Translations under genes and position numbers: made by a program | Part shown: piece by piece, positions 1 to 64,000 of the stretch | Position numbering within the stretch: position 1 is the first letter of the stretch | Layout of the letters: every line of letters starts with the position of its first letter | The notes under the pieces: generated by a model | Told to the model about the DNA's origin: nothing | Databases searched by the model: none | Seen by the model: the letters and a program-made list of their open reading frames with translations, nothing else | Origin: Fructobacillus tropaeoli | GTDB lineage: Bacteria > Bacillota > Bacilli > Lactobacillales > Lactobacillaceae | Direction: 5' to 3' | Assembly: GCF_001047135.2 (NCBI RefSeq) | Contig: NZ_DF968079.1 | Span: forward strand, 176,663 to 240,662 | Length of the DNA stretch: 64,000 nt

Positions 1-77
1 TGTTGCTTGATATCTCTATCAAACAACTATATTAGTATATCAACCATATCTCTAAATTGCAACCCTTTTTTGGAAAT

Positions 78-590
78 TTATTTTAATTTATCTTGTTCAT
101 AGGTATGAATCTTATCCAAGTTGGCAAAATCCTGTTGACGCAAGGCTTCATAGACCACGATTGCCACCGTGTTCGACAAATTCAAAGAACGAATATGTTC
201 ATCATTTTGCGGAATCCGAATTGCCTTTTCAGGATTTTGACGCATAAAGACTTCAGGTAAGCCAGTTGTTTCCTTTCCAAAAAGGAAATAATGGTCGCCA
301 TCATCCAATGTATAATCCGGATCCGTATAGTCCTGGTTAGCAAATTTTGAAACCAGGTATAAGTGATCAGTTGGCTTTAAGGTAGCCAAAAAATCAGGTA
401 AGGAATCGTGCTTAACCAAATCCACATGATCCCAGTAATCCAGACCTGCCCGCTTCACCGCTTTATCTGAAATATCAAAACCTAAAGGCTCGATTAAATG
501 CAAGACAGCATTTGTACCGGCAGTCGTTCGGGCAATATTCCCCGTGTTCGCCGGCATGACCGGTTCAAATAAAACAACATGATTCGTCAT
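78..590 (-). CDS. trmL: tRNA (cytidine/uridine-34 2'-O)-methyltransferase TrmL
   Basis: SPOUT-class methyltransferase that 2'-O-methylates the wobble base of leucine tRNAs in the TrmL family. The 170-aa length is normal for this single-domain family. Visible signatures are PANTGNIAR near residues 13-21, [10 protein letters not shown] at 103-112 and [11 protein letters not shown] at 134-144, the last two forming the knotted SAM site. The ATG overlaps the stop of the upstream membrane-protein gene by 4 bases (ATGA), so the two are translationally coupled. No Cys-rich or RNA-binding extension is seen. Assignment to TrmL rather than another SPOUT enzyme rests on length and these motifs. Confidence 0.92.
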
Positions 591-1747
591 TTTGTTTCTC
601 CTAATTCTTTGTCTAATTCTTCTTTAAATAACTTTGAGTTTGTTCGCCACCAGGTATAAAGGTGAACCACCAAAACCTTTAAGACGGCATAACCAGGGAC
701 TGCCAGGATAAAGCCAAGCAGACCAAAAATTTGACCAGAGGCCAATAAGACAACGATTACCGTCACTGGATGGATATCCAAGGCATCCCCCAAAATCTTC
801 GGTGTAATGACATGACCTTCCAATGGTTGCTCAATGACTAAGACAATCGCTGCCAAAACTGCCATCTTCACTCCACCGGTCACAAAGGCTACCGCAAAGA
901 CCGGTACCTGCGCCAAGAAGGAACCTAAGTACGGAATCAGGTTCAAGACACCAGCCAAGATAGCCAACAGGATTCCAGAGGGCAAACCGATAATCGTATA
1001 ACCAATGGCAAACATAATCGTTACGGACAACGCGACTCCCAATTGTCCCCGAATATACTTTGAAATCTGTCCTGATAATTCTGCCAAAAGATTTTTCGTT
1101 GATGGTCGCACCTTGGGCGGCAACTTGTCGATAATAAATTCTGGCAAATGAGCACCGTCAACTAATAAATAATATAGAATAAAAGGCGTTGAAACCAAAA
1201 CAACACCGACTTCACTTAAGCGGGCCGCAAAGTGGCCAACACCAGAAATACTAGCACCCAGATGAGATTGTACCCAAGCAATCGCCGTATGGTTAATTTG
1301 GTCGTTCGACGTGACCAAAATGTTCCGCAACTGATCATACTGCTTTCCTTCAAATGTTTCCTTAATCCAATCCTGGCCCTCACGTAAGTAACTTGGCCAG
1401 TGGGTCAACAAATCTGTTACCTGGACTGTCACTACTCGAGCCAGAAAGGCAATCGCCGCTACCAAGATGAGGATAAAAAGGACAAGGACAACCAATACAA
1501 TTCGATTTCGTTTCCAGCCTAACTTCGTTTCCAACTTTGTGACTAAGGGATTCAATAGGTAGTAAAAGACTCCTGCAATCAAAATCGGTGCCCCAACCGC
1601 TGCGACAAAGGACTCAATCGGTCCAAAAATAAAGCGCACTTGATAGGCTAACCAAATGATTAACAAGACTAAGACCACCGCAGTTAAAGTTTTAAGTCCC
1701 TTAACCGATGTCAACCCCGTCGATTTTTTTCCGTTTTCTCTCGGCAT
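587..1747 (-). CDS. AI-2E family (PerM/YtvI-like) membrane transporter
   Basis: Polytopic membrane protein of 386 aa in the AI-2E exporter/PerM superfamily. I see two hydrophobic segments near residues 22-68, one at about 82-105, and a cluster from about 175 to 365. The family hallmark is the hydrophobic Gly/Pro-rich stretch around [14 protein letters not shown] in the C-terminal half, followed by [18 protein letters not shown]. Family members have been linked to signal-molecule export, Na+/H+ exchange or envelope stress; nothing here decides the substrate. It is the first gene of a two-gene unit with trmL. RBS AAGGAG precedes the ATG. Confidence 0.85.
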
Positions 1748-1976
1748 AGTTGCTCCTTTTCATGACATTTCTATTACTAAATATTTTACCATAGCACTAA
1801 CTCAAAAAGGGCCTTGACCAACGCTTTCCCCGTGGTAATTCGGTGGTAAATGAGCCACTTTCCTTAAAAATCAGAAACCAACATGTTGTTACTTTTTTAG
1901 CTACTCAGTCGAGACCATGACAAAAATGTGCTACAATATCCCTGATTAGAATATTAAAAAAGGAGTGACACTGAAC

Positions 1977-3008
1977 ATGACTGTTCATCACGTACTATTT
2001 GGTACTTATACCCGCCAAAGTTCAAAGGGCATTTACGAAGCTGATTTTGACGAAGCAACTGGTCAATTGTCCGATGCACGCTTAGTTTTTGCTGGCACGA
2101 ATCCGACCTACTTGGCGATTTCCAAGGAAAACGTTGTTTACGCCGTTGAAAAACGTGGCGATGAAGCTGGTGTTGTTTCGCTTGATAACGCCACCCGTCC
2201 CATGTCTGAAATCGGCTTGAATGTAACCGAGGGCTCTGCCCCCGCTTACATCGCCGTTGATGAAGACCGTCAATTGGTCTTTGCTGGCTACTACCACCGT
2301 GGTACGGTTGAAGTTTACGCTATTCAGCCCGGTGGTTCCCTGGTCTTAAAGGACACATGGCACAATAGCGGTTCTGGTCCTCGTCCAGAACAAGACGGCT
2401 CCCACGTTCACTATGTCAACTTGACGCCTGACAACCGTTTGGCTGTTGTTGATTTGGGAACCGATGAAGTCATTACCTTAGATGTCGACCCTGACGGCCT
2501 TTTGACCGATGTTGCTCGCTATAAGGCGGACGACGGTTTTGGACCACGTCATTTACGCTTCTCCCCTGACGGCCAATACGCTTACGTCTTGGGTGAATTG
2601 TCATCATTGCTTTCCGTTTTGAAGTACGACGCAGAAGACGGTTCATTTGCCCATGTCATGACGATTTCAACCATCCCTTCTGACTGGGACGAACACAATG
2701 GTGCTGCGGCCATCCGCTTAACGGAAGACGGCCGTTTCATCTACACGTCAAACCGCGGTCATGATTCCGTTTCTGTCTTCCAAACATCCAACATGGGAGC
2801 AGAAATCGAATTGATTCAAACGATTTCGACTGAAGGTTCATTCCCTCGCGACATGAACTTCGATCCAGCCGAAAAGTTCTTGGTTGTTGCTAACCAGAAA
2901 ACGGACAACGTTTCCGTCTTCTCACGCGACCACGAAACTGGTGAATTAACACTAGTTCAAAAAGACTTTGCCATCCCTGAAGGTGTCCGAGTAAAGTTTG
3001 AAGGCTAA
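1977..3008 (+). CDS. pgl: 6-phosphogluconolactonase, beta-propeller type
   Basis: Hydrolyses 6-phosphogluconolactone in the oxidative pentose-phosphate/phosphoketolase route. It is the seven-bladed propeller (YbhE/YkgB-like) form, not the DevB form. About 343 aa with repeated blade motifs such as HLRFSPDGQYAYVLGELS, FIYTSNRGHDSVSVF and PRDMNFDPAEKFLVVANQ. An in-frame GTG lies at 1965 but overlaps the Shine-Dalgarno AGGAG (1961-1965), so the ATG at 1977 is preferred. Divergent from the AI-2E/trmL pair, with a possible -10 TACAAT at 1932. A strong terminator follows. The gene fits a heterofermentative sugar metabolism. Confidence 0.9.
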   Translation: MTVHHVLFGTYTRQSSKGIYEADFDEATGQLSDARLVFAGTNPTYLAISKENVVYAVEKRGDEAGVVSLDNATRPMSEIGLNVTEGSAPAYIAVDEDRQLVFAGYYHRGTVEVYAIQPGGSLVLKDTWHNSGSGPRPEQDGSHVHYVNLTPDNRLAVVDLGTDEVITLDVDPDGLLTDVARYKADDGFGPRHLRFSPDGQYAYVLGELSSLLSVLKYDAEDGSFAHVMTISTIPSDWDEHNGAAAIRLTEDGRFIYTSNRGHDSVSVFQTSNMGAEIELIQTISTEGSFPRDMNFDPAEKFLVVANQKTDNVSVFSRDHETGELTLVQKDFAIPEGVRVKFEG

Positions 3009-3026
3009 AACCAAACTGATTTTTCA

Positions 3027-3054
3027 AAGAGTTGCTCGGGCAACTCTTTTTTTA
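3027..3054 (+). terminator. Rho-independent terminator of pgl
   Basis: Inverted repeat AAAGAGTTGC/GCAACTCTTT with a short loop, followed by a T run, 18 bases after the pgl stop. Confidence 0.9.
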
Positions 3055-3077
3055 CGCCCTTTTTCGTCAAGGCAATC

Positions 3078-3110
3078 AAAAAAAAAGACCCTTGCTATCG
3101 CAAGAATCTT
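3078..3110 (-). terminator. Rho-independent terminator of the ABC transporter gene
   Basis: On the minus strand the stem CTTGC/GCAAG with a GATA loop is flanked by AGATT/GGTCT and followed by a run of at least eight T, just past the 3127 stop. It faces the pgl terminator. Confidence 0.8.
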
Positions 3111-3126
3111 CCATAAAAATTTTTAA

Positions 3127-4614
3127 TTAGCGAGCCATACGTCGTTCAGCATAGCCCAATGCCCGTGAAATGGTAAAGGTCAACACAAAGTAAATCAGTG
3201 AGGCAATCACCAGTGGCATAAATGGTTCAAAGGAAGCTCCCTGAACAACGCCCGTTTCATACATCAACTCGCCGACACCGATAACCGAGATAACAGAGCC
3301 TTCCTTGATGACCGAAACAAACTCATTTCCCAAGGCTGGCAAAATCGTGCGGACAGCCTGTGGCAAAATTACCAAACGCATCGTCTTGGCATGAGAAAGT
3401 CCCAAAGACCGAGCAGCTTCCGTTTGTCCCTTATCAACCGATTCAATTCCAGAACGGATGATTTCAGCCACATAAGCAGCGGAATTCAAGCCCATCGCCA
3501 GCGAACCAGCTACAAAAGCCGACAAGTGCAAGCCAATCGCCTGTGTTCCGAAGAAGACCATAAAGGCCTGGACCAGCAAAGGTGTTCCCCGAACATATTC
3601 AACGTAAATGTTTCCAATCGCCTTGAGGATAAAGACGGATGAAAGCTTCAAGAGGGCAAAGAAAGTTCCCAAAGTGGTTCCAATCAAAACACCAACCACG
3701 GCTAAGGCCAAAGTAATACCGGTTCCTTCAACGAAGTAGTGACCGTACTTTTGCCAGTAAGACTTGTCCTTTGAGGCAAACATCTGCTTTTGGGCCTGCT
3801 TCTTCCAGCTATTAAACTGGCCATTGGTCGTCACCTTATCGATTACCTGGTTAACCTTAGCAACCAAGGCTGGTGAATTCTTAGGAACAGCAATCGAGGT
3901 CTGTCCGGTTGAATCCGCCGAGAACTTTGGCTCAACCACCGCAAACTTCGGATTCTGATCCGCATAGGCTTGGGCAATCGTCTTTTCAGCCACGACCCCG
4001 GCTACAACCCCTTGTGACAACTGAGAAATCAGATTGGGATACTTTTGCAATGAAACAACCGTCGCCCCAGGAATCGTCTTAGCAGCATCTTCCTGGATGG
4101 TTTGGGTTTGTGCCCCAATCTTTTGACCAGAGAAGGCTGACAATTCGCCACTTTCATACTTGGCCTTGTTTGTCTTCAACACAATCATTGTCTGGGGTGA
4201 TTTCAGATAGACATGGGAAAAGTCGACTTGTGACTCTCGCTCTGGTGTTGCTGAGAAGCCAGAAGCAATCATATCAATCTTGCCAGTTTTCAAAGCCCCC
4301 AAAAGGGCATCAAAGCCCATGTCTTCAATTTGAATTTTAACGCCCAATTTCTTAGCAATCGCCTTTGCTAAGGAGACATCGAAACCAACGATTTGATCCT
4401 TACCATCGATTTGGCTATGAAATTCGTAAGGTGCATAGTCGGCTGACAAGCCAACGACCAATGTCCCCTTCTTTTGAATCCGCTCCAAAGTTGGATCCGT
4501 TTCAGCTGCACTGGCCTTGGTCGTGAAGGCTGCCGCAGATGCTAGTACAAGGGGCAAAACCAAGATAGCCAAGGTCATCCAGGTCAGCATTTTTTTGCTA
4601 ATTTTTTTGAACAT
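3127..4614 (-). CDS. Polar amino-acid ABC transporter, substrate-binding protein fused to permease
   Basis: About 495 aa. An N-terminal signal peptide (cationic start, hydrophobic core to about residue 35, ASA-AE cleavage-like site) leads into a type-3 solute-binding domain to about residue 275. That domain carries GTLVVGLSADYAPYEF and the motif around DMIASGF. A five-to-six-segment permease domain follows from about 295, with the EAA-type loop EAARSLGLSHAKTMRLVILP. GlnPH-like fusions take up glutamine, glutamate or arginine. The start is the ATG at 4614, behind AAAGGA; a TTG six bases upstream sits too close to that RBS. No ATP-binding subunit is adjacent, so it must be supplied from elsewhere. 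Confidence 0.88.
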   Translation of the reverse strand: MFKKISKKMLTWMTLAILVLPLVLASAAAFTTKASAAETDPTLERIQKKGTLVVGLSADYAPYEFHSQIDGKDQIVGFDVSLAKAIAKKLGVKIQIEDMGFDALLGALKTGKIDMIASGFSATPERESQVDFSHVYLKSPQTMIVLKTNKAKYESGELSAFSGQKIGAQTQTIQEDAAKTIPGATVVSLQKYPNLISQLSQGVVAGVVAEKTIAQAYADQNPKFAVVEPKFSADSTGQTSIAVPKNSPALVAKVNQVIDKVTTNGQFNSWKKQAQKQMFASKDKSYWQKYGHYFVEGTGITLALAVVGVLIGTTLGTFFALLKLSSVFILKAIGNIYVEYVRGTPLLVQAFMVFFGTQAIGLHLSAFVAGSLAMGLNSAAYVAEIIRSGIESVDKGQTEAARSLGLSHAKTMRLVILPQAVRTILPALGNEFVSVIKEGSVISVIGVGELMYETGVVQGASFEPFMPLVIASLIYFVLTFTISRALGYAERRMAR

Positions 4615-4678
4615 ATTCAATCCTTTTGTTAGTCAGGGACCAACATTTTATTTTTGTTATCTGACCATTCATTTTGCA

Positions 4679-4689
4679 ATGTCTGACAT
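4679..4689. promoter_or_regulatory. Palindrome in the leader of the ABC transporter gene
   Basis: Perfect inverted repeat ATGTC-T-GACAT, 65 bases upstream of the start codon and immediately beside the hairpin at 4691-4722. It could be an operator, but no regulator family can be assigned. Confidence 0.3.
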
Positions 4690-4690
4690 C

Positions 4691-4722
4691 AAAAAAGAGC
4701 TCGCAAAGTAACCAGCTCTTTT
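4691..4722 (-). terminator. Hairpin with T-tract upstream of the ABC transporter gene
   Basis: Perfect 9-bp stem AAAAGAGCT/AGCTCTTTT with a 12-base loop; on the minus strand it runs into TTTTTT. The rnpB terminator already lies just upstream. This second one therefore either backs it up or is a transcription attenuator in the 5' leader of the transporter gene. Confidence 0.6.
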
Positions 4723-4754
4723 CGCACTTACCTATTCTACCAATAATAAGCCAT

Positions 4755-4782
4755 AAAAAAAAGCCCACACGAAGTGTGGACT
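4755..4782 (-). terminator. Terminator of rnpB
   Basis: Minus-strand stem CCACAC-TTC-GTGTGG followed by GC and a run of T, directly after the RNase P RNA 3' end. Confidence 0.9.
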
Positions 4783-4789
4783 CCCTGAA

Positions 4790-5172
4790 ACAGGTACCTG
4801 TAGGCCATGTTTTGTTCCAGTACTTAACAGGGATTAAGCACCTTCAGTAATCATCTATCTAAGCGTTACCGCCATACCGACCATCGTTTCATTTCACTAG
4901 GTCAGCCGCCCCTACCAAAGTTTGGGTTGCCCGCTTGTGGGGTTTACCTCGTCTCAAGTCCTAGACTTTCACCTAGGAATCCGTTTCTATGGCACTTTCA
5001 GACCTATTTTGACATAGCAAAGCCTTAGCCATTTCAGTCGCCGTCGTGGTTTGCACCACGCCTGGGTTTATTCTTTATCCCAGCACAAACACTACACCCA
5101 TCGCAGAGTGTGCGAGCATGGACCTTCCTCACATGAGAAGTATCATGCGCAATTACTCAGTACCTGCCATTA
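4790..5172 (-). ncRNA. rnpB: RNase P RNA, bacterial type B
   Basis: Catalytic RNA of RNase P, which matures tRNA 5' ends. Read on the minus strand it shows the universal blocks in order. These are GAGGAAGGTCCATGCTCGCA (about 5110-5130), GGTCTGAAAGTGCCATAGAAACG, GAGGTAAACCCC, the GGTAGGGG block, and the 3' block TAGATAGATGATTACTG followed by GGAACAAAACATGG. The 5' GCAGGTAC and 3' GTACCTGT pair as P1 and set the approximate ends. The layout without a P6/P16 module matches the Firmicutes type. It lies between gpsB and the ABC transporter gene and has its own terminator. Confidence 0.96.
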
Positions 5173-5221
5173 AACAATTAAACCATCGTTAATCGCAATA
5201 AAAAGTTTACCACTTTTTAAC

Positions 5222-5605
5222 TTAGTTTGCACCATTTTCTGAACCAAATACGGCTCGTTCCAAATTAGCAACGCGCTTAATCAAATCCAAGTTAGTTGGT
5301 GTTGCGCTTGGTGTCTCAACTGGAGCAGGTGCTGGCACCTCTTCAATGACCGGTGCTGGTACAACCGGTTGGGCTTCGCGAACATGATCCTCAGCAGTCA
5401 ATTCTTCTTGAGTCTGCTTCAAAGCAGTCTGCAATTGACCGACTTGCGTCTGCAATTCTTCAATGCGCTTGGTGAAAACGCCGTAATCAGAAATGATGTC
5501 ATCCAAGAAACCATCAACATCATTGGGATCGTAACCGACACCAACGCGCTTTTCCTTAAAAACGCGGTTGTAAATATCTTTTTGAGTATACTTTACTTGA
5601 GCCAC
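5222..5605 (-). CDS. gpsB: Cell division regulator GpsB
   Basis: DivIVA-like coiled-coil protein that coordinates penicillin-binding proteins and division-site wall synthesis. About 127 aa. The N-terminal DivIVA domain has YTQKDIYNRVFKEKRVGVGY and DPNDVDGFLDDIISDY, then a Q/L-rich coiled coil to about residue 75. A Pro/Ala-rich linker leads to a conserved C-terminal block, DLIKRVANLERAVFG. The start is a GTG at 5605 with RBS AAAGGAG; the reading frame extends upstream but without a better signal. It is followed by rnpB and preceded by ypsA, the usual Firmicutes neighbourhood. Confidence 0.93.
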   Translation of the reverse strand: MAQVKYTQKDIYNRVFKEKRVGVGYDPNDVDGFLDDIISDYGVFTKRIEELQTQVGQLQTALKQTQEELTAEDHVREAQPVVPAPVIEEVPAPAPVETPSATPTNLDLIKRVANLERAVFGSENGAN

Positions 5606-5780
5606 AAGAAACACTCCTTTAAATTCTAATTGAACTAGGATAATAATACCAGGAAAACCTGGCAGTAGCAAGTTTTACAGTCATGCTAGTAATACTACTG
5701 TAATTGTTTCAGATTAAACAAACGTTAATTTTTTAAATTTTATCCAACTTTTTGTCGATTATTTATTTACCAAGGCAAAA

Positions 5781-5808
5781 GAAACGCCCGGCACTGAGAT
5801 AAAGTGCC
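5781..5808 (-). terminator. Probable terminator of the recU-ypsA unit
   Basis: Minus-strand stem GGCAC/GTGCC around a nine-base loop, followed by GGGCGTTTCTTTT. It lies 55 bases after the ypsA stop. The T-tract is interrupted, so termination may be partial. Confidence 0.5.
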
Positions 5809-5862
5809 TTCAAGCAAGTCAATCAGTTAGAGCCACCCCTTATTTTAAGGATTTTCGCCTCC

Positions 5863-6420
5863 TCATTGGTCATGCTGATTTTCCTGGTAATCGTTGGCAA
5901 ATTCCTGTAAGTCATCCATACTAATCGTTTCCAGTGGGTATGGAGACTGTGCCTGAAAATCTAAAATCGCTTGATAATCATACTGGGCTTTCCCCGGAAA
6001 TTCGGCATCATACAGGAGCACCGCTCCATCCGTGTGGTTTAGGACAAAGTCCTGATACTGGCGCAATTGATACGGCCCCTGATAGTCCTCCTTATGGACA
6101 TCGGCATAGAAATCAACCTGCTGTTTTAAATCAGCCAACCGCGTCTGGCTCGCCTCCTGCCACTGCGAACCAAAATGACCAAAGGGCAAGAGCATCGCGA
6201 CGCGCAAATCCGGATAGTCTGCTTTTAAATCCAACGCTACTTCAATCGCCCAGGTCTCCACTCCGAGTTGACCGCCCGTAATTACCCATTCCAGACCTAG
6301 GTCCAACTGTTCTATCATCGTTTTCTTGATAGCATACTTCAAAACCTGAACTTTGGGGTCTTTTTCCTTAAAGACACCCAATTCATATGTTCGATAACCG
6401 GTCATCCAAATCCGACTCAT
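5863..6420 (-). CDS. ypsA: YpsA family protein (DUF1273, SLOG superfamily)
   Basis: 185-aa single-domain protein with a Rossmann-like SLOG fold. The nucleotide-binding signature WVITGGQLGVETWAIEVAL lies near residues 45-63, and GAVLLYDAEFPGKAQYDY in the C-terminal third. YpsA proteins affect cell division together with GpsB in Bacillus and Staphylococcus, and gpsB lies just downstream here. The ATG overlaps the recU stop by 4 bases, so it is co-translated with recU. The biochemical activity of the family is not settled; nucleotide or ADP-ribose binding is the usual suggestion. Confidence 0.9.
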   Translation of the reverse strand: MSRIWMTGYRTYELGVFKEKDPKVQVLKYAIKKTMIEQLDLGLEWVITGGQLGVETWAIEVALDLKADYPDLRVAMLLPFGHFGSQWQEASQTRLADLKQQVDFYADVHKEDYQGPYQLRQYQDFVLNHTDGAVLLYDAEFPGKAQYDYQAILDFQAQSPYPLETISMDDLQEFANDYQENQHDQ

Positions 6421-7220
6421 AATGGGTGCCGCCCATCAGATTGTGGTTGTTCGACTAGGTGATTACCATCTACTGGTTGAGACTGATTTGTCTGAACCAG
6501 CTTGCCCACGGTTTTCGGAAGCGCTTGTTTTGCCTGATTTTCAGCTGATTTTTTTTGATGCCGCTGTGCTCTTTGATCAGCCACCGGCTGACCAGCCCGT
6601 TTGCCAACTGACAAATCTGCCAGGTAATCATCGAGCGCCTGCAAATAATCCAGACTGGGCATCAGGCTTGGCCTGACCAAATAGCCTGCTGCCACAATAT
6701 CAGCATACGGCAATGACCGATGGCCATCAAGGGCCTGCCAATTGCGAACCAAATCAGGTGCTGGATAGAGGTAAGTTTCATCTAAAATCGTAAATTTGAT
6801 GAGGACAAAACCAACGCCTCCTTGGGCCACCACCTCGGATAAGTGGCGCACTTGGTGTTCATGGAAATTCTTCATTGGAAACGAAGTTTTGTTCTTGGTT
6901 TCCTTAGCATCAAAATCAACATAACGGCCCTGATAAACACCGTTATAATCGGTCGTTGATGGTTGCTGAAAATAAGCTTCCGTGATTTTAGCTGCTGATC
7001 GTGCTGGATAATCAACATTAACAATCGTCACCGGTGTCGGTTTCTTATAAATAACCGCAAGATGGTTGGCCAAATAGTATTCGTTGGCATCGTTAATCAG
7101 GCTTTCAAGAGCCATCCCCCGTCGCCCGAAGAGGAGGCCTTTTTGCGTCTTCTTGCCGCGTTGAATTTGATTTTGCACTTGCTGTCCATCGCCATGGACA
7201 CCCTTGGGATAATTCACCAT
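6417..7220 (-). CDS. recU: Holliday junction resolvase RecU
   Basis: PD-(D/E)XK endonuclease that resolves four-way junctions and modulates RecA. 267 aa against roughly 200 for typical RecU. Conserved parts are GRRGMALESLINDANEYYL, DYNGVYQGRYVDFDAKETKNK with the D/E-x-K catalytic element, and FPMKNFHEHQVRHLSEV. The extra length is a C-terminal Gln/Lys-rich tail from about residue 205, probably disordered. The gene starts a unit with ypsA; the penicillin-binding protein gene that accompanies recU in many Firmicutes is not present on either side. Confidence 0.92.
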   Translation of the reverse strand: MVNYPKGVHGDGQQVQNQIQRGKKTQKGLLFGRRGMALESLINDANEYYLANHLAVIYKKPTPVTIVNVDYPARSAAKITEAYFQQPSTTDYNGVYQGRYVDFDAKETKNKTSFPMKNFHEHQVRHLSEVVAQGGVGFVLIKFTILDETYLYPAPDLVRNWQALDGHRSLPYADIVAAGYLVRPSLMPSLDYLQALDDYLADLSVGKRAGQPVADQRAQRHQKKSAENQAKQALPKTVGKLVQTNQSQPVDGNHLVEQPQSDGRHPL

Positions 7221-7303
7221 CGTGTTTCCTCGAATTTCTAAGTTACACTTATTTTAACATATTACATAAATAAGGCGGATTGATGAAAATCTGATAAAAT
7301 CCC

Positions 7304-7331
7304 TTGACTTTTTCTCATTTTATTCTAATAT
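7304..7331 (+). promoter_or_regulatory. Sigma-A promoter of ilvE
   Basis: TTGACT (7304-7309) and TAATAT (7326-7331) separated by 16 bases, 36 bases before the start codon. Confidence 0.65.
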
Positions 7332-7366
7332 AAGGTTAATCATTGAGTAACAGAAGGAGAATTATT

Positions 7367-8401
7367 ATGACGAAAGCAAAAGTAAGCGACCTCGACTTTA
7401 AGAACTTGGGTTTTGGTTATCATGACTTGCCCTACCGCTATAAGGCAGAATACCACGATGGTCAGTGGCAGCCAGGCGAATTGACGACTGATTCAACCAT
7501 CCATTTGAGCGAGTCAGCCGTTGCCTTGCATTATGGACAAGAAGTCTTCGAAGGTTTGAAGGCCTACCGTCGTAAGGATGGTGGCGTGAACATCTTCCGC
7601 CCCGACCGTAACGCCCATCGAATGCATAACTCAGCAGAACGTTTGTTGATGGCTCCATATCCAGAAGATAAGTTTGTTGAAGCGGTGAAGGAAGTTGTGA
7701 AGGCCAACCAAGACTTCATCCCTCCTTACGAATCTGGTGGTTCTTTGTACTTGCGACCATTGTTGATTTCAACTTCACCTGAAATTGGTGTCCACCCCGG
7801 CCACGACTTCTTGTTCACCATCTTTGCCATGCCAGTTGGTGCTTACTATCCAGGTGGTTTGGCCCCAACGGCCTTTGTGACTTCTGAATTTGACCGTGCT
7901 GCTCACGGTGGAACAGGACAAGCCAAGGTTGGTGGTAACTATGCCGCTTCCATGTTGCCTGGTGACAACGCCCACAAGGCCGGTTATTCCGATGTTGTCT
8001 ACTTGGACCCACGCGAACACGAGTATATCGAGGAACTCGGTTCTGCCAACTTCTTTGGAATTACCAAGGATGGCCAGTTCAAGACACCAAAGTCACCATC
8101 AATTCTCCCTTCCGTTACAAAATACTCACTCTTGGCCTTGGCCGAAGAAATGGGCATGAACCCAGTTGAAGAAGCCATTTCCATTCATGATTTGGATCAA
8201 TTTGCTGAAGCCGGAGCCATGGGAACAGCGGCCGTGATTTCGCCCGTTGGTTCCATTACCCACGAAGGCAAGAAGCATGTCTTCTTCTCAGAAACTGAAG
8301 TTGGTCCAAAGACCCAAGCTCTCTATGACCGCTTGATTGGTATCCAATACGGTGACCAAGAAGGTCCTGAAGGTTGGGTGCAAGACGTACCTTTGGTCTA
8401 A
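7367..8401 (+). CDS. ilvE: Branched-chain amino acid aminotransferase
   Basis: PLP fold-type IV enzyme moving the amino group between Leu/Ile/Val and 2-oxoglutarate; cytosolic. About 344 aa. Signatures are HYGQEVFEGLKAYRR with an arginine-containing substrate loop, the PLP-lysine segment GQAKVGGNYAASM (Lys near residue 187), and the class-IV motif ELGSANFFGI further on. The ATG at 7367 has RBS GAAGGAG; an upstream in-frame TTG would place the RBS inside the coding region. Monocistronic, with its own promoter and a strong terminator. Codon use is highly biased, suggesting good expression. Confidence 0.95.
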   Translation: MTKAKVSDLDFKNLGFGYHDLPYRYKAEYHDGQWQPGELTTDSTIHLSESAVALHYGQEVFEGLKAYRRKDGGVNIFRPDRNAHRMHNSAERLLMAPYPEDKFVEAVKEVVKANQDFIPPYESGGSLYLRPLLISTSPEIGVHPGHDFLFTIFAMPVGAYYPGGLAPTAFVTSEFDRAAHGGTGQAKVGGNYAASMLPGDNAHKAGYSDVVYLDPREHEYIEELGSANFFGITKDGQFKTPKSPSILPSVTKYSLLALAEEMGMNPVEEAISIHDLDQFAEAGAMGTAAVISPVGSITHEGKKHVFFSETEVGPKTQALYDRLIGIQYGDQEGPEGWVQDVPLV

Positions 8402-8460
8402 TACCCGCTTATTCAACTTATAAAATCAGGTTACCCAAATAAAACATTTGATGTCCGATT

Positions 8461-8496
8461 AATCAGAACGAGCCGCGAGGCTGGTTCTGATTTTTT
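8461..8496 (+). terminator. Terminator of ilvE
   Basis: AATCAGAAC/GTTCTGATT stem followed by TTTT. The right arm contains the recurrent heptamer CTGATTT. Confidence 0.88.
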
Positions 8497-8506
8497 ATGT
8501 GCAAAA

Positions 8507-8535
8507 ATAAAAATCCCAGCCTAATGGCTGGAATT
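8507..8535 (-). terminator. Terminator of the small membrane protein gene
   Basis: Minus-strand CCAGCC-ATTA-GGCTGG followed by GATTTTTATTTTT, four bases past the 8539 stop and back to back with the ilvE terminator. Confidence 0.75.
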
Positions 8536-8538
8536 AAT

Positions 8539-8889
8539 TTAACTTTGCTTTTGGTAGGTTGCCCCTGTTACATCACTAATGAAGGTCCGGTGGTTCTTGG
8601 TAACCGTAGCCTTTGATGTCACACCGTCGCTTCCTTCAAGGGTCAGTTTGTTATCCTTGAGCCGATACTTAACCGTCATCGTCTTTTGACCGTCCGAATA
8701 AATCGTCGCCTGATCGCCCTTAAAGGTCATTGTCACCTCAGCGTTCATATCCCGGTAACTTCCTGACAGGTGGGTTTGCTGGTAGGTAATCTTTTGGTAG
8801 GCCAGTTCAGCCAGCAAGACTGCTAATAGTCCAACCACGACCGTGACAACTCCTCGCCTTTTTTTCAAAACAAGTAAAAATTGCTTCAT
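8539..8889 (-). CDS. Small membrane-anchored extracytoplasmic protein, unknown function
   Basis: 116 aa. A basic N-terminus (KKRR) precedes one transmembrane helix near residues 12-30. An outside domain of about 85 aa follows, rich in short beta-forming stretches (HLSGSYRDMNAEVTMTF, KTMTVKYRLKDNKLTLEG). No lipobox cysteine is present, so it is anchored by the uncleaved helix. The tail resembles small lipocalin-like or copper-amine-oxidase-like secreted domains of lactobacilli, but I do not recognise a family. It is divergent from the two-component system and shares its 224-base upstream region, so it may be a target of that system; this is inference only. Confidence 0.7.
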   Translation of the reverse strand: MKQFLLVLKKRRGVVTVVVGLLAVLLAELAYQKITYQQTHLSGSYRDMNAEVTMTFKGDQATIYSDGQKTMTVKYRLKDNKLTLEGSDGVTSKATVTKNHRTFISDVTGATYQKQS

Positions 8890-9113
8890 CCAACTCTCCT
8901 TAGGGCCAAATCAGAATTAGTTAACCCTTTCTCATCTGTTACGCTCATCTTACCACACTCCTGCAGACCTTTTGCCGAATTTTTGTCCGAAGGAGAATCA
9001 TTCTTTTCTGAAAAAATTTCAGAAAGCAATTAGTTAAGATTAGTATCGAAAAGAACCAAGTCGCGGTATCCTAGAACTAAAATCAAAACCCATTTTATGA
9101 AGGAAAGAGACAA

Positions 9114-9815
9114 ATGGAGACCAGATTACTACTTGTCGAGGATGAGGAAGGCTTGGCCGATTCCCTCTCCACCGAATTTCAGCTAGAAGGCATCCAAGTG
9201 ACCCAGGCTCACGATGGCCTGGAAGCCCTGGAAATTTTTAATGACCAACCAGATCAATTTGACGTAATCATCTTAGATTGGATGCTCCCACGCCTGGATG
9301 GCTTTAGCGTTTTACGCAAAATCCGCAAGGAAAGCGATGTCCAGATTATTATGCTGACGGCCAGGGACTACATTGGTGATAAGTTGGCCGGCCTGACCAA
9401 CGGTGCCGATGACTATATCACTAAACCCTTTGAAACAGAAGAACTCCTGGCGCGCATTGAAATCGCCAAACGCCATGGCCAACGACCTCTTGAGGAAAAT
9501 CAGGAACTGCGGGTTGCTGATTTAATTGTCGATATTAAGAAAAAAAGAGTCTCGGAAAACGGCATTATCATCCCCCTCACCCAGCGAGAATTCGACCTTT
9601 TGGTTGTGCTGATGAACCATGAAAACGAGCCCTGCTCCCGCGATTATCTCTTGGACACCGTCTGGGGGATTGACTTTGAGGGCCAACCAAATATCCTCGA
9701 TGTCTACATTAAAAATCTCCGCAATAAACTCGACCAGAATGAAGACCAGCCAAAGCTGATCCATACCATTCGCGGTACGGGCTATATGCTTTCGGCCAAC
9801 GTTTCTCATGGCTGA
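9114..9815 (+). CDS. OmpR/PhoB-family response regulator
   Basis: 233 aa. Receiver domain residues 1-120 with acidic pair E9/D10, phosphoacceptor Asp55 in ILDWMLPR, the Thr in MLTARD and conserved Lys104 in YITKPF. A winged-helix DNA-binding domain covers about 130-230 (LTQREFDLLVVLMNH and the C-terminal IHTIRGTGYML hairpin). RBS GAAGGAAAG precedes the ATG. It is paired with the histidine kinase at 10013, but separated by an unusual 197-base gap of 39-bp repeats beginning at its stop codon. The signal is unknown. The downstream PAP2 and polytopic membrane genes suggest an envelope-related stimulus. Confidence 0.95.
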   Translation: METRLLLVEDEEGLADSLSTEFQLEGIQVTQAHDGLEALEIFNDQPDQFDVIILDWMLPRLDGFSVLRKIRKESDVQIIMLTARDYIGDKLAGLTNGADDYITKPFETEELLARIEIAKRHGQRPLEENQELRVADLIVDIKKKRVSENGIIIPLTQREFDLLVVLMNHENEPCSRDYLLDTVWGIDFEGQPNILDVYIKNLRNKLDQNEDQPKLIHTIRGTGYMLSANVSHG

Positions 9816-9977
9816 TTAATCGGCACAGCAATAGCTGGCGATGCCGGCAACTGATTTGTTAGCACAGCAATGGCTGGCGGTGCCGACAACTGATTTGTCC
9901 GTAATCATAGCGCCACGTCTCCCAACAGCTGATTCGTCTGCACCCATAGCCTAGCCCAAGGCGCCCAACAGCTGATT
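9812..9977 (+). repeat. Tandem imperfect 39-bp repeats between response regulator and kinase
   Basis: CTGATT recurs at 9812, 9851, 9890, 9929 and 9972, giving spacings of 39, 39, 39 and 43. Units 1 and 2 agree at 32 of 39 positions. Units 3 and 4 share CTGATTYGTC, CATAGC and CCCAACAG with each other. Because 39 is a multiple of three, each of the first four units places a TGA in the frame of the response regulator; the first is its actual stop codon. Three of the five unit starts extend to CTGATTT. Confidence 0.85.
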
Positions 9978-10012
9978 TTCCAAGACACAAAGTCAATGAA
10001 GGTACCCCACCA

Positions 10013-11419
10013 TTGATCAAAAATAAAAGGCCAAAGAAAAATAAACAATCCAGCGCCAGCATCATGCTCCGCAGCCAAATCAAAATGATTATCGTCATCA
10101 CCATCTCTTTTAGCCTGATGATGATTTTTGGCGTAGGCCATAAGCTCCTAAACGATGTGAAGCTCTCAACCTGGCAGATTACCGCCAGTCTGAAGAAAAA
10201 TGAAATTGATAGCGACCATGATTGGGATGATTGGCGAAAAAACAGTACCGTGGATATTAACCATAGCTATATTTACGTCCATAACCTGCGCCAAGATGCC
10301 GAAGCCAGATATTACTTCTCACCGCGAGCCGATGACCTCTTGCAAAAGAAGATGATTAAAGTGCCCTTTATCAATAACTTGTATTATCGGCCAGGCTTTG
10401 GCTTTCTCTACCGACGCTTTGTTTCTTCCAATGGCATTTACTACACCCTATGGCAAAATATCGGTCCACAACTCTCCATCTTAATGCGTGTGATTGAAGT
10501 CTCAGCCATTTTGCTCGCCGTCACTCTGGTTCTCGCCCCCATCTACATTCGTCGGTTAACCGCCAGATTAACGGACCCGCTCACCGACCTGTCAACTAGC
10601 ACCCAAGTGGTCCACCAAGCAGAGCAATCTGGTCTAATTCAACTGCCTGTTCCCAGTCAGCCAACCGAGGTCACGGAACTTGCCCAAGACTTCAACCACC
10701 TGCTCGCTCTCCTCAACCAACGACAAGACCAGCAGAAGCTCTTTGTCATGAACGCTGCTCACGAGCTGCGCACGCCAATTGCCACCATCAAGAGTCATGC
10801 ACAATTAATCGACCGCCATGGTGCTGACCATCCAGAAATTATTGAAAAATCAGTGACCTACATCACCAAAGAATCACGGGCAATGCAGCAAATTATCGAA
10901 GACCTTCTGGCCATTCTGCGCGTTGAAACGCTGTCATTGGCATTAACGAGGATGAATGTCACTACGGCTGTCAGCGAAATCATGCAACCATTAGAAAAAA
11001 CAATTCCTCAAAAACTGATTTTACAGCTAGAACCCAACTTGATGGCGCAGACCAACTTGGAGGCCCTCGAGCAGATTCTGCACAATTTGATTCAAAATGC
11101 TAGCAAGTATTCAAAACCCTCAGACCCAATTGTCGTTACGCTTTCGAACAAGGAAAATGGTTCTGTGGCTCTCACGGTGATGGATCAGGGCTTGGGTATT
11201 CCAGAGGCCGATAAGGCACATATTTTTGAGCATTTTTATCGCAGTGACGATGTCCGTGGCTCCATCCCCGGAACCGGCCTTGGCCTGGCCATTACCAAGC
11301 AGTTCGTTGACCTGATTCACGGGCATTTGTCCGTAGCCGATAATCCGACTGGTGGAACAATCTTCACCCTTCTGTTGCCGAGTGCTATTGATACTACCCA
11401 CCAAAGCGGCCATTCGTAA
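10013..11419 (+). CDS. Sensor histidine kinase
   Basis: 468 aa. TM1 lies at about 24-42, followed by an extracytoplasmic sensor region of about 115 residues with no recognisable domain. TM2 is at about 158-180, then a HAMP linker and a HisKA domain with phosphoacceptor His250 in NAAHELRTPIATIK. The HATPase_c domain carries NLIQNASKYS (N box), VMDQGLGIPEAD (G1) and PGTGLGLAI (G2). The start is a TTG at 10013 behind GAAGG at 9998-10002; the first in-frame ATG is 17 codons later and would leave TM1 nearly unchanged. Partner of the upstream response regulator. A terminator follows. Confidence 0.93.
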   Translation: MIKNKRPKKNKQSSASIMLRSQIKMIIVITISFSLMMIFGVGHKLLNDVKLSTWQITASLKKNEIDSDHDWDDWRKNSTVDINHSYIYVHNLRQDAEARYYFSPRADDLLQKKMIKVPFINNLYYRPGFGFLYRRFVSSNGIYYTLWQNIGPQLSILMRVIEVSAILLAVTLVLAPIYIRRLTARLTDPLTDLSTSTQVVHQAEQSGLIQLPVPSQPTEVTELAQDFNHLLALLNQRQDQQKLFVMNAAHELRTPIATIKSHAQLIDRHGADHPEIIEKSVTYITKESRAMQQIIEDLLAILRVETLSLALTRMNVTTAVSEIMQPLEKTIPQKLILQLEPNLMAQTNLEALEQILHNLIQNASKYSKPSDPIVVTLSNKENGSVALTVMDQGLGIPEADKAHIFEHFYRSDDVRGSIPGTGLGLAITKQFVDLIHGHLSVADNPTGGTIFTLLLPSAIDTTHQSGHS

Positions 11420-11448
11420 TCATTGATTCACATTGGTAGCATTCCTTT

Positions 11449-11472
11449 GCCACCCTTTTGGGTGGCTTTTTT
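11449..11472 (+). terminator. Terminator of the two-component system
   Basis: GCCACCC-TTTT-GGGTGGC followed by six T, 29 bases after the kinase stop. The remaining 235 bases before the next gene show no other clear feature. Confidence 0.92.
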
Positions 11473-11707
11473 AGTCCAATAAAAGGTTGACCTTCCTTGG
11501 TCTAATTTGGAATTTAATCGATTTCACGTCATGTTACGATTGCTTACTGTCACCATCAAACCAGCCATCGCTCCATTTCACAGACTGTTTACCGTCCAGC
11601 CCGCCTGTCCCATTCTGAAAAAAATTAAGCTTGGCCTTATTTTTCATAAGTAGTTCAAGATGCATATGCCAACTAAACTATTTGGTATACGTTTCGGAGG
11701 AAATACG

Positions 11708-12376
11708 ATGAAAAATAAACAAAAAACACTCTTAAGTTTCGCCCTTATTCTAGCTTTCGCCATTCTAGCTCTCGGCGTCTTGACCAATTCACCAGCCATT
11801 ACGACTTTCGATTCAACGATTAGCCAAAGCACGGCCAAATTAGTGACACCCACGAATACCGCTTTTTTTACCGTCGTAGCCGACCTGGGCAGCCCACTCG
11901 TGGCGATTACACTGACCGTCCTACTGGCTGGCTACGTCTTCTACAAAAAAGACCGCTTCCTAGCTTGTTGGATCATTTTACTCCAGTTCGGCGGTTCCGC
12001 ACTGACTGAAATCATCAAGGTGACTATTGCTAGGCCTAGGCCCAGCCATCAAATCATTGCTGATACCGGTTTTAGCTTTCCAAGTGGCCACACCTTTTGT
12101 ACGACAATTTTCGTCATTTGCCTGCTGATGGTCGTTTTGCCAAAGATTCCAGTGGACAGTCGCTACTACGTGATTATCCCTGCCTGCACTTGGATTATTT
12201 TAGTGGCTTTTTCACGTTTTTACCTGCGTGACCACTACCCATCAGACGTTCTCGCTAGCCTGCTCCTAGCAACTGGATTGTGGTTGCGACTAGAAGGTTA
12301 TCGCGACCTCCTGCATCAAGCTGCGACTGCCTTTTTAACCCGACGGCAAGCGCGTGCTTTACCAAGTAAAAACTAG
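11708..12376 (+). CDS. PAP2-family membrane phosphatase
   Basis: About 222 aa, five to six transmembrane segments. The three catalytic phosphatase motifs are intact: KVTIARPRP, the loop with PSGH (SFPSGHTFCTT), and SRFYLRDHYPSD. Enzymes of this type dephosphorylate undecaprenyl pyrophosphate or phosphatidic/phosphatidylglycerol phosphates at the outer face. The ATG at 11708 has a consensus RBS (CGGAGG, 7-base spacing); an ATG 48 bases upstream lacks one. It lies between a two-component system and a large GT-C-like membrane protein, consistent with an envelope role. The exact substrate cannot be read from sequence. Confidence 0.88.
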   Translation: MKNKQKTLLSFALILAFAILALGVLTNSPAITTFDSTISQSTAKLVTPTNTAFFTVVADLGSPLVAITLTVLLAGYVFYKKDRFLACWIILLQFGGSALTEIIKVTIARPRPSHQIIADTGFSFPSGHTFCTTIFVICLLMVVLPKIPVDSRYYVIIPACTWIILVAFSRFYLRDHYPSDVLASLLLATGLWLRLEGYRDLLHQAATAFLTRRQARALPSKN

Positions 12377-12538
12377 TCTAAACGAAAACAGTACACTTCC
12401 TGATTTTTTATCGATGAACCACAGTACCGCTGTCAGCGTCCTTCGCATTTTTTTATGATTCAAGCAAGACGCTGCCCATACATAAACAAATAACTGATTG
12501 ATCTCAATTCAGTCAATACGAAAGGTATCGCCAGCACC

Positions 12539-14518
12539 ATGTCAATCACATCCAAAAGCCACAGGCCCTATTCCCTTTTGGCTGTCCTACTTGCCCTCTG
12601 CCTCATTATTGGTAGTACCGGTAGTTTTAGTTCACAAACATCACTCGCCATTGTCAGCACCACCGTCTTGCTCCTGATTGCAAGCTACTACCTGCGACCT
12701 TTTTTCAACCGCTTGAGCATCCGCCAAATCAGAACTATCACCTACCTAGCCCTGACGTTAATGGTTATCGGCCAGGTGCTGATTCTGATTTTTCTGCCGG
12801 TGTCCGTCTACCACGACCCTTACCGGGTCCTGTCCCAGGCTGATCAACTGGCTGCTGGTGACCACGTCTGGCAAAGTACCTATTTCTGGCGCTACCCCAA
12901 CAACGTTCCAATCACCTACATCCTGTCCAAATTCTTTGCGCTGGGTCAGCTCGCGCATCTATCCAACAACATCACGATTCACCTACTCACGATTAGCCTA
13001 CTCGACACCTTCATTGTCTTAGTCTTGAAGACCTGTGCTGACCTAAAGAGTCGTCAGAGCACCTTCTTAGGCCTTCTAGCCTTTCTGACCGCAACACCCT
13101 TTGCCTACACTTATTACCTCCAGGTTTTTTATTCTGATTTGCCAGCCATGTTGGCCGTCCTAGTTATTTTCCGCCTTCTTTGGCGCTGGCCAAAAGCTAA
13201 CACGACCAAGTCCAAAGTTAAAATCAGCCTGGGACTCAGTATCGCGGCGCTGCTTGGCATGCTGATGAAGCCGAATATGATTGTCTTGTTACCTGCTGGA
13301 CTGTTAACACTACTGATTTTGGCCATCAAAAAAGAACGGACAAAAAAGCAATTGTTGCTCCCGATTATTTGCTTAAGCTTGGGGATGGCCCTAGCGATTA
13401 TTCCAGGCACCCTCTTAATTGACCATGCCAGCTCCTATCAGCCACATAGTGCCGAAGCCTTTCCTGCTAGTCATTGGGTCTTAATGGGCCTCAATAAGAG
13501 TGGAGATGGCATGTACGATGACCAAGACGTCGAAAAGGATATCAGCCTAGCGAACGCCTCTGCCCGCCGACAATATGATAGTCAACAAATTGTTCATCGA
13601 ATTCAAACGCTCGGTCCATTGGGTCTCAGTGAACTCTGGCTGAAAAAATTAACAATTTTGTTAGACGTCAGCGCCGTCCAAGACTGGTATAACGGTGGCT
13701 TTGAATCGGCTCCAAAATGGTATCAAGACCATATTGCCTTTTATCAAAAAGCCATTAAAATCGGCTACGTTGTCGCTTCGATCATTCTCTTTTTCACGGT
13801 TAGCCTCCGTCTGCTATGCTGGCGACCACGCTTTCATCGTCAAAAAGACCAACTAGCTCTGCTAGCTGTTTTAACCGCCTTGGGTTATCTGGCCTTCCAT
13901 GTTATCTTTTGGGAAGCTGAATCACGTTATGGGCAAAGTATCCTACCAGCTCTTTTCGTCCTTCTAGTCGCTTTACCAGCCCCTGTCGTCCGTCGACAAA
14001 AGGTTACTAAGGTTAAAAGACAAAAACACTGGCCTCGTGTGGCCTTTCTCATTTCGGCAACCATTGCCATCTATGCCGTTTTCCTTCAGTCCTACTCGCT
14101 ATCCACCATTGTTGTGGCCGCACAACGGAGTCAGCTGTCCGTTCAATACCACGCTCAGCCAACGACTATCAGCCCCGGCACAACGCTTGAGCAACAAGTT
14201 AATTTAGCCAAACCCGCTAATACTTTCTCAGTTCAAATCCAAGCCAAGTCAACCATGACTGTCACACTCCAAAACCTTCAAAGCGGCCAAGTTTGGACCT
14301 TAACAGAAAAGGCCGATGAGTTTATCCTAAACCAGCCCCTTCCCGCAGGCTCTTACCAGATTGTCATTCAAAACCAAGGACTGGTTCCCCAATTAATTGA
14401 TTTAGTTCAAACCAACAATTACACTTTGGCACCTTTTCCGGTAACCATTAACCAGGTTGAAAATAAAAACGCCTCGCTGATTTACCTCTTTGAATGGCTC
14501 AATACGAAGTCATCCTAA
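12539..14518 (+). CDS. Large polytopic membrane protein, GT-C glycosyltransferase-like
   Basis: 659 aa with about 11-13 hydrophobic segments up to about residue 530. A C-terminal domain of about 120 residues, predicted beta-rich and outside the cell, follows (TTISPGTTLEQQVNLAKPAN and VWTLTEKADEF). The first large loop after TM2-3 carries a DPYR motif and a WRYPNNVPITY motif, the place where GT-C (PMT/ArnT-like) enzymes keep catalytic acids. It resembles conserved integral membrane proteins of lactobacilli and streptococci thought to use polyprenyl-linked sugars. RBS is weak (AAAGGT, distant). It is convergent with the KAP gene. Confidence 0.65.
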   Translation: MSITSKSHRPYSLLAVLLALCLIIGSTGSFSSQTSLAIVSTTVLLLIASYYLRPFFNRLSIRQIRTITYLALTLMVIGQVLILIFLPVSVYHDPYRVLSQADQLAAGDHVWQSTYFWRYPNNVPITYILSKFFALGQLAHLSNNITIHLLTISLLDTFIVLVLKTCADLKSRQSTFLGLLAFLTATPFAYTYYLQVFYSDLPAMLAVLVIFRLLWRWPKANTTKSKVKISLGLSIAALLGMLMKPNMIVLLPAGLLTLLILAIKKERTKKQLLLPIICLSLGMALAIIPGTLLIDHASSYQPHSAEAFPASHWVLMGLNKSGDGMYDDQDVEKDISLANASARRQYDSQQIVHRIQTLGPLGLSELWLKKLTILLDVSAVQDWYNGGFESAPKWYQDHIAFYQKAIKIGYVVASIILFFTVSLRLLCWRPRFHRQKDQLALLAVLTALGYLAFHVIFWEAESRYGQSILPALFVLLVALPAPVVRRQKVTKVKRQKHWPRVAFLISATIAIYAVFLQSYSLSTIVVAAQRSQLSVQYHAQPTTISPGTTLEQQVNLAKPANTFSVQIQAKSTMTVTLQNLQSGQVWTLTEKADEFILNQPLPAGSYQIVIQNQGLVPQLIDLVQTNNYTLAPFPVTINQVENKNASLIYLFEWLNTKSS

Positions 14519-14537
14519 TAATAGCCATTTCCCGAAT

Positions 14538-14604
14538 AAAAAAGACGAACCCGTCAACACTAACCTGGTCAGCATGACCATTGTGAAGCATGGTTCGTCT
14601 TTTA
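14538..14604 (+). terminator. Bidirectional terminator after the polytopic membrane protein gene
   Basis: Outer stem AAAAGACGAACC/GGTTCGTCTTTT encloses a second hairpin TGGTCA-GCA-TGACCA. T-rich on both strands, so it can also stop the convergent KAP transcript. The next 184 bases to the KAP stop are strongly AT-rich and empty. Confidence 0.8.
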
Positions 14605-14788
14605 TTGTCAGTCGGTTGTTTAGTCCCATCATAAATATGTTTATAATAATGAGGTACACTCATAAGTGCAACGTTTTATTAATAATTATAATAAAATTTC
14701 ATCATACTAAAAATTAATTGCTATTCCAATATTTATAACACAACGATCATAATACTTTATCAACCATAATAGAATGTGATGCTTTTAT

Positions 14789-16654
14789 TTATTCACTAAA
14801 CTTGCTTAAAATTTCTCTTAAGGTTTTGAGCAAGTTTCTCAGGTTAAACCTATCAATTCGTCCGATATCTAGTGACTCATTTATAAACTCTTCAACTTTT
14901 TGAATTAGCTCTGATATATCCGCATTTTCTCCCGAATGAAAGTCCTTAGAATTTGTTATCCGAATGTACTCATGGTGCAGATACCGATCTAGTAAATTCG
15001 CCTTTGAGCCAGCAGTGAGAAGTTCAGAATCTAATTGACTAGAATCCAAAATTTCGCGAAAAATATTTGCATTTAAACCGGACTGTGTGAAGTCACGCAT
15101 CAACTCATAGTTATCATCAAAAATTGCAGTGACTAACTGTTCGGTTTGCAATTCATGCTTTGCTTTATCTCCGGATTCTAATATGTCACGAACTCGTTTC
15201 AGGATATCGTTATCCGTTGCAATCACAGAGTACATAAATCCGATATCTCCACGATCGTAAGTAGGCTTATTTTCAAGTACTGCTTTATTGACCGCGTTTT
15301 TTAGCGACTCTAACAGGACTGCTAAATAATCCTCCTTGCAAAAATATAAATCACTCTGATCAAAGAACAAGAAATTATTAATTGTCGACAAGACATCTTT
15401 GATTGAAATATCCGGTTTCTGTACGTCATTGAGTAACTGCCGTTCAAGCTCTTCAAGCTGCTTATCAGTCATTTCTCTAAAATTTGCGACCTTGTCCAAG
15501 CTAGATGCCTTTCCTCTTGGTCTAAACAATTGTATCCATGACTTGATGAAACTTGCTGCGTCAAAAACGCCACTAAAAACAGCTTCATTAACTGAATTAT
15601 CATACATAATAACTTGTTTCAGATTGGTGTCATCATGATATTTAAGCGTGATTTTTTCTGCTAGTGACTTTTCTTCATCGTCCTTCATATGCATAAAGAA
15701 AAAGCTACGAGTATTGAGAATCTGAGCAATCAACTCAAGATTTTCACGAGTCAACTTACCTTGACGATATTCCGTTGCAATCACAAATAAGTTTGCAAAT
15801 ACCGAGCGTTTAATCTGAAGACCATCAACCTTGCCTTGCGTGTTGCTTTCCCAGTACTGATTTAGCTCCCTGTCAATGATCGTAAATGTAGTCAGAATAA
15901 ATTCCAACGTTCTTAAGTTAATTTGCTCTCCATTACGTCGAGCGTGGTCAGCAACGATTTCCACAAGCCATTCTGAGTCCTCTTGTAAGAAACGATTGCC
16001 TGAGCCCTGAAAGAACTCTTGTCTGATATTGTTAAAATCGTAAGTAAAGGGAAATATCCGACTTACGACCTTCTCGCGAGTCATATTAAACTCGTTGATT
16101 TCATCATCCCGAATTTCCTTAGCGTTACCGACAACAATTACCCTATATCCATACGTCTCAATAATGTCAGTAAGCAGAAAACCAATTAAATCCGACGTGT
16201 GGATATCTCGACTAATACGTTCTAAATCATCAATAATTAAAACCGGAGATGAATCTAGTACTTGAGAGCGTAATCGCTTATTAATTACATAGTTTTCGGT
16301 TGTTGCTGCTAGTGTTTTAAAAGTCGCAAACTTATCCCAAACAGCTCCACCTACTTCATTAACAATAGACACTATGTCCTGGGTTTTGAATTGATCTTCT
16401 TTGTCTTGATTCTTACCAAAGCTAGAGATGAATAATTTCCCAATTAATTCTGACTTTAACTTTGCCAGCGATTCATATCCATACACAGAGAAATAAACAA
16501 CCTTATGTTCCCCACAGATATGCGGTACCACAGTATTCTTTAAAAAATAAGTTTTACCGGAACCCCAAGGCCCATCAATCATCACTGCAAACTGATCGTC
16601 ACTGTTAACATAGTTCGATAAACTTTCGAGCAACTGACTATTTTCCAAATTCAT
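14789..16654 (-). CDS. KAP-family P-loop ATPase, possible defence protein
   Basis: 621 aa. Walker A GPWGSGKT at residues 28-35 and Walker B VLIIDDLER at 138-146 match the KAP/STAND-like NTPase group. Further ATPase elements lie to about residue 220 (YRVIVVGNAKEI sensor strand, VVSRIFPFTYDF). The rest, about 400 residues, is helical with acidic and Leu-rich segments and no recognised domain. Unlike classical KAP proteins I see no transmembrane pair between Walker A and B, so it looks cytosolic. Codon use is much more AT-rich than either neighbour, a sign of transfer. It is a single gene; no nuclease, toxin or partner lies beside it. KAP ATPases occur in phage-defence loci, but function here is inference. 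Confidence 0.8.
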   Translation of the reverse strand: MNLENSQLLESLSNYVNSDDQFAVMIDGPWGSGKTYFLKNTVVPHICGEHKVVYFSVYGYESLAKLKSELIGKLFISSFGKNQDKEDQFKTQDIVSIVNEVGGAVWDKFATFKTLAATTENYVINKRLRSQVLDSSPVLIIDDLERISRDIHTSDLIGFLLTDIIETYGYRVIVVGNAKEIRDDEINEFNMTREKVVSRIFPFTYDFNNIRQEFFQGSGNRFLQEDSEWLVEIVADHARRNGEQINLRTLEFILTTFTIIDRELNQYWESNTQGKVDGLQIKRSVFANLFVIATEYRQGKLTRENLELIAQILNTRSFFFMHMKDDEEKSLAEKITLKYHDDTNLKQVIMYDNSVNEAVFSGVFDAASFIKSWIQLFRPRGKASSLDKVANFREMTDKQLEELERQLLNDVQKPDISIKDVLSTINNFLFFDQSDLYFCKEDYLAVLLESLKNAVNKAVLENKPTYDRGDIGFMYSVIATDNDILKRVRDILESGDKAKHELQTEQLVTAIFDDNYELMRDFTQSGLNANIFREILDSSQLDSELLTAGSKANLLDRYLHHEYIRITNSKDFHSGENADISELIQKVEEFINESLDIGRIDRFNLRNLLKTLREILSKFSE

Positions 16655-16771
16655 ACCTCACAATATGTACAGACAAAAAAGTTGCAGTGATTCTCCCGCT
16701 GACTAAATACACCTACGCTAATGATACTTCACATAGTTTTAATTTCCTACTCTTCTTGAACACGCCCACAT

Positions 16772-16822
16772 AAAAAATCCCCGCCAACTCAGCCCTCATT
16801 CGGCCCAAACTTGGCGGGGATT
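16772..16822 (-). terminator. Terminator after guaA
   Basis: Minus-strand AATCCCCGCCAA ... TTGGCGGGGATT followed by TTTT; GC-rich 12-bp stem with a 23-base loop. Confidence 0.85.
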
Positions 16823-16823
16823 C

Positions 16824-16852
16824 TGGCGGGGAACGTAACAATTTCCCCGCCA
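16824..16852. repeat. Second GC-rich hairpin sharing the guaA terminator stem sequence
   Basis: TGGCGGGGAA/TTCCCCGCCA with a 9-base loop, separated by one base from the terminator. Its arms are complementary to the terminator arms, so the two hairpins can exchange partners. Confidence 0.75.
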
Positions 16853-16920
16853 ATCATATCCTTTGTATATTCCGAAAATGCCGTCAAATCAACATTCCGG
16901 TTTCGATTTACATATACCTT

Positions 16921-18462
16921 TTATTCCCATTCAACCGTTGCAGGTGGCTTAGCGGTAATGTCGTACACGACGCGGTTAATGTGATCCACTTCGTTGACAA
17001 TTCGTGAAGAAACCTTTTGCAACACATCCCATGGCAAGCGGGCAAAGTCCGCTGTCATACCATCAACAGAAGTGATAGCACGGACGGCAATCGTGTATTC
17101 GTACGTACGGTAATCACCCATGACACCAACAGACTTGTTGTTTGTCAAGACAGTGAAGTACTGCCAAACATCACCTTCCAAACCGGCCTTGGCGATTTCA
17201 TCGCGCAAGATAAAGTCGGATTCACGGACAGTTTCCAACCGGTCCTCAGTGATTTCACCCATGATTCGGATACCAAGACCTGGTCCTGGGAATGGTTGAC
17301 GCCAGACCAACTCGTGGTCCATTTGCAACTCTTCACCCAAGGCACGAACTTCATCCTTGAACAACTTGTTCAAAGGTTCGATCAAAGTAAAGTTCATTTC
17401 TTCAGGCAAACCACCAACGTTGTGGTGTGACTTGATTGTTTGGGCCGTATCCGTACCAGATTCAATCACATCCGTGTACAACGTTCCCTGGGCTAAGAAG
17501 TCAACGTCCTTCAACTTGATGGCTTCATCGTTGAAGACTTCGATAAATTCGTTACCGATAATCTTACGCTTTTGTTCTGGATCAGTAACACCAGCAAGCT
17601 TTGACAAGAAACGATCCTGTGCATCAACCTTGATGATGTTCAAGCCAAACTTGCCACCCAACATGTCCATCACTTGTTGTGCTTCGTTCTTACGCAACAA
17701 ACCATGATCAACAAAGATACAAGTCAATTGGTCGCCAATAGCCTTTTGTAACAAGACACCAACAACAGATGAGTCAACCCCACCAGACAAACCAAGCAAG
17801 ACCTTCTTGTCACCAACTTCGGCGCGAATCTTTTCGATTTGTTCATCAATGAAACCAGCCATTGTCCAAGAAGCGTCTGCTCCAGCAATGTTGATGACAA
17901 AGTTTTTAATGATTTCCTTACCGTGTTCAGACAACGTTGTTTCGGAGTGGAATTGAACACCGTACAGACGGTCATCATCATTAGCAATCGCTGCAATTGG
18001 CGTCTTTTCAGAACCAGCAGCCACAACAAAGTTGTCAGGCAACCTTGTGACGTTGTCTGAGTGTGACATCAAAACAACTTGCTCTTCTGGTGTACCAGCA
18101 AAGAGCTTTGAAGGAGCAGTCTGCTTGATAACAGTCTGACCAAATTCCCCATTACCTGGGTTGGCTTCGACTTTACCACCCAAATGTTGGGCCATCAATT
18201 GCATCCCGTAACAAACACCCAAGACGGGAATCCCCAACTTGAATACTTCAGGGTCAATTGGATAAGCATCGTCATCATAAACTGATTTTGGACCACCCGA
18301 AAGGATAATTGCCTTAGGGTTGTATTCCTTAATTTCATCAATCGTCATCTTTGATGACTTCAATTCAGAGAAAACGCCGAGTTCTCGAACGCGTCGCGTA
18401 ATCAATTGGTTGTATTGGGACCCGTAGTCCAATACTAAGATTTTGTCATTACCTGTGGTCAT
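16921..18462 (-). CDS. guaA: GMP synthase (glutamine-hydrolysing)
   Basis: Converts XMP to GMP with glutamine as nitrogen donor, the last step of guanylate synthesis. 513 aa, standard length. An N-terminal class-I glutamine amidotransferase domain has the nucleophile motif [15 protein letters not shown], with QFHSE supplying the catalytic His and Glu. The ATP-pyrophosphatase domain has the PP-loop [12 protein letters not shown], and the dimerisation domain ends in the typical TVEWE. Three bases separate it from the IMPDH-like gene upstream, and the whole unit lies under the guanine riboswitch at 20675-20744, closing a product-feedback loop. Confidence 0.98.
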
Positions 18463-18465
18463 GGC

Positions 18466-19425
18466 TTAGTCTCTTTCCTGTTCAACGTAATTTGGCGCTT
18501 TTTTAGTGATTTCCACATCATGAGGATGTGATTCCTTCAAGCCGTTATCCGTGATTTGAACGAATTGTGCGGACTCTTTTAAATCAGCAACCGTATGTGA
18601 ACCAGTATACCCCATTCCGGCCCGTAAACCACCATCAATTTGGAAAACAGCGTCTTCAGCAACGTCTTCTTTGGCAAGGTAGTCAGAAACCATGACCAAA
18701 TCAGCACCACCAGCCAAGGCCTTAACAACATCACCGGAATAATGGATACCGCCCTGAGCGATAACGGTCTTATCCATTGGGTCTGCCACTTCAGCAATGC
18801 CCATCACAGTCGTCAAGAATGGGTAGTGAATGTCATCAGGCCAGTCAGAATGAACTGAACGGCCAGCAATCACGGCGTCGACACCCAAGTCGAAGAGTTC
18901 CTTAGCAACTGCTGGATCTTCGATAGTTCCAACGGCCAAAGTAACCCGGCCCAATGCTGCCTTCAAATCCTTGATTTCAGCGGCAATATCAGCCTTCAAA
19001 TCATCATTTAAGTAGAGGAACAAAGCAGAAACACCAGCGCCAACCAATGCTAATGCACGTTCCTTCACGTCAGCGGCCAACCAGATTTCAGCACCAACAG
19101 CCACGTGACCATCTTCAGTTACCAAAGTCTGTGGGTTCTTGTCCAAATCAACAGTTGCGGCACGCACAGCTTCAACGGCAGCCACTTGATCTGCAACAGC
19201 TTCACTAGCAGCAACCAAACCCAATCCACCAGATTGAGCCACAGCCAAAACGACTTCTTGTTGATCAGCAGCTGGATTAATTGCTGCAGCTGCCAACGGG
19301 TTATTCATAGCCAATGCGCCCAAATGCGTCTTCAAGTCGACCAAGTGTGGCAAAACATTTGAAGCTGCTGGGACCAAAAGGGTTTCGTCGTAACCCAAGC
19401 CGTGTCGTGTATTCATGTCAGTCAT
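18466..19425 (-). CDS. Degenerate IMP dehydrogenase paralogue without the catalytic cysteine loop
   Basis: 319 aa, collinear with the IMPDH/GMP-reductase TIM barrel. The N-terminus GLGYDETLLVPA corresponds to the usual GLTFDDVLLVPA. The C-terminus GLRAGMGYTGSHTVADL and KESHPHDVEITKKAPNY is almost canonical. Where IMPDH has GPGSICTTR this protein reads IAGRSVHSDWPDD, so the catalytic cysteine is gone. The mobile flap (VPEGIEGRV) and the CBS pair are also missing, so it cannot be a working dehydrogenase by itself. It is intact and co-transcribed between guaB and guaA. A regulatory or structural partner of GuaB is the most attractive idea, but unproven. Confidence 0.85.
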   Translation of the reverse strand: MTDMNTRHGLGYDETLLVPAASNVLPHLVDLKTHLGALAMNNPLAAAAINPAADQQEVVLAVAQSGGLGLVAASEAVADQVAAVEAVRAATVDLDKNPQTLVTEDGHVAVGAEIWLAADVKERALALVGAGVSALFLYLNDDLKADIAAEIKDLKAALGRVTLAVGTIEDPAVAKELFDLGVDAVIAGRSVHSDWPDDIHYPFLTTVMGIAEVADPMDKTVIAQGGIHYSGDVVKALAGGADLVMVSDYLAKEDVAEDAVFQIDGGLRAGMGYTGSHTVADLKESAQFVQITDNGLKESHPHDVEITKKAPNYVEQERD

Positions 19426-19460
19426 AATTTCTCCCGATCAAAAGTTTGTGTTCGTAAAAA

Positions 19461-20573
19461 TTACAAAGAAGCCTGGTAGTCAAAGACGTCAGTGGTCTTC
19501 TCAACGTTTTCGGCTTGGTCAATGGCTTCTTGCACATTGTGCACGCCCATTTCGGCCATTTCCTTGCGCAAGTGGTCCAAGATTGGCATCAAAATATCAG
19601 CCAAAGTGCCCTTGTAGGCAACTCGTGCTTCAATTCCTTCTGGCACCATCTTCTTGGCTTCGTTAACTTCACCTTGGAAGTAGCGGTCCTTTGAACCATT
19701 TTCCATGGCAGCAATGGAACCCATGCCACGGTAGAACTTAAACTTCTGGCCGTTATCTTCAAAGACTTCCCCAGGAGTTTCCTTTGTGCCTGAGAACATT
19801 GAACCGAGCATCACGGCGTTGCCACCCATGGCGATTGCCTTCATGATGTCATCAGGCGTCTTAGCACCACCATCAGCAATGATTGCCTTGCCACGGCGCT
19901 TAGCTTCCTTAGCAGCATCGCGAATGGCAGACAACTGTGGTACGCCGATTCCGGCAACAACACGTGTTGTACAGATAGATCCAGGTCCAATTCCAACCTT
20001 GACGACATCAGCACCAGCATCGTACAAATCAGAAGCAGCGCCTTCAGTGGCAATGTTACCAGCAATGATGTTGACGTCAGGGAAAGCATCCTTGACCTCG
20101 CGCACCTTACGCAAAACACCTTCTGATTGGCCGTGAGCAGAATCCAAGATAATAGCATCGGCACCGGCATCAACCATTGCACCAGCACGGTCGACCGTGT
20201 CATTGGTTACCCCAACGGCACCGGCAACAATCAAGCGACCCTTGGCATCCAAAGCTGCGTTAGGGAATTGATTCAAATCAACCTGGTGTTCCTTCACCTT
20301 CTTGATTTCACCTGCTTGGTCAGCAATCGTCATATTCTTATGAACAACGCCCAAGCCACCAAACTGTGCCAGGGTAATGGCAAAATTCGCTTCTGTGACA
20401 GTATCCATTGCGGCTGATAGCAAAGGAATCTTCAGCTTGAGCGTAGGCGTCAATTCCGTTTCCAAAGAAACGGCATCAACTGAAATTTCGTCTTGTTTTG
20501 GGGCGACCATTTTCATATCGTCAAAGGTCAAACCCATTGGGACGAACTTATTTTTAATCTTAAATTCTGCCAT
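19461..20573 (-). CDS. guaB: IMP dehydrogenase lacking the CBS (Bateman) domain
   Basis: Oxidises IMP to XMP with NAD. About 370 aa against roughly 490 for full-length IMPDH. The barrel runs straight through where the CBS pair is usually inserted. Functional elements are GLTFDDMKMVAP, LDSAHGQSEGVL, the K+/cysteine loop GIGPGSICTTR (Cys near residue 201), FYRGMGSIAAM and the flap MVPEGIEARVAYKG. Beyond the flap the canonical GLRSGMGYTG...ESHPHDV tail is replaced by a divergent helical end. The ATG at 20573 has RBS GAGGAG; the open frame continues 34 codons upstream into the riboswitch terminator and is not coding. Confidence 0.94.
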   Translation of the reverse strand: MAEFKIKNKFVPMGLTFDDMKMVAPKQDEISVDAVSLETELTPTLKLKIPLLSAAMDTVTEANFAITLAQFGGLGVVHKNMTIADQAGEIKKVKEHQVDLNQFPNAALDAKGRLIVAGAVGVTNDTVDRAGAMVDAGADAIILDSAHGQSEGVLRKVREVKDAFPDVNIIAGNIATEGAASDLYDAGADVVKVGIGPGSICTTRVVAGIGVPQLSAIRDAAKEAKRRGKAIIADGGAKTPDDIMKAIAMGGNAVMLGSMFSGTKETPGEVFEDNGQKFKFYRGMGSIAAMENGSKDRYFQGEVNEAKKMVPEGIEARVAYKGTLADILMPILDHLRKEMAEMGVHNVQEAIDQAENVEKTTDVFDYQASL

Positions 20574-20607
20574 GATTCTCCTCACCATCCTGCTTACAAT
20601 ATAGACC

Positions 20608-20651
20608 AAAAAAGAGCACTTTGCAGCTACCACAGCTCCGCAAAATGCTCC
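20608..20651 (-). terminator. Riboswitch-controlled terminator upstream of guaB
   Basis: Minus-strand GAGCATTTTGCGGAGCT / AGCTGCAAAGTGCTC, long stem with one bulged region, followed by TTTTTT. It lies 24 bases after the purine aptamer and 35 bases before the guaB start: the expression platform. Confidence 0.9.
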
Positions 20652-20674
20652 GTCAAAAAAACCTTTGATTCGCA

Positions 20675-20744
20675 TTCACGGATAGTCACGACTTTTGGGG
20701 CGCGGTAGAGACTGCTGGCCATTTTCCAGCGATATATCTGTAAA
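20675..20744 (-). promoter_or_regulatory. Guanine-type purine riboswitch aptamer
   Basis: The minus strand gives P1 arms TTTACAGATA and TATCCGTGAA, then P2 CGCTGG...CCAGCAG with loop AAAATGG, the invariant J2/3 GTCTCTACC, and P3. The core GACTATC after P3 has C at the purine-pairing position (the C/U74 equivalent), which predicts guanine or hypoxanthine rather than adenine. It precedes a terminator, so high guanine should switch off guaB, the IMPDH-like gene and guaA. Confidence 0.95.
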
Positions 20745-20767
20745 TTTCTCTTAAATTATTATTGATA

Positions 20768-20796
20768 ATTGTACTCGGTTTTTTCTCATTTAGCAA
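20768..20796 (-). promoter_or_regulatory. Sigma-A promoter of the gua operon
   Basis: Minus-strand TTGCTA (20791-20796) and TACAAT (20768-20773) separated by 17 bases, placing transcription start shortly before the riboswitch P1. Confidence 0.75.
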
Positions 20797-20820
20797 TAAA
20801 AATTCCCGAACATTAAATTA

Positions 20821-20851
20821 TAAAAAGATGAGAATTTAATCCTCATCTTTT
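20821..20851 (-). terminator. Terminator overlapping the end of yitT
   Basis: Minus-strand AAAAGATGAG / CTCATCTTTTT. The left arm encodes the last residues of the YitT-family protein, so stop codon and terminator are nested. Confidence 0.8.
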
Positions 20852-21810
20852 AGTTGATCCAACTGGTCAGCCAACTGTTGTTCAGCCTCCAATTGGGCGT
20901 CAATCGTGACCGCCTTTGGTCCCATTGACTTCTTCATTTGTAATTGCCGGTCGGCATCCCAAAACTCGCCTGCAACGGAAACCGTTGACAAGAAGTTAAT
21001 AAAAGCCTTTGGGTCGACCTGGCGAACCGTTTCCTGCATTTCAAACAGTTCAAAACGGGATAGCACCATCATCAACGTTGTTGACTCCCGCTTCGTATAA
21101 GCCCCTTCTGATGGCAGAATGGTAATGCCACGGATCAAGTCACGGTGCAAAGCATCGATGACTTCCGGTCCCCGACTCGTCACAATCAAAGCCGTTAGCT
21201 TTTGGTAACCAGTATAAATGGCATCGATTACCCGTCCGGTTGCGTAAATCCCAATCAAAGTGTACAAAGCATTTTGCCAACCAATAAAGGAACCAGCAAT
21301 CAACACAATCACAAAGTTAACTGCGTTATTAAAGGCACCAATTGATTTTCCAGTTCGCTTTTGCACAACCATCGAAATAATATCAAAGCCACCCGTTGAA
21401 AAACCATAGCGCAGAGCAATTCCAACAGAAGAACCAACCAGCAGACCACCAAAGAGTGAGGCCAGCAATGGCTGAGTCGTGAAAGGATGGACTGGCACGA
21501 AAATCAAAGCCAATGCTACCACCATCGCGTTGATAAAGGATAGAATAGTAAACTTACCACCAATTAATTTCCAACCCATAATTCCAATTGGAATATTGAA
21601 AATCAGAAAGAACAGTCCGGTTGGAATCCGTAAATGCCAAGCATCAAAGACCAACAGGGAAAGCAATTGCGAAATTCCATTAATTCCAACAGAAAAAATA
21701 CTATTGGGGATTAAGAAATAATTCAATCCAAAAACCTGTAGTCCAACGGAGATTACGAAAACAGCGCTTGTCAGCGCGACCTTACGCCAAGATTTTGTTA
21801 AAGCTTGCAT
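20836..21810 (-). CDS. YitT family membrane protein (DUF161/DUF2179)
   Basis: About 324 aa. Five to six transmembrane helices occupy residues 8-190, with the Gly-rich family segment LLVGSSVGIALRYGFSTGGFDII. A cytosolic DUF2179 domain follows from about residue 215 (LTALIVTSRGPEVIDAL and RESTTLMMVLSR), then a charged Gln-rich tail. Function of the family is unknown; the C-terminal domain resembles PII-like small-molecule sensors. The ATG at 21810 has RBS GAGAGG; an upstream ATG at 21843 adds 11 residues without a better signal. Monocistronic. Confidence 0.88.
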   Translation of the reverse strand: MQALTKSWRKVALTSAVFVISVGLQVFGLNYFLIPNSIFSVGINGISQLLSLLVFDAWHLRIPTGLFFLIFNIPIGIMGWKLIGGKFTILSFINAMVVALALIFVPVHPFTTQPLLASLFGGLLVGSSVGIALRYGFSTGGFDIISMVVQKRTGKSIGAFNNAVNFVIVLIAGSFIGWQNALYTLIGIYATGRVIDAIYTGYQKLTALIVTSRGPEVIDALHRDLIRGITILPSEGAYTKRESTTLMMVLSRFELFEMQETVRQVDPKAFINFLSTVSVAGEFWDADRQLQMKKSMGPKAVTIDAQLEAEQQLADQLDQLKDED

Positions 21811-21948
21811 GGCGAGCCTCTCTTTCAAAAAAGAATTTATCACTGTCTCTCATAATATCATAGAAAGCCTGTATCTTCAGCCTGGTAGCCAACATTTCCC
21901 AAACAAAAGAAAAGAAAACAAAAACCACGATAGATTGATTCTTGATAC

Positions 21949-21974
21949 AAAAAAGCCAGACATTTGTCTGGCTA
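21949..21974 (-). terminator. Terminator of the MurJ-like flippase gene
   Basis: Minus-strand AGCCAGAC-AAAT-GTCTGGCT followed by TTTTT, twelve bases after the stop at 21987. Confidence 0.92.
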
Positions 21975-21986
21975 AGAATTCAATCA

Positions 21987-24140
21987 TTATTTGGTTTTTT
22001 CTGGCTCGTGGCCACGGTCTAGAACCTGATTTAACAGGCCAAAACAGCGATATAAGACCAGCAAAACGACAAGTCCGCCAATCACCCCTAAAGCAGTTGC
22101 TAAGCCGGCACCAACCTTTGTTGCAGTCGTCAGCAAGAAAGTCTTTGAGACCCAAGTTAACAAAAAGGCAACGATGGCCATTACGGCTGCTGATAGGTAG
22201 GTCTTTAGCAAGGTATCTTGGATGGTTCTCATCGAAACTTGGTAATGCTCCTTCAGATACTTCATCATCAGATATAGCGACCAACCTAAACCAAGGGCGG
22301 TAGCAATCAAAGCCCCCATCCCCTGGAAGAGGTAAATCAATGGTGCCTGAATCACAATCTTAATTAACAAGCCATAACCAAAGGCCCGCATCACTTCTTT
22401 ACCGTGTGACAAGGCCTGTAAGACAAAGGCCAACAACATAAAGAAGGACATAATAATCGTCAAAACAGCTGAGAATTGGAGCAAGTAAATCCCAGCTTGG
22501 ACCGTTTGATCAATTGGATAGAAGAATCGGTACAAAGGATCTGAAACAGCGTACATACCAAGCGCAGATGGCACCAAGACTAAGGAGGTCAATCGCAAGA
22601 CGGCAATTAACTGTTCCTTCAAGGCCCCCATTTGCTTAGCCGCTTTCTTGGCTGCCAAGATTGGCAAGGCCGTTGCCGCAATACTTGTGGCGAAAGAAAT
22701 GACAATCATCACCAATTTATTTGGATTGGCCGAGAACAAGGCAAAATCAATCTGTAACTGACTAAGGTTCGTATGGAAAAAGGCCTTCATCAATGGGAAG
22801 AAAGTATACTGGTCAACGAACAAGAACAAATTCGTTGACGAACCAATAACGACAAAGGGCCATGATTCCTTCAAAATATTGATGACCATCGATAGTGCTT
22901 TTGACCTGGTTGGCTGATTTTTTTGTCCTTGACTGTCATCTTGTTGATGACGACGGTGCAAAGGTTGGTCAGTAGCTGTTTGATTTTCAGCGACTACTTG
23001 CTGGTTCGCAGCACTCATTTGTGCCAAAGCGGCTTGCTCGTCCGGCACGCCGGCAACTGGGTGAATCAACCGCGCATAGCGCACCCAGCCATAGCCCAAG
23101 ACGGCCAATGAGAAGAGCGCCCCGATAAAGGCGGCAAATGTTGACTGGACAACGGCCCCAGTCCAATTACTGCTGTCATGGCTTAAGACAATCCAAGTGG
23201 CTAACAACAAGTAAATCACACGACCAACCTGTTCCCAAATATCAGACAAGGCTGAAATGTGCATTAATTGGTGTCCCTGGAAGATTCCACGAACCATCGA
23301 CATCACTGGGAAGACCAAGACAGCCGGTGCCAAAGAATGCAGAACTGGGACGACCTGGGCATTGCCGTTCGATAAGAGCGGCGCTGCAACGTACAACAAG
23401 GTCGAAAAGATAATCCCAAGCACTACCCCAATCTGTAGTGATCGTTTGGTAAGGGCCCATAAACCATTCTGGTCCTTTTTAGCAATCAGTTGGGCCATTA
23501 CCTTGGAAATGGCTGATGGAAAACCAAAGGTAGCAATTGAAAGTAAAATCGCATAGATATTATACCCTTGCGAAAAGAGGGCATTTCCCTGGTTGGCTGC
23601 CTTACCAAGCATGGCCAACCACGGCAGGATATAAACTGCTCCTAAGAGGCGAGAAACAATGTTTCCCAAGGATAACCAAAAGGACCCGCGGACCAAGGCA
23701 CTATTTCCGCCACCCTGACTTTGGTCAAGAGCCTGCTCATCACTGGCAGACCGCCCCAACGAAGCCACTGTTTGGTCTGCCAAAGCTGTTACGTCATCAA
23801 CTGGCTGACCATCATTGCCATCTTTTTGGTTGACCGACTGCTTTGACCGGCGCTGAAAGAAGGCTAATTTTTTAGTTGTTACTGCTGGTTGTTCTACTTT
23901 GATTTCGGATTCAGACAATGGTTTTGGATCACCTTTCGAATCGCCATTATTCAAATTCTGTTTTCGTCGCTGCGACCGTTTTGGCCAAAAAGCGACAATT
24001 TTTTCTTGCTTGGTTTTAGGGCGAAGGTTTTGCTCTAACTTGGCGAGCAACTCGTCAGCCGTTAGATGTTGGTCATCAAGCGGCGCCTGGTCTTTTTTTT
24101 CTTGACCACCCTCTTGTTCGTTATAAAAATCCTGGGTCAT
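21987..24140 (-). CDS. Lipid flippase of the MOP superfamily (SpoVB/MurJ-like)
   Basis: 717 aa. The first ~150 residues are hydrophilic, charged and low in complexity (QEKKDQ, KRSQRRKQN, Lys/Asp/Gln-rich), most likely a cytosolic disordered extension. From about residue 150 a 14-helix MATE-like membrane domain follows. It has the typical opening GSFWLSLGNIVSRLLGAVYILPWL and FGFPSAISKVMAQLIAK. A second hydrophilic insert lies near residues 365-405. The SpoVB/YtgP group includes lipid II flippases and polysaccharide repeat-unit exporters. With no capsule genes nearby, a peptidoglycan-precursor role is the better guess. Downstream of leuS by about 110 bases. Confidence 0.85.
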   Translation of the reverse strand: MTQDFYNEQEGGQEKKDQAPLDDQHLTADELLAKLEQNLRPKTKQEKIVAFWPKRSQRRKQNLNNGDSKGDPKPLSESEIKVEQPAVTTKKLAFFQRRSKQSVNQKDGNDGQPVDDVTALADQTVASLGRSASDEQALDQSQGGGNSALVRGSFWLSLGNIVSRLLGAVYILPWLAMLGKAANQGNALFSQGYNIYAILLSIATFGFPSAISKVMAQLIAKKDQNGLWALTKRSLQIGVVLGIIFSTLLYVAAPLLSNGNAQVVPVLHSLAPAVLVFPVMSMVRGIFQGHQLMHISALSDIWEQVGRVIYLLLATWIVLSHDSSNWTGAVVQSTFAAFIGALFSLAVLGYGWVRYARLIHPVAGVPDEQAALAQMSAANQQVVAENQTATDQPLHRRHQQDDSQGQKNQPTRSKALSMVINILKESWPFVVIGSSTNLFLFVDQYTFFPLMKAFFHTNLSQLQIDFALFSANPNKLVMIVISFATSIAATALPILAAKKAAKQMGALKEQLIAVLRLTSLVLVPSALGMYAVSDPLYRFFYPIDQTVQAGIYLLQFSAVLTIIMSFFMLLAFVLQALSHGKEVMRAFGYGLLIKIVIQAPLIYLFQGMGALIATALGLGWSLYLMMKYLKEHYQVSMRTIQDTLLKTYLSAAVMAIVAFLLTWVSKTFLLTTATKVGAGLATALGVIGGLVVLLVLYRCFGLLNQVLDRGHEPEKTK

Positions 24141-24254
24141 ACCTGTATCACCTTTAATATGTATCCCATTAGGAAGGAAAATCCGTCTTCCTAACGGGCT
24201 ATTCTTGGATTGTTTCGATTAAATCAGCTAAACACCAAGATAACACGTTCGCTC

Positions 24255-26687
24255 TTACTTCGCAACAATATTAACGAACTTACCTGGAATGGCAATAATT
24301 TTTTTGATTTCCAAGCCATCCAAGTTCTTTTGAACCTTTTCATCAGCCTTTGCTGCTGCAATCAAATCGTCCTGACTGGCATCAGCTGGTAAGACCTGCT
24401 TTGAACGGACCTTGCCGTTCACCTGGAAGATGATTTCCTTTGTATCATCGACCAAGGCTTCTTCATCATAAGTTGGCCAGGCAACATAAGTGATGGATTC
24501 CTTTGAACCCGTCAACTTTTGCCACAATTCTTCGGCCAAGTGTGGTGCAAACGGTGCTAACATTTGCACAAAGCCTTCCATGTAAGCAGCTGGAAGCTTG
24601 TCTTCCTTGTAAGCATCATTGACAAAGACCATCAACGTTGAGATGGCAGTGTTGAAATGCATGTTTTCCAAGTCTTCCGTGACCTTCTTGACCGTCAAGT
24701 TGTATTCCTTCTTGAGCGTGTCATCGGCCTTATCCGTCAACTTGTCCGTTACAGAACCATCTTCATTGATGAGCAAGCGCCAAACACGGTCTAACCAACG
24801 ACGAGATCCTGTCACCCCTTCCTCAGACCATGGCTTGTTCTGAGTCAATGGGCCCATAAACATTTCATAAATTCGAAGCGTGTCAGCACCATATTCGTTG
24901 ACGATATCATCCGGGTTGACCACGTTGCCCTTCGACTTTGACATCTTTTCGTGGTTAGCACCCAAAATCATTCCTTGGTTAACCAACTTTTGGAATGGTT
25001 CCTTTTCCTTCACCACGCCAAGGTCATACAAGACCTTGTTCCAGAAACGAGCATACAAGAGGTGCAAAACCGCGTGTTCTGCTCCACCGACGTACAAGTC
25101 GACGTTCTTCCAGTAAGCTAATTTCTCAGGATCGGCCAAAGCCTCGCCATTCTTCGCATCGATATAGCGTAAGAAGTACCATGATGATCCAGCCCACTGT
25201 GGCATAGTATTAGTTTCGCGACGGCCCTTCATGCCATCTGCACGAGTGACTTCCAGCCAGTCCTTGGCATTGGCCAATGGTGATTCACCAGTACCAGAAG
25301 GCTTCAATTGCTCTTCTGTCATTTCTGGCAAACGTAATGGCAATTCATCCTCTGGGACCAACGTCTGCGTGCCATCTTCCCAATGGATAACAGGAATTGG
25401 TTCACCCCAGTAACGCTGGCGAGAGAAAATCCAATCACGCAAGCGGTAGTTGACCTTCTTTTCACCGGCACCATTTTCTTCCAACCAAGCAATCATCTTG
25501 TCGATGGCCTCTTGCTTGCCCAAGCCATCTACGAAGCCTGAGTTAATGTGAACGCCCTCGCCACTATAAGCTTCCTTGTCAATGTCGCCACCTTCGATAA
25601 CTGGCGTAATGCGCAAGTCGAACTTCTTAGCAAAGTCGTAATCACGCTGATCGTGCGCTGGCACACCCATCACGGCTCCGGTTCCATAAGAAGCCAAGAC
25701 ATAGTCGGCAATCCAGATTGGCAACAATTCACCGTTAACTGGGTTCTTTGCATAAGCCCCAGTGAAGACCCCTGACTTATCCTTATTCAAATCAGTTCGC
25801 TCCAAGTCAGACTTAGTGGCGATTTCTTCTTGATAAGCTGCCACAGCCGCCTTTTGATCAGCAGTGGTGATTTGATCAACCAAATCATGTTCTGGTGACA
25901 AAACCAGGTAAGAAGCACCAAACAACGTATCTGGACGCGTTGAGAAGACCTCAATCTTTTTACCATCATGGCCTTCGACCGCAAAGCGAATAGAGGCACC
26001 GACTGAGCGGCCAATCCAATGACGCTGCTGCTCCTTAATTGCTTCAGGCCAGTCTAAATCATCCAAGTCGTCAATCAAGCGGTCCGCATAGGCCGTAATC
26101 TTCAAAACCCATTGCTTCATTGGCTTGCGGTAAACAGGGTAACCCCCACGTTCCGTCTTGCCGTTAATCACTTCTTCGTTGGCAACAACCAAGCCACCAC
26201 CTGGAAAATCAGGAGCCCAGTTGACCATGATTTCATCTTCATAAGCCAAGCCCATTTCATAGAGCTTTTCAAAGATCCACTGCGTCCATTTGTAATAGCT
26301 AGGGTCAGTTGTCTTAATTTCACGGTTCCAGTCGTAAGAGAAGCCCAATGACTTCACTTGGTTCTTAAAAGTTTGAATGTTTTGGTCCGTAAAAGTTGCG
26401 GGGTTGTGACCCGTCTTCAAAGCATACTGTTCGGCTGGCAAACCAAAAGCATCCCAACCCATAGGATGCAAAACATTAAAGCCACGAGCGCGCTTAAAAC
26501 GCGATACGATATCCGTGGCCGTATACCCTTCTGGGTGACCAACATGTAATCCTTGACCAGATGGATATGGGAACATGTCTAAGGCATAAAACTTTTCCTT
26601 ATCTGATTTATCTGGTGCTGCAAAGGTTTGATCCTCATCCCAAAAATTTTGCCACTTCTTCTCAATTGTTTTATGATCGTATCCCAT
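24255..26687 (-). CDS. leuS: Leucyl-tRNA synthetase
   Basis: Class I aminoacyl-tRNA synthetase charging tRNA-Leu. 810 aa, full length. HIGH-type motif [12 protein letters not shown] near 41-51, CP1 editing domain in the 220-390 region (including the threonine-rich [20 protein letters not shown]), KMSKS in [19 protein letters not shown] near 575, then anticodon-binding and C-terminal domains. Transcription is governed by the T-box leader upstream. A 114-base gap without a strong terminator separates it from the flippase gene, so read-through is possible. Confidence 0.98.
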
Positions 26688-26706
26688 TTTATTCCTCCAT
26701 CTACTA

Positions 26707-26950
26707 AAAAACGCCCCATGTTAAGCCACTTGGGCCTAACATAGGGCGATTATCATCGCGGTACCACCTACGTTTTGTTCAATTTTTTGAACCTCGAAGT
26801 TGCCTTAACGCAGCAAGACGTACCGACTACTCCACTTCACCGGTAGGGGTTTCAACCGAGTTCATGATCTTAGTTGGCAAGCTTCCAGCCCCGCTTACTT
26901 TCTGATGCTCCGCAATCACTACTATTGTTGAAAAGTACCTTTATTATAGC
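26707..26950 (-). promoter_or_regulatory. T-box riboswitch controlling leuS
   Basis: The minus strand carries a -10 TATAAT (26943-26948), then a Stem I region with the AGAAAGTA element. A specifier-loop candidate GAACTCGG contains the Leu codon CTC (complement of 26858-26860). Next comes the T-box sequence AGGTGGTACCGCG (about 26756-26768), and last a terminator with stem CGCCC(T)ATGTTA / TAACATGGGGCG plus T-tract (26707-26748). Uncharged tRNA-Leu should stabilise the antiterminator and allow leuS transcription. Confidence 0.95.
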
Positions 26951-27004
26951 ATAAATCAGTAAAAATTCGTATACTATAGATTAGAAAAGAAAAAGGATCT
27001 CGCG

Positions 27005-27529
27005 ATGCAAATTTCAAATCGACATTTTATTCAAAGTACACTTGAAGAAACGGTCGAACCTGGTAACCTCGTTGTGGATGGTGCTGCTGGTATCGGCTTA
27101 AACACACGCTTTCTATCGAGCCGTGTGGGCTCACAAGGCCAAGTTTTGACCTTTAGCGAAGAGAAAGAAAATGCGAATCAAATCGCTTCTTCTCTTTTTA
27201 TGGCTGGTTTACAAGACCGCGTTGACGTAATCAACGGCGTTTTGACACAAGACAAGCTGCAAGCACAAATTGGTAAAGTTTCAAAGCTTGACCTCGCCAT
27301 TCTTGACTACGGCTCTGACACCGGTACTTCCCTTCCTAACCGAGAAACGCTTAACGAACAAATCACCCTTCTTTGGGACCACCTGAAAGATGACGGTCTC
27401 TTGATTGTCAACTTAACCCGTAACCAACAGGCAGCCAACTTTGACGTCTCCATTACAAATGATACGGATAAGGCTAGCTACCAAACTCATTCTGATTTAA
27501 CCTATTTGATTGAACGCAAAGACGATTAG
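27005..27529 (+). CDS. mnmM: SAM-dependent methyltransferase, MnmM (YtqB) type
   Basis: 174 aa, Rossmann class I methyltransferase. Motif I is VVDGAAGIGLNTRFLSSRV near residues 24-42, followed by an acidic strand end VLTFSEEKENA, then LDLAILDYGSDTGTSLPNRE (motif IV region) and a final LLIVNLTRNQQ strand. This pattern fits YtqB/MnmM, which methylates nm5s2U34 to mnm5s2U34 in tRNA, and which in several Firmicutes sits near leuS. Divergent from leuS, sharing a short promoter region. RBS AAAAGGAT. An rRNA methyltransferase annotation is the main alternative. Confidence 0.8.
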   Translation: MQISNRHFIQSTLEETVEPGNLVVDGAAGIGLNTRFLSSRVGSQGQVLTFSEEKENANQIASSLFMAGLQDRVDVINGVLTQDKLQAQIGKVSKLDLAILDYGSDTGTSLPNRETLNEQITLLWDHLKDDGLLIVNLTRNQQAANFDVSITNDTDKASYQTHSDLTYLIERKDD

Positions 27530-27593
27530 TCCCAACATATCAACTCGTAAAATGGTATAATAGCGCCAATCAACAAAAACGGAGGCAAAATTC

Positions 27594-27725
27594 ATGGGAC
27601 GAATTGTCAACCAAGAAGAGCACATTAACACACCCTTAGAAGACCTCATCGACCTACCCATTCTTGATAGCAAGCAAGATAAGGAAGCTCGCGATAAGGC
27701 TTTGGGTATTAAAAAAGACAAATAA
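27594..27725 (+). CDS. Small acidic/basic 43-aa protein, unknown
   Basis: A short open frame with strong translation signals: RBS ACGGAGG seven bases before the ATG, and a -10 TATAAT at 27556-27561. The peptide starts MGRIVNQEEHINTPLEDLID and ends in a Lys-rich tail (ALGIKKDK); no hydrophobic helix is present. It is followed at once by a strong terminator. Similar short hypothetical proteins exist in lactobacilli and streptococci, but I cannot name a function. Promoter, RBS and terminator together argue that it is a real gene. Confidence 0.7.
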   Translation: MGRIVNQEEHINTPLEDLIDLPILDSKQDKEARDKALGIKKDK

Positions 27726-27730
27726 AGCTT

Positions 27731-27779
27731 AAAAAAGCCCGCTGGCTGTTCAGTAATCACTGACAGTCGCGGGTTTTTA
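27731..27779 (+). terminator. Terminator of the 43-aa gene
   Basis: Outer stem CCCGC/GCGGG, inner stem CTGTTCAGT/ACTGACAG, then TTTTT. Outer A/T flanks make it active mainly on the plus strand. Confidence 0.85.
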
Positions 27780-27807
27780 GTTTAAATCGAGCAATTTTAA
27801 GCAAAAG

Positions 27808-27833
27808 AAAAAGCCCACAAAAGTGGACTTTTT
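27808..27833 (-). terminator. Terminator of tuf
   Basis: Minus-strand GTCCAC-TTTT-GTGGGC followed by a T-rich tract, 15 bases after the tuf stop. Confidence 0.85.
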
Positions 27834-27847
27834 GAAGAGATAATAAA

Positions 27848-29035
27848 TTATTCTTCGATTTCAGTAACAGTTCCGGCACCAACAGTGTGGCCACCTTCAC
27901 GAACAGTAAACTTCAATCCCTTTTCAATGGCAACTGGTGCGATCAATTCAACGTCGAACGTTACTTGGTCACCAGGCATAACCATTTCAACACCGGCTGG
28001 CAATTCAACAACACCAGTAACATCAGTCGTGTGGAAGTAGAATTGTGGACGGTAGTTAGTGAAGAATGGTGTGTGACGACCACCTTCGTCCTTAGTCAAA
28101 ACATAAACTTCGGCCATGAACTTCTTGTGAGTCTTGATTGAACCAGGAGCAGCCAAAACTTGACCACGTTCGATCTGGTCACGGTCAACACCACGGAGCA
28201 AAGCACCGATGTTGTCACCAGCTTGAGCTTCTTCCAAAGTCTTACGGAACATTTCGATTCCAGTAACCGTAGTCTTTTGGATTTCATCCTTCAAACCAAC
28301 GATTTCAACTTCAGTACCAGTAGTCAAAACACCACGGTCAACACGACCAGAAGCAACAGTACCACGACCAGTGATCGTAAATACGTCTTCGACAGGCATC
28401 AAGAATGGCTTGTCATCTTCACGTGCTGGAGTTGGGATGTATGAATCAACAGCGTCCATCAATTCCATGATGACCTTAGCTTGTTCTTCATCACCTTCCA
28501 AAGCCTTCAAAGCTGAACCCTTGATAACAGGAATGTCATCGCCTGGGAAATCATATTCTGAAAGCAATTCACGAACTTCCATTTCAACCAAGTCGATCAA
28601 TTCTTCATCGTCAACCAAGTCAGTCTTGTTCAAGAAGACAACCAAATGTTCAACACCAACCTGGCGAGCCAACAAGATGTGCTCACGAGTTTGTGGCATA
28701 GGACCATCAGTTGCGGCAACAACCAAGATGGCACCATCCATTTGTGCGGCACCAGTGATCATGTTCTTAACGTAATCCGCGTGACCAGGGGCATCGATGT
28801 GGGCGTAGTGACGAGCATCAGTCTCATATTCGATGTGAGACGTGTTGATCGTGATACCACGTTCCTTTTCTTCAGGAGCGTTATCGATTTCAGCGAAATC
28901 AGTAGCAGTTCCACCATCTTTTTCTGCCAATACCTTTGAGATAGCAGCAGTCAAAGTAGTCTTTCCGTGATCGACGTGTCCGATCGTACCAATGTTAACG
29001 TGGGGCTTATTGCGAACGTAAGTTTCCTTAGCCAA
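27848..29035 (-). CDS. tuf: Elongation factor Tu
   Basis: GTPase that carries aminoacyl-tRNA to the ribosome. 395 aa. G1 GHVDHGKT, switch-I region REERGITI-like ([15 protein letters not shown]), G3 DAPGHADY, G4 NKTD, then beta-barrel domains 2 and 3. Codon use is extremely biased, as expected for a top-expressed gene. The start is a TTG at 29035 (encoding the N-terminal Met of [13 protein letters not shown]) with RBS GGAGG eight bases before it; there is no ATG nearby. A TTG start for tuf is unusual. Monocistronic with strong promoter and terminator. Confidence 0.98.
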
Positions 29036-29160
29036 TGTAGTTTCCTCCAATTTTATCTCTCAGTTTTTGTCCCGAGAAAATCGTATGTTTATATTTTACA
29101 ACGCCTGGGCCATAAAGGCAACCATTAAACTGCGTTTTTCTGGCACTTAAGCCGACACTT

Positions 29161-29189
29161 ATTATACTAAGTTCTCGAATCTTTGTAAA
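29161..29189 (-). promoter_or_regulatory. Sigma-A promoter of tuf
   Basis: Minus-strand TTTACA (29184-29189) and consensus TATAAT (29161-29166) with exactly 17 bases between, 126 bases upstream of the start codon. Confidence 0.85.
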
Positions 29190-29211
29190 CACCCATTTCC
29201 TAAGGGGTTTA

Positions 29212-30120
29212 CTACCCTGCCAGTTCACTCAGTGCCTGCAAAACCAAGTCGTGCGCCTGCTTTTGTTGGGCCTCTTCTTCCGGTACTTGTTCCTGATAAA
29301 AAGCTGACAAATCAGCATCCACCCAAGCCGTGGCATCCAAGATACTTTCTTCTAGCCGTGGGAACAATAACATGGACTCTAAGCGTAGCTGATCAAACAA
29401 AGCCTGGTAGGCAATTGGGTCTTCTTGGCCAACCTGGTCATCTAAAGCTGCAACCAGTTTTTGAAAGACCTGATTGGAGAACAGTGGCAAGATGGCCTGC
29501 AAATCGATTTGGTAGCGCTGTTGGTCAAGCCACTGATAGGTGACTACCCCCGTTTCCCCGAGCTCCTGCAAGTCACTCAAAAGCGTGCTGCGCATCAATG
29601 GACTGGCAAAGGGATCAACCAGTAAGAATTTCGCCCCCGTCACAAAAGTAGCTACGGGCAAGTGAAAGGCTTGTTGGTAGCGTTCCTGCTGGGCCACCAT
29701 TGATTCATCGCTAAGATGGTAAAAATGCTGGGCAATCGTCTTGAGCGTCTGCTCCTGCTGGTCTTCAGCCTTCCTTTCACCATCTCGAATCTGTGCTAAC
29801 AAATCTTCTGTTAATGCCTGATTTGGACTCTTTAAGGCCCATTGTTGAGCGGACACAAAGTTTTGTATTTGCAAAAGCAGGTCAAAATACAATAAGAACA
29901 GATTTTCATGTTGGGCATAATCCGACAAAAAATCAGTAGCGTAATCTTTGGCCAATTGGTATTGCTGGTCCTCTTTTAAAGCCAGTACCAACTGTCGGTT
30001 CAGAGCCAAAGTTTGCTCTTCTTGATATACTGTCACAAATAAATCAGCTGCCTGGTGGTAATGTTCCTGGTTAAACTCGGCCTCAGCCTGATCTTTGATT
30101 TCAATCAATGTCTTTTCCAA
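29212..30120 (-). CDS. Tetratricopeptide-like helical repeat protein, unknown function
   Basis: 302 aa, all-helical, very rich in Gln, Leu and Ala. Two or three TPR-like units are visible at the N-terminus (EAEFNQEHYHQAADLFVTVY near 13-32, then ALKEDQQYQLAKDYATDFLS). The remainder is an uncharacterised helical region. No signal peptide or transmembrane segment, so cytosolic. Similar TPR proteins occur beside tuf or RNase J genes in lactic acid bacteria, usually with no known role. It is separated from rnjB by a terminator and a tRNA fragment. Confidence 0.7.
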   Translation of the reverse strand: MEKTLIEIKDQAEAEFNQEHYHQAADLFVTVYQEEQTLALNRQLVLALKEDQQYQLAKDYATDFLSDYAQHENLFLLYFDLLLQIQNFVSAQQWALKSPNQALTEDLLAQIRDGERKAEDQQEQTLKTIAQHFYHLSDESMVAQQERYQQAFHLPVATFVTGAKFLLVDPFASPLMRSTLLSDLQELGETGVVTYQWLDQQRYQIDLQAILPLFSNQVFQKLVAALDDQVGQEDPIAYQALFDQLRLESMLLFPRLEESILDATAWVDADLSAFYQEQVPEEEAQQKQAHDLVLQALSELAG

Positions 30121-30172
30121 GTGAAACTCCTTTTTACTCTAATAAGGCAACTTGCGCCTCTATTCTAACAAA

Positions 30173-30198
30173 GAAAAAAGGCCCTGACGGGTCTTTTC
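30173..30198 (-). terminator. Terminator of rnjB
   Basis: Minus-strand AAAAGACCC-GTCA-GGGCCTTTTTTC hairpin and T-tract, between rnjB and the TPR gene. Confidence 0.75.
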
Positions 30199-30218
30199 TC
30201 AAAATGATTGATAACTGC

Positions 30219-30266
30219 AAGTGGCTAAAAATGCCGATGACAGGAATCGAACCCGTTGAGCCACTT
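30219..30266 (-). repeat. Inverted repeat enclosing a tRNA fragment
   Basis: AAGTGGCT (30219-30226) and AGCCACTT (30259-30266) are perfect inverted copies flanking the tRNA-like segment at 30231-30256. Confidence 0.7.
30231..30256 (-). pseudogene. 3'-end fragment of a tRNA gene (probably tRNA-Thr-like)
   Basis: Minus strand reads ACGGG-TTCGATT-CCTGT, a perfect T-arm with the invariant TTCGATT loop, followed by CATCGGC, a 3' acceptor half-stem that would pair with GCCGATG. Upstream of the T-arm there is no anticodon arm, D-arm or 5' acceptor half; rnjB ends about 20 bases away. No CCA is encoded. It cannot fold into a complete tRNA. Confidence 0.7.
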
Positions 30267-30276
30267 TCAGTTTTAA

Positions 30277-32178
30277 TTATTGGTTTGCTGCTTGTTGCTT
30301 GGCTTGGTCTTGATTCTTTTGACCTTTAGCCTTGTTGCCCTGGTTCTTGGGCTTATTTTGCTTTGCTTGATTATTTTGCTTCTTTTGGTTGTTATTTTGG
30401 CCCGGATTCTTTTGACCCTTCTTTTGATCTTTATTTCCGTTTGCCTTCTTGCCCTTTTGACCGGTAGTTTCCTGCCCCTTGGTGTGGTGTGGTCGGCGGT
30501 TTTGGTTAACTTCCATCACCACAGGCATCACCATTGGCCGGCGACGAGTTTCGTTAAACAAGAAGCGAGACAATGATTCGCGAACGCCATTCTTCAACTC
30601 GTTCCAGTCAAAGGCCTTAGCATTTTTCAAATAATCTTCAATGGCATCAATCGTCAGCTTGCCAGCTTCCTTCATCAAGTCACGGTTCGCCTTCACATAG
30701 ACAAAACCACGAGACGTCATCTTTGGCTTTGACACAACCTTGCGCTTTTTGCGATCAATCGTCACCACCGTCACAAAGACACCATCTTCAGACAAAATTC
30801 GGCGGTCGCGAAGAACCACATTACCGATATCATTCAAAGAATCACCATCAATCATGGTTTCGCCAATCGTAAAGCCGCCCTTCTTTTCAAAGGTTTGGCC
30901 ATCATAAACGTACTGGTCGCCACGTTTAGCCATGATAATCTTTTTAGCTGGAATATTAACTTCCTCGGCGGCAGCCTTTGCCGTCACCATCACCCGGAAT
31001 TCACCAGAAACAGGGAAGAAGAATTCCGGCTTCATGAAATTAATCATCATCTGCACGTCTTCAGCTGATCCGTGGCCAGATGACCGTAAATCAGTTGAAA
31101 TCTGCTTGACATCAGCACCCTGTTGGAAGAGCAAGTTTCGCGTCTGCGCCACGTAAGACTCAACAGCAAAGGATGGTGTTGTTGCAATAAAGACCAAGTC
31201 AGAATCGCCCAAGCGGATGTTTGGATTTTCACCCTTCGCCATCTTGTGCAAGTTCTTAACGGGTTCACCCATCTTACCGGTTTCCAAAACAACGATTTGG
31301 CCAGCTGGCAACGTTTCCAAGTCTTTCAAATCAGCAAAAAGTTCTTCCTTTGGCATTGGCAAGTTCAATTTACCCAAATTCAAAGCGGCATGAACGATTT
31401 GTTCCACATCTTGCCCAGAGAAAATCAGGCGTCGATGGGTCTTTGCCGTCGCATCAATCACCTGCTGAACACGCTGAATATTAGAAGCGACAACAGCCAC
31501 AATAATCCGCTTGCCCTTAGCAGCCACAAAGCTGTCTTCAACGTACTGGTGAATCTTCTTCTCACTGACCATTGGCTTACCGATGTCTTCGGTTCCAGCC
31601 GCATCAGCTAACAATGCCAAAACTGGCTTGGCACCAATTTCAGCCAAACGAGCGTAATTTGTTTGGTAAGAAGCTTCCGCCGTTTGGTCGAACTTAAAGT
31701 GACCAGTATAAACAATCTGACCCTCATCCGTTCCCAAAACAACCCCTAAAGCTTCAGGGATTGTATGTGTGGTATTGAAGAATGACACCTTAACGGCCCC
31801 AAAATCAATTTCAGTATTTTCATTAACCACGTGAAAATCATCAAAAGCCTTTAAGTCGGCTTCGTCTTGGATGGCTAATTTGGCCAAAGCAATGGTCAAT
31901 TCAGAACCAAAAATTGGCACTTGAAGCTGTTGCAACAAGTATGGCAAAGCACCAATAGAATCTGCATGGCCGTGTGTCAAAAAGATTCCAGCAATTTTTT
32001 CTTGGTTATTAACGAGGTACTCAAAATCAGGGATGACAACGTCAATCCCGAGTTGTTCCGTTTCGGGGTACTTGAGTCCGGCATCTAAGATGAAAATTTC
32101 ATCGTTGACCGAAACGGCATACATGTTCTTGCCGTTTTCACGCACTCCCCCAAAGGGAATTATTCTTAAATCTGTCAT
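30277..32178 (-). CDS. rnjB: Ribonuclease J2-like beta-CASP nuclease
   Basis: 633 aa. Metallo-beta-lactamase and beta-CASP domains, then the C-terminal domain, to about residue 555. The metal motif reads THGHADSIGALPYL: the HxHxDH final histidine is Ser, as in J2-type enzymes that read HGHADA. Two further ligand sites are altered: LLADAAGTED where J1 has SDST, and PVSGEF where J1 has PVHGEY. So it should be weak or inactive alone and act in a J1/J2 complex for mRNA decay and 5' processing. The last ~70 residues are a Lys/Gln/Asn-rich disordered tail. It follows the infC-rpmI-rplT operon. Confidence 0.88.
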   Translation of the reverse strand: MTDLRIIPFGGVRENGKNMYAVSVNDEIFILDAGLKYPETEQLGIDVVIPDFEYLVNNQEKIAGIFLTHGHADSIGALPYLLQQLQVPIFGSELTIALAKLAIQDEADLKAFDDFHVVNENTEIDFGAVKVSFFNTTHTIPEALGVVLGTDEGQIVYTGHFKFDQTAEASYQTNYARLAEIGAKPVLALLADAAGTEDIGKPMVSEKKIHQYVEDSFVAAKGKRIIVAVVASNIQRVQQVIDATAKTHRRLIFSGQDVEQIVHAALNLGKLNLPMPKEELFADLKDLETLPAGQIVVLETGKMGEPVKNLHKMAKGENPNIRLGDSDLVFIATTPSFAVESYVAQTRNLLFQQGADVKQISTDLRSSGHGSAEDVQMMINFMKPEFFFPVSGEFRVMVTAKAAAEEVNIPAKKIIMAKRGDQYVYDGQTFEKKGGFTIGETMIDGDSLNDIGNVVLRDRRILSEDGVFVTVVTIDRKKRKVVSKPKMTSRGFVYVKANRDLMKEAGKLTIDAIEDYLKNAKAFDWNELKNGVRESLSRFLFNETRRRPMVMPVVMEVNQNRRPHHTKGQETTGQKGKKANGNKDQKKGQKNPGQNNNQKKQNNQAKQNKPKNQGNKAKGQKNQDQAKQQAANQ

Positions 32179-32361
32179 GTTCTATCCTTTTGTCGTTACT
32201 ACTTTTTAAAGCGAATCATCTTGAAAAGGCATATTGGATTATTAGCCTCTTCTTGTCTCGATTTCAATTATATCTAGTTTAACATAAAATCCACTAGCTT
32301 GGGCAAAAGGCAACCGATTCAGCTCAAAAATTGGCAAAAATTAGAAAATGCACATCAAAAA

Positions 32362-32388
32362 GAAAAAGCCAATGCCTTGATTGGCTTG
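32362..32388 (-). terminator. Distal terminator of the infC operon
   Basis: Minus-strand AAGCCAAT-CAAGGC-ATTGGCTT followed by TTTCTTTTT, second of two tandem terminators after rplT. Confidence 0.8.
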
Positions 32389-32398
32389 GCCTTCAAAT

Positions 32399-32435
32399 AA
32401 AAATCAGACTTAGAATAATCTAAGTCTGATTTTTT
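32399..32435 (-). terminator. Proximal terminator of the infC operon
   Basis: AATCAGACTTAGA/TCTAAGTCTGATT, 13-bp perfect stem, ATAA/TTAT loop, T-tract. Both arms contain the recurrent heptamer AAATCAG/CTGATTT. Confidence 0.92.
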
Positions 32436-32450
32436 AGATGTTAATTAAAA

Positions 32451-32870
32451 TTAACGTTCAACCTTAACAGTTGTTTCGGTTGTTGCTGCTGTACGTTCCT
32501 GAACCAAGACAGAACCTTGTTCCAAGGCTTGCTTTGCTTGGTCAGCCAACTTAGCAAAAGTATCGAAGTCAGATACGGCCAAATCAGCCAACATCTTACG
32601 GTTCAATTCGATACCAGCCATGTTCAAACCGTGCATCAACTTTGAGTATGACAAACCGTTCATCCGGGCTGCCGCGTTGATCCGAGCAATCCACAACTTA
32701 CGGAAGTCGCGCTTGCGGTTCTTACGATCGCGGTAAGCGTACAAGTATGACTTGTAAACTTGTTGCTTAGCAACCTTATAATTGATGCGACGTTGGCCAC
32801 GGTAACCCTTAGCCAACTTGATAAACTTTTTGCGACGTGCGCGTGAAACTGTACCACCCTTAACTCGCAT
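32451..32870 (-). CDS. rplT: 50S ribosomal protein L20
   Basis: Early assembly protein of the large subunit and autogenous repressor of its own operon. 139 aa against about 118 usually. The core ([58 protein letters not shown]) is fully conserved. The extra ~20 residues are an Ala/Thr/Glu-rich tail ([19 protein letters not shown]). The start used is the ATG at 32870 behind GGAGGAATTACCC. Third gene of infC-rpmI-rplT. Confidence 0.97.
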
Positions 32871-32913
32871 GGGTAATTCCTCCTAAATAGTATTAATTAA
32901 ACGACCCTTTAAA

Positions 32914-33111
32914 TTAGAGGGTAGACAACAACTTAGCGTACTTCTTGATGGTTGTCTTGTTCATCATCCGAGTACCACGTAATTGACGACGTTGCTTCTT
33001 TGTCTTACCGTGGAAACGGTGTGATGTGTAAGCTGAGGCTGACTTAAAGCCACCCTTAGCTGTCTTCTTGAAACGCTTTGCTGAAGCGCGGTGAGTCTTC
33101 ATCTTGGGCAT
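32914..33111 (-). CDS. rpmI: 50S ribosomal protein L35
   Basis: 65 aa. Typical start [20 protein letters not shown] and C-terminus [14 protein letters not shown]; basic throughout. Second gene of the infC-rpmI-rplT operon with about 43 bases to rplT. Confidence 0.98.
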
Positions 33112-33170
33112 GAGTCCATATTCTCCTATCGTTTTTCAAGTATCTAGCGACCGGTCAAAATGAATCGTGC

Positions 33171-33689
33171 TTAACCCTTCTTAGGAGCTAAGACCAAAAA
33201 CATTTGGCGACCGTCCATCTTAGCACGTTGTTCAACCTTGGCAATATCATCCAATTCGTTGGCCATTCGTTCTAAGACTTCGCGTCCAATATCTTGGTGA
33301 GTGATCATCCGGCCACGGAAACGCAAGTTCAACTTCACCTTGTTTCCCTTTTCAAGGAACTTGATGGCAGCCTTCTTCCGCGTTTCGAAATCACCAGAAT
33401 CAATGACTGGCGACATCCGGACTTCCTTCACCTGGACAACCTTTTGGTTCTTGCGTTGTTCCTTTTGACGCTTTTGCGCCTCGAACTTGGCCTTTCCCCA
33501 ATCCATGATTTTGGCAACAGGTGGTACAGCGTTGGCCTGTACAAGCACCAAATCTTGTCCCAAGTCATCGGCGATGTTTTGCGCATCACGCGTTGACATT
33601 TCTTCTTGCTTACCGTCATGAATTAATAGAACCCGACTTGCTCGGATATTATCGTTGACTAAATCAACTTGTCGTGGTTGACGTGCTAT
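33171..33689 (-). CDS. infC: Translation initiation factor IF-3
   Basis: 172 aa from the proposed start. N-terminal domain [18 protein letters not shown] and the linker, then C-terminal [30 protein letters not shown] with [14 protein letters not shown]. No ATG, GTG or TTG lies at the right place. The in-frame ATA at 33689 follows GGAGG by nine bases and gives a normal-length protein, matching the rare AUU-type start used by infC elsewhere for autoregulation. Transcription begins at a strong promoter and passes an L20-type leader with terminator. Confidence 0.93.
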
Positions 33690-33718
33690 GGCTAGGTACC
33701 TCCAAAAATTTTGTTGTG

Positions 33719-33849
33719 AACAACGAAGAAAAAAATGGGCGAACCGAAGTTCACCCACTTTACCTGACTGTACAAAAAGTACAACGTGTATCTGCCTAGC
33801 AACAGCAATCGTCACGAGGCGAGAAGCGGGTGCTCCTACTTGTTCAACA
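33719..33849 (-). promoter_or_regulatory. L20-type autoregulatory leader of the infC operon
   Basis: About 130 nt of structured 5' leader between the promoter and infC. The minus strand contains GAGCACCCGCTTCTCGCC, which recurs in lactobacillar infC leaders, and pairs of helices ahead of a terminator. The arrangement matches the L20 leader of Firmicutes, where excess L20 favours termination. The family match is by pattern recognition only. Confidence 0.7.
33729..33760 (-). terminator. Attenuator in the infC leader
   Basis: GGGTGAAC-TTCG-GTTCGCCC with an extra-stable UUCG tetraloop, followed by seven T. It sits 40 bases before the infC start codon, so it attenuates transcription rather than ending a gene. 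Confidence 0.88.
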
Positions 33850-33855
33850 CCCAAT

Positions 33856-33884
33856 ACTATACGCACTTTTCATCTTGAAGTCAA
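33856..33884 (-). promoter_or_regulatory. Sigma-A promoter of the infC operon
   Basis: TTGACT (33879-33884) and TATAGT (33856-33861), 17-base spacing on the minus strand. Confidence 0.88.
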
Positions 33885-33909
33885 GACTTTTTTGATTTTT
33901 ATTGAAAAC

Positions 33910-34578
33910 TCAATCGCGTTGGCTATCCTCTACTGCCAAATTAGCCAATAACCGACCGCCAAAGTGATAAACAACTAAAATAGCAAATTGAGCACCAGCA
34001 AAGAGCAGGACAAAGGCGACCATGTGTGCCGAGACAGCATCTTGCGTATTAGCCAACACAAACTTAAAGTTTGTGAAGACATCCCAAGAGTTTAACCGCA
34101 AGAAACGACCCAAATAAATACCAATCGACGAAACCAGTGAAACAATGGCCAAAAGCACCAAGACAGTTAACCCGCCTCTTTTAATAAAGAACTTTTGAAT
34201 CAATAACTCCAATGAAAGAATACCTAGATAAACACCAATAAAAATTCCTGCCGATAGAACAGAATAATTAAAGTACTGATAACGGACGTCCAAAGAATCA
34301 CTAATATATTGCAGATGGATAAAGTCCGTAATCATGTACATGGTATTTGGGAAAAACAGCAACCAGAGGAAGGAAAAGAATGCTTGTAGAAGCTTCGATT
34401 TAAAAATTAGCACCAACAAGGCAAAGTCCAATGGCAACAAAGCCAAAAAGACGTTCCACATTAAGAAGTCAAAATGGGTTGGTGTCACTAAGACGAACAA
34501 AATAAAGGCCAAAACGACCAGGTGAACAACTAGCATATTCATTACATTTCGTTTCGTCATCGCGTTTTTGTACCCCAT
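33910..34578 (-). CDS. DUF1361 integral membrane protein
   Basis: 222 aa with six predicted helices. The DUF1361 hallmark FFPNTMYMITDFIHLQYISD lies near residues 75-94, with Asn, Thr and Asp/His in the loop. Function is unknown in all species. Two Met choices exist near the start (MGYKN and MTKRN); neither has a strong RBS. Encoded upstream of the infC promoter and divergent from rpmF. Confidence 0.82.
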   Translation of the reverse strand: MGYKNAMTKRNVMNMLVVHLVVLAFILFVLVTPTHFDFLMWNVFLALLPLDFALLVLIFKSKLLQAFFSFLWLLFFPNTMYMITDFIHLQYISDSLDVRYQYFNYSVLSAGIFIGVYLGILSLELLIQKFFIKRGGLTVLVLLAIVSLVSSIGIYLGRFLRLNSWDVFTNFKFVLANTQDAVSAHMVAFVLLFAGAQFAILVVYHFGGRLLANLAVEDSQRD

Positions 34579-34716
34579 TACATTCGTTTAACTCTCCCTT
34601 TTATTTCAAAGGGAAGAGATAATTTAATATCATCTATTTTAACAGAACTAAGCCCGTTCGTTAAGCCTTTTTAGCCGTTTATTTCAAAGATTTTACAAGG
34701 AAAAAGATTCCACCGG

Positions 34717-34745
34717 TTGACATTCCCTCATAAATTCGATAAACT
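34717..34745 (+). promoter_or_regulatory. Sigma-A promoter of rpmF
   Basis: Consensus TTGACA (34717-34722) and TAAACT (34740-34745), 17-base spacing. Confidence 0.75.
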
Positions 34746-34783
34746 TAACAGGTTGATAAATTGAACCGAAAGGAGGTGCCAGC

Positions 34784-34957
34784 ATGGCTACCCCATCAAA
34801 CAAGAATTCTAAGTCTCACAAGCGTAACCGCCGCGGACACATCGGTTTGAATGTGCCAAACATTGTTTTGGACAAGACTACTGGTGAATACCGCGTTGCT
34901 CATCGCGTCTCTCCATCAGGGATGTACAACGGTAAGCAAGTGACCGAAAATAAGTAA
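34784..34957 (+). CDS. rpmF: 50S ribosomal protein L32, zinc-free form
   Basis: 57 aa: [20 protein letters not shown] start, then [21 protein letters not shown] and a GMYNGKQV end. The four zinc-ribbon cysteines of ordinary L32 are all absent (IVLDKTTGE and VSPSG stand in place of the two CxxC pairs), so this is the C-minus paralogue. RBS AAAGGAGGTG is near perfect. It has its own promoter and terminator. A C-plus copy under zinc control may exist elsewhere in the genome. Confidence 0.95.
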
Positions 34958-34962
34958 GTTTT

Positions 34963-34995
34963 AAAAAACCTCACTCTGTGTAGTGAGGTTTTTTT
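34963..34995 (+). terminator. Terminator of rpmF
   Basis: AAAAAACCTCACT/AGTGAGGTTTTTTT with a six-base loop. Confidence 0.93.
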
Positions 34996-35091
34996 GTGAC
35001 CAAATCAGTGCCCAATCACCCGCTTTCATCACTTTTTCAATGCTGATTTCCGTTATAATAGAATTGATACCCCTTTGAAGGAGGAAAGACA

Positions 35092-36804
35092 ATGCCCCTT
35101 GATGGCCTCTTTGTCCATTCGTTGGCCAAAGAATTAAATGAACAACTCGCTGGTGGTCGTATTACGAAAATTCACCAGCCCTACCCGAACGAAATCGTGA
35201 TGGTCGTTCGCAATAATAGTCAGAACTATCCGGTCCTGCTTTCGGCTAACCCGGCCTATGCCAGAGCCCAAGTGACTCGAATTCCCTACCAGAATCCCGC
35301 CACACCGCCTAATTTTGCGATGTTCTTGCGTCGTAACCTGGAAGGCGCTCGTTTAAGCTCGGTTTCACAAGTTGAAAATGACCGAATCCTTCACTTCTCG
35401 ATTAGTACCCACGATGAACTGGGTGATGATCAAACGCTGATTTTAACGCTTGAGATGATGGGACGTCATTCAAACCTCTTCTTAGTCCGAGAAAAAGATC
35501 AGCGCATCTTGGAACTCATCAAACACGTCCCTGCCGATCAAAACCGTGTTCGGTCATTGATCCCTGGTGCAACCTATACATTGCCCCCTGCCCAAAATAT
35601 GACCAATCCATTTGGCCACGATTTGACGGCTTTGGCTAAAATTTTATTGGATATGGATAAGGCTGATTGGCCAAAAGCCATTCAGCAGACCTACCAGGGA
35701 TTTGCCAGCCTCTCGGCCAAGAATTTGGCAAAGCATTTGGAAACTGGGGCAGATGCCATGCAGACAGCTAAGGACTGGTTGGCTCATTTCGACTCGCCAC
35801 AGCCGACCCTTTATCAAATAGACAAAAAGTTTACCTTTGCCGCTTTTGATTGGGATTCTGAACAAGCGGGCCAGCCTTATGACACAATCGGTGATTTATT
35901 GGATGCCTACTTCCAGGGCCAGGCCGAATCTGACCGTGTTAATCAACAGGCTGGGACCTTGGTTCGTCTTGTTAAAAATGAATTGAAGAAAAATCAAACC
36001 AAAGAAAAAAAGCTCCAACAAACCCTCACAGACTCGCAAAATGCCGAGACCTATAAGGTCAAGGGCGACCTACTGATTACCTATCCACACCTTGTTCATA
36101 AGGGCATGCATTCGGTTGAAATCGAAAATTACTATGACAATAACCAGTTGTTGACTATCGACCTCGATCCACGCTTTGACGGTTTACAAAATGCCAATCG
36201 CTACTTCCGTAAGTATCGTAAACTCCGTTCAGCCAAGGACTACGTCTTAGAGCAGCTGAAAACCACCGATGCGGAAATTGACTACTTTAATCAAATCGCT
36301 AGCCAATTGGCAGTGGCTTCGCCCAAGGACGTTGCTGACATCAAGGTCGAATTGATTGAACAAGGCTACCTCCGCGAAAAAGTCAAAATCAAGACCAAGG
36401 GTAAGCAGACAAAAAAGCCAAAGCATGTTCTGTCTGCTCCCGACCAATTTACGGCTAGTGATGGCACGTTGATTGAAATTGGCAAAAACAATCTCCAAAA
36501 CGACAAATTATCCCTCAAAAAGGCTAACCGCCAAAACATCTGGATGCACGTCCAAAAATTACCTGGTTCCCACGTCATTGTCCATTCCGACAATCCCTCA
36601 CAGGAAACCATCGAGGAAGCCGCTAAATTGGCAGCTTACTTCTCAAAGGCCCGCGATTCGGCCAATGTGCCCGTTGATTACTTACCAGCTGGAAAGTTGC
36701 GCAAACCAAATGGTGCCAAGCCTGGTTACGTTATTTTTGAAGGACAATCGACCACTTACGTCACACCCGACCCACTTTTAGTGCAAAAGTTGAAACATTC
36801 GTGA
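35092..36804 (+). CDS. rqcH: Rqc2 homologue RqcH (NFACT protein)
   Basis: Ribosome-associated quality-control factor that adds C-terminal alanine tails to peptides stalled on 50S subunits. 570 aa: NFACT-N domain to about 200, HhH and long coiled coil to about 430, NFACT-R domain at about 440-560 (RQNIWMHVQKLPGSHVIVH). The Asp97-Arg98 pair in VENDRILHF, essential for tRNA-Ala recruitment in Bacillus RqcH, is present at exactly that position, which argues for activity. Often labelled fibronectin-binding protein; there is no signal peptide, so an adhesin role is less likely. -10 TATAAT at 35054, RBS GAAGGAGGA. Confidence 0.93.
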   Translation: MPLDGLFVHSLAKELNEQLAGGRITKIHQPYPNEIVMVVRNNSQNYPVLLSANPAYARAQVTRIPYQNPATPPNFAMFLRRNLEGARLSSVSQVENDRILHFSISTHDELGDDQTLILTLEMMGRHSNLFLVREKDQRILELIKHVPADQNRVRSLIPGATYTLPPAQNMTNPFGHDLTALAKILLDMDKADWPKAIQQTYQGFASLSAKNLAKHLETGADAMQTAKDWLAHFDSPQPTLYQIDKKFTFAAFDWDSEQAGQPYDTIGDLLDAYFQGQAESDRVNQQAGTLVRLVKNELKKNQTKEKKLQQTLTDSQNAETYKVKGDLLITYPHLVHKGMHSVEIENYYDNNQLLTIDLDPRFDGLQNANRYFRKYRKLRSAKDYVLEQLKTTDAEIDYFNQIASQLAVASPKDVADIKVELIEQGYLREKVKIKTKGKQTKKPKHVLSAPDQFTASDGTLIEIGKNNLQNDKLSLKKANRQNIWMHVQKLPGSHVIVHSDNPSQETIEEAAKLAAYFSKARDSANVPVDYLPAGKLRKPNGAKPGYVIFEGQSTTYVTPDPLLVQKLKHS

Positions 36805-36844
36805 TATAATAGACTTATTCTGAATCATGTGAGGAGTAAGTAAT

Positions 36845-37300
36845 ATGCATTTCGTCAAAGAATTCAAGGCTTTCATTAATCGTGGTAACATGATTGACCT
36901 AGCAATTGGGGTCATCATTGGTGGTGCTTTCTCTGGTTTAGTCAAATCATTGACCACAAACCTGATTAACCCCTTGGTTGGCTTTTTCACCGGTGGCGGT
37001 AACGACTTAGACAGTTTGAAGTGGGTCCCTTACAAGCACCTGACATTCAAATATGGTGCCTTCTTGAATGATGTCATCAATTTCTTGATTACGGCTTTTG
37101 TTGTCTTTCTTCTGATTAAAATCATTAGTAAGTACATTATTAAGCCAAAGCAAAAAGCTGCACCGGCTCCGAGTGATGAATTGCTCGTGCTACAAGATAT
37201 CAAAAAGATTTTGGCTGACCAACAGAAAACAACCAGCACCCAAACTGCAACAACAGCAGATGCAACTGACTCACAATCCCAGTCTGCCAGCGATAAATAA
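36845..37300 (+). CDS. mscL: Large-conductance mechanosensitive channel
   Basis: Pentameric osmotic emergency valve. 151 aa. N-terminal helix HFVKEFKAFINRGNMIDLAI, first helix with the pore-lining Gly/Ala series GVIIGGAFSGLVKSL, and a second helix VINFLITAFVVFLLIKII. The cytosolic end after LLVLQDIKKILADQ is extended by a Thr/Gln/Ser-rich tail. RBS GAGGAG. Own terminator, which also serves the convergent kinase gene. Confidence 0.96.
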   Translation: MHFVKEFKAFINRGNMIDLAIGVIIGGAFSGLVKSLTTNLINPLVGFFTGGGNDLDSLKWVPYKHLTFKYGAFLNDVINFLITAFVVFLLIKIISKYIIKPKQKAAPAPSDELLVLQDIKKILADQQKTTSTQTATTADATDSQSQSASDK

Positions 37301-37307
37301 AGTAATA

Positions 37308-37341
37308 TAAAAAGCCTGTCTTTTAAAGACAGGCTTTTTAT
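37308..37341. terminator. Bidirectional terminator between mscL and the deoxynucleoside kinase gene
   Basis: AAAAGCCTGTC/GACAGGCTTTTTA with a 7-base loop, A/T-rich on both sides. Confidence 0.9.
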
Positions 37342-37349
37342 ATGGCCAG

Positions 37350-37982
37350 TTAACGAATCGCCTTTAAGGCATCATCAATTTGACCCAGGATGATTTCCTG
37401 ATTTTTTGGATCTTCCAAATCGTATTTTTGCAAATCCACTTTAATCTTTGGTGATTGGTCATATGAATCGAACCATCCCTGGTAGGCTTCCCACATCTTG
37501 CGATAATAAGCCTTCAACTCATCATTGCCATCAAATTGTTCATAATCCCGGCCACGCTTCTTAATGCGGGCCAAAATCGTATCAAAATCAGCATCGGCAT
37601 AGACCATCAAATCAGGCGCCTTTTTTGGCAAGGCGTGCAATTCATCCATCATCCGCGTCAACAAGTTATGATAGACATCCATTTCCATATCGGAGATATT
37701 ACCATCCTTATGGTTTTCCTCTGTAAAGAGTTCATCTTCATAAATTGACCGATCCAAGACATTGTTATCGTCAGCCAAGGCCTTTTTAATCATCTCAAAA
37801 CGACGGTTTAAAAAGAAAATTTGGAGCAAGAAACCATACTGTTTTGGATCCTTGTAGTACAGTGGCAAAACCGGATTATCCCCCACTGGTTCAAAAAAGG
37901 CCTGCGTTTCAAAATGGTCTGCAATCAAACCAGTCAACGTTGTTTTCCCAACACCAATCATTCCTGCTGTAATAATCACCAT
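37350..37982 (-). CDS. Deoxynucleoside kinase (deoxyadenosine/deoxyguanosine type)
   Basis: 210 aa. Phosphorylates deoxynucleosides in purine salvage. P-loop TAGMIGVGKTTLTGL near residues 5-19, the substrate-selecting DRSIYEDELF motif in the middle, and a lid region with Arg residues IKKRGRDYEQFDG. Homologous to dAK/dGK of lactobacilli, where the two subunits usually form a tandem gene pair. Only one gene is present here. RBS GAGGAG precedes the ATG at 37982. Confidence 0.88.
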   Translation of the reverse strand: MVIITAGMIGVGKTTLTGLIADHFETQAFFEPVGDNPVLPLYYKDPKQYGFLLQIFFLNRRFEMIKKALADDNNVLDRSIYEDELFTEENHKDGNISDMEMDVYHNLLTRMMDELHALPKKAPDLMVYADADFDTILARIKKRGRDYEQFDGNDELKAYYRKMWEAYQGWFDSYDQSPKIKVDLQKYDLEDPKNQEIILGQIDDALKAIR

Positions 37983-38089
37983 ACATGCTCCTCTGTTTTG
38001 TGGCCAAAGCCTTCTTTCCTCACTGGAAAGAATACCTCAGCTTGCGCTCTTGTGACAAACGGTTGCTTACACCGCATTCAATCCGTTCT

Positions 38090-38713
38090 TTATGCTGAAA
38101 CTAGCAGGGCTAAAGCCTTTGAAATCAGCTCCTCTGTCTTCCCCTTTTCGCCAGCCAAGGCCTTCTTCACCTTTTTAATATCCTTTTGGGCATAACCCAA
38201 GGCTTCCAAAGCCGCCATCGCATCGGCAAGGTTCTGGCTATCGCCGGCAACCAAGCGATTAGAATCAGACAAGTCTAGACCTAAGCTAAGCTCTTGTCCT
38301 TGAGCCAAATTAGCAAAGTCCGCCATCTTGCCCTTCAAATCCAGGATAATCTGCTGAGCTGTCTTCTTCCCAACACCTGGGAACTGAGTCAAATAACCGA
38401 CTTCATCCTGGTCAATGGCCGCCACCAAGGAAGCTGGGTCTGCACCAGCCAGGATTGCCAAGGCTGATTTGGGCCCAATGCCTGAAACATTTAATAACTT
38501 GTTGAACAGTCCCTTTTCAGTCATCGAAGCAAAACCATAAAGGGTTAACTCCGTTTCGCGAACAATTTGTTCCACGAAAACTTGGGCTTCCTGGTCAACG
38601 GTGTAGTGATAGGGATTGGCCGGAAAAATCTTGTAGCCAATCCCATCCTTACTTTCTAAGACGATATAGCCTGGCCAGACCTGGGTAATCACACCCCGCA
38701 AGTATTCATACAT
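38090..38713 (-). CDS. ruvA: Holliday junction DNA helicase subunit RuvA
   Basis: Tetrameric junction-binding protein that loads RuvB. 207 aa: OB-fold N-terminus MYEYLRGVITQVWPGYIVLE, two helix-hairpin-helix motifs (VSGIGPKSALAIL and FPGVGKKTAQQIILDLK), and the RuvB-binding C-terminal domain (DAMAALEALGYAQKDIKK). ruvB, normally next door, is not downstream; the next gene is the deoxynucleoside kinase. It is likely elsewhere in the chromosome. Confidence 0.96.
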   Translation of the reverse strand: MYEYLRGVITQVWPGYIVLESKDGIGYKIFPANPYHYTVDQEAQVFVEQIVRETELTLYGFASMTEKGLFNKLLNVSGIGPKSALAILAGADPASLVAAIDQDEVGYLTQFPGVGKKTAQQIILDLKGKMADFANLAQGQELSLGLDLSDSNRLVAGDSQNLADAMAALEALGYAQKDIKKVKKALAGEKGKTEELISKALALLVSA

Positions 38714-38749
38714 AATAACTCCTGGATATCTATTTTACCGTAAAGCAGA

Positions 38750-39511
38750 TTACGGAACTAAGTTAATTTTTTGCTTTTTCGTATCGAAATAGCCAACTTC
38801 GTCATTGCTAGCATCCGCCCAAGATTCAAACTTCATGAACTTGGCATTCGTGATGATGCGCTTCGTAGTATCAGGGAAGAGACAGGTAATAATCGTAATT
38901 TTTGCCTTATCGTCATCACGGTCATCCGGATTCAAAACGGAACCATCGTTTTCATCAACACCAACCTGACCGGTAATCTGATAAGTAAAGACCCCATCAC
39001 CATTAGCCAGATAGATTGATTGACCATTTAACCAGCTTGAGCTCCCTGCTTGACCATTTTCGTAATAAGGTGCATTCTGATTAAGCTTCTGTTGCAGAGC
39101 GGAAAAAGCCGTATAACCATTATCCCAATTATGAGCAGCCAACGTATAGTTTCCCTGTCCCATTGTTGGTACAGGCGTACCTTTTTGCGCCGTATTAGCC
39201 CCAACATTCAAGGCAACGGCTGAATAGGCATTATCGTAAATCGGTAGTAAAATCGATAGTTTTGGAATAGCCACAAAGCCTTGCTTTGTTAACCCTTTAG
39301 CACTTTGATCTTGAGCACTAATTTTGCTGGCAATCTGTTGTCGATCATTTTGGCTATAAATCTTTGTTTGACCAAACAATTGCTTTGGAACCGTTTTTAC
39401 TGGACTTAATGCAGGCTGTGATTCAGCCCAGCTGTAACCCAAAAAAGCGATAATACCAATAATTATTAACCAAAGCAGGCGTCGAACCCACTTTCTCATG
39501 CGGTCAGTCAT
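38750..39511 (-). CDS. srtA: Class A sortase
   Basis: Membrane transpeptidase that links LPxTG proteins to the cell wall. 253 aa: a basic N-terminus (RMRKWVRR), an uncleaved signal-anchor helix at about 11-28, then the sortase barrel. Catalytic residues are visible: His127 in LAAHNWDNG, Cys210 in TIITCLFPD and Arg218 in TTKRII. The TLxTC motif is ITIITC. No LPxTG substrate is encoded in this window, so it is probably the housekeeping sortase. Confidence 0.93.
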   Translation of the reverse strand: MTDRMRKWVRRLLWLIIIGIIAFLGYSWAESQPALSPVKTVPKQLFGQTKIYSQNDRQQIASKISAQDQSAKGLTKQGFVAIPKLSILLPIYDNAYSAVALNVGANTAQKGTPVPTMGQGNYTLAAHNWDNGYTAFSALQQKLNQNAPYYENGQAGSSSWLNGQSIYLANGDGVFTYQITGQVGVDENDGSVLNPDDRDDDKAKITIITCLFPDTTKRIITNAKFMKFESWADASNDEVGYFDTKKQKINLVP

Positions 39512-39671
39512 TTGGCTTTCTCCTCCTGACAGTTTTTCATTGTCTCATGATGCTGATTTTTTCTGTAGGATAAATCAGCATTAAAACGTTTGACTTAATG
39601 CCACTATTATAGCATAAAAACAGATTGGTCTAGTCGCCCCCGTTTGACCTAACGAACATGGTTTTTAGCAC

Positions 39672-39699
39672 TAAAAAAGCAATCATTCGATTGCTTTTA
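39672..39699 (-). terminator. Terminator of the HAD phosphatase gene
   Basis: AAAAAAGCAATC-ATTC-GATTGCTTTT, between the HAD gene and srtA. Confidence 0.85.
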
Positions 39700-39773
39700 A
39701 ATGTTTATAAATAAATGGTAACAGGTTTTACACCAATAGCTCAGCTAGACTCGATAACTGATTTTTTCTTTGC

Positions 39774-40580
39774 TTACAGGATGTCAGCCAAAATCGTCTT
39801 CAAGACCCCGTCATTGTTGGAATCAGCAACTGCTTCCTCAAATCCATAGGTAAAGAGTTCAGGATCGGCATTCGGCATCACGAAGGGATGACCAACCAAT
39901 TGCAGCATCTCCAAATCATTCAGGCCGTCACCAAAGGCAGCCATCTCCTCTGGCAGAATCCCTAACTGATCACCTAAATCCTTTAAGGCGACACCCTTGT
40001 TAACAGCTGGGTTGACCAAGTCAACGGCACCATAACCCGAAGTTGTGACGTGGATTGGTAGTTGACGGTTATTGACCGCTTCCATGAAGGGACGCTCAAA
40101 GTCTGGTAGATCGACCGTCATCTTCAAAATCGGTTCGTTAATCTCGCTTAAACTGTCAACAATTCTCAAATCCTTGAAATATTGTTGCGCCTTGCGATTA
40201 CCATACCCCAATGCAGCCATCTCTTTCAGCATAAATGCCTGAGTGACCCCAGTGAAGACTAGGCCCATTGAGACTCTGTCGCGATTAGCTAAAACAGTTT
40301 CCACAATCGGCTGAAAAGCGGCCGTCTCAATTGGGTAAGTCTTCATGATTTCACCCTGTTCAACGACTTCAGCACCGTTGTTAGCAATCAACGTAAAGTC
40401 TTGGTTGGCTCCGGCAAAGTATTTGGCCACCTTATCTGGATGATTACCAGTCGCAACCACAAAGGTTACATTCTTTTTCTTGGCTAAATCGACCATTACC
40501 TGGTAAGCCTGGCGGTCAAAACTTTTGTCCGCTCGTAAAAAGGTGGCGTCTAAATCAGTTGCAATTAGTTTAATCGTCAT
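39774..40580 (-). CDS. Cof-type HAD-superfamily phosphatase
   Basis: About 268 aa, HAD class IIB. Motif I is ATDLDATFL; the usual second Asp of DxDGT is present as D, but Gly is Ala. Motif II VVATGN, motif III Lys in NKGVALKDL, and motif IV FGDGLNDLEMLQ. A Cof-type cap lies between motifs II and III. The ATG at 40580 is preferred; an ATG immediately before it sits too close to AGGA, and the frame reaches a TTG farther up without a signal. Substrate likely a sugar phosphate or flavin-type compound; not decidable here. Confidence 0.85.
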   Translation of the reverse strand: MTIKLIATDLDATFLRADKSFDRQAYQVMVDLAKKKNVTFVVATGNHPDKVAKYFAGANQDFTLIANNGAEVVEQGEIMKTYPIETAAFQPIVETVLANRDRVSMGLVFTGVTQAFMLKEMAALGYGNRKAQQYFKDLRIVDSLSEINEPILKMTVDLPDFERPFMEAVNNRQLPIHVTTSGYGAVDLVNPAVNKGVALKDLGDQLGILPEEMAAFGDGLNDLEMLQLVGHPFVMPNADPELFTYGFEEAVADSNNDGVLKTILADIL

Positions 40581-40692
40581 CATTTTCCTATCTGTAGCTA
40601 CGTTCAAAAACTGGGATATGTCGCCCCTTTTCTACCATAGGCAATGACTGCCGCCGGTCACCTGCTATCGTTTCACTAACAACAGGCAATAA

Positions 40693-42195
40693 TTATTTTT
40701 TGCCACGCTTCTTCTTTAACTTCTTCATCTTCCGGGCTGCTTGCTTCATGGCAAAATTTTGTACCTTTTGGCCAAAGTTACCACTTGGCATACCACCGCC
40801 CATGCCGCCCATCATTTGGGACATATCCATTCCGGTTTGTCCCATCATGGATTCCATACCGGAGAAGTTTCCGTTTGAGGCTTGGTTCATCATCTTGCGC
40901 ATCTGATCGAATTGCTTAATCATCTTGTTGACTTCGACAATTGGCCGCCCAGCACCGGCTGCCAAACGACGGCGGCGAGATGGGTTCAACAAATCGGGAT
41001 CCTCTCGCTCGGCCTTCGTCATCGATGAGATAATCGCTTCCATATGGGCAAACTGCTTGTCATCAATTTGCAGGTTCGCCAATGCGGGATTACCGGCCAT
41101 TCCAGGAATCATCTTCAGCAAATCTTCCATTGGTCCCATGTTTTGGACCTGGTGCAGTTGGTCGATAAAGTCGTTGAAGTCAAAGGTGTTCAGGCGCATC
41201 TTTTCGAGCTGCTCTGCCTGCTTCTTTTCGTCAACTTCTTGCTGAGCCTTTTCGATAAAGGTCAGCATATCCCCCATGCCCAAGATTCGTGAAGCCATTC
41301 GGTCTGGATAGAAAACGTCCAAATCAGTTGGCTTTTCACCTTGACCAACGAACTTAATTGGCTTACCCGTGACGTCACGGATTGATAGGGCAGCTCCACC
41401 ACGGGTGTCACCATCCAACTTGGTCAAAACGACACCAGTCAAGTTCAACTCGTTGGCAAAACCTTGCGCTGTTTCCGTAGCGTTCTGTCCGGTCATCGCA
41501 TCGACCGTCAAGAGGACTTCATCCGGTTGAGCAATCGTTTCGATGTCCTTCAATTCGGCCATCAATTCGGCATCGATTTGCAAACGACCCGCCGTATCAA
41601 TCAAGACGTAATCGTTCTTATTTTCCTTGGCCTGAGCCAACCCAGCCTTCACGATTTCGCGTGGATCAACGTCCGTCCCCTGTGAAAAGACCGGAACATC
41701 CAAATCTTTTCCCAAGATTTCCAACTGATCAATGGCGGCCGGACGATAAACATCGGCCGCAATCAAAAGTGGACGGGCGTTATTTTCACGCTTCAACTTA
41801 TAAGCTAATTTGGCAATGGTGGTCGTCTTACCAGCCCCTTGCAAACCGGCCATCATAATGATTGTCGGAATCTTTTCTGATTTGTTGAGCGGAACAGCTT
41901 CGTCCCCCATCAAGGCCGTTAATTCATCATTAACAATCTTGATGACCTGTTGGGCTCCGTTCAAACCTTCCAAAATTTCTTGGCCCTTCGCCTTTTGGCG
42001 AATTTGGTCGATGAACTTCTTCACTGTTGAGTAAGAAACATCGGCCTCCAGTAAGGCTAAGCGGATCTCACGAAGAGAGGCCTGCAGGTCTTCTTCTCTA
42101 ATCTTGCCCTGACCAGTTAGGTTTTTCAACGTCTTGGAGAGGCGCTGTGTCAAGTTTTCAAAAGCCATGATTGCTTGGCCGGGCCACTTTGGCAC
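40693..42195 (-). CDS. ffh: Signal recognition particle protein Ffh
   Basis: SRP GTPase that recruits membrane-protein ribosomes to FtsY. 500 aa. N and G domains with G1 GLQGAGKTTT, G3 DTAGR, G4 TKLDGDTRGG. A Met-rich M domain (MMNQASNGNFSGMESMMG) is followed by a Lys-rich C-terminus. The start used is a GTG at 42195 behind AAGGGGGA; the textbook start MAFENL at 42168 is 35 bases from that RBS and has none of its own. So this Ffh seems to carry nine extra N-terminal residues. Last gene of the rnc-smc-ftsY-ylxM-ffh operon. Confidence 0.96.
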   Translation of the reverse strand: MPKWPGQAIMAFENLTQRLSKTLKNLTGQGKIREEDLQASLREIRLALLEADVSYSTVKKFIDQIRQKAKGQEILEGLNGAQQVIKIVNDELTALMGDEAVPLNKSEKIPTIIMMAGLQGAGKTTTIAKLAYKLKRENNARPLLIAADVYRPAAIDQLEILGKDLDVPVFSQGTDVDPREIVKAGLAQAKENKNDYVLIDTAGRLQIDAELMAELKDIETIAQPDEVLLTVDAMTGQNATETAQGFANELNLTGVVLTKLDGDTRGGAALSIRDVTGKPIKFVGQGEKPTDLDVFYPDRMASRILGMGDMLTFIEKAQQEVDEKKQAEQLEKMRLNTFDFNDFIDQLHQVQNMGPMEDLLKMIPGMAGNPALANLQIDDKQFAHMEAIISSMTKAEREDPDLLNPSRRRRLAAGAGRPIVEVNKMIKQFDQMRKMMNQASNGNFSGMESMMGQTGMDMSQMMGGMGGGMPSGNFGQKVQNFAMKQAARKMKKLKKKRGKK

Positions 42196-42206
42196 CGGCT
42201 TCCCCC

Positions 42207-42548
42207 TTAATTAATTTCTTGGTTGACCAGTTGGTCTAAAATTTGCTTTAGGTGTTGATCGTTTTGGTAATGCTCGGCAACGTAGTCCAGCAGATCCTGT
42301 TCCTGCGCCTGACGGTGGACTGAATCCTTGTAGAGGCCCAAAACAGCCTCGTAATGTTCCAAAGAGTCAACGCCACGCTTCAAGTTATCCGAAACGGCTT
42401 GCCGGCTAACAACTTCGGCCTCGGCGATTTCAATGATGGAGTAATCATCCTCAAAGTACGCCCGCAAGTAGTTTTGTTGCTTAACCGTCAGCAACGGTCC
42501 GTAAAACGGTAATAGTGCGTTCACTTGATTTTTTTTGTCTAAATCCAT
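42207..42548 (-). CDS. ylxM: YlxM/UPF0122 DNA- or SRP-associated helix-turn-helix protein
   Basis: 113 aa, helical, with an HTH segment DYSIIEIAEAEVVSRQAVSD near residues 30-50, like sigma-70 region 4. YlxM stimulates GTPase activity of Ffh-FtsY in streptococci. Its coding end overlaps the ffh RBS, and it starts three bases after ftsY, so the three are coupled. No catalytic residues are expected. Confidence 0.94.
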   Translation of the reverse strand: MDLDKKNQVNALLPFYGPLLTVKQQNYLRAYFEDDYSIIEIAEAEVVSRQAVSDNLKRGVDSLEHYEAVLGLYKDSVHRQAQEQDLLDYVAEHYQNDQHLKQILDQLVNQEIN

Positions 42549-42551
42549 CGC

Positions 42552-43877
42552 TTAGACCAAGTCCTTAAACATGCCATAAACAAAGTCTTCGGCCGAAAAG
42601 ACGCGTAAATCAGTGGCCTTCTCGCCAAAGCCAATCCATTTGACTGGCAAATGAAGGCTGTCACGGATGGCAAAGACGATGCCACCCTTGGCAGTCCCAT
42701 CCATCTTGGTTAAGACGATGCCAGTCACATCAGAAGAGTCCTGGAACAACTTGGCTTGCTGCAAGGCATTCTGCCCAGTCGTCGCATCCAAGACCAGCAA
42801 AACTTCTTGTGGTGCATCAGGCAAAACCTTCTTTACCACCCGGTTAATCTTTGATAATTCCTGCATCAAGTTGACATTATTTTGCAAACGACCGGCCGTA
42901 TCAACGAACAAGACGTCATAGTGCTCTTCTTTAGCTCGTTCAACCGCCGTATAAACAACAGACGCTGGGTCAGCCTTTTCAGGGCCAGCCACAACTGGCA
43001 CATCAGCCCGGTTACCCCATTCCTGCAGTTGCTTTACCGCACCGGCACGGAAGGTATCCGCTGCCGCCAAAAGGACCTTCTTACCCTCTTTTTTGTAAGT
43101 TGAAGCTAATTTTCCAACAGTTGTTGTCTTGCCGACACCGTTCACCCCAACAAAGAGAATCACGGTTGGTTGACCGGCTGGCGCAAAATGCATGGATTGG
43201 TCTTCGTTTTGACCTTGAGCCTCATACTGTGCCACCATTTGTTCAATAATCAAAGAACGGATTTGGTCCTTATCTTTGATGTTTTGAACCTTAACAGCCT
43301 CATGCACTTGGTTGGAAATTTGGATGGCCAAATCGAAGCCTAAATCAGCCCCAATCAAGGTATCCTCTAATTCTTCAAAGAAGTTTTCATCAACCGAGCG
43401 GAAGTTAGCCAAAAAGCGGTTAAACCGTTCGGCAAAGCCGTTCCGTGACTGCTTCAAGCCACGATCATAAACCTCTTGATTGGATTGCTCGTCTTGGTGT
43501 TGGTCTTCATTCTGGTCTTGCTTTTGACCCTGGTCCTGATTGTGGCCAGTAGCAACAGCTTGGTCTCCGTCATTATCTTCTGCAACCACTTCAGCTGACT
43601 CTGGTTCAGCTTCGTCGTTATCAGCTGTGGCTGATTCGCTGGCTTCAGTTGCGGTTGATCCAGTGGTGCCCTCAGCTGTGCCTTTTTTAGCAGGCTGGTT
43701 TTGTTGGTCCGTTGCCGCCACGTTTGCACTCTTCTCAGCCGGCTGATTTTGGTCAGCATCAGTTACCTGTTTCTCTGATTCGCTTGGTGCTGACTCAGGC
43801 GTTGTCTGCTGATCAACTTCGGCTGACTGATTTTCCTGATCAACCTTTTTTTTCTTAAAAATATCAAAAAGTCCCAT
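42552..43877 (-). CDS. ftsY: SRP receptor FtsY
   Basis: 441 aa. An N-terminal GLFDIFKKKK membrane-targeting start, then a very acidic disordered region to about residue 145, rich in Asp/Glu/Gln (DHNQDQGQKQDQNEDQHQ). The NG domain follows, with G1 GVNGVGKTTTVGKLA, G3 DTAGRLQNN and G4 TKMDGTAKGG. The long acidic A region is typical of FtsY but here is Gln-heavy. Partner of Ffh encoded two genes downstream. Confidence 0.96.
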   Translation of the reverse strand: MGLFDIFKKKKVDQENQSAEVDQQTTPESAPSESEKQVTDADQNQPAEKSANVAATDQQNQPAKKGTAEGTTGSTATEASESATADNDEAEPESAEVVAEDNDGDQAVATGHNQDQGQKQDQNEDQHQDEQSNQEVYDRGLKQSRNGFAERFNRFLANFRSVDENFFEELEDTLIGADLGFDLAIQISNQVHEAVKVQNIKDKDQIRSLIIEQMVAQYEAQGQNEDQSMHFAPAGQPTVILFVGVNGVGKTTTVGKLASTYKKEGKKVLLAAADTFRAGAVKQLQEWGNRADVPVVAGPEKADPASVVYTAVERAKEEHYDVLFVDTAGRLQNNVNLMQELSKINRVVKKVLPDAPQEVLLVLDATTGQNALQQAKLFQDSSDVTGIVLTKMDGTAKGGIVFAIRDSLHLPVKWIGFGEKATDLRVFSAEDFVYGMFKDLV

Positions 43878-43896
43878 AGACTACTCTCCTATGTGA

Positions 43897-46800
43897 TTAA
43901 GCGAGTTGTTGGTGTGCCTCTTCCAGGTTAACCGCAACCATCTTTGACACCCCTGCTTCTTGCATTGTAACACCATACAGAATTTTAGCGGCAACCATCG
44001 TTCCCTTTCGGTGCGTAATGGTGATGAATTGGGTATCGCCGGCAAAGTTTTTCAAATAGGCCGCAAAGCGATCGACGTTTGCCTCGTCCAAGGCCGCCTC
44101 GGCTTCATCCAAAACGGCAAACGGTACCGGGCGAACCTGTAAAATCGCGAACAGCAACGAAATGGCGGTCAAAGCTTTTTCGCCACCGGACAGCAACGAC
44201 ATTTGCTGGAATTTCTTACCAGGCGGCTGCGCCTTGATGTCGATTCCGGTTGTTAATAGGTGCTCTGGATCGGTCAACTCGATTTGAGCCTGACCACCCG
44301 CAAACATCTTCGTAAAGACATCTGAGAAATTAGCCGCAATGGCATCAAAGGTTTCCTTAAAGCGAATCTGAACCTCTTGGTCCATCTCATCGATGGTATC
44401 CTGCAAGGTTTGCTTGGCCGCTTTCAGGTCTTCTGCTTGGTTCGTCAAGAAGTCGTGGCGGTCTTTAATTTCATCGTACTCCTGGATGGCAGCGATGTTC
44501 ACGGGTCCCAACGCATCGATGGCCTTCTTTGTTTCGGCCAAAGTTTGGTCAATTTCTTGGTCAGACAAATCAGAAGCAACCACATCGTCCTCTGATTCTA
44601 CAGTCAAGCCATAAGTCTGCCGCAACGTTGCAATTTGCTTGGCTAAGCGTTCTTGGCTACTTTGCAAACGATGGTTAGCGGCTGATTGATCAACAACCTC
44701 GTTATTCAACTCTTCTTGGGCCAAGGCGAGCTTTTCTTCCTCTTCCTTAACCGTCGTTGATAACTTGGTCCATTGTTCGGCCAGTGAATCAGCCTTTTCC
44801 TGGGCCTGTGTTAAGGCGGTCGACAAATCCGTCACCGCCTGGCTCAGTTCTTCAGCGCTCTTCGTCTGGTCGAGGCTTTCCTGCATCTGCCCCGCCTGCT
44901 CCTGCAATGACAACAAGTGCTCTTGCACCTTTGTCAAGGCTTCGGTCAAGCGGTTCTGATTTTCTTCCTGAGCAGCACGCTGGGCGGAAACCTTGGCGAG
45001 TTCTGCTTGGAATTCGGCTTTTTGGTCCTGATAAGCCTGTTGGTCCTTGGTTAACTGGTCCAACTCGGCGGTCAAATCAGCAGTTTGTCCCTCGATTTGC
45101 CCCTTCTTATCCTCGTTTTCAGTCAAGGCCGCTTGGGCCGTTGTCTGCTCCTGCTCAGCATCCTCTTTGGCAACCTGCAAATCTGCCAGGTCCAAAGATA
45201 ACGTTTGAACACTGGTTTGATGGCGGTCGACGGTATCCTTTAAGCCAGCCAATTCATAATCAACCTGCTGTCCCTGAGCAACAAAATCGCGACTTTTTTG
45301 CATCAAGTCCGCCAACTTTTCCTGCCAAGTGTTAACCTGATTTTGACTTTGGTTACGCTTTTCAGCCAGGTCATCAACCAGTGCCTGTTGCTTAACCAGC
45401 GCTGCTTCTTTTTCCTTCAAATCAGCTCGCCGTGACAGAACGGATGGACCCTGACGGAAGTTGGCACCACCGGTAATCGAACCACCGGCATTGACCAGCT
45501 GACCGTCTAATGAAACGACCCGCAAACGATTTTGACAAGCCCGAGCGACTCGAGTTGCCGCATCCAAATTTTCAACAACTAGCGTTGTTCCCAATAGCGA
45601 AGACAGAATATTTTCCATCCCAGCTGGCACGGAAACTAAGTCGGCAGCTAAGCCAATATAACCATTTTCACGGCTAGCGGCAGCAACATCGCGCGCCTGA
45701 CGAGGGCGAATCGTATCAATTGGCAAAAGGGTTACCCGACCCTTTTTGTTCTTAGTCAAGTAGGCAACAATTGACTTAGCTGTTTGAGTTGAGTCCACTA
45801 CAATTTGCTGTAAGGCCCCACCCAAAACGGTTTCAATTGCCTTAGTATAGGATTTTGGCACCGTTAACAATTCGGCAACGACACCCTTAATACCTGGAAA
45901 GTTTCGTCGCACAGCCGGTACCATCAGGTTCTTAACGCCCTGATAAAAACCAGCATAATCATCCAAGGAAGCTTCCGCCTGATAACGTGACCGCTGCTGG
46001 TCGAGAGCATAGGCCGCCTCTTGCCAACTTTTTTGTTGGTCCTGAGCCGTTGTCTTAGCGTCTGCTAAGGCATCCTCTGCTTGCGCCACCTGAGCCTCGA
46101 AAGGATTTTCGCCAGTCGTTTGGTCCGGATGTTCTTTTTGATAGGCTGCCAAGGCACTTTCTGCAGCATCCAAGTCGCCCTGGGCCTTCGTCATCGCCGT
46201 CTTTTTCAAAGCTAACTGGGCTTCAGTTTGAGCCAAAGCCTTCTCTTGATAAGTCAGCTTATTATGTAAGGAAGCAATTTCCTGCATTGTTGCCACATAA
46301 GCATTGCGATTTTCGGCCAATTCGTTTTGAACTGCGTCGATTTTCGTCGCTCCGTGGTCCTGGTCGATTTGTTTGATGGTCTGTTTTAATGACCGTTCTT
46401 GGTCAACTAAGGCCGTTAATTGGCCCTGCACCTGCGTTAAATCAGCCTGGGTTTCTTCGACTTGAGCCTGATCGTCTTTTTGTTGCTCGGCTAAATGAGC
46501 CAAATCGCGGACCAGAGTGGCCTGCTCTTGTGAGGCCAGCTTCTGATTTCCGATTAACCGTTCTTTTTCCTGCGCCTTGGCAACAATCTCTGCCTGTAAG
46601 GCGTCACGGTCGTGTTGGATTGCCTCTAATTGGCTACGGGTTTGACTAAGGCCATCTTGAATCGAACTTACCTGGGCTTGCTGCTTTGCAACTGCTTCCT
46701 TGGTTTTGCCGGCCTCCTGGCTTTGATCAGCGACTTGTCCTTGTAACGACAAAATCGACCGGGTCAATCGCACCTGGTCTAATTTTTCAAAGCTTTCGCG

Positions 46801-47454
46801 TTTAGCTAAGTAATCCTTGGCCTTTAAAGCCTGGTCAGCCAAAGGGGTCAGTCGGCCTTCCACTTCGGCAATAATATCATCAACACGGTCCAAGTTATCT
46901 TCCGTGGCAGCCAAGTCCTTTTCGGCCTTGTCCTTGTTTTGCTTATACTTGTAAACACCGGCAACTTCTTCAATAATGCCCCGTCGTTCTTCTGGCTTCG
47001 CCGAAAAAATCTTCTCGACCTGGCCCTGGGAGATAATTGAAAAACCATCCCGACCAAGGCCTGTATCCATAAAGAGTTCATGGATGTCCTTGAGTCGGCA
47101 TTCCGTCCCGTTTAATTGGTACGAAGATTCCCCAGTCCGATACAGCCGTCTTGTAATTCGAATTTCGGTAAAATCAGAAGCAATATAATGGTCAGCATTG
47201 TCAAAGGTAATCGAAACTTCCGCCCGGTTTAAGGGCTTCCGGTTTTTTGTGCCACCAAAAATAACATCGGCCATTTTATTGCCTCGCAAATCTTTAGCCG
47301 ACTGTTCCCCCATCACCCAGCGGATGGCTTCAATAATATTTGATTTTCCAGAACCATTTGGACCAACAATCCCAGTCATTCCCTGCTGGAAGTCAATCAC
47401 GGTTTTATTGGCAAAAGACTTAAAGCCAATAATTTCCAGTGTCTTTAATTTCAT
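43897..47454 (-). CDS. smc: Chromosome segregation protein SMC
   Basis: 1185-aa ATPase of the bacterial condensin complex with ScpA/ScpB. Walker A GPNGSGKSN near residue 32; two coiled coils; hinge at about 510-670 containing GIKGVVAELL and the Gly-rich GGSITGGANFR. The ABC signature LSGGEKALTAISLLFA and Walker B PFAVLDEAEAALD lie at about 1090-1125. Encoded between rnc and ftsY, the common Firmicutes order. scpA/scpB are not here. Confidence 0.98.
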   Translation of the reverse strand: MKLKTLEIIGFKSFANKTVIDFQQGMTGIVGPNGSGKSNIIEAIRWVMGEQSAKDLRGNKMADVIFGGTKNRKPLNRAEVSITFDNADHYIASDFTEIRITRRLYRTGESSYQLNGTECRLKDIHELFMDTGLGRDGFSIISQGQVEKIFSAKPEERRGIIEEVAGVYKYKQNKDKAEKDLAATEDNLDRVDDIIAEVEGRLTPLADQALKAKDYLAKRESFEKLDQVRLTRSILSLQGQVADQSQEAGKTKEAVAKQQAQVSSIQDGLSQTRSQLEAIQHDRDALQAEIVAKAQEKERLIGNQKLASQEQATLVRDLAHLAEQQKDDQAQVEETQADLTQVQGQLTALVDQERSLKQTIKQIDQDHGATKIDAVQNELAENRNAYVATMQEIASLHNKLTYQEKALAQTEAQLALKKTAMTKAQGDLDAAESALAAYQKEHPDQTTGENPFEAQVAQAEDALADAKTTAQDQQKSWQEAAYALDQQRSRYQAEASLDDYAGFYQGVKNLMVPAVRRNFPGIKGVVAELLTVPKSYTKAIETVLGGALQQIVVDSTQTAKSIVAYLTKNKKGRVTLLPIDTIRPRQARDVAAASRENGYIGLAADLVSVPAGMENILSSLLGTTLVVENLDAATRVARACQNRLRVVSLDGQLVNAGGSITGGANFRQGPSVLSRRADLKEKEAALVKQQALVDDLAEKRNQSQNQVNTWQEKLADLMQKSRDFVAQGQQVDYELAGLKDTVDRHQTSVQTLSLDLADLQVAKEDAEQEQTTAQAALTENEDKKGQIEGQTADLTAELDQLTKDQQAYQDQKAEFQAELAKVSAQRAAQEENQNRLTEALTKVQEHLLSLQEQAGQMQESLDQTKSAEELSQAVTDLSTALTQAQEKADSLAEQWTKLSTTVKEEEEKLALAQEELNNEVVDQSAANHRLQSSQERLAKQIATLRQTYGLTVESEDDVVASDLSDQEIDQTLAETKKAIDALGPVNIAAIQEYDEIKDRHDFLTNQAEDLKAAKQTLQDTIDEMDQEVQIRFKETFDAIAANFSDVFTKMFAGGQAQIELTDPEHLLTTGIDIKAQPPGKKFQQMSLLSGGEKALTAISLLFAILQVRPVPFAVLDEAEAALDEANVDRFAAYLKNFAGDTQFITITHRKGTMVAAKILYGVTMQEAGVSKMVAVNLEEAHQQLA

Positions 47455-47478
47455 GGGCGTTTTGTGTACTCTTGTGTG

Positions 47479-48180
47479 TTATTTGGCAGTTAAATCTTGA
47501 TAGGCCTTTTGTGCGGCCGCCTTTTCCGCATCCTTGATGGACTGACCTGACCCATGGGCCAAAGTCTTGCCATCAACCGCAACAAAGACTTCAAAAACCT
47601 GACTGTTGTCTTCGTTACGAATTTCATTCTCAATTTGATAAGTAATATCAACAGATCCCTGAGCCTGCAACTTTTCTTGCAAGCGGGACTTAAAGTCAAT
47701 AAATTGGTCAAAGAAGTTTTCATCGATGGCCGCAAAGACCGTTTGGTTCAACAATGAAACCACGGCAGCCTGGCCCTGATCTAAGAACAATGCCCCGATA
47801 AAGGCTTCCCAGATATCCTCCAAAAGTGAAGGACGTGACCGGGCACCGTTCATTTCCTCACCCTTCCCCAAACGAATGGCTTCATTCAGGTGGATGACTT
47901 GGGCGAAGTGAGCAAAGGACTTTGTTTGAACCATGGTGATTCGCATTTCAGTCAATTGGCCTTCATCCCAATCAGGATAGCGCTTAAAGAGGTATTCCGT
48001 CACCGTTGCCTGCATGATGGCATCACCCAAAAACTCGAGCCGTTGGTAATCCCGGCCCTGTTCCTTAGGGTGTTCATTCAAGTAATTGCGTTGGGTCAAA
48101 GCCTCTTGCAAAAGGTTTAAGTTATTAAAACTAATTTGAAACTTTTCTCTTAAAAAGTTACTAAAGTCAGATGGTGACAA
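47479..48180 (-). CDS. rnc: Ribonuclease III
   Basis: 233 aa. Endonuclease domain with the signature YQRLEFLGDAIMQATV and a second acidic cluster LLEDIWEAFIGALFLDQG. The dsRNA-binding domain is C-terminal (VFEVFVAVDGKTLAHGSGQS, KDAEKAAAQKAYQDL). Processes rRNA precursors and degrades double-stranded RNA. First gene of the smc-ftsY-ylxM-ffh operon. Confidence 0.97.
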   Translation of the reverse strand: MSPSDFSNFLREKFQISFNNLNLLQEALTQRNYLNEHPKEQGRDYQRLEFLGDAIMQATVTEYLFKRYPDWDEGQLTEMRITMVQTKSFAHFAQVIHLNEAIRLGKGEEMNGARSRPSLLEDIWEAFIGALFLDQGQAAVVSLLNQTVFAAIDENFFDQFIDFKSRLQEKLQAQGSVDITYQIENEIRNEDNSQVFEVFVAVDGKTLAHGSGQSIKDAEKAAAQKAYQDLTAK

Positions 48181-48253
48181 GGTGTTTTCCTTTCAAAATT
48201 CAGTTGTTTTTATTATAACAGATTTTTAGGTCGGCTTTTGTTGCAAAACAGGG

Positions 48254-48296
48254 CAAAAAAACCAAGGATCAGCACTTTGGCTTTCCTTGGTTTTTA
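48254..48296 (-). terminator. Terminator of the cdaA-glmM operon
   Basis: AAAAAACCAAGG / CCTTGGTTTTT stem with an internal loop, just past the glmM stop at 48301. T-rich on both strands. Confidence 0.8.
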
Positions 48297-48300
48297 ACTT

Positions 48301-49665
48301 TTATTTTTCAGCTTCAACAACTTGAACAATTGAATCAACATATGCGCTGACCAACTCTTCAGTTTTGGCTTCCGCCATTACTCGCACAATTGATTCCGTC
48401 CCGGAAGGGCGAACCAGTACTCGACCATCACCGGCCATTTGCTTTTCAACCTGGTCAATCTTAGCCAACAGGGCTGGATTTTGCATCATTGCTTGCTTAT
48501 CCGGCACCTTCACGTTCACTAATTTTTGTGGATATAACGTAACGTCAGCTGCTAGTTCAGACAGTGATTGTCCCGTTTCCTTCATCACAAAGAGCAGTTG
48601 CAAGGCCGTCAACAAGCCATCCCCAGTCTTGGCCCAGTCACGGAAAATAATATGACCGGACTGTTCACCACCAAGGTTGTCATCATCTTCAACCATCTTT
48701 TCCATGACATAGCGGTCACCGACCTGAGTCTGGACAGATTTGATTCCTTGAGCTTCCAACGCTTTATAGAAACCAATGTTAGACATCACAGTTGAGACCA
48801 CAGTTTGGTGCTTCAAACGGCCTTGGTTGTTCATAAAGCGGGCAGTGATATACATAATCTTATCACCATCCACAATTTCACCGTTTTCATCAACAGCGAT
48901 TAAACGGTCTCCGTCCCCATCAAAGGCCAAACCAGCTGAGAACTCCCCTTCTTTGACCATATCAATCAAAGCTTCTGGATGAGTAGAGCCAACCTGGTCG
49001 TTGATATTCAAGCCGTCTGGTTCTGTCCCCATTGTTTTGAAATCAGCTCCCAAATCTGCAAAAAGACGTGGTAGAAGGTCAAAGGTCGCCCCATTGGCTC
49101 CATCTAAGGCTAACTTAAAGCCAGATAAGTCGCCAGGGATAGTCTTCTGTAAGAAGGCCAAGTATTTCTGAGCACCCTCTTGGTAATGAGAAACAACACC
49201 CAACCCCTTAGCGCTTGGTCGCGGTAAGTCTTCATAGCCATCGCCGTCTAAGAGTGCTTCAATTTCGCTCTCAAGTTCATCTGAAAGCTTAAAACCGTCT
49301 TGGCCAAAGAACTTAATACCGTTATCGGCGGCTGGATTATGGGATGCCGTAATTTGAATGCCGGCATCCGCTTCCAAAGCTTCAACCAAGTAAGCAACGG
49401 CTGGCGTAGTAATGACGCCCAAATTCAACACGTCAACGCCCACAGAAAGCAAGCCGGCAATCAAAGCCTCTTGCAACATTTCAGAAGAAATTCGAGTATC
49501 TTGACCAACGATTACAACTGGGCGTCGATCAGGATTATCGTTGTGGCGAGTCAAAATTGCCCCACCAGCACGACCGAGTTTCAAGGCTAATTCAGGCTTT
49601 AAGCCTTCATTAGCAATGCCTCGGACCCCATCTGTTCCAAAGTATTTTAACTGCGATTCTGTCAT
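48301..49665 (-). CDS. glmM: Phosphoglucosamine mutase
   Basis: Interconverts glucosamine-6-P and glucosamine-1-P for UDP-GlcNAc and peptidoglycan synthesis. 454 aa: YFGTDGVRG start, phosphoserine loop [17 protein letters not shown] (Ser108), metal site [13 protein letters not shown], sugar loop GGEQSGH and phosphate loop RPSGTES. GlmM also binds and inhibits CdaA in several Firmicutes, and it lies in the same operon. RBS GTGGAG. Confidence 0.97.
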
Positions 49666-49722
49666 TTTTTATTTATCTCCACTTATGGTTGGCCAATAAT
49701 TTTAGCGCAAACAAATCAGACC

Positions 49723-50745
49723 TTATGACTTTGGACTAATCGTCACCTGAACGCTTTGATCCGACAGGCTATCAACGCCACTCGGTTTCGTCAGGCTCAC
49801 GGTCTTGGTTACTTTGCTAGTAATATTGGACAGGTCCAGACTAACAGGCAAAGAATCAATGCTACTTAGTGTATCACTTGAGCCAGCAATTGTCACGGAA
49901 CTCGGGCTGAAACTAATGTTAAAATTGTCCGTTGAACCGGCACTCGCCTGGCCTACTAAGCTCACTTTCTTAGTAGTTGACGACGACCCGCTCGTACTTG
50001 ATTGTGAACTGCTACTACTGGCACTGGAACTGGAGCTTGAACTCGATCCAGAACTAGAAATCGTCATCGACACTTGGGCCGTTTGCTGCGATAAGGTTAC
50101 CTGAACAGCATCGCCATTCTTATCGTAAGCCGTTAATTTAGTCGATTGTGTCACGTTAGATTTAGTACTCTTGTTTAAGGCCACATCGGCGCCAACATGA
50201 TCAACAGCATCCACGTTTTCCTTTGGTCCAGTAATTGTCACTGTTTTTGGATCAACAGTTGTGTTGGTCACCTGGTAGCCAGAAGCAATCTTTGAATCAT
50301 CATACTGAACTTGAACATCCTTCTTAGCGGAATCCTTTTCTGCCAAGGTGACTGTTACAGTCTGAGGACTGGCGGTCGCTGTCAACGATGAGCTAACACC
50401 AGTCAAAGCAACGTTAACAGTATGTTGTCCAACCCCTAAACCACGCAAATCAGCCACGGCTTGAATTTCATTATGACTTTGAGCCGCCGTTACTAAGGCT
50501 GATGAACCCTGAAGGGTCACACCAACAGAACTTGGCGCCCCAACAATGACATAATCTGAAGAATTAAATTGTACTGTCAAAGGTGACGTAATCGTTGCCT
50601 TTTTTTCGGGCAACAGCGATGTATATTGATTATTATTCGATCCCGAGTAGCTCGGCTTTGTTGACAAAACATAAGCGGTAATTAAGAGTGCCAACAAAAA
50701 TGAAAAAGCCACGTTCACGATTTTTGATGAAGTCCACTTATTCAT
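49723..50745 (-). CDS. cdaR: CdaR (YbbR-domain regulator of diadenylate cyclase)
   Basis: 340 aa. One N-terminal transmembrane helix (about 9-27), then three YbbR-like beta repeats outside the cell, separated by a striking Ser-rich linker (a run of over 20 Ser, Gly and Ala, about residues 230-258). CdaR modulates CdaA activity. The ATG overlaps the cdaA stop (ATGA). The Ser linker is a flexible spacer and not seen in all CdaR proteins. Confidence 0.93.
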   Translation of the reverse strand: MNKWTSSKIVNVAFSFLLALLITAYVLSTKPSYSGSNNNQYTSLLPEKKATITSPLTVQFNSSDYVIVGAPSSVGVTLQGSSALVTAAQSHNEIQAVADLRGLGVGQHTVNVALTGVSSSLTATASPQTVTVTLAEKDSAKKDVQVQYDDSKIASGYQVTNTTVDPKTVTITGPKENVDAVDHVGADVALNKSTKSNVTQSTKLTAYDKNGDAVQVTLSQQTAQVSMTISSSGSSSSSSSSASSSSSQSSTSGSSSTTKKVSLVGQASAGSTDNFNISFSPSSVTIAGSSDTLSSIDSLPVSLDLSNITSKVTKTVSLTKPSGVDSLSDQSVQVTISPKS

Positions 50746-51566
50746 GATTTCTTCTCCCGGAACAATTGTCCCAGCAAGGATTTCTTGCTCTTCTTACCAA
50801 CTGGCTCAATCCACTGCTTTTCAAAGAAGTTTAAGTAGGAGTCGCGATCCATATTCCGCAGCAAGTCTCCCCGCTGGGTAATGGAAATTTCACCAGTTTC
50901 TTCTGAAACAACCACCGTGACGGCATCTGTTGCTTCTGAAATTCCAACAGCTGCTCGGTGCCTAGTTCCCAATTCCTTTGGAATTCTCGTTGATTCCGAT
51001 AGTGGCAGGTAGGCAGCAGCAACCGCTACCCGATCATTGTTAATGATGACCGCTCCATCATGCAAAGGCGTATTGGGAATAAAGATATTAATCAAGAGTT
51101 GCCCTGTCACCTTGGCATCGAGGGTAATCCCAGTCTTAATATACTCTTCTAGAGTATCTTTGCCATTAATCGTAATCAAAGCACCAATTCGGCGCTTTGA
51201 CATATACTCCAAAGCCATATCCAAGCCCTTAATCAATTCGCGCGCCTGTTCATTATCAATGTGATGGCGACGAACCGTTAAGCGCCGACCCAAATTTTCA
51301 AGGCCACGTCTGATTTCTTGTTGGAAAATAACAACCAAAGCGATTGGTGCCCAGGTGATTAACTGATCCATTAACCAAGAAACGACAACCAGGCCGGTAT
51401 ACCAAGCGACGACCTTGATTAAGATAATGGCACCAACTCCAAAAAGGATTTGTAATGCACGGGTTCCTTCAACAAAGGTAATTACCTTATACAACAAGAA
51501 CCAGATAATCAATACATCTAATAGGTGAACCAGGTTACTACTGGTCATGTATGCCCAAATTCCCAT
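50742..51566 (-). CDS. cdaA: Diadenylate cyclase CdaA
   Basis: Makes c-di-AMP from two ATP. 274 aa: three N-terminal helices anchor it to the membrane, then a DAC domain with the DGA motif in TPLHDGAVIINND and the RHR motif in LGTRHRAAVGISE. c-di-AMP controls potassium and osmolyte uptake and wall integrity. Preceded by only two bases by a cation/proton antiporter gene and followed by cdaR and glmM. RBS GAGGAG gives the start at 51566. Confidence 0.97.
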   Translation of the reverse strand: MGIWAYMTSSNLVHLLDVLIIWFLLYKVITFVEGTRALQILFGVGAIILIKVVAWYTGLVVVSWLMDQLITWAPIALVVIFQQEIRRGLENLGRRLTVRRHHIDNEQARELIKGLDMALEYMSKRRIGALITINGKDTLEEYIKTGITLDAKVTGQLLINIFIPNTPLHDGAVIINNDRVAVAAAYLPLSESTRIPKELGTRHRAAVGISEATDAVTVVVSEETGEISITQRGDLLRNMDRDSYLNFFEKQWIEPVGKKSKKSLLGQLFREKKS

Positions 51567-51568
51567 TT

Positions 51569-53668
51569 CTACTCCTCATTGCGGCCAACCAAAACTCTGG
51601 TTTCCGCATAGTTTATTACTTGTCTTAAATTGATACTCGTTTGCCGTGAGATCCGTTTTTGCTCATAGAGTTGCTGGGTGAAATCTCGTTCCGCATTTAG
51701 TGCCTTTAATTCAAGCTCTAATCGCATGCGATCGTCTTCTTCTTGTTGATCAAATGTCGAGACCGCCTTGGTCTTTTCAATTTGAAAACGGTAGATCACA
51801 ATTAAATTATACGCTTCTTGCCGTAAAACGCGCTGCATCACGGTATCACCAACTTGTTTCTCCACATATGCTGAGATGGCCGCAATCGCAGCCTTTAGTA
51901 GTTCACGAGTGGCATGGTCGGCCTCTTCTTGCACCCGATCATTTTCTTCTTCAGCCAACCAGATTCGAACTTTAACGGCTAAACGACGCAATAGCCACTT
52001 TAAACGCTTGTTGGCAAAGAAATCACGGGTTGTTCCCAAATCGGCCTCAATCTGATCGAGTCGTCGATCCTGCAAGGAATAGGTAATGGGCGTAATTTCT
52101 TCATCAACTAGCAGTTGCTGAAGACGATTGCGCTCGGCCTTTAAAGCGACTTCCTGTAACTCCAGGTCCTTCTCGGCGGCAAAATCATGTTGGTCCTCAT
52201 CCTCATGAAGCTTCCGTCGTAATTGGCGGACTTTTTTTTGCCGGCGAGTGATTAGTTCATGGACAATTCGCCGATTTTGATTATTTTGCACATCTCGTAG
52301 GGCCTGAATGCCAACTCGCATAATCCAAAGTCGTGCCTGATCTTCTGATAAATCAGCCCGGTGTTCCTCCGGCAAATCATCATCAACCTCCGTTGCGCCT
52401 TCCGGTTGAGTGAAATCGTGCTTCGTTGTCTGCTTCGTCACAACTGGTAGCATGACAGAAGCCACTACCAAAGAAAAGATGACCACTACCGCCGCAATAA
52501 AAATCATTAAATCACGGCCAATAAACAGCTCGCCTTTGTAGGTGACCACAGGAATAGTCAAAACTGCGGCCATCGTAACAGCACCTCGAACCCCTGTCAA
52601 ACCCGATACAATGGCTGATTTCAAAGAAACTACTTTTGCCTTATGCCGCAACCTTTGGCCGATTTGAATAGCCAAAGCCCACAACACGCGTAAAGAAAAG
52701 ATAATAAACCAGACTAGTAAGCCGTAAGCCAGTGCCTGTAAGTTGGAAATATTGGTATCTTCTAAGATGTTGTGCAAGGCATTTGGCAAGGTGACGCCAA
52801 GTAAGACAAAGATTAGGCCATTTAAGACGTAAACTAAGACCTCCCAAGCATGGACCGAAACAATCGTTGCTTCGGCCGATAAAAGGCCAACATGGCGGTC
52901 ATTTAAGATTTTGGCAGTGATTCCACCCGTCACAACGGCAATCAAACCAGAAGCGTGCATGGGATACTCAGCTACCCAATAAATAATAAATGGTAGCAAA
53001 ATTGTAATCACTGTATAGAAAACAACATCAGCTAAGCCAAAGCGTGAGACGGAATCCCGCAGCCAAATAATCAGCGCCCCAATAATAACGCCGGTCACAA
53101 TCCCGGCCATGGTCATCCAAGCAAAGTTTAACAAAGCATCCGTTAATAAGAAAGTCCCGGCTACTACTGCTTTGATAGCCGTATTAAACGAAACCAAACC
53201 AGTCGCATCGTTGACCAGGCTCTCTCCTGTCACCACATGTAAAAGGTTTTCAGGGAGTTTAACCCGTTTGGCAATCGCTTGCACCGCGATTGGATCCGTT
53301 GGGGATAGCACAGCTGCCAATGCCAGCGAAGCAGCAATCGGTAATTCTGGAATCAAAAAATGAATCAACCAGCCACCCAAAATCGTCGTCACTAAGACGA
53401 GCCAAATGGCATTCATCAAAATTGGCACCCGCAATTTCCACAATTCCCTTTTTGGAAAGCGCCAGGCGTCGTTAAACAGAATCGGAGCCACAAAAAGCAT
53501 CATAAACCAGTGGGAATCGACTTCGATATAGGTGCCACCAATCGTGGCCAATAAAAAGCCAATCACAATTTGAAACAGTGAAATCGGGACGGCTGGAACA
53601 AAGTGAGAGATGATGCTTGAGATGGCGACACCAATCACTAAGACAATCATTAACTCAATAATATCCAT
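51569..53668 (-). CDS. Na+(K+)/H+ antiporter, CPA1/NhaP type
   Basis: 699 aa. About 12 transmembrane helices to about residue 410, with ALAAVLSPTDPIAVQAI, GESLVNDATGLVSFN and GLTGVRGAVTMAAVLTIP, the conserved acidic and Arg positions of the CPA1 family. A large cytosolic C-terminal region of about 280 residues follows, helical, Arg/Gln/Glu-rich, with long coiled-coil stretches; it may sense ligand or partner proteins. It is packed between murB (3 bases) and cdaA (2 bases), so expression is coupled to c-di-AMP synthesis. Ion preference cannot be told. Confidence 0.9.
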   Translation of the reverse strand: MDIIELMIVLVIGVAISSIISHFVPAVPISLFQIVIGFLLATIGGTYIEVDSHWFMMLFVAPILFNDAWRFPKRELWKLRVPILMNAIWLVLVTTILGGWLIHFLIPELPIAASLALAAVLSPTDPIAVQAIAKRVKLPENLLHVVTGESLVNDATGLVSFNTAIKAVVAGTFLLTDALLNFAWMTMAGIVTGVIIGALIIWLRDSVSRFGLADVVFYTVITILLPFIIYWVAEYPMHASGLIAVVTGGITAKILNDRHVGLLSAEATIVSVHAWEVLVYVLNGLIFVLLGVTLPNALHNILEDTNISNLQALAYGLLVWFIIFSLRVLWALAIQIGQRLRHKAKVVSLKSAIVSGLTGVRGAVTMAAVLTIPVVTYKGELFIGRDLMIFIAAVVVIFSLVVASVMLPVVTKQTTKHDFTQPEGATEVDDDLPEEHRADLSEDQARLWIMRVGIQALRDVQNNQNRRIVHELITRRQKKVRQLRRKLHEDEDQHDFAAEKDLELQEVALKAERNRLQQLLVDEEITPITYSLQDRRLDQIEADLGTTRDFFANKRLKWLLRRLAVKVRIWLAEEENDRVQEEADHATRELLKAAIAAISAYVEKQVGDTVMQRVLRQEAYNLIVIYRFQIEKTKAVSTFDQQEEDDRMRLELELKALNAERDFTQQLYEQKRISRQTSINLRQVINYAETRVLVGRNEE

Positions 53669-53671
53669 AGG

Positions 53672-54562
53672 CTACCGATCTCCTAAAATACGAACTTCAG
53701 GTTCTAGGCGAACATGGTACTCCTCAAAAACTTTTTCTTGAACAAGGTGAATTAAGTCTTCGTAGTCATTGCCCGTTCCTTGATCCATGTTGACCATAAA
53801 ACCGGCATGCTTCTTCGATACTTCAACTCCACCGACACGTGTACCTTGCAATCCGGCATCCATAATCAACTTGCCAGCGAAGTAGCCAGTTGGTCTCTTA
53901 AAGACGGAACCATTCGATGGCCATGACAAGGGTTGCTTGTTGGCACGGGCAAGGTTAACCTGATCCATTTTTTCTTGAATAGCCTGTTGGTCACCAGGTG
54001 CCAGGTCAAAGGTTGCCTGGACGATAACCCCGCCGTTTTCCTGAAAAACAGAATGACGGTAGCCAAACTCTAATTCATCCTTTGTAAAAGTCTTTAAGCT
54101 TAAATCAGGCATCACTGCTAATACAAAGGAAACGACCATATCGGCTTGTCCACCATAAGCACCGGCGTTCATGAAGACCGCCCCACCAACGGAGCCGGGA
54201 ATCCCAGCCGACCATTCCAATCCAGTTAAGGACTTATCACGGGCTAAGGCAGCCAACCAAATAATGTCACAGCCAGCCTGGGCTAGCAGTTGATTATTTT
54301 CTTGCTGAACGGCCTTGAGTTCGGTCATCAAAATCACCAAACCTCGTAGGCCACCAGAACGAACCACCAAGTTGGACAGCCGACCAAAAACATGAACCGG
54401 CAGGCTTTCGTGCTTGGCCCAATCCAGCAAGGCGGTCAACTCAGCTATTGAAGTTGGAATCGCCAAATAATCCGCTACGCCACCAGCTTGAGTATAGGCG
54501 TAGGGTGCAATTTCTTGCTCTTTTTGTATTAAACCTTGGGCAATTTGCATAGTATTCTCCAT
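53672..54562 (-). CDS. murB: UDP-N-acetylenolpyruvoylglucosamine reductase
   Basis: FAD/NADPH-dependent second step of UDP-MurNAc synthesis. About 296 aa. FAD-binding region YTQAGGVADYLAIP, then GSVGGAVFMNAGAYGG with the active-site Tyr/Ser area, FGYRHSVFQ, and GSVFKRPTGYFAGKLI near the C-terminus with the catalytic Ser and Glu. The open frame extends into the terminator hairpin at 54613-54645, so the start must be at 54562 (or 54550, which has its own GGAG). First gene of murB-antiporter-cdaA-cdaR-glmM. Confidence 0.95.
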   Translation of the reverse strand: MENTMQIAQGLIQKEQEIAPYAYTQAGGVADYLAIPTSIAELTALLDWAKHESLPVHVFGRLSNLVVRSGGLRGLVILMTELKAVQQENNQLLAQAGCDIIWLAALARDKSLTGLEWSAGIPGSVGGAVFMNAGAYGGQADMVVSFVLAVMPDLSLKTFTKDELEFGYRHSVFQENGGVIVQATFDLAPGDQQAIQEKMDQVNLARANKQPLSWPSNGSVFKRPTGYFAGKLIMDAGLQGTRVGGVEVSKKHAGFMVNMDQGTGNDYEDLIHLVQEKVFEEYHVRLEPEVRILGDR

Positions 54563-54612
54563 TAGTATCCTATCTTCTCTATCATACCAAACTTTACCGT
54601 TTTCATAGGAAG

Positions 54613-54645
54613 AAAAAAGACGGCGCAAGAGCACCGTCTTTCTTG
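54613..54645 (-). terminator. Terminator of the mutSL-DUF1456 unit
   Basis: AAGAAAGACGGTGCTC-TTGC-GCCGTCTTTTTT on the minus strand, 35 bases past the DUF1456 stop. It marks the boundary before the murB operon. Confidence 0.85.
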
Positions 54646-54678
54646 AATTTGTTTCAACTATTCGGACAAAGGACCGTT

Positions 54679-55164
54679 TTAACGGTACTTCTTGCCCATT
54701 CCGGCTAACAACTTGCGCAAATAACGATCGCCAGCTGGTCGGTAATTTCGGTGGTCAGGGCGACGCAATATCGCCGATAATTCACCGTTTGAGACCTTCG
54801 CCCCTGCCAATGCCAATAATTGTTGCAAGTCATCCGATGTGTAAGCCATGGCAATCTTGATTTTTTTGATGGCAACATTATTGACCAAATCAGCCTTGGT
54901 CATATCAAAGTTAGGTGGCACTACTTGCCCATCTTTGTCCAGGCGTTCACCACGCTTATCAATCACCAAGCCATTCAAAAAAGCCTCCAAATCATGAGCT
55001 GAAAGTGCCTGATCTGGTTGACTATCATCTTCTTGTTTTGTCAAAATTCGGTCTAAATCCTTTTGCGTCAATTTGACGCCACCGACGGCAAAAAGTCGAA
55101 TGACATCTTGATTAGATAAATCAAGGGCATAGCGCAACCGAATTATTGTATCGTTATAGTTCAT
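54679..55164 (-). CDS. YehS family protein (DUF1456)
   Basis: 161 aa with two similar copies of a short helical repeat: NDTIIRLRYALDLSNQDVIR at the start and VAIKKIKIAMAYTSDDLQQL in the second half. Each is followed by a Gly-Ala/Val-K motif (AVGGVKLTQKDL and ALAGAKVSNGEL). No function is established for DUF1456. It follows mutL by 85 bases and has the terminator at 54613. Confidence 0.88.
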   Translation of the reverse strand: MNYNDTIIRLRYALDLSNQDVIRLFAVGGVKLTQKDLDRILTKQEDDSQPDQALSAHDLEAFLNGLVIDKRGERLDKDGQVVPPNFDMTKADLVNNVAIKKIKIAMAYTSDDLQQLLALAGAKVSNGELSAILRRPDHRNYRPAGDRYLRKLLAGMGKKYR

Positions 55165-55249
55165 TAATTTTCCTTTGAAAATACGGCTAGTCGGGCGAAA
55201 TTATGCGCCCGAATTAAAAAGTTCATCATAAATATTGCCTAAACCCAGC

Positions 55250-57373
55250 TTAAAATGGATGGGTATCGTACGTCTGCCACGATTCATGTGAATCCTGGAT
55301 ACGCTTAAACATCCGCTCCATCTCCTTCAGAGTAAACGAAGTCAAAACTGGCCGACCATGAGGGCAATTATATGGATTTTCAGCTTGTGCTAAATCATGT
55401 AAGAGCGTCTTCGCTTCTTCGTCTGAAATATGCCAATTGGCCTTAATCGCCCGCTTACAAGACATCATAATCGCAGCCTTTTCACGAAAGGCTGCTACAG
55501 TAAGCTTACCATCATGAAGCACCCAGTCAATCATTTCTGCAATCGTGCTTTCAGCCTGATCAGCTAAAATCCAGGCCGGATGCTCATACAAAGCAATCGT
55601 ATTGGGTCCAAATTCTTCCAGGTGCAAACCAACCTGCTCAAAAATTTCATGAAAATCAGCAATCTTTAACATATCAGCGGTCGAATAAGTCAGAGTAATC
55701 GGTGCCAGCAATTGCTGCTGGTCCTCACCTACCTGGCCAACCACCCGTCGATAATACTCATAATTCAAGCGCTCTTGAGCAGCATGCTGGTCAATTAAGT
55801 ACAAATGGTTCTGGTCTTGGGCAAAGAGAAAGGTCCCGTGCATCTGGCCAATATAATCCAAACTAGGAAAACCTGTCTTTTTGCTAGTTTCATCACTTAA
55901 ATCCAAATCTTGATTAACGGGCTTAGGAGCCACTTTAGGCTGGTCCTGATTTTGCTGCCCGCTCAGCCCATCGTTTTGCTTTGAATCAAGATTCAAACCC
56001 ATGGCCTGGCTGGCTAATGCGGCCAGACCAGTATCAGCATGGGCATAAAGGCCACCATTCGCTTTAGTATCGCTAGTTGGCTGGTCAGTAGCGGTATCTT
56101 GCTGATAAGTTGCTAATGGTTCAGCAACCTTCGACTGAGGTTGATCTTCGTCCGCAAAAGCCGGCCGGTATTCTTCTTCGGCATAGCGGCTGGCAAAATC
56201 AGCAACTTTCACATCGGCTAGTTGGTTTTCGTCGTCAATCTCAACCACCCGGTCAGCCTTAACCGGAACAGAAAGGACCTCTTTAGCCGACTTCTTCACG
56301 GGAACGGTCGGCTCATCTACCGCTGCACCCGAACTTTCCTCTGTCTCACCCTGCCCCAAGTTATCGAGTGCAGCAGGAATCAGGTTTTCACCACTCAGTC
56401 GGTCAGCAATGACCTGCGTAATCAGCTCCGTCAGCTCCCCCTCTTCACTCAAACGAATCTCGGCCTTCTGAGGGTGAACATTGACATCAACCAAGAGTGG
56501 GTCCAACTCAATATTGATAGCACCAATTGGAAAACGGCCAACCATCAATTTTGAACCATAACCTGTACTAATCGCATTTGAAACAGAGAAATTTTTGACA
56601 AAACGGTGATTTACCAAAACGGCAAAATAAGACCGGGAAGACCGGGTCTGTTCTGGTAAGGACAAGTAGCCATTCACCTTAAAATGATCAGAAGCGCCCT
56701 CAAAAGCAACCATTTTTTCAGCCGTTTTTCGGTCATAAACAACTGCCAAGACCTGCCGCAAATCGCCATTACCCGGTGTTCTCACTAAAGTCTTACCATT
56801 ATGACTCAGTGTCAAGGCAACATTTGGGTAAGCCATGGCCAAGTGGTTGATGGTTTCCACCATCAGAGACATCTCGGTCTGTGGCTTTTTCAAATACTTT
56901 AGCCGAGCCGGTGTATTGTAAAACAGCGAACGTACGGCAACAATAGTCCCAAAGCGACCGGCGGTTGGCCCTTCTTGAGCCACCTGGCCACCTTTAACCT
57001 GGTAAAGAAAACCAGTTTCAGCTGTCTGCGTCCTGGTCTGCAAAGTCACATCAGCAACCGCCGCAATCGATGGCAAGGCTTCACCACGGAAACCCAAAGT
57101 CATGATATTAAACAAATCATGCCGGTCTTGTATTTTCGAAGTCGCGTGGCGAACAAAGGCCAGTGGTACTTCTTCTTGATCAATTCCCTGACCGTTGTCG
57201 ATCACCTTAATTAAATCTAGACCACTATTTTCAATCACAACTTCCACTTGAGTGGCATTAGCATCAATCGCGTTTTCAACCAATTCTTTGACCACGGAAG
57301 CGGGACGTTCAATCACCTCGCCGGCCGCAATTTGGTTGGCCAATAATTCAGGCAGTTCATGAATTTTAGTCAT
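55250..57373 (-). CDS. mutL: DNA mismatch repair protein MutL
   Basis: 707 aa. N-terminal GHKL ATPase: IAAGEVIERPASVVKELVEN, DNGQGI, GFRGEALPSI. A disordered linker of about 170 residues is rich in Gln/Asp/Ala. The C-terminal endonuclease domain has LIDQHAAQERLNYEYY (DQHAxxExxxxE), SCKRAIKAN and CPHGRPVL. These motifs mark the endonuclease-active, methylation-independent type. The start overlaps the mutS stop by eight bases. Confidence 0.97.
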   Translation of the reverse strand: MTKIHELPELLANQIAAGEVIERPASVVKELVENAIDANATQVEVVIENSGLDLIKVIDNGQGIDQEEVPLAFVRHATSKIQDRHDLFNIMTLGFRGEALPSIAAVADVTLQTRTQTAETGFLYQVKGGQVAQEGPTAGRFGTIVAVRSLFYNTPARLKYLKKPQTEMSLMVETINHLAMAYPNVALTLSHNGKTLVRTPGNGDLRQVLAVVYDRKTAEKMVAFEGASDHFKVNGYLSLPEQTRSSRSYFAVLVNHRFVKNFSVSNAISTGYGSKLMVGRFPIGAINIELDPLLVDVNVHPQKAEIRLSEEGELTELITQVIADRLSGENLIPAALDNLGQGETEESSGAAVDEPTVPVKKSAKEVLSVPVKADRVVEIDDENQLADVKVADFASRYAEEEYRPAFADEDQPQSKVAEPLATYQQDTATDQPTSDTKANGGLYAHADTGLAALASQAMGLNLDSKQNDGLSGQQNQDQPKVAPKPVNQDLDLSDETSKKTGFPSLDYIGQMHGTFLFAQDQNHLYLIDQHAAQERLNYEYYRRVVGQVGEDQQQLLAPITLTYSTADMLKIADFHEIFEQVGLHLEEFGPNTIALYEHPAWILADQAESTIAEMIDWVLHDGKLTVAAFREKAAIMMSCKRAIKANWHISDEEAKTLLHDLAQAENPYNCPHGRPVLTSFTLKEMERMFKRIQDSHESWQTYDTHPF

Positions 57374-60101
57374 TTTCTTGCCTCATTTCCTGTAATTTGG
57401 CAATCAAGTTCAGGGCTGCCAACGGAGTCAACTGGTTAAGGTTCACCCGATCGAGTTCATCAAGGGCTTTCTGGTCAGCCGGATTAATTGAATCCACTTC
57501 TACTGGTGCTGGCATTTCCTTAGCAGGTGCAATCTCAAAGAGCGGGATATCTTGTGCCAAACCATCTCCAATTGGCAGTGCCCCAGTTGAAGCACTTGTC
57601 TCCGCCTGACTAGCAGTGCTAGTAACAGCAGCGTTTGAATTCACAGAAGACGTCTCTTCAACACCTTCTACTTGCCCCGCTCCCTGCGCTTCCAAGGCCT
57701 TTAAAATCGACTCGGCATTCGTTAAGAGCGACTTAGGTAATCCTGCCAAGGCAGCTACCTGGATTCCATAAGAACGGTCGGCTGCTCCTGGCTGAACCTG
57801 GTGTAAGAAGTGCAAAGTCCCATCGTCTGTTAGCTGCGCCCCAACATGGACGTTTTGAATGGCCGGGTGACTAGCTGCCAAAGCCGTTAACTCATGGTAG
57901 TGGGTAGCAAAAATCGTTGTCGCATGGAGATTTTGATCCAAGTACTCAATAATTGCCTGTGCCAAAGCCATTCCATCGTAAGTGGCCGTACCTCGTCCTA
58001 ATTCATCAAATAAAATCAGTGACTGTGAGGTTGCACCTTGCAGCGCCAAGTTTGCCTCGGCCATTTCAACCATAAAGGTTGACCGACCGTTAACAAGGTC
58101 ATCATTAGCCCCGATTCGGGTAAAGATTTGATCAAAAATTGGTAAAATCGCCTCATCGGCTGGCACGAAGGACCCCATTTGAGCCAACACCACGATTAAG
58201 GCAACCTGGCGCATGTACGTTGACTTACCAGCCATATTCGGTCCGGTTACCAGTTGAATCTTGGTTTTTTCGTCAAAGAAGACATCATTGGCAACATATT
58301 CACCGGGTCCCAAAAGGGATTCGATTACTGGGTGGCGGCCCTGCTTAATCGTTAATGCCCGGTCGCCATCTGTTTTAAACGCTGGCTTGGTAAAATGACG
58401 ATTTTCAGCAACATCAGCCAAGGCAGCCAAGACATCAAGCCGGGCAATCTTTTGCGCTAATGTCTGCAAGCGACTGATTTCTTCCTTGACCTTGGCGCGG
58501 ATAGCCAAGAATAAATCATATTCACGGTCAAAGCGTTTTGTCTGCGCTGCAAAAATCAGGTCCTCGTGTTCCTTCAATTCGGGCGTGGTAAACCGCTCCG
58601 CATTCGTCAATGTCTGCTTGCGATGGTAACGTCCCTCTTCTAATTTGTCGAGGTTCACCTTGGTCACTTCGATAAAGTAACCAAAGTTTTTGTTGTACTT
58701 GACCTTTAAAGTCGAAATGCCAGTCGCTTCTTGTTCTTGCTTTTGATAAGCTGCTAACCAATCTTGGTTATCGGCCAAGGCCTGGTTGTAAGAATCAACC
58801 AAATCATCATAACCCGGCTTGATTAAATCGCCATCACGAACTGAAATTGGTGGCTCAGGGACAATGGCTTGGTCAATCAGGCTCGCCAAATCAAGTAATG
58901 GGTCGATTTCTTCACCAGCAGCCTGCAAGATTGGGTTAACATGGTCAGCCTTCAAGGCAGCCTGCATGTCCGGTACTGCCTGAAGTGAGCGCTTTAATTG
59001 CACCAAATCACGGGCATTAATGGTCCCTAAAGCAGCTTTAGCGGCCAAACGTTCCAAGTCATAAACGTACTTTAATTGCTCCTGGACCGTTCCCCGGGTG
59101 AAAAAGTCATCCTTAAAAGCAGCCACAGCATCCTGCCGAGCCTGAATCTTCTCTAAATCCTTCAAAGGCTTAATCAGCCACTGCTTCAACAGCCGACCAC
59201 CCATGGCCGTCTTCGTCTGGTCTAAGAGCGCAAAAAGAGATCCAGCCTTTTGCTTGGTCCGCGCGTTTTCAACCAAGTCCAGGTTGACCCGTGTTACCTG
59301 GTTAAACACCAAATAGGCCTGGCGCTCATATGTTTGAACCGGCATAATGTGATCCAAAGACCGCTTTTGCGTATCAAATAGGTACTGAAGAAGTAGCCCA
59401 GTAACCGTCTGCTTCGCCGTATTTTTTAAATCTTTCGTTAAATAAGTAATCGTAGCGGAAGGCTGAACGGGTCCCTGATAGGAAACGACCAGTCCCTTTT
59501 CGCCAATGGCATCCGCCAATGCTGGAGTTGAAAAATCGCCCTCTTTTGCTAAGACGACTTCCTTCACCTCCAAAGCGCCTAATTCATCTAAAACGGCGCT
59601 CTCATCCATCAATCCCGTTGCCTTCAGTTCACCAGTTGAAAGATCGATATAAGACAAGGCAAAAGCTGCCTGGTCGGCATCCCCCGGACGTGATCCGGTT
59701 GCCACCACAGCAGCCAAAAAGTTATTATCCTTGCCATCCCCATTCTTTGAGGAGAGCTTCGTCCCCGGCGTAATTAACTGGACAACATCCCGTTTAACCA
59801 TCCCCTTAGCCGTTGCCGGATCTTCCATTTGCTCAACAATGGCCACCTTATGACCAGCATCGACCAAGATGTCGATATAGGCCGACACGGCATGGTGAGG
59901 AATCCCGGCCATCGGAATTGGTTCGGCCGAATTTTTATTTCGTGCCGTTAAAGTTAACTCGAGAATTTTGGCCCCTTTAATCGCATCATCTTCAAAGAGC
60001 TCATAAAAATCGCCCATTCGGTAAAACACGAAGGCATCGGGGTATTGGTCCTTAATTTGATGGTACTGCACCATCATCGGGGTTGGTTCTTTTGTCGCCA
60101 T
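57366..60101 (-). CDS. mutS: DNA mismatch repair protein MutS
   Basis: 911 aa. Mismatch-binding domain with the Phe-x-Glu element in MGDFYELFEDDA, connector, lever and clamp domains. The C-terminal ATPase has LVTGPNMAGKSTYMRQ, Walker B LILFDELGRGTATYDG and TIFATHYHEL. A Ser/Thr/Ala-rich linker near 805-850 precedes the final MutL/clamp-binding helix. First gene of mutSL. Confidence 0.97.
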   Translation of the reverse strand: MATKEPTPMMVQYHQIKDQYPDAFVFYRMGDFYELFEDDAIKGAKILELTLTARNKNSAEPIPMAGIPHHAVSAYIDILVDAGHKVAIVEQMEDPATAKGMVKRDVVQLITPGTKLSSKNGDGKDNNFLAAVVATGSRPGDADQAAFALSYIDLSTGELKATGLMDESAVLDELGALEVKEVVLAKEGDFSTPALADAIGEKGLVVSYQGPVQPSATITYLTKDLKNTAKQTVTGLLLQYLFDTQKRSLDHIMPVQTYERQAYLVFNQVTRVNLDLVENARTKQKAGSLFALLDQTKTAMGGRLLKQWLIKPLKDLEKIQARQDAVAAFKDDFFTRGTVQEQLKYVYDLERLAAKAALGTINARDLVQLKRSLQAVPDMQAALKADHVNPILQAAGEEIDPLLDLASLIDQAIVPEPPISVRDGDLIKPGYDDLVDSYNQALADNQDWLAAYQKQEQEATGISTLKVKYNKNFGYFIEVTKVNLDKLEEGRYHRKQTLTNAERFTTPELKEHEDLIFAAQTKRFDREYDLFLAIRAKVKEEISRLQTLAQKIARLDVLAALADVAENRHFTKPAFKTDGDRALTIKQGRHPVIESLLGPGEYVANDVFFDEKTKIQLVTGPNMAGKSTYMRQVALIVVLAQMGSFVPADEAILPIFDQIFTRIGANDDLVNGRSTFMVEMAEANLALQGATSQSLILFDELGRGTATYDGMALAQAIIEYLDQNLHATTIFATHYHELTALAASHPAIQNVHVGAQLTDDGTLHFLHQVQPGAADRSYGIQVAALAGLPKSLLTNAESILKALEAQGAGQVEGVEETSSVNSNAAVTSTASQAETSASTGALPIGDGLAQDIPLFEIAPAKEMPAPVEVDSINPADQKALDELDRVNLNQLTPLAALNLIAKLQEMRQEND

Positions 60102-60194
60102 GAATGGCCCTCCTCTTAACAGTTTTTAAGCGATGTTACCGTTGTTCTTGCCTTTCACTGCCATTTGACGAGTCAGATTGACAAAAGACTTCTT

Positions 60195-60791
60195 TTATTC
60201 ACTAATTTGATAACCATCTTTTAATAAATCAGCAAAGCTCACCACCGGCTTTGGCTCTGCTGGATAATCCAAAACCGCTTTTTGCATCCAGACCAAATCG
60301 TACCAAGTATCAAACTTATAGCCAATCCGGTCAAAGGCGCCAACATAGCGGTAGCCCATGTGCTCATGAAAATCACGACTATTTGATGTCAGATGTTCAT
60401 CATCGACCTTTGGCACGGCGATGCAGGCATTCACATTGATAATGTTTTGATCACGAGAAATTTGCTCAATAATTTTGTACAGGCGCTTACCTAAACCATG
60501 GTGACGCTCGTCCTGGCGAATATAAATTGAGGCTTCAACCGACCAGGCATAGGCTTGGCGTGAACCCATCGGACTCGTATAAGCATAACCCAAAATCACG
60601 CCATCCAAAACGGCCACGATGTATGGATGCGTCTTTAACGTTGTTTCAATCCGTGCTTGAAACTCAGCAACCGTCGGTACATCGTACTCAAAGGTAATGG
60701 CTGTTTCTCGAATGTAGGGCGCATAAATCGCTAATAATTCGGCCGCATCGGCTGCTGTTGCTGGACGGAAAATAATTTGATCTGTTGCCAT
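60195..60791 (-). CDS. GNAT-family N-acetyltransferase
   Basis: 198 aa. Acetyl-CoA motif RQDERHHGLGKRLYKII, preceded by the beta4 strand AYAWSVEASIYI. The opening RPATAADAAELLAIYAPYIRETAITFEYD matches the phosphinothricin/methionine-sulfone acetyltransferase group. The substrate is unknown; such enzymes detoxify amino-acid analogues. A single gene. Confidence 0.85.
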   Translation of the reverse strand: MATDQIIFRPATAADAAELLAIYAPYIRETAITFEYDVPTVAEFQARIETTLKTHPYIVAVLDGVILGYAYTSPMGSRQAYAWSVEASIYIRQDERHHGLGKRLYKIIEQISRDQNIINVNACIAVPKVDDEHLTSNSRDFHEHMGYRYVGAFDRIGYKFDTWYDLVWMQKAVLDYPAEPKPVVSFADLLKDGYQISE

Positions 60792-60826
60792 GGTGATACC
60801 TCATCCTAAAAAGTATTTGAAATAAG

Positions 60827-60860
60827 AAAAGCCTACTTGTCAAACTGACAACTAGGCTTA
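60827..60860 (-). terminator. Terminator overlapping the end of the rRNA methyltransferase gene
   Basis: AAGCCTA-GTTGTCA-GTT-TGACAAG-TAGGCTTTTC on the minus strand; the left arm includes the stop codon. Confidence 0.82.
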
Positions 60861-62243
60861 TTTTGTCAGCACTGCCACTGCTTCCACATGGGTTGTTTGT
60901 GGGAACTGGTCAACCGGTTGGATAGCACCCTCAAGGGCGTAGCCATGGTCCACCAAATCCTTAATATCACGCACCATTGTCGCTGGGTTACATGAGACAT
61001 AAACCAGGCGCTTTGGGCTGATTTCACTAACGGCTTCAATAAAATCAGCTGTTAAGCCCTTGCGAGGCGGATCAACAAAGACGACATCCGCCTTGAGGCC
61101 TTCTTCAGCCCACTTAAGCATCTGACTTGGCGCATCGGCCGCAACAAAGTGACTATTGGTGACCTGGTTAATGCGTGCGTTTTCCTCAGCATCGTCAATG
61201 GCCGCTTCGACCAATTCGACCCCATAGACTTCGGCCACATCGTTCGCCACAGTCAAAGCAATCGTTCCGATTCCACAGTAGGCATCAATCACGATATCGG
61301 TCTTCTTCAATTCAGCCTTTTCCTTCGCCAACTGGTAAAGCTTAGCAGTTGTTTCAGGGTTGACCTGGTAGAAAGAATTAGGGCCAATCAGGTACTTCTT
61401 GCCAAGCAAGATATCCTCAATGGCTGGCTTGCCCCACAAGACCTTATTTTGATAGCCCATAATCACATTTGTTTGGGCCTTATTGACATTTTGAATCACC
61501 GATTCAAGCTTTGGCAAGCGCGCCTTTAGTTCGGCTGCAATTGCCTCTGCCTCTGGTAACTTCTTGGTTTTCGTCACCAAAACAACCATTAATTCACCGG
61601 TTGCTTTACCAATTCGAGCCATCACATGGCGGATAACACCACGGTCCTCTTCTTCATCATAGGCCGAAATGCCAAACTCTTGTAAAACATCCCGTGTCAC
61701 GCGAATTGCTTCATCCACGGCTGAGTCTTGGATATAGAAAGAATCGGTCGGAATCAATTTGTGCGATCCACGACGGAAAAAGCCGGTTTCTAGGCGACCG
61801 TTAATCATTCGCGCTGGTACTTGCGCCTTATTCCGGTAATGGGTTGGGTCTGCCATCCCAATTGTATCGGCCACCTCAACATCGAGGCGGGCCTTCTTAA
61901 ATAGTTCCTGCACCTGAGACTTTTTCCAGGCCAACTGGGCCGGATAAGCTAAGTTGGCTAATGGCGCAATCCCTGTCGTTAAGGCCAACTGGTCCGTTAG
62001 TTCAACTCGGTCTGCTGATTTTTCCAACAAACGTTGTACACGGGCAAAACCGTAATTTTTTAGGACCTTTGTCACCAAGATTTCGGCCTTTTCACCTGGA
62101 AGAGCATCGGTTACAAAGAGCGGAAAACCATCCACCTTCGCCACGCCAAGGCCTTGATAAGTTAAATCGGTCACTGAAGCAGTGATGACTTCATTTTTAT
62201 GGACCGGAGCGGCCTGTTTAATTGTGCGGTTGGCTTTAGCCAT
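60858..62243 (-). CDS. 23S rRNA (uracil-5)-methyltransferase, RlmCD type
   Basis: 461 aa, TrmA/RlmD family. An N-terminal TRAM domain (VITASVTDLTYQGLGVAKVD), then a Rossmann domain with DAYCGIGTIAL, VFVDPPRKGL and the catalytic Cys in VYVSCNPATMVRD. The [4Fe-4S] cysteines usually found between TRAM and catalytic domain are absent: the region reads LALTTGIAPLANLAYPAQL with no Cys at all. So it is a cluster-free form. The start is three bases upstream of the dgkB-like gene stop. Confidence 0.92.
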   Translation of the reverse strand: MAKANRTIKQAAPVHKNEVITASVTDLTYQGLGVAKVDGFPLFVTDALPGEKAEILVTKVLKNYGFARVQRLLEKSADRVELTDQLALTTGIAPLANLAYPAQLAWKKSQVQELFKKARLDVEVADTIGMADPTHYRNKAQVPARMINGRLETGFFRRGSHKLIPTDSFYIQDSAVDEAIRVTRDVLQEFGISAYDEEEDRGVIRHVMARIGKATGELMVVLVTKTKKLPEAEAIAAELKARLPKLESVIQNVNKAQTNVIMGYQNKVLWGKPAIEDILLGKKYLIGPNSFYQVNPETTAKLYQLAKEKAELKKTDIVIDAYCGIGTIALTVANDVAEVYGVELVEAAIDDAEENARINQVTNSHFVAADAPSQMLKWAEEGLKADVVFVDPPRKGLTADFIEAVSEISPKRLVYVSCNPATMVRDIKDLVDHGYALEGAIQPVDQFPQTTHVEAVAVLTK

Positions 62244-62245
62244 GC

Positions 62246-63310
62246 TTAGTTATTTTCCTTCTCATCTGCTTTTGGTTCGTGCTGGGTCGCCTCAAGGGCT
62301 TCAACCTGTTCCACGAACTCTTCTTGAATCTTAGCATTCGTTGCATCCACGTCAATAGCTGACAAATCGGCAACGAATTCAATATGTTGTTTTAAGTTCT
62401 CAAAGGTCATTGGCGCATCCCCACCATACTCACCATCAAGGTTCACCTTGATTGGGTGGTCATCTGATAGCGGTGTGATTTCAACCTTTGAAGTCTTCTT
62501 ATAAATCAGCTGTGGGTTATTTACGTGGGAACCGTTCAAAACCTGAGCGGCCAACTGCGTAATCTGCCACAGGTTAGCAGCCTTAACAATCAATAGCGTA
62601 AATTGACCGTCATCTAATTTGGCATCGGGCACAATGGATTCAAAGCCACCAACCGAATTGGTTAGAGCCAAGAAAATCATCGAGATGTCGCCATCATACT
62701 CGCCGTCATCATAAACAACCTTGGCCTTCACGGGTTCTAACCGGGTTAGTAGCTCGGCCCCCTTAACCAGGTAGGCCAGGTAACCGTAAAGTGACTTCAT
62801 CACGGACGGGACGGCATACGTTACTTCGGAAAGCGTTCCCAAGGCAGCAATATTCATGAAATAGCGGGCATCGGCCGGAGCCAAAATCTGCCCTTCCTCT
62901 TCCACTAAGCCACCTCGAGTCGAAATCCGACCGATATCCATCTTAATCGTCTGCCCTTTCAAAATCACCTTGGCAGCTTCCAATGGATCATCACGAGAAA
63001 CCTTTAGGGCTCGGGCGTAGTCGTTGGTTGTCCCAGCCGGAATAATCGCCATTTTAGGCCGACGCTTCAAGGGCGCAATCCCGTTGACAACCTCGTTGAT
63101 TGTCCCGTCACCACCAGCAGCTACGATTAAATCAAAGCCCTCGAAGGCGGCTCGGGTCGCTTCCTTTTGTGCTGAAAAAGGTTCCGGGGTGGTGGCATAG
63201 GTCGATGTTTCATACCCCGCCTCTTCGTACACTCGGATAATGTCTAACATTTCCCGTTTCGCTGTTTCCCGACCCGAACTGGGGTTATAGATAATTCGTG
63301 CTCGTTTCAT
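62246..63310 (-). CDS. dgkB: Diacylglycerol kinase DgkB-like lipid kinase
   Basis: 354 aa. Nucleotide-binding GGDGTINEVVNG and the PAGTTNDYARAL motif, in the order of DAGK catalytic domains; RARIIYNPSSG start. The soluble DgkB recycles diacylglycerol left by lipoteichoic acid synthesis. The C-terminal ~30 residues are acidic and hydrophilic. Co-linear with the methyltransferase gene, two bases between them. Confidence 0.94.
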   Translation of the reverse strand: MKRARIIYNPSSGRETAKREMLDIIRVYEEAGYETSTYATTPEPFSAQKEATRAAFEGFDLIVAAGGDGTINEVVNGIAPLKRRPKMAIIPAGTTNDYARALKVSRDDPLEAAKVILKGQTIKMDIGRISTRGGLVEEEGQILAPADARYFMNIAALGTLSEVTYAVPSVMKSLYGYLAYLVKGAELLTRLEPVKAKVVYDDGEYDGDISMIFLALTNSVGGFESIVPDAKLDDGQFTLLIVKAANLWQITQLAAQVLNGSHVNNPQLIYKKTSKVEITPLSDDHPIKVNLDGEYGGDAPMTFENLKQHIEFVADLSAIDVDATNAKIQEEFVEQVEALEATQHEPKADEKENN

Positions 63311-63382
63311 GACTCACCTGCAAAGCTTCCCGACCATTCCTAAAATCAGTAAAGCCTCGACTTCCTCCTAAAATATATGTAC

Positions 63383-63406
63383 AAAAGCCCGCAAAGCGGT
63401 GCTTTT
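63383..63406 (-). terminator. Terminator of gatB
   Basis: AAAAGCACCGC-TTT-GCGGGCTTTTG on the minus strand, about 60 bases after the gatB stop. Confidence 0.75.
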
Positions 63407-63463
63407 ATGACAGTAACAAGGCCAACTACTTTGGTCAACCAACAATTACTGTTTGATTATTGG

Positions 63464-64000
63464 TTAGCGCTTGTTCAACTCGGCTAACAAAAGCTTGTTC
63501 AAGACACCAGGGTTGGCTTGACCCTTGGACTTCTTCATCAATTGGCCAATCAAGAAGCCAGTTGCCCGGTCCTTACCACCCTTAAAGTCTTCAATTGACT
63601 GTGGGTTGTCATCCAAGACCTCATTGATCATTGGTGTCAAAACGGCTGGGTCAGAAATCTGAACCAAACCTTGTGCCTTGGCATAGGCTTCTGGCTCTTC
63701 ACCTTCCATGATGGCCTCAAAGACCTTCTTGGCTTGCTTAGTTGAGATAGTACCGTCTTCGATCAACTTGACCATGCCAGCCAAGTTTTCAGGAGTCAAA
63801 TCGGTATCCTGCAATTCAACCTGGTTCTTGTTCAAGTAGGCGTTCACGTCACCGATTAAGTAGTTGGCAACACGCTTTGCAGCTGATTTTGAATCGGCCC
63901 CAGCATTGACAGCGGCGTCAAAGAAGTTCGCCATCGCCAAGGTTTGTGTCAAGACTTCGGCATCGTATTGCTCCAAACCAAGGTCCTGGACATAGGCCAC
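63464..64000 (-). CDS. gatB: Aspartyl/glutamyl-tRNA amidotransferase subunit B, C-terminal part
   Basis: 178 residues of about 475; the gene enters from the right edge. Visible are the helical tail and YqeY-like domain: [39 protein letters not shown] and the end [20 protein letters not shown]. GatCAB converts Glu-tRNA(Gln)/Asp-tRNA(Asn) to Gln/Asn-tRNA. gatC and gatA are expected upstream, outside the window. Confidence 0.96.

Follow-up and report, generated by a model that had tools for sequence, protein, structure and literature searches.

A probable lineage-specific minisatellite separating a response regulator gene from the adjoining sensor kinase gene in Fructobacillus tropaeoli

Bacterial intergenic minisatellites, or VNTR loci, are a general class of copy-number-variable tandem repeats. 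The array described here lies in a 64,000-nucleotide stretch of Fructobacillus tropaeoli DNA (the window; 45% G+C, from a genome of 1.68 Mb in 101 contigs) and resembles such loci in its head-to-tail arrangement, its units of tens of bases, its single intergenic place, and a copy number that differs between relatives. Unlike VNTR loci, its units have diverged within each class (~70–82% identical), and the difference in number is seen only between species; the within-class divergence suggests that present-day slippage is probably slow. The flanking genes lie in tandem on the same strand, like those of the coupled two-component operons treated in a 2025 review (PMC12548453) and a 2010 survey (PMC3018481), but they stand 197 bases apart (109 in the sister species), a distance at which coupling by reinitiation seems unlikely. 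The review describes coupling as most efficient at small distances, with an increase of <20 nt able to substantially cut efficiency; the survey gives 22.6% of same-strand two-component intervals as overlapping. On these figures, a spacer of 197 bases would be expected to free translation of the kinase from that of the regulator. Within a limited library and set of search terms, no publication was found that combines intergenic tandem repeats and two-component systems for lactobacilli, tandem repeats and two-component systems for Fructobacillus, or intergenic tandem repeats, VNTRs and operons.

The two genes form an OmpR-family two-component pair, with a receiver and winged-helix regulator beside a HisKA/HATPase kinase (Table 1). 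Both match many NCBIfam models, but none of the matches listed (the best 25 of 97 and of 82) reaches its curated cut-off. As the earlier note had recorded, the gap between them is 197 bases (9816–10012) and holds an array in which CTGATT occurs five times, at spacings of 39, 39, 39 and 43 bases; four of the TGAs (9813, 9852, 9891 and 9930) share the regulator frame, which the fifth does not. The layout is A-A-B-B plus a partial fifth copy, which consists of CTGATT alone followed by an unrepeated tail. Units 1 and 2 (U1 and U2) are identical at 32/39 positions and units 3 and 4 (U3 and U4) in 30/43 alignment columns, and with CTGATT removed the likeness within each pair still exceeded that of 2000/2000 shuffles. 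Beyond CTGATT, classes A and B share only a weak likeness (p 0.004 to 0.17 over nine A–B pairs from both species). Of the 6-mers made up of three or more different bases, CTGATT and CTTTTG alone reach five copies within 166 bases on the plus strand of the window, and 9823–9898 has the top Tandem Repeats Finder score there (131; runner-up 50). A tandem unit within the ~10–100-base range, confined to a single place between genes, places the array among intergenic minisatellites or VNTRs.

Table 1. Features of the regulator–kinase locus (window coordinates).
Feature	Coordinates	Strand	Description
OmpR/PhoB-type response regulator	9114..9815	+	233 aa, stop TGA 9813; Pfam Response_reg 7e-27, Trans_reg_C 1.1e-26
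Unit 1 (U1)	9812..9850	+	Class A, 39 bases, starts 1 base ahead of regulator stop
Unit 2 (U2)	9851..9889	+	Class A, 39 bases, complementary to kinase start region
Unit 3 (U3)	9890..9928	+	Class B, 39 bases
Unit 4 (U4)	9929..9971	+	Class B, 43 bases
Fifth CTGATT	9972..9977	+	Opens non-repeated tail; tail present in sister species too
GAAGG, probable kinase Shine-Dalgarno	9998..10002	+	From sequence; sister-species counterpart AAGGAAGG
Sensor histidine kinase	10013..11419	+	468 aa from TTG; HisKA 5.6e-12, HATPase_c 9e-26

Across 13 genomes of the genus, one per species, the regulator was found at E 1e-60 or better in three: the own genome, a sister species (97%), and a farther congener (68%). 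The two-component pair may often be lost within the genus. Matches to the array (E 0.001 or better) were limited to two of the 13, the own genome and the sister species. The sister has three CTGATT copies spaced 36 and 36 bases in a gap of 109 bases, and its spacer reads A-B plus a partial copy, with the tail and the kinase TTG as in the window. One of its units corresponds to class A and the other to class B, so the window has each class twice and the sister once, and unit number varies between these relatives (four versus two, in one genome per species). In the farther congener, only 5 bases separate the regulator stop from the kinase ATG.

These comparisons bear on the earlier proposal of stepwise duplication, drawn from divergence between early and late units. 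Duplication itself is supported by the fewer units in the sister, their absence from the farther congener, and the A-A-B-B classes. Relatives did not share the identical single-copy spacers that had been named as speaking against expansion, in a comparison of species rather than strains; a contig scan for a close strain yielded at most 47% identity among the best 80 of 587 relatives. The two sister species are 92–95% identical in DNA over three aligned blocks (~20 kb), and in the alignment of 8000–12700 gaps are confined to the array, barring one single-base gap and a ragged end. Fourfold sites differ at 8% in the regulator (7/91) and 12% in the kinase (23/198). Between U1 and the sister's class A unit there are 5 substitutions in 36 bases, besides 3 missing bases, and class B is more divergent between the species than this. 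By this informal comparison, the pattern is one that little constraint combined with repeat turnover would give.

Stop-to-start spacing was also compared across the wider family. In a sample of 151 genomes, 44 carried the regulator at E 1e-60 or better, the own and sister genomes included, and from the 42 others 28 fetched loci (the best match of each) were examined. In 27 of the 28, the regulator stop is overlapped by a possible kinase start or has one ≤16 bases away, counting possible rather than annotated starts (24 loci by script, and L106, L119 and L120 read separately). One of these, L112, has an additional possible ATG at 31 bases; the 1494 bases searched at the remaining locus, L109, yielded no kinase. 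Together with the 5-base gap of the farther congener, these loci bear out the earlier view that the two genes are normally adjacent. Translationally coupled pairs overlap or lie within ~20 bases of each other, and both the window (197 bases) and the sister species (109 bases) fall outside that range.

Our data suggest that the array is probably a lineage-specific intergenic minisatellite that has no sequence-specific job and acts through its length, by hampering reinitiation-type translation of the kinase. All unit lengths except 43 are divisible by three, which was counted against a reading by length only. A CTGATT-based spacer would have become established downstream of the regulator stop and ahead of the kinase start before the sister species split. 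Later events would have added copies of ~36–43 bases in the window species (giving A-A-B-B) or removed them from the sister (leaving A-B); the simplest route would be slipped-strand replication, or recombination among units that carry CTGATT. Because the farther congener has no spacer, gain and loss of units cannot be polarised.

With a stop-to-start distance of 197 or 109 bases rather than an overlap or ≤16 bases, termination–reinitiation appears hardly feasible for the kinase, which would instead initiate from its own Shine-Dalgarno and TTG. The TTG at 10013 is the sole listed start upstream of the aligned kinase N-terminus, in the window and the sister species alike, and on sequence grounds is most likely the translation start. 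Duplexes of the Shine-Dalgarno with an assumed 16S tail come to -4.2 kcal/mol in the window, -8.7 in the sister, and -3.2 in the farther congener. Loss of translational coupling is the likeliest consequence of the spacer; kinase synthesis would then be independent and perhaps lower, and it is plausible that the spacer affects the kinase-to-regulator ratio in this way. If the uncoupling is real, the window species, its sister and the farther congener would form a natural series (197, 109 and 5 bases) for measuring how the kinase-to-regulator ratio depends on the distance from stop to start. Otherwise, the array would represent routine non-coding repeat growth within an operon.

Alternatively, U2 may pair with the kinase Shine-Dalgarno and start region (within 9991–10030), in competition with a local hairpin (9994–9998 : 10011–10015), in which case the number or the sequence of the units would adjust the proportion of kinase to regulator. 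We regard this as unlikely, although several observations agree with it. The duplex of U2 with the start region reaches -25.7 kcal/mol, a value that none of 300 single-base shuffles equalled, and that of U1 -15.7 kcal/mol (23/300 equally low). Outside the locus, a single other place (3 overlapping 39-mers) attained -25.7 among 21,237 plus-strand 39-mers sampled, and the kinase ranked second for upstream complement among 48 ORFs of 150 aa or more. Furthermore, the start region is paired at 0.66 in the window, as high as only 1/300 spacer shuffles (standard dinucleotide shuffles, with a stable outcome across two routines: 1/200, then 1/300), and its pairing with distant upstream bases is 0.29 (4/300 as high).

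Against this pairing, the complementarity is not conserved: the sister's class A unit gives -12.3 kcal/mol with its own start region (109/300 shuffles equally low), and the sister's start region is paired at 0.50 (137/300) and with distant bases at 0.10 (173/300). Neither the Shine-Dalgarno by itself (23/300) nor the start codon (258/300) is exceptionally paired in the window, and U3 and U4 pair with the kinase start no better than shuffles (295/300 and 270/300). On the minus strand, 26 of 21,321 39-mers attain -25.7; the eight strongest of these, at least, fall on the complement of this same region. The U2 complementarity was itself spotted after the fact. The fold of the whole spacer has a z of -0.92 in the window, and of +1.19 in the sister, neither of them unusually stable against shuffles. 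Rfam returned no match in the gap and a lone regional match outside it (E 4.4, far below its gathering score); a structured RNA leader or riboswitch was rejected on the absence of a better-than-shuffle fold in either species and of an Rfam match in the gap. The U2 complementarity and the start-region pairing hint at a sequence-specific role in this species, which counts against the length-only reading; as a pointer to control of how much kinase is made, we treat the complementarity as a lead, not a finding. Its bolder extension strikes us as quite improbable: the array would serve as an RNA rheostat still in evolution, class A duplication having produced in this species a U2 that covers the kinase start, and the balance of kinase to regulator would be reset by turnover of repeats instead of changes in the promoter, in a two-component system whose genes stay closely coupled in relatives.

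The repeats could also be candidate sites for the regulator or another protein, serving in feedback on an internal promoter or as a roadblock ahead of the kinase. A short motif repeated at regular spacing inside the regulator's own operon invites such a reading, which we nevertheless consider improbable to much the same degree. Unit spacing is 36 bases in the sister species versus 39/43 in the window, so helical phase is not kept between them, and promoter-like sites were absent from the gap in a consensus scan. Moreover, the part of the regulator upstream region that is identical in the sister carries an inverted repeat, TTTCTGAAA/TTTCAGAAA, rather than CTGATT. An internal promoter or terminator in the gap was rejected, no such site appearing in the consensus scan. 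The upstream inverted repeat, TTTCTGAAA-AAA-TTTCAGAAA at 9005–9025, falls within a stretch (~9003–9139) shared without change by the sister species, whereas 16 bases differ in the block 8960–9019; the inverted repeat is possibly an autoregulatory site or a terminator.

Base composition might point to a relic left by the insertion of a mobile or interspersed element (REP, BOX or MITE-like), since the array has 55% G+C versus 48% and 47% in the flanking genes. Such an origin is nonetheless very unlikely: the own genome has no second copy of the array, with next-best matches at E 0.09 over 17–22 bases, and no inverted repeat pair of at least 12 bases was found in 9700–10150. REP, BOX and MITE repeats occur as several dispersed genome copies, and the array was set apart from them on this account.

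Scarcely credible, finally, is the reading that stop-codon read-through extends the regulator by repeat peptides, or that a small protein is encoded within the spacer on one strand or the other: the four in-frame TGAs, the frame-keeping 36-base units of the sister, the three substitutions between U1 and the sister's class A unit at third positions of the regulator frame, and minus-strand ORFs of 81 aa (9859–10104) and 78 aa (9905–10141) across the spacer could be taken as signs of coding, but the TGAs are trivially in frame because the stop sits inside units of 36 or 39 bases, frame-keeping being a consequence of unit length; U1 and U2 differ in 6/12 codons, all six altering the residue (counted by eye); stops occur in all six frames of the window spacer; both minus-strand ORFs run antisense over the kinase 5' end; and the matching frames of the sister cross the spacer differently in a six-frame translation. 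Read-through, which the earlier note had raised, thus finds no support.

To place the array among other repeats, 320 kb of the own genome (519 N) served as a baseline, giving 19 Tandem Repeats Finder rows that collapsed to 15 places. Eight of these lie in stop-to-stop frames of >200 aa, five in frames of <80 aa, and two (periods 246 and 240) in no single frame, which suggests that most, though not all, large arrays in this sample are coding. A second CTGATT array (L148; G000:C4:112716-112889), with a 42-base repeat that likewise opens with CTGATT, lies at a serine/alanine-rich, surface-protein-like frame of the opposite strand and appears unrelated to the array at 9812–9977.

Two further observations concern the surroundings of the locus. 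A minus-strand ORF of 116 aa (8539–8889) matches nothing in Pfam or NCBIfam at E 0.001, and its part at 8540–8779 shows 6–13 differences per 60 bases from the sister species. Farther along, 157 bases (16773–16929) upstream of the minus-strand ORF 14789–16654 are 93.6% identical to a Furfurilactobacillus rossiae plasmid, the sole match in the window to a plasmid search, and may possibly reflect horizontal transfer.
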